Source: a virus
Virus record (IMG/VR): IMGVR_UViG_3300025872_000294
Span: 1 to 24,583 of that record
Strand: one strand, 5' to 3'
Length of the DNA stretch: 24,583 nt
Shown: positions 1-24,583 of the stretch, piece by piece
How the letters are laid out: each line of letters begins with the position of its first letter
Numbering within the stretch: the first letter of the stretch is position 1
Translations under genes and position numbers: made by a program
Notes under the pieces: model-generated
Databases searched by the model: none
Seen by the model: the letters and a program-made list of their open reading frames with translations, nothing else
Told to the model about the DNA's origin: nothing

Positions 1-137
1 GCCGCCGCGCCTGCAGCCACGGCGGCCACCTTGGCGGCAGCCTTGACCGCGTTCGACACGCTACGTGTCGTCTCAGACTCAAAGCCACTCATGTCCGGGC
101 GGATGCGCACGTAGGCGTTGCCGAGCAGTGTCGACAT
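1..137 (-). CDS. Tail tape measure protein, N-terminal start (truncated by window edge)
   Basis: The first 45 codons of a minus-strand gene that runs off the left edge. It begins MSTLLGNAYVRIRPDMSGF, matching the usual opening of actinophage tape measure proteins (a V-R-I-R-P-D-M-S-G-F-type motif), followed by an Ala-rich helix. The ATG at 137 is preceded by GGAGGC, a good ribosome binding site. It lies directly downstream of the frameshifted tail assembly chaperones, the standard place for the tape measure gene. In siphoviruses this protein fixes tail length and helps DNA ejection. The identification rests on the start motif and position, because the body of the protein is outside the window. 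Confidence 0.8.
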   Translation of the reverse strand, partial: MSTLLGNAYVRIRPDMSGFESETTRSVSNAVKAAAKVAAVAAGAA

Positions 138-146
138 GCTCGCCTC

Positions 147-736
147 CTATCCGGCCAGGGCCATGAAGGCCACGACGTCGGCGCGGCGGTCATCGCCACG
201 CAACGGTGAACGCGGCTTGGCCGCGTCGTAGATCTTCTGGATTTCCTCGGCGTTGTCCGAGTTCTCGCAGACCACGCCCTCGAAGAAGGCCAGCAGGATG
301 GTCAAATCCAGATCGAGAAGGTGTTCGGCTCTGCCGGGGCCGATCAGCCCGGTCATCACTGCCCTCGCCTGGACGGTGTGCCAGTCGGCACTCGCCCAGC
401 CGAACAAGGTGAGGATCAGTTGGTAGGGCGGCCCAGCGAGGTGGTGAAGATGTGGGTCATCGCCTCCTGCAGCATCGCCGAGTCGTCGCCGTCGTCGGGG
501 GCGGCGGCGTAGTAGGCGGCGATGAACTTCTTGTGCTGCTCCTTGCCCAGGGCGTGCTCGATGAGTTGGTCGAGTACGCCGATGGCCTCGGGGTCGTTCT
601 CGTCGATGCGCCCCAGCCGGGCCACCATCAACGACGGCGGTTTGCGCAGCACGCTCCACTGCTGGTCGAACATGGTGAAGGTGGCCGGTTGCCCGGCCAC
701 CTCCGCCATCTCTGCGCTCAAGGCGTCCTGAGTCAT
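147..736 (-). CDS. Tail assembly chaperone, long (minus-1 frameshift) product
   Basis: The predicted G-GT-type fusion of about 196 aa. Translation starts at 736, follows the short chaperone, then slips back one base before its stop at 416-418 and continues to a stop at 147. The downstream part reads as plausible protein (LTLFGWASADWHTVQARAVM, then an acidic helical segment) and has no good start of its own. The long upstream extension of this frame is Arg-rich and looks non-coding. The frame relationship is exactly minus 1, the normal direction in siphoviruses. No canonical X-XXY-YYZ heptamer is obvious; GCTGGGC at about 431-437 and the C/G-rich codons just before the stop are the best slip region. 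Confidence 0.72.
416..736 (-). CDS. Tail assembly chaperone, short (zero-frame) product
   Basis: A 106-aa protein between the major tail protein and the tape measure gene, where siphoviruses encode the lambda gpG-type chaperone. Such chaperones coat the tape measure protein during tail assembly and are not usually in the virion. Its ATG overlaps the major tail protein stop (ATGA at 733-736 region), suggesting translational coupling. The sequence is acidic and helical, with an Ala/Asp-rich C-terminal part ending SLGRPTN. The minus-1 frame is open through its whole second half and continues into conserved-looking sequence. The family call comes from position, size and the overlapping frame rather than from a distinctive motif. 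Confidence 0.8.
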   Translation of the reverse strand: MTQDALSAEMAEVAGQPATFTMFDQQWSVLRKPPSLMVARLGRIDENDPEAIGVLDQLIEHALGKEQHKKFIAAYYAAAPDDGDDSAMLQEAMTHIFTTSLGRPTN

Positions 737-1290
737 CAGGAGATCGCCCCGCCGCCGCTACGGCTGTCCTTCATTAGGACGGTGAACACGGTCTTGCCGG
801 CGACCTTCTCCGCGCGCATCTCGACCGGGATGGTGGCGTAGTCCGCGCCTTTGCGGCGGGCCACCGAGACCGTGCCGGCCTGGAAGCACTGCCGGAACAC
901 CCAGCGCTCCTGTCCGTCCTCGGACTGAAAGCCGATCATCACGCGGGTGGCGGATCCCGGCGCGGGGGGCTCGTACTTGGTCACGCCGGCGCTGGTGGTG
1001 ACGGTGCCGCCGTTGAGCGCGATGCACAGGTTGCGCGCGGTGTTCTCGGCCATCGCAAAGGCGATGGTCACCGTGCGGCTGGTCATGGTGTGCAGCACCG
1101 GGTCGATCTCCTCGGCGACCTCGACCGGGTCGGCGGACACCTCGATGGAGATCTCGCTGCCCTCGGTGGTGTAGCCGACCTCCTTCCAGGCGGCGTTCCA
1201 CGCGGCGCTGACGTCGGTGGGTTCGGTGCTGTTCAGTGCGGCGACGTAGAGGGTTCCCGCGCCCAGACTGATCATTTGGGAGTTGCCCAC
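736..1290 (-). CDS. Major tail protein
   Basis: A 184-aa protein placed directly before the tail chaperones. It builds the tail tube. Residues near the N-terminus (GAGTLYVAALNSTEPTDVS, then WKEVGYTTEGSEISIE) match the usual start of actinophage tail tube subunits, with a 'G.TLY.A......P' opening and a 'GYT.EG' turn. The start is taken as GTG at 1290 because AAAGGAG lies 8 bases upstream (1299-1305). The in-frame ATG at codon 6 lacks such a site, and the longer frame to 1638 reads through another gene. No C-terminal Ig-like domain is visible. A 55-bp gap separates it from the gene upstream. Confidence 0.85.
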   Translation of the reverse strand: MGNSQMISLGAGTLYVAALNSTEPTDVSAAWNAAWKEVGYTTEGSEISIEVSADPVEVAEEIDPVLHTMTSRTVTIAFAMAENTARNLCIALNGGTVTTSAGVTKYEPPAPGSATRVMIGFQSEDGQERWVFRQCFQAGTVSVARRKGADYATIPVEMRAEKVAGKTVFTVLMKDSRSGGGAIS

Positions 1291-1345
1291 GAGAGGGCTC
1301 CTTTCAATGGGATGGATGACCGGCCAGGCGACCGGGAGGGTGACC

Positions 1346-1654
1346 CTAAATGCGGGTCTGATCCAGCGCCGCCCGCAAGTGGGGGCGTGGAGACATGGTG
1401 GATGTGCCGACCTCGCTGTAGAACAGCACGAAGCCGGGCTGCGTCTTGTCGTATCCGACGTCTGCGTAGGCTGACTGCTCATCGGTGCCGGATTCGGTGA
1501 CGATGGCGCGGTCGCGGCGGGTGGCGGGGTAGTGACCCTTGACGTTGGCGCGGGCGTTGTTGCGGACCTTGTTGCCCACGCCCTCGATGAACTCGCGCAT
1601 CGGCTCGCTACCGGCCAGTTCGGCCAGGGCGTCGTCATTCCAGCGGATCTTCAT
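1346..1654 (-). CDS. HK97 gp10-like head-tail/tail completion protein
   Basis: A 102-aa protein in the connector cluster. The middle and end carry the pattern usual for the HK97 gp10-like family: FVLFYSEVGTSTMSPRPHLR (an aromatic, then E-x-G-T, then M-x-x-R-P-x-L), preceded by a basic helix (EFIEGVGNKVRNNARANVKG). The chosen ATG at 1654 overlaps the upstream stop as ATGA; a longer in-frame start at 1669 lies inside the upstream gene. The family joins head and tail or completes the tail. The assignment to gp10-like is good; the exact virion position is inferred from gene order. Confidence 0.75.
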   Translation of the reverse strand: MKIRWNDDALAELAGSEPMREFIEGVGNKVRNNARANVKGHYPATRRDRAIVTESGTDEQSAYADVGYDKTQPGFVLFYSEVGTSTMSPRPHLRAALDQTRI

Positions 1655-2028
1655 CGCTCCCCCAGCCACAGCCCGCAGGTGAGGATGTACCGTGGCCGGT
1701 CGCTGTCAGGATCGGGCATCCATGCCGGGTTGGATTCAACCCATGCCCCGATGCAGTGCGTGGTGGCGTCGACCGCGCCACGGAAACTCGGCCAGACCGA
1801 GCGCACCTTGGTGGCCAGCTGCCCGGCCACGATCTGATCGGTGGCCCAGCATTCGACCTGGATGGCGGCCCGCCAGTTCTCCTGCTCGGCGCGGCCACCG
1901 GGTAACAGCGTGACCCGGATGGAAGCGGCGCCCGGCAGGTAGTCCGTTGAGATCCGGGTGCCGGTGATCGAGGTGATGGCTCCGGCGGACTTCAGCAGCG
2001 CGACGGCGACGGCGTCGGGGGCGATCAT
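1651..2028 (-). CDS. Tail terminator / tail completion protein
   Basis: A 125-aa protein between the head closure and gp10-like genes. The N-terminus (VAVALLKSAGAITSITGTRI, then a D-Y-L-P-G-A motif, then RVTLLPGG) resembles siphovirus tail terminators of the gpU/DUF3168 kind, which cap the tail tube at its head end. It overlaps both neighbours by 4 bases (ATGA at 2025-2028 and at 1651-1654), so the three genes are probably co-translated. No catalytic residues are expected. A head-closure role cannot be excluded without structure prediction. Confidence 0.68.
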   Translation of the reverse strand: MIAPDAVAVALLKSAGAITSITGTRISTDYLPGAASIRVTLLPGGRAEQENWRAAIQVECWATDQIVAGQLATKVRSVWPSFRGAVDATTHCIGAWVESNPAWMPDPDSDRPRYILTCGLWLGER

Positions 2029-2369
2029 GTGGCGTCCTCGACCAGCCGGATGGTGGCCTTCTCGAAGCCGCCCGCGGACGGGGCGACCAGCACCTCGGGG
2101 GCACCGAGCACCTGATAGGTCTTGGTGCCGATGGTGACCGTGTCGGAGTCTTTCAAGCCGGTACCGTGCGGCAGGAAGATCGTGGTCGTGGACACCAGCA
2201 GCCCTTCCACGTTGGGATCCGGGGTCATGGTGTTTTCGCGGACGATGCGGCAGGTGGTGGTGCGGGTGGTGGCCGCGGAGCGCACCGGGCGACCCAGGAT
2301 GTCGGTGGACGCGGTGGCCGAGGTGCTGGCGATCGTCACGGGGGTGCGCATCAGGCCGCTGGGGTCCAT
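2025..2369 (-). CDS. Head closure (head-tail stopper) protein
   Basis: A 114-aa beta-rich protein beginning MDPSGLMRTPVTIAS and containing DTVTIGTKTYQVLGAPEVL, a pattern shared with phage head-tail stopper proteins (SPP1 gp16-like). Such proteins form the ring that closes the portal after packaging. The ATG at 2369 is favoured: it overlaps the upstream glycosyltransferase stop as TGATG and has GGAGAAGCTG directly upstream. An ATG 12 bases earlier (2381) is possible but has no good site. The gene is separated from the connector it normally follows (5685-6308) by five glycosyltransferase genes. Confidence 0.72.
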   Translation of the reverse strand: MDPSGLMRTPVTIASTSATASTDILGRPVRSAATTRTTTCRIVRENTMTPDPNVEGLLVSTTTIFLPHGTGLKDSDTVTIGTKTYQVLGAPEVLVAPSAGGFEKATIRLVEDAT

Positions 2370-3052
2370 CAGCTTCTCCATTCGGCGATCAGGGCGCGCA
2401 TGGCATCGGGCTGAAACTTGGCCACCCGGTAGCGGAAGCCCAGCCGGTTGGTGGCTTCGTCCAGTTCGGCGGTGCGCGGCTGCGGCGGATGCCACAAGTG
2501 CCATAGCGGCCCGCGCCGCGAGGCCGGGTAGTCACCCGCCAAGGTGCGCGCCGCGCAGCCCAGGGCGTAGTCCTCGCCTCCCCATCCGACGAACCGGGGG
2601 TCGAACGGGCCGCATTGCAGCGCCAGGTCGCGAGTCATCGCCACGATGCCGCCGCCGGCCAGGACATCGTGGGCCTTCTGGCCCAGCGCACGGTCGCGGG
2701 GATACTCGACCTTGGCAGGGTCGAGTTGCAGTGTGGCAGCGGTCGCCTGCTCGGTCAGTCGGCAGACCTTCGTGAACGGCACCGCCCAGCCCACGTCAGC
2801 GGCGGCATAGGCGGCCCATTCCAACGCTTCGGACGACACGAACGAGTCGGAGTCGGCCAAGATCACGACGTCGGCGCTAGAAGCCCCCACGGCGGCGTTG
2901 TACGCCTCGGCCTTGCGCCAGGGCTGTAGCCGGGCGGTGGTCACCGTGGCCGGCCAGCCGCGGGCACGGTACCAGGCCACAGTCCAGTCACGGGCGGCGC
3001 GGCGGTGTGCGTCGTCGTCGGCGTGAGTGCCGACGATCACCTCGACGCTCAT
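2369..3052 (-). CDS. Glycosyltransferase with DxD and GWGGED motifs (cassette gene 5)
   Basis: A 227-aa GT-A fold glycosyltransferase. It has a probable metal-binding DSDS motif at residues 67-70 (in VVILADSDSF) and a GWGGED motif at 156-161, the pattern of the galactosyltransferase-like C-terminal region that binds acceptor and completes the active site. KAEAYNAAV at about 47-55 is typical of the nucleotide-sugar binding part. No signal peptide or membrane segment is seen, so it should act in the cytoplasm. It is the last of five glycosyltransferases in the connector operon and overlaps the fourth as ATGA. The likely job is sugar transfer to a virion protein; sugar and acceptor cannot be read from sequence. 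Confidence 0.85.
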   Translation of the reverse strand: MSVEVIVGTHADDDAHRRAARDWTVAWYRARGWPATVTTARLQPWRKAEAYNAAVGASSADVVILADSDSFVSSEALEWAAYAAADVGWAVPFTKVCRLTEQATAATLQLDPAKVEYPRDRALGQKAHDVLAGGGIVAMTRDLALQCGPFDPRFVGWGGEDYALGCAARTLAGDYPASRRGPLWHLWHPPQPRTAELDEATNRLGFRYRVAKFQPDAMRALIAEWRS

Positions 3053-3816
3053 GCGAGCACCGGGGCCGGGTCGTAGGTGATACGGGGGTCACCGGCGCGG
3101 TAGTACCAATGGTCGAGGAAGGCATCGTTTAGGCTGCCCTGCTGGTCAGCCAGTCGGCCCCAGTCGCGCCAGTGCAGCCCGGTGGACTCGGGAAGGTCGG
3201 TCAGGGCCAGCGCGGCAGCGCCCTGGCGGGCCTTGCGCAGGTACTGCTCCGGCGTGCGGATCGGGAAGTGTCGCACCTCCAGTGCCCCCCACAGCACGTT
3301 GGGGATGCGGTGCGGGTAGGTGACCTGATGGTTGCCCATCTCGATGACCATGCCGGGGTAGGCGCGGGCGGCGACCTTGTGCAGTCGGGCGCGCTCGGTT
3401 GTGCGGTGGCCCATCGCCCGCTGCGGGGCGACGCCGGTGGGATCGGCGTCAGTGACCACGTGGTCGTACAGCCAGGCCGGGGCGACCTGAAAGCCGCCGG
3501 CGGACTTCAGCACGTCGGCGATGCGTTGGCCGGTCAGCGGCACCCAGATCTCGTCGGCGTCGAAAGGCACGATCCAGTCGGCGCCGAGGTGTTCGCGGGC
3601 GTAGTGCGCCAGGGCGGTCATCTTGCGGGACTGATAGTAGGCCGGATCAGGGTCGTCGATGACCTCGCAAGGCAGTGCCTGCAGCAGCTCGCGGGTGCCG
3701 TCGGTCGATCCGTTGTCGGAAACGACGACGTGGTCGACGTGCGCGGCGATGTGGCGCACGCAGGTCTCAATGATGTCGGCTTCGTTCTTGACCATGCTCA
3801 CGGCGATCACGCGCAT
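3049..3816 (-). CDS. Glycosyltransferase family 2-like, DADE motif (cassette gene 4)
   Basis: A 255-aa protein that opens MRVIAVSMVKNEADIIETCV, then VVSDNGSTDGT, the classic start of family 2 / Glyco_tranf_2_4-type transferases that bind the nucleotide sugar. The metal-binding motif is DADE at 86-89, in a WIVPFDADEIW context. A C-terminal segment after residue 150 (RHFPIRTPEQYLRKARQG) is also typical of this subfamily. The start at 3816 overlaps the upstream stop as TGATG, and the stop overlaps the next gene as ATGA. No membrane anchor is visible. It probably acts on phage structural proteins, given its place inside the head-tail operon. Confidence 0.87.
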   Translation of the reverse strand: MRVIAVSMVKNEADIIETCVRHIAAHVDHVVVSDNGSTDGTRELLQALPCEVIDDPDPAYYQSRKMTALAHYAREHLGADWIVPFDADEIWVPLTGQRIADVLKSAGGFQVAPAWLYDHVVTDADPTGVAPQRAMGHRTTERARLHKVAARAYPGMVIEMGNHQVTYPHRIPNVLWGALEVRHFPIRTPEQYLRKARQGAAALALTDLPESTGLHWRDWGRLADQQGSLNDAFLDHWYYRAGDPRITYDPAPVLA

Positions 3817-4493
3817 CAGTAGCCTGTCCCCACGCGCTCGGCGCCGATGTGCTCCACACGCGGCGGGTCGTCTCGGTGGCCCCAGAAGGCACACGCGGTC
3901 TGTGGCTCGTCGGCGAACAGGTTCAGTCCGAACCGGCCCTCGGACTGATCCCCGGCGGGCCAGTCGTGGGTGGCGATGAACTCGCGGCGGAGCAGGTGCG
4001 GGTTCGTGGTGAAGAAGCGGCGGTGCTGCAGCCAATGATGCTGACCGTCGGTGCGGTCGAGGTAGTCGTCCGGGTGTTGGGCCACGATGCCGCCGGCGAC
4101 CTGTTCGGCTCGGTTCCAGGGCTGCCGCAGTAGCGCCATCTGCGCCAGTTGCCGATGGGAGTCCATGACGTTGATCAGGTCGGCCAGGTCGACGTCGACG
4201 TTCATGGTGAAGTCGTCCTCGGTACTGAACACCCAGGGGGTCATGCCTGCTTTGCGCAGGTAGTCCCAGGCGCTGCGGTAGGCGCCGGCGAAGCCCGAGC
4301 GGGTGCCGGTGGAAACGATCTGCCAGCAGTCCGGCGCGTAGGTGGCGTACAGGTGGGCGATGAACGCGGGGTCGTTGCCGTCGGCGTGGATCACCCGGCG
4401 AGTGATCGGGCCGTGCAGCCGGGTGTTCAGCGATGCGATGCTGCGCGCCAAGCAGTCCGCGCGCCCGTCGGTCATGACCAGCAGCGTGATCAT
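3816..4493 (-). CDS. Glycosyltransferase-like protein with TEDDF motif (cassette gene 3)
   Basis: A 225-aa protein starting MITLLVMTDGRADCLARSIA, a GT-A opening. The probable metal site is EDD at 92-94 within WVFSTEDDFTM. The middle region (HHWLQHRRFFTTNPHLLRR) and the C-terminal HIGAERVGTGY segment resemble phage and bacterial glycosyltransferases that modify proteins or lipids, but I do not recognise a specific family. The start at 4493 overlaps the upstream stop as ATGA, which rules out the longer frame to 4661. The cytoplasmic role is inferred, with substrate unknown. It is the least typical of the five, so a related nucleotidyl-sugar enzyme is an alternative. Confidence 0.75.
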   Translation of the reverse strand: MITLLVMTDGRADCLARSIASLNTRLHGPITRRVIHADGNDPAFIAHLYATYAPDCWQIVSTGTRSGFAGAYRSAWDYLRKAGMTPWVFSTEDDFTMNVDVDLADLINVMDSHRQLAQMALLRQPWNRAEQVAGGIVAQHPDDYLDRTDGQHHWLQHRRFFTTNPHLLRREFIATHDWPAGDQSEGRFGLNLFADEPQTACAFWGHRDDPPRVEHIGAERVGTGY

Positions 4494-5053
4494 CGGCTGT
4501 CCTTGCGGATGGCGGCGTGCAGACCGGCAGGGTCGCTGATGCTGCGGTTGCGGGATCGGGGGCTGACGTGGGCGTACAGCCGGGCGTCGGGGATGTGCTC
4601 GTAGGTGGCGCCGCGGCGCACCAGCGTCAACCACAGCGCCCAGTCCTCCCAGGCCGGCCACGGCTGGAAGCCGCCGGCGGACAGGATCATCTCGCGGCGC
4701 ACCATCGCCGAGATCGGGATGGGGTTGAGCCGCTCGATGTTGCGCTGGGTCAGGTCGACCTCGTAGCTGCTGCCGTCGAGATGCACCTCGATCAGCGACG
4801 GCACGCGGATGTCGGCGTGACCTTTTGACAGTGCGGTCACGTAACCGTCACCGAGCTGATCGTCGGCATCCAGGCAGATCACCCACGAAGTTGTTGCGGC
4901 GGCGATGGTGTCGTTGCGGGCCTCGGCCAGGGTGTCGGCGTGGCGGTGGATCACCGGCACGCCTTGGCGCAGCGCGCTGGGGATGGCACGCTCTTGGGCC
5001 AGGTCGACCCATTCGGCGGTACCGAAGGTGGCCACGCAGACGGTCACGTCCAT
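4490..5053 (-). CDS. Glycosyltransferase family 2-like, DADD motif (cassette gene 2)
   Basis: A 187-aa compact family 2 transferase. It opens MDVTVCVATFG, has ARNDTIAAATTSWVICLDAD with DADD at residues 62-65 for metal and nucleotide-sugar binding, and carries a WEDW motif at 135-138 where family 2 enzymes have the catalytic-base ED. At this length it is little more than the catalytic domain. The ATG at 5053 overlaps the upstream gene by 10 bases. A GTG at 5047 would give the GTGA overlap used by its neighbours, so the true start may be two codons later. It probably works with the other four enzymes on a common glycan or on several virion sites. Confidence 0.83.
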   Translation of the reverse strand: MDVTVCVATFGTAEWVDLAQERAIPSALRQGVPVIHRHADTLAEARNDTIAAATTSWVICLDADDQLGDGYVTALSKGHADIRVPSLIEVHLDGSSYEVDLTQRNIERLNPIPISAMVRREMILSAGGFQPWPAWEDWALWLTLVRRGATYEHIPDARLYAHVSPRSRNRSISDPAGLHAAIRKDSR

Positions 5054-5688
5054 AGCGCGCTGCGTTCCCGGTACAGGCTGCGATCGGCAATCATGCGTCG
5101 CCGCATCATCAGGTAACTGGCGTCCCATTCGGCCTTGCCGGCCATCGGGTGCAGGTGCTCGACGATGGCGTCGGGGGCGTGGGCGTAGGCTCCTCGCGCG
5201 GTCGCGGTGCCCACCAGTTCGTCATCGACGTACTCGTGGATGTAGTCCTCGCACAACAGTCCGGGTCGGTGGTCAATCAGGCCCAGCGCGGTGTAGTCGC
5301 GGACCACCAGCGTATGCGTGGAGTGCCCGTGGGCAGTGCGCTCGTTGGCCAGATCGTTGGTCCCGATGACGCGCACCTGCTCGGTGAGCAGCGCCTCGCA
5401 GGTCTCAAGCCAGCCCGGATGAAAGTGCAGGTCGATTGCGCCGGTAAAGATCAGCGGCTCGTCGCTGGCAGCCACGGCGGCGTTGACCTTGGCGGCGTAG
5501 TCGCCGCGAGCTCGCGGCGAGAACTTCAGGTGATCATGGTCGGCCACGGCCTCGGCCACGGCATCGTCGCCGTCGGTGATGGCGAACAGTAGCCGCGCCC
5601 GGTCAGTGGATGCACCCAGCGACGCCACCAGCCGGGCCACCTGTTCGGCGCGGCCCAGCATCGGCACAATGACTACGCAGTCGCTCAT
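5044..5688 (-). CDS. Glycosyltransferase-like protein, atypical metal motif (cassette gene 1)
   Basis: A 214-aa GT-A-like protein, first of the cassette, overlapping the head-tail adaptor stop as ATGA. It begins VVIVPMLGRAEQVARLVASL, has a central FHPGW motif at about residues 89-93 and an acceptor-side region CEDYIHEYVDDELVGTA followed by VEHLHP. Related phage proteins usually have a G-A-D-D-x-F-H-P-G-W signature; here the equivalent segment reads GAIDLHFHPGW (from residue 83), so the first Asp of the metal site is replaced by Ile. It may use a relaxed DxD or be catalytically weak. The family call is firm; activity is uncertain. Confidence 0.78.
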   Translation of the reverse strand: MSDCVVIVPMLGRAEQVARLVASLGASTDRARLLFAITDGDDAVAEAVADHDHLKFSPRARGDYAAKVNAAVAASDEPLIFTGAIDLHFHPGWLETCEALLTEQVRVIGTNDLANERTAHGHSTHTLVVRDYTALGLIDHRPGLLCEDYIHEYVDDELVGTATARGAYAHAPDAIVEHLHPMAGKAEWDASYLMMRRRMIADRSLYRERSALWT

Positions 5689-6308
5689 CGGGGCCGGATG
5701 GTGGATGCCCCGCCGCGGTATCGGTCGAGGATGATGCGCTGCCGCGCCGAGAGCCCGGAAGCGTCGCCACTGGAACCGGCGCCGTAGGTCACCGAGTAGT
5801 CGGCCAGTCGCTCACTGGCCAGCCCGCGAGGGTTGTTGATCTCGTCGACGGCCAGGGACAGTGCCACGGCCTTGAGGTCGGCGGGGATCACATCGTAGCC
5901 GGCGGTGTAGGTGACCGTGACCAAGTCGACGTCGGGATCCTGCAGCTGCAGTTCGGCGCGGGCGTGGTCATAGAACCACTGGCCCGAGGTCAGGGTCACC
6001 CCGTCTGCCACGACGGTGGACACCGAGACCACCGGGCGCTGCGGGAGCGTGATCACGCCGATCAGTCCCGAGTAGTCGTCGAACCGGGTCGTCGACGGGA
6101 TCACCGAGGTGATGGTCAATCCGTAGGCGGCGGTCAGGGTGTGAGTGTAGGTCTGGCTCATCAACCCTTGGCCGGTGTAGCCGGTGACCAGCGCGGTCGC
6201 CAGTGTCACCGCCTGGGCGGCGGCCTCTGGGTCCAGAGTGGTGCCCAGCCGGGTCTCCAACTCTTCGACGGTGACCAGCAGCAGCGGGTCTACGACGATG
6301 ATCGGCAT
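5685..6308 (-). CDS. Head-tail connector (adaptor) protein
   Basis: A 207-aa protein following the major capsid gene. The N-terminal helical region (VTVEELETRLGTTLDPEAAA, then ALVTGYTG) and the middle (VTVTYTAGYDVIPADLKAVA) are typical of HK97 gp6 / SPP1 gp15-like adaptors, which dock on the portal. The ATG at 6308 has a GAAGGTGA site upstream. It is separated from the capsid gene by a 77-bp gap holding a strong hairpin, and its stop overlaps the first glycosyltransferase. In most related phages the head closure gene would come next; here that gene is 3.3 kb downstream. Confidence 0.8.
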   Translation of the reverse strand: MPIIVVDPLLLVTVEELETRLGTTLDPEAAAQAVTLATALVTGYTGQGLMSQTYTHTLTAAYGLTITSVIPSTTRFDDYSGLIGVITLPQRPVVSVSTVVADGVTLTSGQWFYDHARAELQLQDPDVDLVTVTYTAGYDVIPADLKAVALSLAVDEINNPRGLASERLADYSVTYGAGSSGDASGLSARQRIILDRYRGGASTIRPR

Positions 6309-6341
6309 GGGTCACCTTCTCTCGTGCGGGGGGGCTGTGAG

Positions 6342-6379
6342 CACCCAGGACCGGGGCGGTCAGGCCCCGGTCCTGGGTG
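6342..6379 (-). terminator. Strong 16-bp hairpin after the capsid gene
   Basis: A perfect inverted repeat with 16-bp arms (CACCCAGGACCGGGGC at 6342-6357 and its complement at 6364-6379) and a 6-base loop. It lies just past the capsid stop. No U-run follows on the minus strand, so it would be an actinobacterial-type terminator without U tract, an attenuator that lowers expression of the connector and glycosyltransferase genes relative to capsid, or an mRNA-stabilising 3' structure. Confidence 0.75.
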
Positions 6380-6385
6380 TACTCA

Positions 6386-7246
6386 TCAGGCGGTGATGCG
6401 GACGTCGCTCACGGCGAGGAACGACGGGCGGGTGACCTTCACGCCGTAGACGTGCAGACCCTTCACCTGCTCGGCGAACTTCTTCTCGACCGGGTCGCTG
6501 CGCAGGCTGCGCACCTGCTCGGCCAGCGTGGTCGCGTAGGTGCTGCCAGCGATGCAGAACTTGTTCGTCGCGCTGGTGCCCGACGCGGCGGTCGGCAGGT
6601 TGTTCGACTTGTAGATGGCCATGCCGGCGGCCTCGCCGACGCGACCGTTGGCCCGCGTCGCGGCACCGGCAGCATCACCGGCGGACACGAAGCGCGAGTC
6701 CTTGAGCAGCAGCCCGTAGAACTGCGGGGGCACGACAGCCCAACGCTGCTCCGGGGGCACGTCGGAGCTGTCCAGCAGCACCGACAGATCGACCAGATGG
6801 TCGTAGGCACCGGCGGCGGTGGAGACGGTGATCTCCTCGATGTTGTTGTCCGGGTTGGAGAACGACACGCCCGAGACCATCTTGTCGAGGACCAGGGCGT
6901 CCATCGTGTTGGCCAGCCCGTATGCCGCGCGGTCGATCGCCTCGGCCATCAGCCGCCCGCCATCGAAGGTCTGCGCGCGCTCGACGTCGTCGAGGTAGAA
7001 CGCGAAGTACTTCTTCTGGTCGAGCAGCAGGCTCTGCTGCGAGTCGTCGATGTCCTCGACGGTGATGTCCGCGCCGGTGTAGGAGCGGATGGTGGGGTCG
7101 ACGATGGACGTGATCTTCACGGCCTCGGCGTTGGCCGAGTCGGCCTCGTAGTCGCGGTTGCAGATGCCGGCGGCGACGGCAACCTTGCTGGTGTTGGTCA
7201 GGATTCGCGCGCTCCAGACGGTACGCGCGGAGTTGGACAGAGCCAC
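6386..7246 (-). CDS. Major capsid protein
   Basis: A 286-aa shell protein directly after the scaffold gene. It shows the usual phage capsid layout: an N-terminal arm (MALSNSARTVWSARIL), a region with VEDIDDSQQSLLLDQKKYFA, a loop with AYGLANTMD, and a C-terminal RSLRSDPVEKKFAEQVKGLH followed by VYGVKVTRP, which closely matches the P22-coat/gp5-like HK97-fold family common in actinophages. The GTG at 7246 is chosen because AAAGGAG lies 7 bases upstream. As the most highly expressed virion gene it stands alone between a scaffold gene and a strong hairpin. Confidence 0.9.
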   Translation of the reverse strand: MALSNSARTVWSARILTNTSKVAVAAGICNRDYEADSANAEAVKITSIVDPTIRSYTGADITVEDIDDSQQSLLLDQKKYFAFYLDDVERAQTFDGGRLMAEAIDRAAYGLANTMDALVLDKMVSGVSFSNPDNNIEEITVSTAAGAYDHLVDLSVLLDSSDVPPEQRWAVVPPQFYGLLLKDSRFVSAGDAAGAATRANGRVGEAAGMAIYKSNNLPTAASGTSATNKFCIAGSTYATTLAEQVRSLRSDPVEKKFAEQVKGLHVYGVKVTRPSFLAVSDVRITA

Positions 7247-7270
7247 GGTGGCTCTCCTTTCGGGTTACGC

Positions 7271-7828
7271 CTACCCGGTGAGCAGGTCTGCGCTGATCCG
7301 GCCCTCGTTGAAGGCTGCCGTGATCTGCTCGGCTGACATGCTCGCCAGTTCGGCGGGGGTGACGGGTTGGGGTCCGGTCGCCGCAGGCGTCGCGCCCTGC
7401 GAGGGGTCCGGTGCGGGCCGGCGGGTGCCGGGGGCCGTCGCGGCCTTGAGTTTTTCCGCCTTGGCGCGCAACTCGGCTTCGTCGGCGCCCACGAGGAACT
7501 CGTGAAGGTCGGCGGGCAGCTGCGTCTCGGCGGCGATGCGCAGCCGCAGGGCTTCGGCCTGGGCCGTCGCGGCCTGGGCTTTGGCTTCTTCGAGCTGCTT
7601 GGTCAGGCGCTCCTGTTCGGACAGTTGCGCGGCCTCGAACTCCTTGACCTTGGCCTCGTACTCGCTGGCGCGCTTCTCGGCCTCTCGGCGGGCCTTGCGC
7701 TCGGCGGACAGTGCCGCCTTGCCTGCGTCGCCGAGGGTCTCGGAGGTATCCGGTGCGGGATCAGCCGTAGCCGCTGCAGCGGGCTGCGCCGCTTCCTGCG
7801 CCGGTGTTTCGGTGGTGCTGTCGGACAT
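7271..7828 (-). CDS. Capsid scaffolding protein
   Basis: A 185-aa protein with the composition of a phage scaffold: a disordered Ala/Pro/Thr N-terminus, a long charged coiled coil at about residues 45-105 (KAALSAERKARREAEKRASE, then EQERLTKQLEEAKAQAA), a basic linker, and a small helical C-terminus (SMSAEQITAAFNEGRI) that would bind capsid subunits. The ATG at 7828 follows GGAGGGAACC; the longer frame to 7900 has no site. The position directly before the capsid gene supports the call. No protease motif is seen. Confidence 0.88.
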   Translation of the reverse strand: MSDSTTETPAQEAAQPAAAATADPAPDTSETLGDAGKAALSAERKARREAEKRASEYEAKVKEFEAAQLSEQERLTKQLEEAKAQAATAQAEALRLRIAAETQLPADLHEFLVGADEAELRAKAEKLKAATAPGTRRPAPDPSQGATPAATGPQPVTPAELASMSAEQITAAFNEGRISADLLTG

Positions 7829-7947
7829 GGGTGGTTCCCTCCATCGCGGTGGGGTTGGCCCGTCTGCCTCGCGCAGTCGGGAGTTTATGGGGCACGCCAA
7901 TGACGTGCGGAAATGGTGAAAAGTTACGAACTAAAAACTGCGGAGGG

Positions 7948-8082
7948 CTACTTGCCGCGCCTGCGCAGTTCAGCGTCCGCCAGCGTGTTGCCGGCGGAGG
8001 CTAGAAGGATCAAAGCCTCGTCTGGGGCTTTTGCGATGTCAGCAGCATCGGTCGGGTCATATACTTCGTCATAGAAGTTCAC
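7948..8082 (-). CDS. Small 44-aa protein overlapping the MuF-metallopeptidase gene
   Basis: A previously easy-to-miss gene. The GTG at 8082 overlaps the stop of the upstream MuF-metallopeptidase gene as GTGA, and the frame runs to TAG at 7948-7950. The product is short and acidic at first (MNFYDEVYDPTDAADIAKAP if GTG is read as Met), then helical, ending in a basic LRRRGK tail. No motif or membrane segment is recognised. Tight coupling to a gene with a protease-like domain suggests a helper, a substrate or an inhibitor, but this is inference. Base composition is less GC-rich than in the neighbouring virion genes. Confidence 0.6.
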   Translation of the reverse strand: MNFYDEVYDPTDAADIAKAPDEALILLASAGNTLADAELRRRGK

Positions 8083-9119
8083 GACAGCGTCCAGACTCTC
8101 AATGCTTTTTGTGTCGCCCAATAGCCTACCGCTGAGTCTGCATCCCAGCCAAACTCTTTGGCGTAGGCGGCGACCACGGGATTAGTCCTGTCGCCGTAAC
8201 ACCACTCTGCGAAGGCTTCCGCGTATGCTTCCACTTCCTTGGATTTGCCGTAAGTGCTGAGGTCGGGGGAATCGCGCCACGTCTTGTAGAGCCTCGCGCT
8301 GGCAGCGTTGTTCCCAGGCAAATCAACTGTGTGTCCAAACTCGTGCGCCAGTGTGTAGCGAGCACGTGCAACTTTGGCCGCAGATGGCATTGACCAGCCG
8401 GGCGTGCCTGGATCTATGCCCAGGTCGACCGTCTTCGGATTCATGAAGACGGTGTCGCTACCCCGGTAGGTGAATCCGCGTGCAGTCTTGCCCCTGAAGT
8501 GTTTGGAGTCCACGAACACCATGTACGGCCGCACGTTGCCGTCCGCGTCATAGCGTCGCCAGCGCGGCAGGCGCGGCAGCACGTCATCCATGACTTCTTG
8601 CATCACCTTGAGACGACGCAAATACTGGGCCGATACTTTGCCGGATTTCGACTTGGGAACGGCAATGATGTCAATGCCGTTGCTGCGCACTTCGTACTGC
8701 TCAACGAATAGCTGTGCTCGTTTCCACGCGACCGACTCTTTGTCCGCGGTTTGAGCCAAGAACGTTAGGGCGTCGTCGTCGGTCGGTACGTGCCACTCGC
8801 GGATCGCCTCGTCCACCTTCGGGATTCGCGGCAAGTCCGGCGGGTTCTTTACGCCGTACTGGCGCAGGTCGTACTGGTACGTGCGGCCCGTCCTGTTGCG
8901 CACCGTGATCGTCTGGTTGGCGTCGGCCGGGTCGATGTAAACGTCTTTGCGCTTGTCGAAGTCGGTCTCCAGGGCGGCATCACAGCGGCAGTGCCGATGG
9001 TAGGCGTTACCCTCGCCGGCGGTACGCGCCGAGCTGTACACCGCGCCGCGAGTAGCCAGCATCAAACAGAACGCACACGCCCCCGCCTCCGGTATGCGCC
9101 GCCACGCCTTGAAAGTCAC
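8079..9119 (-). CDS. MuF C-terminal module fused to an HExxH metallopeptidase-like domain
   Basis: A 346-aa two-part protein. Residues 1-50 hold the C-terminal end of a MuF-type head protein (CAFC at 15-18, TRGAVY, then HRHCRC at 41-46), the zinc-knuckle pattern usual in actinophage minor capsid proteins. After a linker, residues about 110-346 form a second domain with HEFGH at 259-263 and acidic residues (EVEAYAEAFAEW, 295-306) placed like the third zinc ligand of gluzincins. MuF proteins sit in the head next to the portal and can carry effector domains delivered with DNA. The GTG at 9119 overlaps the upstream gene as GTGA. The protease half is less GC-rich than the flanks, which suggests transfer. 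Confidence 0.8.
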   Translation of the reverse strand: MTFKAWRRIPEAGACAFCLMLATRGAVYSSARTAGEGNAYHRHCRCDAALETDFDKRKDVYIDPADANQTITVRNRTGRTYQYDLRQYGVKNPPDLPRIPKVDEAIREWHVPTDDDALTFLAQTADKESVAWKRAQLFVEQYEVRSNGIDIIAVPKSKSGKVSAQYLRRLKVMQEVMDDVLPRLPRWRRYDADGNVRPYMVFVDSKHFRGKTARGFTYRGSDTVFMNPKTVDLGIDPGTPGWSMPSAAKVARARYTLAHEFGHTVDLPGNNAASARLYKTWRDSPDLSTYGKSKEVEAYAEAFAEWCYGDRTNPVVAAYAKEFGWDADSAVGYWATQKALRVWTLS

Positions 9120-9583
9120 TGCGCCAACATCCGCTGCAGCAGCACGTTGCGCTGAATCTCATGCGCCTCGGTGCCGACGATGCTCAATAGATAGTTCAAC
9201 CCGGCCATGCGCGCCGTGTCCCGGTCCGCGCCGCCCTTGATGGCCGACAGCATCACGATCGGGGTGCGGTTCAACGCCCGGTGCGCATCCTCACCCCAGT
9301 ACACCTTCGACGGGCGCTGCGGATAGTCCTGCGTCCAGTCCGTGTCATACCGGAAACCAGCATCCGCGGCGGTGGCGAACATGTAGTCGTCGACCGCTTT
9401 CAACGCCTGCACCACCGTGGCGCGGTGAACCTCCTGCACGGCGATAGAACATTTGAGCCACGACGAGCGCACATCGTCCATGTCAAACGCCCGCCACATC
9501 GCCACCACCTGACGGTTTGCCCACTGCGTCAGCGTCAGGCAGTAGTCGGACAGCAGCTGCTCACGCGACCGAGTCGTTGACAT
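9116..9583 (-). CDS. MuF-like minor head protein, N-terminal half
   Basis: A 155-aa protein directly after the portal gene, whose end it overlaps by 23 bases. The sequence (REQLLSDYCLTLTQWANRQV, then MWRAFDMDDV) matches the N-terminal helical region of MuF-like head proteins, and its end (LLQRMLAQ) leads without a gap into the zinc-knuckle segment encoded in the next gene. In related phages both parts are usually one polypeptide. Here they are in frames related by minus 1 with a GTGA overlap, so the product is either split or joined by frameshifting. The family role is head assembly near the portal. Confidence 0.78.
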   Translation of the reverse strand: MSTTRSREQLLSDYCLTLTQWANRQVVAMWRAFDMDDVRSSWLKCSIAVQEVHRATVVQALKAVDDYMFATAADAGFRYDTDWTQDYPQRPSKVYWGEDAHRALNRTPIVMLSAIKGGADRDTARMAGLNYLLSIVGTEAHEIQRNVLLQRMLAQ

Positions 9584-10916
9584 TGGTCACCACGTCCAGT
9601 CCGAAGGCGGTGGCCTGGGCGCGGGCGGCGGCGTTCTGCTGCCGCTCGGCCTCGGCCTTCCAGCGCTTGACGTCCTCCTGTGTGGCGCCCGGCACCCGGT
9701 CCCACAGCGCCTGCGCCGGGATTTCCAGCGACTGCGCGAACTTGCCCAGCGCGTCGGCGGCGGCGCCCACCGTGGGGGTCGCCGGGTCGCGCCACACAGT
9801 CTCCAGCCGCATCGCGCCGGTAGGAAGTTCCCCGTCGGCGATCAGGAAGCACAAGCGCATGACCTCTTCCCATGCCTCGCCGAACGCGCGTTGGCGGCGC
9901 TCGGCGCGCTTGACCAGCCGGGTCTCCGCGCTGCGGATCGCATCGGCGCTGGCCGGGTTGGCATCCGACCACCCGAAGTAGTGCGGGGGCAGCCCGGCGA
10001 TCGACGCGACCAGACGCGCCAGGGCGTTGATCGTGTCATGGAAGTTGCGAAGATCGGCGGCGGCCAGCTGCTTGACGTCGGCTTCGTCGGGAGGTGCGGC
10101 CACGGCCCAAATGCGCCCGGCGATCTTCTCCCACTTGGACACCGGACGGCCATCACGGTCGGTGAAGTCGGCCTCGGACATGCCCATCGCAATGGTGCGG
10201 GGGATAGCGTTGAAGTCCGCGCCGATCATCATGTCGGTGGCGATCTTGCAGGCGGCGTCCGACAGCGGGATCACGTCGGCCAGTTCGGACACCCCGCCGT
10301 GGTCGAGAATGCGGCCACGGTTGACCAGCGGCACCACCGGCACGCGGCCCAGGTTGTGCTCGTCCCGGTCGTACTCCACGGGGTTGCCCTCGTCGCCGTC
10401 GCCGCGATACCAGACCGTCCGGTCAGGCAGGTACAGCGTCAGGTACTCGACGTCGTCGGCCTCCCAGGACTTGATCGCCGCGGTCACCCGGCGGGTGGCC
10501 GGATCGTGGGCGGTGATCACCTGACGCGGCGACTCGACGGTCACCAGCGGGCTGGCGTTGTCGTCAGGGTTAGTGCCGACGATCACGTAGGCCCGGCGGC
10601 AGGCCAGGGCTTCCACGTGGGCCTGCTGGCTGGCCAGGTCCAGGCCGTTGTCCTGCCACCAGCCCCACATCCGGTCATCGACGCGGTCGTTGAGCCGAAA
10701 GCCCTCGACGTCAAGGCGTTCTTCCAGGGAGTCGACCACCAGCCGGGGCCAGTTGATGACCAGCTGACGCACCCGGCCCTGCAGTTCACGCAGCAGCTCG
10801 GGGTGCATGTAGGACAGCGGCTGCTTGCCCTCGTAGTAGTGGTTCAGCCGCTTCAGGTCGTCTTCGGCCTTTTCCAGCTTCTCGTACAGTTTCGCAGCGA
10901 GGTCGACGTCCTCCAC
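9561..10916 (-). CDS. Portal protein
   Basis: A 451-aa SPP1 gp6-like portal subunit. It begins with a helical acidic segment then LNHYYEGKQPLSYM and RVRQLVINWPRLVVDSLEER, hallmarks of the family, followed by the clip/wing region and a C-terminal crown with GLPPHYFGWSDANPASADAI, also conserved. Twelve copies form the ring through which DNA enters and leaves the head, and onto which terminase docks. The GTG at 10916 follows GAAGGAGGCATCC, a strong site. Length is normal. It sits between large terminase and MuF, the standard order. Confidence 0.93.
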   Translation of the reverse strand: MEDVDLAAKLYEKLEKAEDDLKRLNHYYEGKQPLSYMHPELLRELQGRVRQLVINWPRLVVDSLEERLDVEGFRLNDRVDDRMWGWWQDNGLDLASQQAHVEALACRRAYVIVGTNPDDNASPLVTVESPRQVITAHDPATRRVTAAIKSWEADDVEYLTLYLPDRTVWYRGDGDEGNPVEYDRDEHNLGRVPVVPLVNRGRILDHGGVSELADVIPLSDAACKIATDMMIGADFNAIPRTIAMGMSEADFTDRDGRPVSKWEKIAGRIWAVAAPPDEADVKQLAAADLRNFHDTINALARLVASIAGLPPHYFGWSDANPASADAIRSAETRLVKRAERRQRAFGEAWEEVMRLCFLIADGELPTGAMRLETVWRDPATPTVGAAADALGKFAQSLEIPAQALWDRVPGATQEDVKRWKAEAERQQNAAARAQATAFGLDVVTNVNDSVA

Positions 10917-10936
10917 GGATGCCTCCTTCGCGTGGG

Positions 10937-12526
10937 TCAGATCACCAGGACACGCCTGGTCGGTGCCTTGGTCAAGCCGGCGGCACGGGCATCACAGGCC
11001 GCCTCATGGGCCAGCGCGTCGGCCATCACGGCGTCGATCTTCTGGTGGTCGTTGGGTTTGCCGATCACGATCCCGCCCGAGCGGCGCACCCGGCGTGCGT
11101 TGCGCAGGTGTGCTGCGGTCATAGGGTCGTTGTCGTGGGTCAGTCCGGCGGTGGCGATGTCGGTGCGCAACCGCTCCAGCGCCGCAGCCATCTGCCGGGT
11201 GCGGTACGTCGCCCACTGGATGACGATCTTGTCGCCGAAACGCGCCGCCCAGGCGTCGATCTCGGACTGCCACAATTCGGGGTCGGCGTAGAACCGGACC
11301 ACCCGGAAACGGTCGAACAACTCTTCGACGGCGGCGTTGACCTCGTGGCGGGGGATCTCCCCCGCGAAGTCCGCCGGGTTCCAGACCGTCGGGGCGCCGT
11401 CGGCGAATTGCGGGGTGAATCCGTACAGCCGGTCACCGTCGATCAGCCGGGCACGAATCGCGGTGTAGTCGTCGTACATCGAACCGTCGAAGCCCAGCGC
11501 GATGGTGGCACCGTCGGGCACGTCCTCGGGTTCGGCAATCGCATCCCAGGCTTCGGCGTCGAAGTAGGCGTCCGAGGTGGCGACCACGCGGTTGCCGTAG
11601 AACCGTTCGGCCTGCGCCAGGTCGCCCTTCAGCGCCAGTTCTTCGACCTCGGCCTCGATGCGGTCAAGGTCGACCCAGCCGCCGGCGTCGGCGTTGGAGT
11701 CGCCGTAGACGAACTTCAGCACCTTGGCCCGGTCGCGCTTGTTGCGGAACGATCCAGCAGGTGGGGTGGGGTAGTCGATGAACACGTCGGGGGCGTTGGC
11801 GTCCACAGTGCGCTGGGCGTCGGAGTTTTCCGCCGGATCCCAGGCGTTGGTGGTGGCCACGCTGCGACCGCCCATGCCCGCCAGGTTGCGGCGCTGGGTG
11901 TCGGCCAGTTGCCAGCCGCCGTTGGACTTGAGCCACGAATGCGGCTCGTCATGCACGGCGAAGGTGATGCGCTGACCCAGCCGCGAACGGCCCTCTGCGG
12001 TGACTGGCTCGATGAATCCGCCGCCGGGCAGGTTGATCCGGGTCAGCCCGGTGTCGGTGATCACGTTGGCCAGCGGCCCCTCGGTGATCATCGGCAGCAG
12101 CGCCCGGTAGACGTTGGCGGTCTGGTCCTCGCTGGTGGCGGCGATCTGGATCCACGGCGTCGGCCACGGCATCCCCACCGGCTCGCCGGCAGCATCCCAG
12201 CCGTCGAACAGCACCGGCCCGATGGCTTCGGCGCAGATCAGCGCCGCGGTCAGCGGCCCTTTGCCCCACTTCTGCGGGCGCACCAGCATCGACCGGCGGT
12301 AGGTGAACGCCTTCGACGGACGCTTGCGGTCGGCTCGGGCGTCGGGGTGCAGGCGGTAGTGCTGCAGGACGAAGCGGTACTGCTCGTCGGACAGGACGAA
12401 CGGGGCGCCCATGTCCGCACCGTCGGGCACCACGCAGTGGGCCTCGATCCAGTCGATGACCGCGTAACCGAGGGTGGGGAACTCGCCGGGCTCGGAAGGT
12501 CCGCGCCAGCCGTCAGGCCGGGACAT
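10937..12526 (-). CDS. terL: Terminase large subunit
   Basis: A 529-aa packaging motor and nuclease. The ATPase domain has a variant Walker A in LVRPQKWGKGPL (about residues 81-92; Trp in place of the usual small residue) and a Walker B in TFAVHDEPHSW (Asp193-Glu194). The nuclease domain begins near LGFDGSMYDDYTA with Asp347 as a likely metal ligand. The length is standard for actinophage enzymes. The ATG at 12526 overlaps the small subunit stop by 14 bases, and the portal gene follows within 20 bp. It cuts concatemeric DNA and drives it through the portal. Confidence 0.95.
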   Translation of the reverse strand: MSRPDGWRGPSEPGEFPTLGYAVIDWIEAHCVVPDGADMGAPFVLSDEQYRFVLQHYRLHPDARADRKRPSKAFTYRRSMLVRPQKWGKGPLTAALICAEAIGPVLFDGWDAAGEPVGMPWPTPWIQIAATSEDQTANVYRALLPMITEGPLANVITDTGLTRINLPGGGFIEPVTAEGRSRLGQRITFAVHDEPHSWLKSNGGWQLADTQRRNLAGMGGRSVATTNAWDPAENSDAQRTVDANAPDVFIDYPTPPAGSFRNKRDRAKVLKFVYGDSNADAGGWVDLDRIEAEVEELALKGDLAQAERFYGNRVVATSDAYFDAEAWDAIAEPEDVPDGATIALGFDGSMYDDYTAIRARLIDGDRLYGFTPQFADGAPTVWNPADFAGEIPRHEVNAAVEELFDRFRVVRFYADPELWQSEIDAWAARFGDKIVIQWATYRTRQMAAALERLRTDIATAGLTHDNDPMTAAHLRNARRVRRSGGIVIGKPNDHQKIDAVMADALAHEAACDARAAGLTKAPTRRVLVI

Positions 12527-12929
12527 CGACGGCCTTCAACCGTCGCGGGGCGGTGGGCTTCGGGTCACCGGATCCGGCGCTGTCGTCGCGCTGCAGCTCC
12601 AGACGCACCCGCCGGCGATCACCTTCGGTGGCCAACAGCCGGGCCAGACCGGCATCGACCGGCGCCCAGGCGCTACCCGAGGTCGATTTCTCGAACAGCA
12701 ATTGCGACATGCGCGCGCAGGTCACCTTGGCGAAGGCCCAGTCCGACTGCGCGTACAACGCACGCTGACCGGAGACCTTCAGCGAGTTGAACATCTCCTT
12801 GGCCAATGGGTGCCAGTCGCGCGGCGTCGCCGGGATGGTGACGCTGTCCGCCGGCAGAACATCGGCCTTCGGGGTGTTGCGGTTGCGACGCTGGTCGTCG
12901 CGCTTGGGGACAGGCCCACGAGTGCCCAT
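12513..12929 (-). CDS. terS: Terminase small subunit
   Basis: A 138-aa protein beginning MGTRGPVPKRDDQRRN, the typical opening of actinophage P27-type small terminases, followed by a helical DNA-binding and oligomerisation region (HPLAKEMFNSLKVSGQRALY, then FAKVTCARMSQLL) and a basic Pro-rich tail. It recognises the packaging site and recruits the large subunit. The ATG at 12929 is chosen because GGAGG lies 7 bases upstream; the frame is open further but reads through a repeat-rich leader. That leader (12930-13067) holds paired 13-bp repeats that could be its binding sites. Confidence 0.88.
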   Translation of the reverse strand: MGTRGPVPKRDDQRRNRNTPKADVLPADSVTIPATPRDWHPLAKEMFNSLKVSGQRALYAQSDWAFAKVTCARMSQLLFEKSTSGSAWAPVDAGLARLLATEGDRRRVRLELQRDDSAGSGDPKPTAPRRLKAVDVPA

Positions 12930-12944
12930 TGTCGAACCTCCATG

Positions 12945-12978
12945 CCGCATCGCGCGGACTGTTGACCGCATCGCGCGG
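12945..12978. repeat. Two 13-bp direct repeats upstream of small terminase
   Basis: CCGCATCGCGCGG occurs at 12945-12957 and again, identical, at 12966-12978. The start-to-start spacing is 21 bp, two turns of the helix, so a bound protein would meet both copies on the same face. They lie 16 bp before the small terminase start, between it and the HNH gene. Small terminase binding sites or an operator are the likeliest roles. Confidence 0.7.
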
Positions 12979-13038
12979 CCTCGATCAAAGGTTGAAACTT
13001 GTACAGAATCGGAGACGCTTCCCTCGTCGCCCCTCCGT

Positions 13039-13068
13039 GGTGCCGGGGGGTAGGGGCATCCCCCCACC
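13039..13068. other. G6/C6 inverted repeat, candidate cos core or terminator
   Basis: Six G (13045-13050) and six C (13060-13065) pair around a 9-base loop, with outer GGT/ACC pairing interrupted by a bulge. It sits at the HNH gene stop, in the HNH to small-terminase gap where many HNH-encoding cos phages carry the cohesive-end site. It could also be a terminator for the early transcript, though no U-run follows. The call as cos is inference from place and composition. Confidence 0.5.
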
Positions 13069-13439
13069 TAGCGGACTGCCCACCCACCGGGCTGCAGGCG
13101 TGCGGTCTGCTTGGAATGGCAGGAGTGGCACAGCCCGCGTCCGTTGGCCGGGTCGTTGGGGTCGTCGCCGGCGTCGAGCAGTTCACGCAGGCTGCGCGGG
13201 TAGTGGTCGGCGTCTGTGGCCAGCGCAACCTCGCACAGTACGCAGACCGGGTCGCGGGTCAGGACCAGACGGCGGAAGCGGGCGTGACCGCGGCTTTTAT
13301 AGTGGCGGTTGGTCACCGGATCGCGGCGGGATCGGTAGTCGGCGGCCTTGGCCTGCTCACAGGAGGGGCAGCGGATGGATCCAGCGTCGACCACTTCGGC
13401 GCAGCCAGGTGTGGCGCAGGGTCTCTTAGCCCTCGGCAT
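13068..13439 (-). CDS. HNH endonuclease associated with packaging
   Basis: A 123-aa protein with an N-terminal zinc ribbon (C8, C13, and CPSC further on) and an HNH core: CVLC, then ADHYPRS with the first His, then NGRGLCHSCHSKQT with the Asn and final His. In many HK97-like phages an HNH protein encoded beside terminase is needed with it to cut DNA at the packaging site; the gene order here fits that. The ATG at 13439 overlaps a 54-aa upstream gene by 14 bases. A free-standing homing endonuclease is less likely because the gene is part of the operon. Confidence 0.9.
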   Translation of the reverse strand: MPRAKRPCATPGCAEVVDAGSIRCPSCEQAKAADYRSRRDPVTNRHYKSRGHARFRRLVLTRDPVCVLCEVALATDADHYPRSLRELLDAGDDPNDPANGRGLCHSCHSKQTARLQPGGWAVR

Positions 13440-13590
13440 CGCTGTCCTGCTCGGCCAGCTGCGCGGCCATCACCGCAGCGTTGACCGCGCGGCGCGCCAT
13501 GTCGGTGGCGACCTCGGGATGCCAGCCTGCGTCGCCGTCCCATTCGAGCGTGGCGATGGCCTCGCCTACGCAGACGGACACGGAGATCAC
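13426..13590 (-). CDS. Small 54-aa acidic protein upstream of HNH gene
   Basis: A short gene with a GTG start at 13590 behind a good GGAGG site (spacing 5) and a TAA stop at 13426-13428, inside the start of the HNH gene. The product has a possible beta start (MISVSVCVGEAIATLEWDGD), then WHPEVATDMARRAVNAAVMA and an acidic Gln/Glu/Asp end. It is unlike the Arg-rich translation of the competing longer frame on the same strand, and its third positions are GC-rich as in real genes here. Function is not recognised; similar small acidic genes are common just before HNH/terminase in actinophages. Confidence 0.65.
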   Translation of the reverse strand: MISVSVCVGEAIATLEWDGDAGWHPEVATDMARRAVNAAVMAAQLAEQDSDAEG

Positions 13591-13644
13591 GATGGCCTCC
13601 AGAGACGACGAAACCGGCCGGGCTGTAGCGACAACTCGACCGAT

Positions 13645-14406
13645 CTAACACACATGGTGTTTCACCTGGTCGCGCTTGTCAAGCACAACGCGCCGAACGT
13701 CGCTGATGTACACCTTGCCGTCGATCGCCTCGACCTTCCCGCGCCTGATCCACGTGTTGAGCGTGCTCCTCGGCACCCCGAACGCGGCGGCGACCTGCCC
13801 GACCGTGGCGAACCCGTCGACCATGTGCTCAGCATGGCGGCAACGCTCGCAGACGATCGACAGCGTGCCGGGCCTCCAGAACATGCGCCCACGGCACGGC
13901 TGAGCCTCGTCGCGGGGGTCGGGTTGGTCGCAGCGCTTCACCTCACGCGGCCGGTCGTCCTGCTCGGCGGTGTTCCAGCGGTCGTCGGGGAACGCCGCGC
14001 GGCAGTCCTGCGCGGCCTCACGCAGTTCGGGGGCGATGACGGCGACCTCGGCGTGGCAGGCGATGTGCTCGGCGCGCACGGCCAAGGCGTCCACCGCACG
14101 GCGCAGGTCCACGTCGTCGCTTTGCAGCAGCACCTCGGCCCAGCCCTGCACGGCGGCGATGGTGGCCGGCGACAGGATGACGGCCAGGCGCATCGGTGGG
14201 CGTGATCCGGGGATTCCGGACCCTCCGCCATCGCCTCCGCGGGGGGCGAGCATCGCCTCGCGCAGGTCGGGGTCGGCCAGGGATGTCACAGCGCGGGCGA
14301 TGTCGGCGATGTCGGCTTCGAGCCCACGGAAGTGCAGGCCGCACAGGTAGCCGACGCGGGCGGGCTGCGGGTTGAGTTCGCAGTCGGGGTGCTGGCAGTT
14401 GGTCAC
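13645..14406 (-). CDS. Zinc-binding protein with C-terminal HTH (MerR/excisionase-like)
   Basis: A 253-aa protein. Residues 1-28 form a zinc-knuckle-like start (CQHPDCELNPQPARVGYLCG with a following His). A middle helical part is followed by a second Cys cluster (CRGRM, then VCERCRH) and a C-terminal helix-turn-helix (FATVGQVAAAFGVPRSTLNT, then a wing with KVEAIDGKVYISDV), as in MerR/excisionase-type DNA binders. The GTG at 14406 overlaps the upstream stop as GTGA, ruling out the longer frame. It may control late genes or act in replication, as it lies at the boundary of early and packaging genes. Confidence 0.7.
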   Translation of the reverse strand: MTNCQHPDCELNPQPARVGYLCGLHFRGLEADIADIARAVTSLADPDLREAMLAPRGGDGGGSGIPGSRPPMRLAVILSPATIAAVQGWAEVLLQSDDVDLRRAVDALAVRAEHIACHAEVAVIAPELREAAQDCRAAFPDDRWNTAEQDDRPREVKRCDQPDPRDEAQPCRGRMFWRPGTLSIVCERCRHAEHMVDGFATVGQVAAAFGVPRSTLNTWIRRGKVEAIDGKVYISDVRRVVLDKRDQVKHHVC

Positions 14407-14792
14407 TTGGTCTCCAGTGCGTCCAGGGCTTGCTCCACCTGTTGGGCAGCCACGGCGGCCAGCCGTGGCCATACCATCCCGTCTGCCGGGTCGTCGCTAC
14501 TTGCCTGTGCCCGCCAGCGGGTTACGAGGTCGCGTACGGCCTGGATTTTCTCCCGCAGTCGCTCGTTCTCGGCCTCCAGCTCCACGACCCGCATCGACAC
14601 GCGGGTGAGCGCGACAAGGGTGCACTTGTGGCAGTCCGGCTCAGGGTCGGGGTGGATCTCGGGGTGGTCTTCGACCGAGGCGCAGCACTGCTCGCAGTCT
14701 CCGCAGTGGGTGTCTGTGAACGCGCAGGCGTCGCAGACCTCGGACGGTTCGGGCTGGTCGCCGTAGTGGGCGTCGAGTCCTGGGATGTTCAT
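14403..14792 (-). CDS. Cys-rich zinc-binding protein with coiled coil
   Basis: A 129-aa protein with three Cys pairs in its first half (CDAC, then CGDCEQCC, then CHKC) that could bind one or two zinc ions, and a leucine-patterned coiled coil (MRVVELEAENERLREKIQAV) in the second half, probably giving a dimer. The ATG at 14792 overlaps the upstream stop as ATGA, and the stop overlaps the next gene as GTGA. No enzyme signature is present. A DNA- or protein-binding role in early phage functions is the best guess; the family is unknown to me. Confidence 0.65.
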   Translation of the reverse strand: MNIPGLDAHYGDQPEPSEVCDACAFTDTHCGDCEQCCASVEDHPEIHPDPEPDCHKCTLVALTRVSMRVVELEAENERLREKIQAVRDLVTRWRAQASSDDPADGMVWPRLAAVAAQQVEQALDALETK

Positions 14793-15247
14793 GCTTGCTC
14801 CTCTGCAAGTTTGCGCCAACTGGTGCCGGCGGGTGGGTGGTACTTCTTGCCGTTGGGTTCGATGACGTCATTGACGGTGCGGGAGTACTGGGGTGGGAGT
14901 CCGTCGCGGGGCTGGCCGGCGTTGGAGTGGTATTCGCCTCGGATGGTGGGCGTGTTGTCGGCGTCCCAGTCGTGGTGGGTGAGCCTCCAGCACTCGATCC
15001 CGTCGTCGTCGTAGTCGGCGACGATGATGCCGTGGCCGTTGAGCCATTCGATGGCGCGGTCACCGTTGGCTGCGGTGTCGTTGGACATGCTCGCGTAGCG
15101 GTGTGCCCCGAACTGGGTGCGGCCCTTGTGGTCGGTTCGCAGCGACGCCAGAGCGAGCCAGAGGCGAGCGCTTGGCGGCATGTCGCTGTCGATTTCGAGG
15201 GCTTGGATGGTGGCTGATGTGCGGTGGAGGTTGTTGGCGCTAGCCAT
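14789..15247 (-). CDS. Winged-helix-like replication or regulatory protein
   Basis: A 152-aa protein with the layout of a helix-turn-helix phage protein: a helical start (PPSARLWLALASLRTDHKGR), a recognition-helix-like part (RYASMSNDTAANGDRAIEWL) and a wing (GIIVADYDDDGIECWRL). A basic C-terminal tail follows (NGKKYHPPAGTSWRKLAEEQ). Proteins of this shape next to a DnaD-like gene often bind phage origins, but this is inferred. The ATG at 15247 has AAGGAG 10 bases upstream. A 124-bp gap with a hairpin and CCGT repeats separates it from the upstream gene. Confidence 0.55.
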   Translation of the reverse strand: MASANNLHRTSATIQALEIDSDMPPSARLWLALASLRTDHKGRTQFGAHRYASMSNDTAANGDRAIEWLNGHGIIVADYDDDGIECWRLTHHDWDADNTPTIRGEYHSNAGQPRDGLPPQYSRTVNDVIEPNGKKYHPPAGTSWRKLAEEQA

Positions 15248-15301
15248 TGTTCTTCTGCTCCTTAACTACCTGTTACAGACGGACTGCGTCCGGCAGGGAA
15301 A

Positions 15302-15330
15302 GCCTCCAAGCGCGCAAGCGCGCCGGAGGC
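15302..15330 (-). terminator. Hairpin with interior mismatch between early genes
   Basis: GCCTCC (15302-15307) pairs with GGAGGC (15325-15330), and an inner GCGCG/CGCGC stem is separated by a 2x2 mismatch (AA/CC). On the minus strand it is followed by TTTCCC rather than a long U-run. It lies after the 15372-15833 gene, so it may partly terminate or slow transcription before the next gene. Confidence 0.5.
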
Positions 15331-15338
15331 GTATATCT

Positions 15339-15366
15339 CCGTCCGTCCGTCCGTCCGTACGTCCGT
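15339..15366. repeat. CCGT tetranucleotide tandem repeat
   Basis: Five perfect CCGT units (15339-15358), then ACGT and one more CCGT. It lies between a hairpin and the stop of the 15372-15833 gene. Such a repeat can change length by polymerase slippage; it is outside the coding frame, so any effect would be on spacing or transcript structure. A replication iteron is possible but the unit is very short. Confidence 0.75.
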
Positions 15367-15371
15367 GCGAT

Positions 15372-15833
15372 TCAGTAGCGCGATTCGTTACCCGAGTCGG
15401 GTTTGGGATCGCTACCCGAGTCGCGGGTGCGATCGCTACCCGATGTTGGTTCGGTGTGGGTTTTCCAGCAGCGGCAGTCGGGTCCGTGCCAGCGGATGCA
15501 GTTGCCTTTGGCTGCTGCGAGTCGGGCGGATGCGCGTTTGTTCTCGGTGATGATTTCGAGTTCTTGGCGTTCGGCGAAGTTGCGGATGTGCCAGCCGTTT
15601 TCGACGGGTTCCCATAGGTGGCAGGCCAGGAGCAGGGAGATGGTGGTTTTGTCTGCTGAGAGTTCGGTGGCCATGTGTGTGGGGATGTGTCCGTCGGTGC
15701 CGTTCCCGACTGCCCACGCGATCGAGAAGGTGTAGGCGGTGATTGCGCGCCACCCGCCGCGTTGGTGTTTCAGCCACACGATCTTGTCGTGGTGGGCGAT
15801 GTTGGTGTCCAGGCGTGCCCATGGAAGTCCCAT
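15372..15833 (-). CDS. Putative replisome-organizer-like (winged-helix) protein with C-terminal repeats
   Basis: A 153-aa protein beginning MGLPWARLDTNIAHHDKIVW, a start common to a family of actinophage proteins found near replication genes, with a following winged-helix-like part (ADKTTISLLLACHLWEPVEN, then GWHIRNFAERQ). The end has a CIRWHGPDCRCW segment and an 8-residue tandem repeat (SGSDRTRD, SGSDPKPD, then SGNESRY; 15375-15443). The repeat is Ser/Asp-rich and probably disordered. A role in origin binding or helicase loading is suggested by the family's neighbourhood, not by a motif I can prove. Confidence 0.58.
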   Translation of the reverse strand: MGLPWARLDTNIAHHDKIVWLKHQRGGWRAITAYTFSIAWAVGNGTDGHIPTHMATELSADKTTISLLLACHLWEPVENGWHIRNFAERQELEIITENKRASARLAAAKGNCIRWHGPDCRCWKTHTEPTSGSDRTRDSGSDPKPDSGNESRY

Positions 15834-15836
15834 CTC

Positions 15837-16016
15837 TCAGCACGCCCCTTCGCGGCCGTACCAGACGGCTACGACATCACCGGCGACCGTCCAGAACGCG
15901 TCGACCTCGAGGTCGTAGTGGCGGACGTCGAGGTCGTCCTGGTGGCCTGCGTGCCGGTCGCAGCGCAACGAAACGGCGTTGCGGCGCATCGAAATGGTCT
16001 CCGCGCAGCGGGTCAT
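15837..16016 (-). CDS. Small 59-aa hypothetical protein
   Basis: An ATG at 16016 behind a strong GGAGG site (spacing 4) that also overlaps the upstream stop as ATGA. The product is short: MTRCAETISMRRNAVSLRCD, then RHAGHQDDLDVRHYDLEVDA and a hydrophobic beta-like end (FWTVAGDVVAVWYGREGAC). Two Cys, one His and the RCDRHAGHQ segment could bind zinc; this opening is seen in many small actinophage proteins. Function unknown. Confidence 0.65.
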   Translation of the reverse strand: MTRCAETISMRRNAVSLRCDRHAGHQDDLDVRHYDLEVDAFWTVAGDVVAVWYGREGAC

Positions 16017-16201
16017 GGTGCCTCCTGATGGGTTCGGTAGTGGTCTTTCCAGTCGTCGTAGGTGCCGGTTTGCCATGCGGGGAACGGGCACAGGTGGCAT
16101 CGCCAGCGGCCTTTCGGGGGCTCAGTGACGGGTTTCGGGCCGAGGTCGGTGACGTTGCGTTTGATGCCGGTCTGGATCTGCACCGGGGTCAGGCGGCTCA
16201 C
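16013..16201 (-). CDS. Small C2H2-type zinc finger protein
   Basis: A 62-aa protein with one finger-like segment: RCHLCPFPAW, then DWKDHYRTH, giving C-x2-C-x15-H-x3-H, close to the classic C2H2 spacing. The N-terminal part is basic. The GTG at 16201 overlaps the upstream stop as GTGA and its own stop overlaps the next start as ATGA. It probably binds nucleic acid or a partner protein during early growth; target unknown. Confidence 0.68.
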   Translation of the reverse strand: MSRLTPVQIQTGIKRNVTDLGPKPVTEPPKGRWRCHLCPFPAWQTGTYDDWKDHYRTHQEAP

Positions 16202-16521
16202 CAGAGCACCGCCTGGCGTTGCACGGTGCCGATACCCTGCCGGTTGTTGTCGGGGTGTCCTTGCCGGTGGCACGGGCAGACGTAGCCGCAGTTGTAGCCG
16301 ACCTGGTGGACCGGGATCGGTGGCTGGACCACCCGCCGGCCGTGCCGGTCCAACAGGTGGTTGTTCAGGCGGCGCGGCTGCACGGTGATGCCTCGGATCT
16401 CGTGGCGCGCCCACGCGCACTGCGAGCACCGGCCCGTTTTGCAGTAGCCGCACGGCCCGAGTTGGCAGGCGCAGAACACCTGCGTCGGGTACCAGCCCCA
16501 CGGGACCACGTCGGCGCTCAT
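16198..16521 (-). CDS. Cys-rich zinc-binding hypothetical protein
   Basis: A 107-aa protein with many Cys residues in pairs (CACQLGPCGYCKTGRCSQCA in the first third, CGYVCPCHRQGH near the end) and a basic middle, fitting two or more zinc sites. ATG at 16521 overlaps the upstream stop as ATGA. No enzyme motif is visible. It is part of a run of three zinc-binding small genes (15837-16521), which suggests nucleic-acid binding or host-takeover functions, but no specific role can be given. Confidence 0.62.
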   Translation of the reverse strand: MSADVVPWGWYPTQVFCACQLGPCGYCKTGRCSQCAWARHEIRGITVQPRRLNNHLLDRHGRRVVQPPIPVHQVGYNCGYVCPCHRQGHPDNNRQGIGTVQRQAVLW

Positions 16522-16781
16522 GCGTCGTCCTTCAGTTCTCGTTCCAGTTGGGCGATGTTGCGTTCGAGCCACAGCGAGGCAATGAACGCTAACAAGAGAG
16601 CCGCGTCGTCGATCAGGCCTGGCCGTCCACGCGTGCAGACGTGCCCAATTAGGTTGCCGCTGTAGTCGCCCGGCACATACTCGCCTGCCCTGAATGCCAG
16701 CAGGAAGTCGCTAGACCGACTCCTGACCTCGTCTGCGACGATGTCGAGGCGCTTGGCGGACGGTTCCTTGGATGGCGTCAT
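16518..16781 (-). CDS. Hypothetical 87-aa helical protein
   Basis: A small protein with a basic, helical first half (MTPSKEPSAKRLDIVADEVR), a Gly-rich turn (GEYVPGDYSGNLIG) and a hydrophobic helix near the C-terminus (LIDDAALLLAFIASLWLERN) that could pack against another subunit or a membrane, then a charged tail. ATG at 16781 overlaps the upstream RusA stop as ATGA. Family not recognised. Its bases are a little less GC-rich than those of its neighbours. Confidence 0.6.
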   Translation of the reverse strand: MTPSKEPSAKRLDIVADEVRSRSSDFLLAFRAGEYVPGDYSGNLIGHVCTRGRPGLIDDAALLLAFIASLWLERNIAQLERELKDDA

Positions 16782-17218
16782 GCGTTCACCCGCCCAACGG
16801 AGATGCGGACGCCGGGTTCCTCGCCAACTTCGATGTACCGCTTGTAGGTCGAGATCTCCGCCACCTGGGAGTCGTCGCGCCACGCCCCGGCCTGCGTCAA
16901 CGCGTCACACACGGCGCGCACCAGCTTGTCGAGGTCGGGGGCCTTGTCGACCATCACGGGCGCGTTCGCCTTGAGCGTCTGCGCGTTACGCCCGGTCCTG
17001 TAGTGGTGCTTGGGGCGGGGCATGAGGAACGCGGCGGTGAGGGAGACTGGGCCGGTGAGGATGGGGTCGGTTGCCCAGCCCGCGTCGATGACGGCCGCGG
17101 CGATGGTGGCACGCCAGGGCTTGAGCCGCTTCGACATTTCGACCATGCGCCCGCCACCGACGTGGCGTTTGGAGCCTTGGGCGGCGGGGATGCCGGGGAC
17201 GAACAGTGTGCGGCTCAC
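16778..17218 (-). CDS. RusA-like Holliday junction resolvase
   Basis: A 146-aa endonuclease of the RusA family. The signature is clear: VDKAPDLDKLVRAVCDAL with the catalytic Asp pair at about 95 and 97, followed by GAWRDDSQVAE with Asp115-Asp116, and a basic start (GIPAAQGSKRHV). The enzyme cuts four-way junctions symmetrically, freeing branched DNA before packaging or during recombination. It works with the RecT-like protein and exonuclease encoded 0.8-2.7 kb upstream in the same operon. The GTG at 17218 overlaps the upstream 53-aa gene as GTGA. Confidence 0.92.
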   Translation of the reverse strand: MSRTLFVPGIPAAQGSKRHVGGGRMVEMSKRLKPWRATIAAAVIDAGWATDPILTGPVSLTAAFLMPRPKHHYRTGRNAQTLKANAPVMVDKAPDLDKLVRAVCDALTQAGAWRDDSQVAEISTYKRYIEVGEEPGVRISVGRVNA

Positions 17219-17376
17219 TTGCCCCACCCCCGCGCCTTGAGGGCAAGGATGCGGGCGGCGATGCCCTCGATGATGTCCTCGTCGCTGAGCCCTTGCGTAC
17301 CGACGAACTGCCATCCTTCGGACTCGGCCTGCCGCATGACAGCGGCGACGGCGGTAAGGATTTCGGCGGGGATCAT
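17215..17376 (-). CDS. Small 53-aa protein between RusA and a 225-aa gene
   Basis: An ATG at 17376 that overlaps the upstream stop as ATGA, and a TGA at 17215-17217 that overlaps the RusA start as GTGA. The product is helical: MIPAEILTAVAAVMRQAESE, then GWQFVGTQGLSDEDIIEGIA and a basic end (ARILALKARGWGK). Third codon positions are GC-rich and both junctions are exact, so it is very likely real in spite of its size. Function unknown. Confidence 0.72.
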   Translation of the reverse strand: MIPAEILTAVAAVMRQAESEGWQFVGTQGLSDEDIIEGIAARILALKARGWGK

Positions 17377-18050
17377 GCTTCACCGCACAGGTGCTTGAGC
17401 CACGCCAGGGCGTAGGGGCCGACGCGGAGCCAGTCGATCCACGCCTCACCTTCGGGGGCGGGGCGGGGCGTGAGGCGTATAACGTCGAGCAGGTGCCCGA
17501 CATGAGTGGACTCGATGCTGTCGAGGTGTCCGACACCCGCAGTCCAGTCCTCCCAACCATCCCACTCCCGGACGATGGTCTGCGCGACGGCGATCAGCGT
17601 GGCGAGCCGCCGCCTGGTCAAGTCGGCGTCGTCGTCGTCGTAGAGGTTAGCGACGATGTAGAGGCCCCGCTGGGGCAGCGTGATTCCGCCGCCCGCCGCG
17701 ATAATCGCGGCCAGGTTTTCCTCGGCCTCGGCGATCAGGCGCGCCGACTCGGGCAGGACGGGTTCGGCCTCGGTGGGCGGGTCGCCCTCGCCGTAGATGT
17801 CGCTGAGCATGTTGTGGTACCGGTCACAGAAAGCGCGTGCGGCACCCCTCCACTCGTCGGACTGCTGCGGCCACGACCCGCCGTCTGCGTCGGTGAACCC
17901 GTCGACATTGGCGATCAGGCCGAACGCGGCCTCCAACAGGTCGCGGTACTCGCTGGCCTGCCTGTCAGCCTCAACCAACTTCTCGACGGCCTGGCGCAGT
18001 CCGCGCTCCACCATGCTCTCCGGCACGATGACCTTGATCGGCTCGCTCAC
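17373..18050 (-). CDS. Hypothetical 225-aa early protein
   Basis: An acidic protein starting with MSEPIKVIVPESMVERGLRQ and a coiled-coil-like segment (EKLVEADRQASEYRDLLEAA), a Trp-rich middle and a C-terminal half with repeated Trp and Leu (IVREWDGWEDWTAGVGHLDS, then WIDWLRVGPYALAWL). No catalytic motif is seen. The GTG at 18050 overlaps the RecT-like stop as GTGA, and its stop overlaps the 53-aa gene as ATGA. It may be two small domains joined. A recombination- or replication-related role is suggested only by the neighbours. Confidence 0.6.
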   Translation of the reverse strand: MSEPIKVIVPESMVERGLRQAVEKLVEADRQASEYRDLLEAAFGLIANVDGFTDADGGSWPQQSDEWRGAARAFCDRYHNMLSDIYGEGDPPTEAEPVLPESARLIAEAEENLAAIIAAGGGITLPQRGLYIVANLYDDDDADLTRRRLATLIAVAQTIVREWDGWEDWTAGVGHLDSIESTHVGHLLDVIRLTPRPAPEGEAWIDWLRVGPYALAWLKHLCGEA

Positions 18051-19195
18051 TCGGCCACCTCGTCACCAGTCAGGGCCTCCAGGTGCGCCAGGACGGTTTC
18101 GGCCTCCGGGCCGGTCAGGTCGGTGCGGCGGGCAATGTCACGGCCCACGACCTCGGTGCAGATCGCCCGCAGGTCTGAGGCCGACAGGCCCAGCGCCTTG
18201 GCGGCTGAGCCGATGCGGGCCGACTGCTCATCGGTCAGCGGGTCGTCGACGAGTTCGGCGTCGGCGATGTCGTCCTCGGGTTCGGCGGGCCGCTCCTTCA
18301 GTGCGTCGATCACCTGGGACGCCTCCGCGCGCGTCAAGTCCTTGCTCGACCCGACCTCACGGCCCAGCAGGTCGGACAACTGCCGCAACTTGTCCTCACG
18401 CGTGCCGTTGAGCGCGGCGTGGATCGCCTTGACCTGCGCAGGTGTGGCCCTGGGTGGCTCCTCGGCCTGCCCGCCCAGTTCCTCGTAGCCGTCCTCGCCG
18501 GGCAGCGGGGGCTCGCCCACCGGACCCGCCGGGGCCTCCAGGGCAGGCGCCTTCGGCGCGGGCTTGCGCACCGTGGCCTTCGGTGCAGGCTTGCGGGTCA
18601 CCGTGGTGGTCGCAGCGGCGGGCTCGGCCTGCGCTGCGATGGCCGGGGCCTGCTCGTCCAGCGGGATGGACACCGACGCGGAAAACCCGCCGACGACGTC
18701 AGGGAAGGCCATGGAGCACAGCCGAGACGTGCAGCGCGCCACCAGCATCTCTTGGGCGCGGGTGCGGTAGTTCGAGTTCTTGGCGAAGTCGCCGGAGGTC
18801 TTGGCCTCGTCGATCGTGTAACTGGCGGGCACCCACGTCTCGGAGCCGCGCCGGCGACCGCGCATCTTGCAGCGCGTGGCGGTGGTCTCCACGAACTCGA
18901 TCTCATGCCCGGCGGCGAACACCAGCGCGCGCTGAGCCTCCGCGCTCAGATCCGGAGTGCCATGCACCACGTAGGTGTTCTTCAGGGTGGTCATGGGCGG
19001 CAGTCCGACCTCGCGGCCGTACAGGATCGCCGCGGCCACGGCGGCAGGTTTCCCACGAAACGACTGCGGGACGAAGTCGGTGGCCGCGATGCGTGAAGCC
19101 AGGTCGCCGACGGGCGCGAGCACGTCCACCCATGAGTCGACGGCTTCGGCGACCGCTGGCGTCGCAGCGGGGCTGTAGGGTTCAAGGTCGGTCAT
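18047..19195 (-). CDS. recT: RecT-like single-strand annealing protein with duplicated C-terminal module
   Basis: A 382-aa recombinase. The RecT-family core is at about residues 25-175: GLPPMTTLKNTYVVHGTPDL, then AEAQRALVFAAGHEIEF, CKMRGRRRGSETW, and NYRTRAQEMLVARCTSRLCS plus FPDVVGGF near its end. A Pro/Ala/Lys linker follows. The C-terminal part holds two similar helical modules (about 255-305 and 320-378), each ending with an LT-x-x-E-A helix. It anneals single strands made by the exonuclease encoded just upstream. The pair forms a two-gene recombination system like lambda beta/exo. It overlaps both neighbours by 4 bases. Confidence 0.88.
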   Translation of the reverse strand: MTDLEPYSPAATPAVAEAVDSWVDVLAPVGDLASRIAATDFVPQSFRGKPAAVAAAILYGREVGLPPMTTLKNTYVVHGTPDLSAEAQRALVFAAGHEIEFVETTATRCKMRGRRRGSETWVPASYTIDEAKTSGDFAKNSNYRTRAQEMLVARCTSRLCSMAFPDVVGGFSASVSIPLDEQAPAIAAQAEPAAATTTVTRKPAPKATVRKPAPKAPALEAPAGPVGEPPLPGEDGYEELGGQAEEPPRATPAQVKAIHAALNGTREDKLRQLSDLLGREVGSSKDLTRAEASQVIDALKERPAEPEDDIADAELVDDPLTDEQSARIGSAAKALGLSASDLRAICTEVVGRDIARRTDLTGPEAETVLAHLEALTGDEVAE

Positions 19196-19968
19196 GCGCT
19201 GATCTCCTGCTTCTCGGTGGGTGGGGTGAGGGGTGCCTGCACGAGTTCGCGCAGGGAGTCGACGGTGGCCGCCACCTGGGCGACGTAAAGGAAGGCCCGG
19301 AACTGCGGGGCCTCGGCCACAAGTGGCACGAGGTCGTAGCCGTCGGCGCGCACATGCACGATCCCGACCGCATCGACTTGCGGCATGGCCTGCTCGATGC
19401 CGTCGTCGATGATCGTGTCGGCGTGGCGGTAGGCGGCGAGTTGCAGCGCCATGTCGCCGAACACGCCCTTGGACGTCTTGATGTCCAGCAGCCAGCGGCG
19501 GCCGTCGGCGAGGGCGCCGATCAGGTCCAGGGTGCCGGCGTAGCCGTGGGTGTAGGAGCAGACGATCGACTCGACGTGCTCGGCGTCCAGATCCCAGTCC
19601 TCGACGAACCGCAGGTAGTTCTCCACCAGCGGCAGCTGCTCGTCGTCGACCTCGGCGGCACCGGTGGTCTGGATCGCTTCGGCCGCGGCGTGCAGCTTGG
19701 TGCCTCGCAGGGCGGCGGCGTTCTTGCTGGCGTTGGGCGCGTCCTTGATGATGGCCAGCCGCTCGGACACCGGCAGGTCGCCCAGCATCGCCCAGTTGTC
19801 CACGGCGTACTCGGCGGCGGTGCGGGCTGCCCAGTTGACCAGTGCCGGTTTGGGCAGGCCGTTGCTCAAGATGGTGGTGACGCCGGGCACCTTGCGGTCC
19901 TGTGCGTCGCGGTACCCGTGGCCCCGGCCGTAGTTGCGGCGGGTGAACGGGCGTTGAAGTGCGGTCAT
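19192..19968 (-). CDS. PD-(D/E)XK exonuclease (RecE/Cas4-like)
   Basis: A 258-aa nuclease of the PD-(D/E)XK superfamily. Key residues are visible: a His in RGTKLHAAAEA (about residue 93), Asp148 in GYAGTLDLIG, Asp162 and Lys164 in WLLDIKTSKG, and Gln176 in ALQLAAYRHAD, giving the H...D...DxK...QxxxY order of RecB/exonuclease types. It should digest DNA ends to give single strands for the RecT-like partner, which follows with an ATGA overlap. The ATG at 19968 has AAGGAG 5 bases upstream. Length is normal for phage members. Confidence 0.9.
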   Translation of the reverse strand: MTALQRPFTRRNYGRGHGYRDAQDRKVPGVTTILSNGLPKPALVNWAARTAAEYAVDNWAMLGDLPVSERLAIIKDAPNASKNAAALRGTKLHAAAEAIQTTGAAEVDDEQLPLVENYLRFVEDWDLDAEHVESIVCSYTHGYAGTLDLIGALADGRRWLLDIKTSKGVFGDMALQLAAYRHADTIIDDGIEQAMPQVDAVGIVHVRADGYDLVPLVAEAPQFRAFLYVAQVAATVDSLRELVQAPLTPPTEKQEISA

Positions 19969-20002
19969 GCTGTCTCCTTCTGTCGTGGCGGTTGGCTGGG
20001 GT

Positions 20003-20374
20003 TCATGTGACGCACCGCCCGAACGCGTCGAAGTGGGCGAACCGGGCGGCGAGGTCGCGCCGGTCGCACGTGCGGTACAGGTGGTTGAGCAGGCCTTGGG
20101 TGGTCATGCCGATGCGTTCGGCGACGGTGTCGACGTCAGTGGACGAGATCAGCGCAGTCTCGATGTCGTCGCAGGTCGGACAGCCGTAGTCGCAGACCTT
20201 CATCGCCATGATCCGCTCGTGCAGGTCCGGCTGGACGCGGGTCACCGCGCCCCGCAGGATTTCGGACACGCGCTTGTGATCGCAGTCGACAGTCCGACTG
20301 ATGGCGATGTTGGTCCAGCCGTGGTCGCGCAGGGCTTGGAGATGGGCGCGCGCGGCGTCGGCGGGGAGCATCAT
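20003..20374 (-). CDS. HTH protein with a CxTCDxI module
   Basis: A 123-aa protein with two likely DNA-binding parts. Residues about 19-47 form a helix-turn-helix (WTNIAISRTVDCDHKRVSEI). Residues about 65-112 form a second segment, CPTCDDIETALISSTDVDTV then TTQGLLNHLYRTCDRRDLAARF, that has a close relative in the next gene upstream (20371-21006). The ATG at 20374 overlaps that gene's stop as ATGA; an ATG directly following it is also possible. Thirty-four bases separate its stop from the exonuclease start. It is likely a regulator or accessory DNA-binding protein. Confidence 0.68.
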   Translation of the reverse strand: MMLPADAARAHLQALRDHGWTNIAISRTVDCDHKRVSEILRGAVTRVQPDLHERIMAMKVCDYGCPTCDDIETALISSTDVDTVAERIGMTTQGLLNHLYRTCDRRDLAARFAHFDAFGRCVT

Positions 20375-21006
20375 GCCGACCACCTCGCGTCGTAGGCGTC
20401 GACGACGGCACGCGGCACGCGGCCGCGGCTCGGGCAGTCAAGGCCGCGCTGTGCGGCCCACTCGCGGATCGCGGGCCAGTCACGGTCTGGCTGGGGCTCG
20501 GGCTCTTCCTGCGGCTCGGGCGCCTCGGTCTCGCCGAGCGCGGCCAGGATCTCGGCGCGGCGCGCCTCCAGTGTCGCCAGTTCTGCGCGCAGGTCCTCCC
20601 GGCCGTTGAAGGCCACGACGCGCTCGATCAGGATGCGCACCCACGCCACCGCTTCGCTGGCGGCCTCGGCCACGCCCTGGTCCTCGTGGTCCAGGTACTC
20701 GCTCAGATGCGGGGCGATGGTCTCCCCGATCCAGGTGGCGTCGGGGTCCTGCTCGGGGACATCCACGAACACCGGGCCGTCGATCGCCGCGGTGTCACCG
20801 TCCACGGCAGGCACCTCGGCAGGCTCCAGCATCGGCTCGTCGCCGTAGGTCAGCCGCTCCATCAGGTCCTTGCGGGAGTGGTTGATCAGGTGTCGGTGCA
20901 GGGTCGGGGTCGGGGTGCCCAGCGTCGCGCCGATGTCCTCCAGCGCGCTGGTTCCGGTCTCGACGAGGGTGGCGATGTTGTCGCAAGTCGTGCATTGATC
21001 GTTCAC
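20371..21006 (-). CDS. DNA-binding protein: CxTCDxI module plus Lsr2-like C-terminal domain
   Basis: A 211-aa protein. Residues 5-52 (CTTCDNIATLVETG, then LHRHLINHSRKDLMERL) repeat the module of the downstream gene. An acidic middle with a coiled coil (LRAELATLEARRAEILAALG) leads to a final 36 residues, IREWAAQRGLDCPSRGRVPR then VVDAYDARWSA, which match the C-terminal DNA-binding domain of Lsr2, including the RGR AT-hook-like loop and the W-A....G.....RGR.P..V..AY pattern. Lsr2 silences foreign AT-rich DNA in actinobacteria. This protein could silence or antagonise silencing. GTG at 21006 overlaps the upstream stop as GTGA. Confidence 0.72.
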   Translation of the reverse strand: MNDQCTTCDNIATLVETGTSALEDIGATLGTPTPTLHRHLINHSRKDLMERLTYGDEPMLEPAEVPAVDGDTAAIDGPVFVDVPEQDPDATWIGETIAPHLSEYLDHEDQGVAEAASEAVAWVRILIERVVAFNGREDLRAELATLEARRAEILAALGETEAPEPQEEPEPQPDRDWPAIREWAAQRGLDCPSRGRVPRAVVDAYDARWSA

Positions 21007-21212
21007 AGTTTCTCGTCCTTCGGTTGCCAGAGGGTGTCGTCGTGGTGCCACTGGCGGCCGATGAGAGACCCGCAGCATTGGCAGGCTTTGAGGCGGCGAG
21101 GCGGCGGCGCGGCCGGGTGTTCTCGTTCGGCGGTGATGTTGCGGTGCACGACGACCAGCAGGGCGGCCATGGACAGCGCGCAGACGGTGAGGATCGCAGC
21201 GGTGGTGGCCAT
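21003..21212 (-). CDS. Small membrane protein with CxxC end
   Basis: A 69-aa protein. Its first 22 residues are a clear membrane segment (ATTAAILTVCALSMAALLVV), followed by a basic region (RLKACQCCGSLIGRQWHHDD) with Cys and His residues that could bind metal. The charge after the helix suggests an N-out, C-in orientation. The ATG at 21212 is used; a GTG one codon earlier (21215) would give a GTGA overlap and shares the GGAGGGGGAG site. Function unknown; a membrane role in infection or exclusion is possible. Confidence 0.65.
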   Translation of the reverse strand: MATTAAILTVCALSMAALLVVVHRNITAEREHPAAPPPRRLKACQCCGSLIGRQWHHDDTLWQPKDEKL

Positions 21213-21517
21213 CACGACTCCCCCTCCTTCTTGTAGTCGTTGAGGGGCTTCGCGGCCTGACGTAGGAACCGGTCGACGGCCTCGGCGTGCAGCCGCTGCA
21301 CGGCGGCGTCGGACTCGTCGGCGGCGGGCATGGCGGGCAGACTGTTCAGCCACTCGCGCAGGGTCTCGCCCAGGCAGTGGCGCATGATCTCGACAGCACC
21401 GACGGGAGTGAGCGTGTCGGGTGCGTCCATGAACCGGTCCACGCAGTCGTTGATCTCGTCGGGCTGCGCGCCCAGGGCGACGGCCAGGGCGGTAGCGGCG
21501 AGGCGGTCGGGGGTCAT
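21212..21517 (-). CDS. Hypothetical 101-aa helical protein
   Basis: A mostly helical protein (MTPDRLAATALAVALGAQPD, then MRHCLGETLREWLNSLPAMP and VQRLHAEAVDRFLRQAAKPL) ending in a charged NDYKKEGES tail. ATG at 21517 overlaps the upstream stop as ATGA, which excludes the longer Arg-rich frame to 21688. No motif is recognised. It is one of a run of seven small early genes (21003-22715) that probably have accessory or host-takeover roles. Confidence 0.6.
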   Translation of the reverse strand: MTPDRLAATALAVALGAQPDEINDCVDRFMDAPDTLTPVGAVEIMRHCLGETLREWLNSLPAMPAADESDAAVQRLHAEAVDRFLRQAAKPLNDYKKEGES

Positions 21518-21717
21518 GCCTGCGCCTCCCGCTTCGCGGCGTACGCCTCGCGGTCTGCCTGAGTGCGCGCGATGCGGGCCTCGGCTCGCACGACGCTGCC
21601 GACGACGGTCGGCCAGATGACCACGCGGTCTGTCTGCGCGTTCCGGGTCGTCCGATTCCGCAACGTCGTCGCCTGTCGGACGTCGCACCGCTTCGGGGTG
21701 GGATTGCTCTTGCTCAT
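21514..21717 (-). CDS. Small 67-aa basic protein
   Basis: A basic protein (MSKSNPTPKRCDVRQATTLR, then NRTTRNAQTDRVVIWPTVVG) with a helical, charged C-terminal half (EARIARTQADREAYAAKREA). The ATG at 21717 overlaps the upstream stop as TGATG; its stop overlaps the next start as ATGA. The positive charge would suit nucleic-acid binding, but no motif proves it. Confidence 0.58.
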   Translation of the reverse strand: MSKSNPTPKRCDVRQATTLRNRTTRNAQTDRVVIWPTVVGSVVRAEARIARTQADREAYAAKREAQA

Positions 21718-21941
21718 CACTTCTCTCCTTCCTGGCAGCCGCACCGTGCGGCCAGCCATGCGTCGAACTCGTGGGTCAACTGGCGGCGGGCAGCATCGGT
21801 GGCGATGCCGCGCTCAGCGGCGAACTCGTCCCACCGGCCGCAGACCCAGGCGATGTACTGGTAGCCCTTGAACGGCGCGTCACCGAGGCCGTGGCAGTAG
21901 TGCTGGGCGCGGGGCTGCATGTCCTCGATGGGCATGATCAT
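21717..21941 (-). CDS. Small 74-aa protein with Cys and aromatic residues
   Basis: Begins MIMPIEDMQPRAQHYCHGLG, followed by a Trp/Tyr-rich part (GYQYIAWVCGRWDEFAAERG) and a helical C-terminus (ARRQLTHEFDAWLAARCGCQ). Three to four Cys could bind metal. ATG at 21941 overlaps the upstream stop as ATGA; an internal Met at 21935 is possible. Family not recognised. Confidence 0.58.
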   Translation of the reverse strand: MIMPIEDMQPRAQHYCHGLGDAPFKGYQYIAWVCGRWDEFAAERGIATDAARRQLTHEFDAWLAARCGCQEGEK

Positions 21942-22192
21942 GCTTCACCCAAGATCCGCAGCACTTGGTCAACCGCGACGGCGGGGCGGTACATCCCCGC
22001 GCCTCGCGCATTGCGCCACTCGATGAGGCCGACAGGGGTGTCACACAGTTCGCGCACGGCCTGGATGCACTCAATGAGGTGCGGCCTGCACGGCCACACG
22101 CAGAGCCCCATGATCCCTTTGTTGTCTGCGTCGCAGGTCGGGCAGTAGTAGAAGCCCGGCCCCTCTGCGCGGTAGTGGCGGTTGGAGATCAT
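21938..22192 (-). CDS. Small 84-aa zinc-binding protein
   Basis: A protein with FYYCPTCDADNKGIMGLC near the N-terminus and a later WPCRPH segment, a likely zinc site (two CxxC-like elements), and a helical second half (LIECIQAVRELCDTPVGLIE, then VAVDQVLRILGEA). ATG at 22192 overlaps the upstream stop as ATGA. No function can be named. Confidence 0.6.
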   Translation of the reverse strand: MISNRHYRAEGPGFYYCPTCDADNKGIMGLCVWPCRPHLIECIQAVRELCDTPVGLIEWRNARGAGMYRPAVAVDQVLRILGEA

Positions 22193-22416
22193 GCGTCCGG
22201 CCCCAGGTCGTCGCAGAAGTCCTTAGCGCGCCGCAGGTAGGTCTCGAACACCTCCGGGTAGTCGTCAATCTCGATCACCTGTTCCGGGCCGAACCCGGCC
22301 TCCCATGCCAAGACTTGGGCGATGAAGCGCAACTTCTTGGTGACGCGGTGGCCACGGCAGTGCGTCTCCCCCGCGCTGTCGTAGCAGGGGTCCCAGCCGC
22401 AGTTGAACTTGTTCAT
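22189..22416 (-). CDS. Small 75-aa hypothetical protein
   Basis: The ATG at 22416 overlaps the upstream stop as ATGA. The first half (MNKFNCGWDPCYDSAGETHC) has Cys and His residues in a zinc-like arrangement; the second half is helical and acidic (FIAQVLAWEAGFGPEQVIEI, then ETYLRRAKDFCDDLGPDA). Not recognised. Its place in the early operon suggests an accessory role. Confidence 0.58.
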   Translation of the reverse strand: MNKFNCGWDPCYDSAGETHCRGHRVTKKLRFIAQVLAWEAGFGPEQVIEIDDYPEVFETYLRRAKDFCDDLGPDA

Positions 22417-22715
22417 GCGCACACCCGCCCGACGCGCTCGGCGGTGGCGGCACCGCACTCACTGGCGGAGTGCAACACGCCCGCGACGGCGTAGAAGGTC
22501 GCGTCGCCGAGCAGCGCGCCACGGCAGGCGCAGGGGTTGGCGTGGCGGCGTTCGGCTTCCTTCTCCAGCCCGGCGAGCCAGCCGCGGGTGACGGTGATCA
22601 GCGCGCCGGCGGCTGCGGCGTCGAAGTTGCGGGAGGCGAGCAGGTGCGCGACGGCGAGCAGTCCGAGGACCGACGCGGCGAGGTAGGCGCGGGCGGCGAG
22701 GGTGTGGGGCTCCAT
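22413..22715 (-). CDS. Hypothetical 100-aa hydrophobic protein, first gene of the main early operon
   Basis: A protein with a hydrophobic start (LAARAYLAASVLGLLAVAHL) that may be a membrane segment or buried helix, a second moderately hydrophobic part, a basic helix and a CAC motif. The ATG at 22715 follows AAGGAGAACC, a good site; no gene overlaps it upstream, so translation starts afresh here. A 13-bp hairpin lies in the 109-bp gap before the upstream regulator. Function unknown. Confidence 0.6.
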   Translation of the reverse strand: MEPHTLAARAYLAASVLGLLAVAHLLASRNFDAAAAGALITVTRGWLAGLEKEAERRHANPCACRGALLGDATFYAVAGVLHSASECGAATAERVGRVCA

Positions 22716-22741
22716 GGTTCTCCTTGTCGTGGGTTTGGGGT

Positions 22742-22776
22742 GGCCGCCCCGGCGGTGGATGGGCGCCGGGGCGGCC
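22742..22776 (-). terminator. 13-bp GC-rich hairpin after the early regulator
   Basis: GGCCGCCCCGGCG (22742-22754) pairs perfectly with its complement at 22764-22776 around a 9-base loop. It lies between the HTH regulator (22825-23013) and the first main early gene. It has no U-run, so it may terminate only partly or act as an attenuator that an antiterminator could override. Confidence 0.65.
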
Positions 22777-22824
22777 GCGGTGCTCAACCGCCAAGGGAAG
22801 GAGCGGGAGCACCGGATCGGGGGG

Positions 22825-23013
22825 TTAGGTCTGGCCGAACCAGTTGATGAGGGTCTGGTGACTGACGGTGACGCCGGTGCGGTCTGCGATCTCGGCACGC
22901 AACGCGTACCACGACGCGCCATCCTCGCGGCGCGAGCGGACCCAGGCTTCAAAGTCGATGTCCCCGGCATCGAGGATGCGAGCCTCGATCAGTTGGCGGG
23001 TGGCGGTTGTCAT
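22825..23013 (-). CDS. Small HTH regulator (Cro/early-gene-like)
   Basis: A 62-aa protein that starts MTTATRQLIEARILDAGDID and ends in a helix-turn-helix-like part (WYALRAEIADRTGVTVSHQT, then LINWFGQT). It is divergent from the repressor across 132 bp, the place of Cro-like genes in lambdoid and BPs-like phages. It may repress the repressor gene or control the early operon. The ATG at 23013 has no strong ribosome site; a TTG seven codons earlier is possible but less likely. A hairpin 49 bp downstream may limit read-through to the main early genes. Confidence 0.65.
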   Translation of the reverse strand: MTTATRQLIEARILDAGDIDFEAWVRSRREDGASWYALRAEIADRTGVTVSHQTLINWFGQT

Positions 23014-23145
23014 GAACAGCAAGTTACTTGTCAAAACGGCAAGCGATGGTGCGAAACGCGGGATTTTCCTTCGATCTGTCCGCTATGTGGACGTTTCGCT
23101 AGCCAGGACTAGGAGTTTTTCCCACTTAGTCTCAAACTATTTGCC
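23014..23145. promoter_or_regulatory. Divergent control region between HTH regulator and repressor
   Basis: This 132-bp gap is clearly less GC-rich than its surroundings and should hold the early leftward and repressor promoters. A TTGACA matches a -35 element on the minus strand (complement at 23028-23033), but no good -10 was found with it before the gene start. GCGAAACG (23051-23058) and CGTTTCGC (23092-23099) form an inverted pair, and a third CGTTTCG lies at 23512-23518. GTCC/GGAC at about 23079-23092 gives a further small dyad. These are candidate operators. Confidence 0.6.
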
Positions 23146-23748
23146 ATGAGCGATATGAAGATTCCACCCGCGCAACGCTCCGCGTGGCTGGCCAACACCA
23201 TCCGTGCAGTCGCTATGTCACGAGGGCTCGATCAGCGGCGCCTGGCCGCGCGGCTTGGCTGGGGAGAGGCGATGCTGAGCCGGAAACTGTCGGGGGCACG
23301 CACGATGAAGGTTGCCGAGTTGGAGGCCATCGCCGACGCCCTCGACGTGCCGGCCGGGGAACTGCTCAACGGGTGGCACGGCATGGTGCCGGTGCCGGAC
23401 ATGGCCGATCTCCCAAAACCGCGTGAGGCCCGCCAGCCTCGCAGCCAGGGAGGCCAGTCGTCTTCTTCATGGAAAACACCAGCGCAACCGGTTTCAGGGT
23501 CATCCTTCTCACGTTTCGGACATGTGCGCCTCGGTCATCACCCAGTCAGGGGGGATAGGGGAAGTGCACGATGCACAACATCAGCCACGCATATCTGGAG
23601 CATTTGCGGCTCAAACGCTGCACCGAGGCAACTTTGCACGGGCGGGGATGCTTCCTCGACAAACTCGAGCGCGACCTCGGGTGTCCACCAGTTGAGGCGC
23701 ACGCCGATGTCGTGGCGGCGTGGTATGCGGCGCAGCCGCGCCGCCTAA
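23146..23748 (+). CDS. Phage repressor, viral form with C-terminal extension overlapping integrase
   Basis: A 200-aa open frame. Residues 28-72 form an XRE/HTH_3 DNA-binding domain (RRLAARLGWGEAMLSRKLSG, then ELEAIADALDVPAGELL). After about residue 97 the codons lose their GC-rich third positions and the sequence is Ser/Arg-rich, ending RRSRAA inside the integrase gene (178-bp overlap, different frame). In BPs-like mycobacteriophages attP lies in such a 3' part, and integration replaces an ssrA-like tag ending in Ala-Ala to give a stable repressor. The same is inferred here. Without that, the true C-terminus is uncertain. Confidence 0.72.
   Translation: MSDMKIPPAQRSAWLANTIRAVAMSRGLDQRRLAARLGWGEAMLSRKLSGARTMKVAELEAIADALDVPAGELLNGWHGMVPVPDMADLPKPREARQPRSQGGQSSSSWKTPAQPVSGSSFSRFGHVRLGHHPVRGDRGSARCTTSATHIWSICGSNAAPRQLCTGGDASSTNSSATSGVHQLRRTPMSWRRGMRRSRAA
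23437..23570. other. Candidate attP region between repressor core and integrase
   Basis: A 134-bp stretch that is less GC-rich than neighbouring genes, located between the end of the HTH-like repressor core and the integrase start. In integration-dependent immunity phages the crossover core lies here. A CGTTTCG (23512-23518) and a GTGCACGATGCAC imperfect dyad (23563-23575) are seen. No tRNA 3' end or T-arm-like sequence was recognised, so the core and attB target cannot be named. Confidence 0.45.
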
Positions 23749-24377
23749 CCGCCCGATCGCAGGCAACCATGCTCAGCCAGATCCGCTCCTTCTACCGGTG
23801 GGCGCAATCCCAGGGCCACCGCCCCGACGACCCCACCCGGCTACTCCCCCGCCCGCACGTCGCACCGGGCAGGCCCCGACCCATGGCCACCAGGGATGTC
23901 CACGCCTGCGTCCAGGTCGCGCAGGGCCGCAACTACGCCGCTGTCGTCCTCGCCGCGTATGCCGGGATGCGCGCCATCGAGGTGTCGCGCTGTGAGCGGT
24001 CGTGGCTGCAACCAGACGGGAACCTCGTCATCACCGGGAAGGGCAACCGGACCAGGATCGTGCCGGCGCATCCGCTGGTGGTGCGCGCGTTCACCGCATC
24101 CGAGCACGAGTTGCTGTGGCCGATGATGAACGGCCGGCAGGCCAGCGCCGGGAGCGTGTCGAAGTTGATGAACCGTTGGTTGCATGAGCGGATGGGCCTA
24201 AACGACACGTTCCACTCGCTGCGGCATTGGTTCGGGACGCAACTGTACCGGTCGTCGCGGGATTTGCGGCTGGTGCAGGATCTGATGGGCCATTCGTCGC
24301 CGCAGACGACAGCGGTGTACGCGGACTACTGGCGGCCCGATGCGCGCGCGGCGGTGGCGTTGTTGGAGGTGGCTTGA
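23571..24377 (+). CDS. int: Tyrosine integrase
   Basis: A 268-aa tyrosine recombinase. A short SAM-like core-binding domain (YLEHLRLKRCTEATLHGRG, then IRSFYRWAQSQGH) is followed by the catalytic domain with all expected residues: Arg134 (AGMRAIEVSRC), Lys157 (TGKGNRTR), His215-Arg218 (HSLRHWFGT), His241 (LMGHSSPQTT) and nucleophile Tyr250. At this length there is little room for a separate arm-binding domain, as in the small integrases of integration-dependent immunity phages. GGGGAA precedes the ATG. The 5' part overlaps the repressor frame. A hairpin follows the stop. Confidence 0.93.
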   Translation: MHNISHAYLEHLRLKRCTEATLHGRGCFLDKLERDLGCPPVEAHADVVAAWYAAQPRRLTARSQATMLSQIRSFYRWAQSQGHRPDDPTRLLPRPHVAPGRPRPMATRDVHACVQVAQGRNYAAVVLAAYAGMRAIEVSRCERSWLQPDGNLVITGKGNRTRIVPAHPLVVRAFTASEHELLWPMMNGRQASAGSVSKLMNRWLHERMGLNDTFHSLRHWFGTQLYRSSRDLRLVQDLMGHSSPQTTAVYADYWRPDARAAVALLEVA

Positions 24378-24383
24378 TGCCGA

Positions 24384-24403
24384 CATCACCCGAACGGGTG
24401 ATG
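24384..24403 (+). terminator. Hairpin after integrase
   Basis: CATCACCC (24384-24391) pairs with GGGTGATG (24396-24403) around GAAC, seven bases past the integrase stop. No U-run follows, so this is probably a U-less terminator of the repressor-integrase transcript, insulating the next gene. Confidence 0.65.
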
Positions 24404-24411
24404 TATCGGGG

Positions 24412-24440
24412 TAGACAGTTCGGGCGGGGTCCTGTATTGT
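24412..24440 (+). promoter_or_regulatory. Probable promoter for the next plus-strand gene
   Basis: TAGACA (24412-24417) and TATTGT (24435-24440) are 17 bp apart, close to -35/-10 consensus. The predicted start of transcription is near 24447-24448, which is the A of the next ATG, so the transcript is probably leaderless, a common arrangement in mycobacteria and relatives. Confidence 0.6.
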
Positions 24441-24447
24441 TTAAGAC

Positions 24448-24583
24448 ATGAGCACAGAGACCATCTACGTCACGACCACAGCACTTCTCGGCAAGTGCCA
24501 GTGCGGTACCAAGTACCGCATCGACGCCGACATCGAGAAGACGGAGCGCGTGGCATGGAACGGTCCCGCCACCGATTCGCGGG
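24448..24583 (+). CDS. Start of a small zinc-ribbon-like protein (cut by window edge)
   Basis: The first 45 codons of a plus-strand gene. It reads MSTETIYVTTTALLGKCQCG, then TKYRIDADIEKTERVAWNGP. The CQCG segment may be the first half of a zinc ribbon, with the second pair beyond the edge. No ribosome site precedes the ATG, fitting leaderless translation from the promoter just upstream. Its separate promoter and the hairpin before it suggest expression independent of the integrase, possibly in the lysogen. Function is not recognised. Confidence 0.6.
   Translation, partial: MSTETIYVTTTALLGKCQCGTKYRIDADIEKTERVAWNGPATDSR

Follow-up and report, generated by a model that had tools for sequence, protein, structure and literature searches.

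The five consecutive glycosyltransferase genes in the connector operon of the window, by which we mean the whole 24,583-bp virus record analysed here, probably form a phage-encoded, late-expressed assembly line that builds an O-linked glycan on virion proteins, with a C-terminal serine as the acceptor. The five soluble GT-A enzymes (GT1 to GT5) would draw on host nucleotide-sugars and act in succession, so that a short O-linked glycan grows on structural proteins of the virion, and their overlapping operon points to late co-expression. In the window phage the likely acceptor would be the last residue of the tail-tube protein, a serine (...SRSGGGAIS), while in most related phages the terminal serine of the major capsid protein may serve as well. 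Such a glycan might shield the virion surface or take part in interactions with the host or the environment.

Gene order and enzyme identity

The window has a G+C content of 67.6% and is a fragment of a siphovirus-like actinobacterial phage of soil type that is probably temperate; a megablast search revealed no close relatives among phage records. Its genes run from integrase, a repressor-like HTH protein, an Lsr2 domain, exonuclease, RecT, RusA, TerL and portal through protease-like genes, scaffold, capsid and adaptor to the five glycosyltransferases, and continue with head closure, tail terminator, neck and tube protein, followed by chaperone-like ORFs and the apparent start of the tape measure gene. 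The features on which the analysis centres are:

736..1290, minus strand: major tail (tube) protein, 184 aa; C terminus ...KDSRSGGGAIS; predicted glycan acceptor
1651..2028, minus strand: tail terminator, next structural gene past Hc1 (phrog_123, 9.4e-10)
2025..2381 (ATG at 2381 or 2369), minus strand: head closure Hc1, downstream flank (phrog_501 / phrog_763, 2.3e-4)
2369..3052, minus strand: GT5, glycosyltransferase, 227 aa; D-x-D and GWGGED motifs (PF13641, 30.9 bits; phrog_1721, 4.9e-15)
3049..3816, minus strand: GT4, glycosyltransferase, 255 aa; DADE motif (PF13704, 58.7 bits; PF00535, 38.1 bits)
3816..4493, minus strand: GT3, GT-A-fold glycosyltransferase, 225 aa; EDD motif (phrog_3047, 5.2e-5; AlphaFold2 and Foldseek)
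4490..5053, minus strand: GT2, family-2-like glycosyltransferase, 187 aa; DADD motif (PF00535, 29.1 bits, above cut-off)
5044..5688, minus strand: GT1, GT-A-fold glycosyltransferase, 214 aa (PF00535, 5.7e-4, below cut-off; AlphaFold2 and Foldseek)
5685..6308, minus strand: head-tail adaptor Ad1, upstream flank (phrog_442, 5.6e-28)
6386..7246, minus strand: major capsid protein (phrog_267, 2.5e-59); C terminus ...SDVRITA, without terminal serine

The sequence-only reading had placed five consecutive glycosyltransferase-like genes at 2369-5688, each overlapping the next by 1-10 bp, with the head-tail adaptor on one side and the head closure gene on the other, and its coordinates, junctions and flanks were all confirmed (overlaps of 4 bp for Ad1/GT1, 10 for GT1/GT2, 4 for GT2/GT3, 1 for GT3/GT4, 4 for GT4/GT5 and 1 for GT5/Hc1). 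Its premise that the two flanking genes are normally adjacent is true in Che8, where the adaptor gene runs 4 bp into the stopper gene, and in AGM16.

A family search with each protein assigned GT2 (PF00535), GT4 (PF13704) and GT5 (PF13641) by profiles that passed the Pfam cut-offs, whereas GT3 gave no Pfam match and has phrog_3047 as its sole family match. Structure models were made for GT1 and GT3, the two doubtful genes. The AlphaFold2 model of GT1 (pLDDT 96.0) matched 6yv7 in Foldseek (1e-9) and that of GT3 (pLDDT 95.5) matched SpsA 1h7q (2.1e-8), the solved GT-A enzymes matched by the two models being SpsA, PcManGT, ppGalNAc-T and TarP. Since both models match solved GT-A enzymes, the failure of fold prediction that would have spoken against the assignment was not observed for these two genes. 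No membrane-like segments were found in the five proteins, whose hydropathy over 19 residues peaks at 1.31. Compared with L113, one of its two nearest relatives, the window shows dN/dS values of 0.36-0.46, all below 1. We also observed that GT1 weakly matches part of phrog_2675, labelled DNA methyltransferase (1.9e-6), and that GT4 bears a likeness to the polyprenyl-phospho-GalNAc synthase PpgS (8.6e-8, far short of the NCBIfam cut-off).

The metal motifs proposed from the sequence stood in their acidic positions, which are invariant in alignments of relatives (D86 in GT1, D62/D64/D65 in GT2, E92/D94 in GT3, D86/D88/E89 in GT4 and D67/D69 in GT5), but the GAIDL of GT1 needs a small correction: only its second acidic position, D86, is invariant among 43 relatives, most of which carry GADDL. 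BLASTP among the five proteins found no family-level similarity, the best match being a 24-residue stretch with E = 0.002. Thus they are not recent duplicates, and tandem duplication was rejected, in agreement with the sequence-only reading.

Distribution of the cassette

Judged by sequence comparison, the five-gene cassette is a real unit, not private to the window phage, and is carried by dozens of mostly uncultured, unrelated phages. The scan of IMG/VR yielded 304 relatives of GT1, 152 of GT3 and 122 of GT4, and all five genes were found on 57 of 159 non-redundant relative-bearing contigs, a proportion that is no estimate of prevalence because the contigs were selected by the presence of these same genes. 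The order is nearly always GT1-GT2-GT3-(x)-GT4-GT5, with recurring junctions of -10, -4, -1 and -4 bp. The two upstream neighbours are mostly Ad1, capsid or scaffold, the capsids belonging to several unrelated PHROG families, and the two downstream neighbours are mostly Hc1, tail terminator, neck or Ad1. In some phages the adaptor comes after the cassette and in others before it, thus the site of the cassette is the capsid-connector junction generally. The variable slot x between GT3 and GT4 holds SAM methyltransferases (24/61 proteins), NDP-sugar epimerases or dehydratases (5), as well as acyl- and formyltransferases and PIG-L. The joint recurrence of the five genes beside capsid genes in conserved order, together with sugar-tailoring enzymes in the variable slot, lends comparative support to the earlier proposal of an assembled pathway. 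In one contig, a single 700-aa ORF with GT1-like and GT5-like parts occupies the same head position.

Among 50,697 phage records and 84,980 bacterial and archaeal genomes the cassette is nearly absent. GT1 was found in three distant Arthrobacter phages among the named phages and in 7 of the 84,980 genomes, while GT3 and GT4 occur jointly among named phages only in the metagenomic GX15bay. The full cassette is present in a prophage of the cultured strain Parafrankia soli NRRL B-16219, which makes the glycosylation claim testable. In this prophage the five genes are flanked by adaptor and connector, the capsid ends in ...LTTAGS, and a tail-tube-like protein of 142 aa has the ending ...LAPLGS.

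Terminal serines of capsid and tube proteins

Capsid proteins encoded beside the cassette mostly end in -GS or -AS despite belonging to different families. Comparison with relatives in which no cassette was detected, suggested as a check in the sequence-only reading, showed a C-terminal serine in 62/65 capsid proteins with the cassette versus 37/130 without (6e-21) and in 39/41 tube proteins versus 13/61 (1e-14), by Fisher tests that ignore the relatedness of the phages. In the three capsid families with controls the counts were 17/20, 10/10 and 9/9 with the cassette versus 13/50, 18/34 and 6/46 without (per-family Fisher 8e-6, 5e-3 and 8e-7), and a fourth family, which has no control, gave 26/26 with the cassette. 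Tree-based independent pairs pointed almost always in the expected direction and were too few for significance. Among the glycosyltransferases encoded on those contigs, 28/392 have a serine as last residue. The penultimate residue is glycine or alanine in 54 of the 62 serine-ended capsids. The terminal codons are mixed (TCC, AGC, TCG, TCT), thus selection seems to be on the residue; an RBS or codon artefact was rejected on account of these mixed codons and of the same effect in the tube proteins.

In the window the tube protein ends ...SGGGAIS and the capsid ...RITA. This tube protein matches PF25681 (2.9e-4, under its cut-off) and phrog_476 (0.025) and groups with the tube proteins of other cassette phages, 34/36 of which end in serine. 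The proposed glycosylation of capsid or tail gained comparative support from a terminal-serine signature that cassette phages share with Che8, but the capsid of the window itself lacks that residue. In the two nearest relatives of the window, L113 and L028, both with the cassette, neither the capsid (...ALA) nor the tube protein (...SGGTI) ends in serine, thus in this small clade the acceptor rule breaks down or takes another form. The capsids of phiSASD1, D6E and AGM16, which belong to the capsid family of the window and have no glycosyltransferase listed in the stretch consulted, end in A, A and V.

About a quarter of the phages without a detected cassette also carry a terminal serine, and in several of them (L255, L308, L330, L358, L359, L361, L368) capsid and tube protein share it, which suggests glycosyltransferases lying outside the fragment. 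Other family-2 glycosyltransferases explain these serines weakly, as few of the phages concerned have one elsewhere in the record (5/37 versus 1/50). A contrast within cluster F was uninformative, as 268/269 capsid matches span at least 80% of the Che8 gene and glycosyltransferase matches are near-universal. Several connector proteins and chaperones of cassette phages likewise end in serine.

The strongest alternative, which we nevertheless regard as unlikely, is that virion proteins are glycosylated elsewhere, e.g. in loops of minor tail proteins or head proteins, and that the serine ends stem from common descent or from the demands of assembly. The serine-less capsids of the window clade, the serine-ended connector proteins and chaperones and the terminal serines of phages without a detected cassette would all fit such a reading, but it does not sit well with an association that appears separately in three controlled capsid families and again in tube proteins, with mixed codons, nor with the protein ends of Che8 and Firecracker, which match the signature.

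We find it improbable that the cassette alters a host glycolipid or cell-wall glycan in the manner of serotype-conversion gtr genes, blocking superinfection or aiding progeny release. Integrase and repressor-like genes suggest a temperate phage, and GT4 has its likeness to PpgS; however, overlaps of 1-10 bp tie the cassette into the late head operon, a long way from the repressor, its neighbours are head and connector genes rather than a membrane glycosyltransferase, flippase or bactoprenol enzyme, and the association with capsid and tube C-terminal serines would be left unexplained. PMC13252515 deals with host glycans, not virion glycans.

Glycosylation of hydroxymethylated phage DNA bases, shielding the genome from restriction, is known for virus glycosyltransferases elsewhere among phages (Pyle 2024 and Markine-Goriaynoff 2004, cited via PMC12619734; PMC10202952) and could be read into the phrog_2675 match of GT1, but is highly improbable here because the partner genes are rare in cassette records (TET/JBP 2/50, C5-DNA-methylase 4/50, thymidylate synthase/hydroxymethylase 0/50) and TET, C5-methylase and thymidylate synthase genes were not found in the window, a perhaps incomplete record, while the cassette lies within the head operon and co-varies with virion protein C-termini.

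Glycosylation of virion proteins at terminal serines remains our preferred reading. A broader one, on which we are evenly divided, is that these phages represent a widespread unrecognised class in which a mobile five-enzyme module makes an O-glycan on a Gly/Ala-Ser tag added to the C-termini of unrelated capsid and tube proteins, module and tag having been acquired together.

Comparison with other phages

Virion glycosylation by phage glycosyltransferases is already known from mycobacteriophages. The abstract of Freeman 2023 is said to find little evidence for it beyond mycobacteriophages and some of their relatives. Our search of the literature, in which Freeman 2023 was covered via citing papers, turned up neither a connector cassette of five enzymes and its spread among uncultured phages nor a correlation with terminal serines; cassette and signature are, as far as checked, new. 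With the cassette present in many environmental phages and a simple predicted acceptor, the extent and purpose of virion glycosylation become directly testable, and if the broader reading is true, a capsid or tube protein that ends in -GS would predict virion glycosylation from sequence alone.

Homology to characterised members of virion-glycosylation systems was found for GT5, through Che8 gp109 and Firecracker gp35, and is weak or absent for the other four enzymes. In the reported glycosylated phage Myrna, no terminal-serine tube or sheath protein was found in the part of the record consulted, where the capsid was not identified. Gordonia phages such as Syleon (genes 124-127) encode homologues of GT3 and GT5 (110 and 92 bits) near the right end of the record, away from head genes; GT1, GT2 and GT4 were not detected among the genes tested. 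Caudovirales GX15bay (MK557849, mangrove soil metagenome) has homologues of GT2, GT3 and GT4 in the same order adjoining head genes. It differs from the window in that GT1 was not found and GT5 reached only 13 bits, in its extra glycosyltransferases, methyltransferase and CAZymes, and in that its cassette adjoins TerL.

Firecracker belongs to the Corndog group (cluster O, Corndogvirus), and its relative Corndog is glycosylated. As in cassette phages, the Firecracker capsid ends in serine (...PLVGS), as does its tube protein (...KGDS), and gp33-36 comprise glycosyltransferases and an O-methyltransferase within the head gene block (PMC11600133), gp35 being a homologue of GT5 (96.3 bits by profile). 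Its cluster differs in lying between portal and protease and in having fewer enzymes, and homologues of GT1-GT4 were not detected in this phage.

In Che8 the virion proteins are glycosylated (Freeman et al. 2023, cited in PMC11256854, PMC12363180 and PMC12619734) and the capsid and tail-tube C-termini carry reported glycans (PMC12619734, PMC12363180). Its capsid ends ...NKTGS and its tube protein ...YSDGS, as in cassette phages, while none of 8 other structural proteins checked ends in serine. Che8 gp109 is homologous to GT5, with 28.7% identity and a profile score of 90.6 bits, gp108 weakly matches GT2, and gp110, reported as essential, matches GT3 marginally (12.7 bits); GT1 and GT4 have no clear counterpart. 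Che8 (cluster F) carries three glycosyltransferases, genes 108-110, at the far right end of its genome, whereas the window carries five in the connector operon.

Departures from the cassette order

In contigs bearing relatives of the five glycosyltransferase genes (GT1-GT5), the following arrangements were found:

L028, 4558-5301 (+): HNH-endonuclease-like ORF between GT1 and GT2
L006, 1993-4095 (+): one 700-aa ORF between the adaptor and connector genes
L201 (the same contig as L013 and L093), 6765-7442 and 7494-10786: full cassette with GT5 divergent from GT1-GT4
L008, 8563-9180: protein of the variable slot between GT3 and GT4

The HNH-endonuclease-like ORF of L028, a close relative of the window, is absent from L113, whose GT2-GT5 protein sequences are 93-97% identical. 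This ORF appears to have entered the cassette by a homing-type insertion. The L006 ORF comprises a GT1-like, a middle and a GT5-like domain. Within the slot (the L008 protein and 60 further ones), methyltransferases, epimerases, formyltransferases and acyltransferases are interchanged, a swapping of enzymes that possibly diversifies the glycan.

Terminal -GS and an Lsr2-domain protein

Both capsid and tube proteins end in -GS, the proposed glycan acceptor signature, in L255, L308, L330, L358, L359, L361 and L368; the cassette was not detected on these fragments, which are candidate carriers of other glycosylation systems. The window itself also encodes:

20371-21006 (-): protein that carries an Lsr2 DNA-binding domain at its C-terminal end, joined to an N-terminal portion unrelated to it; the protein as such also matches a WhiB-type PHROG
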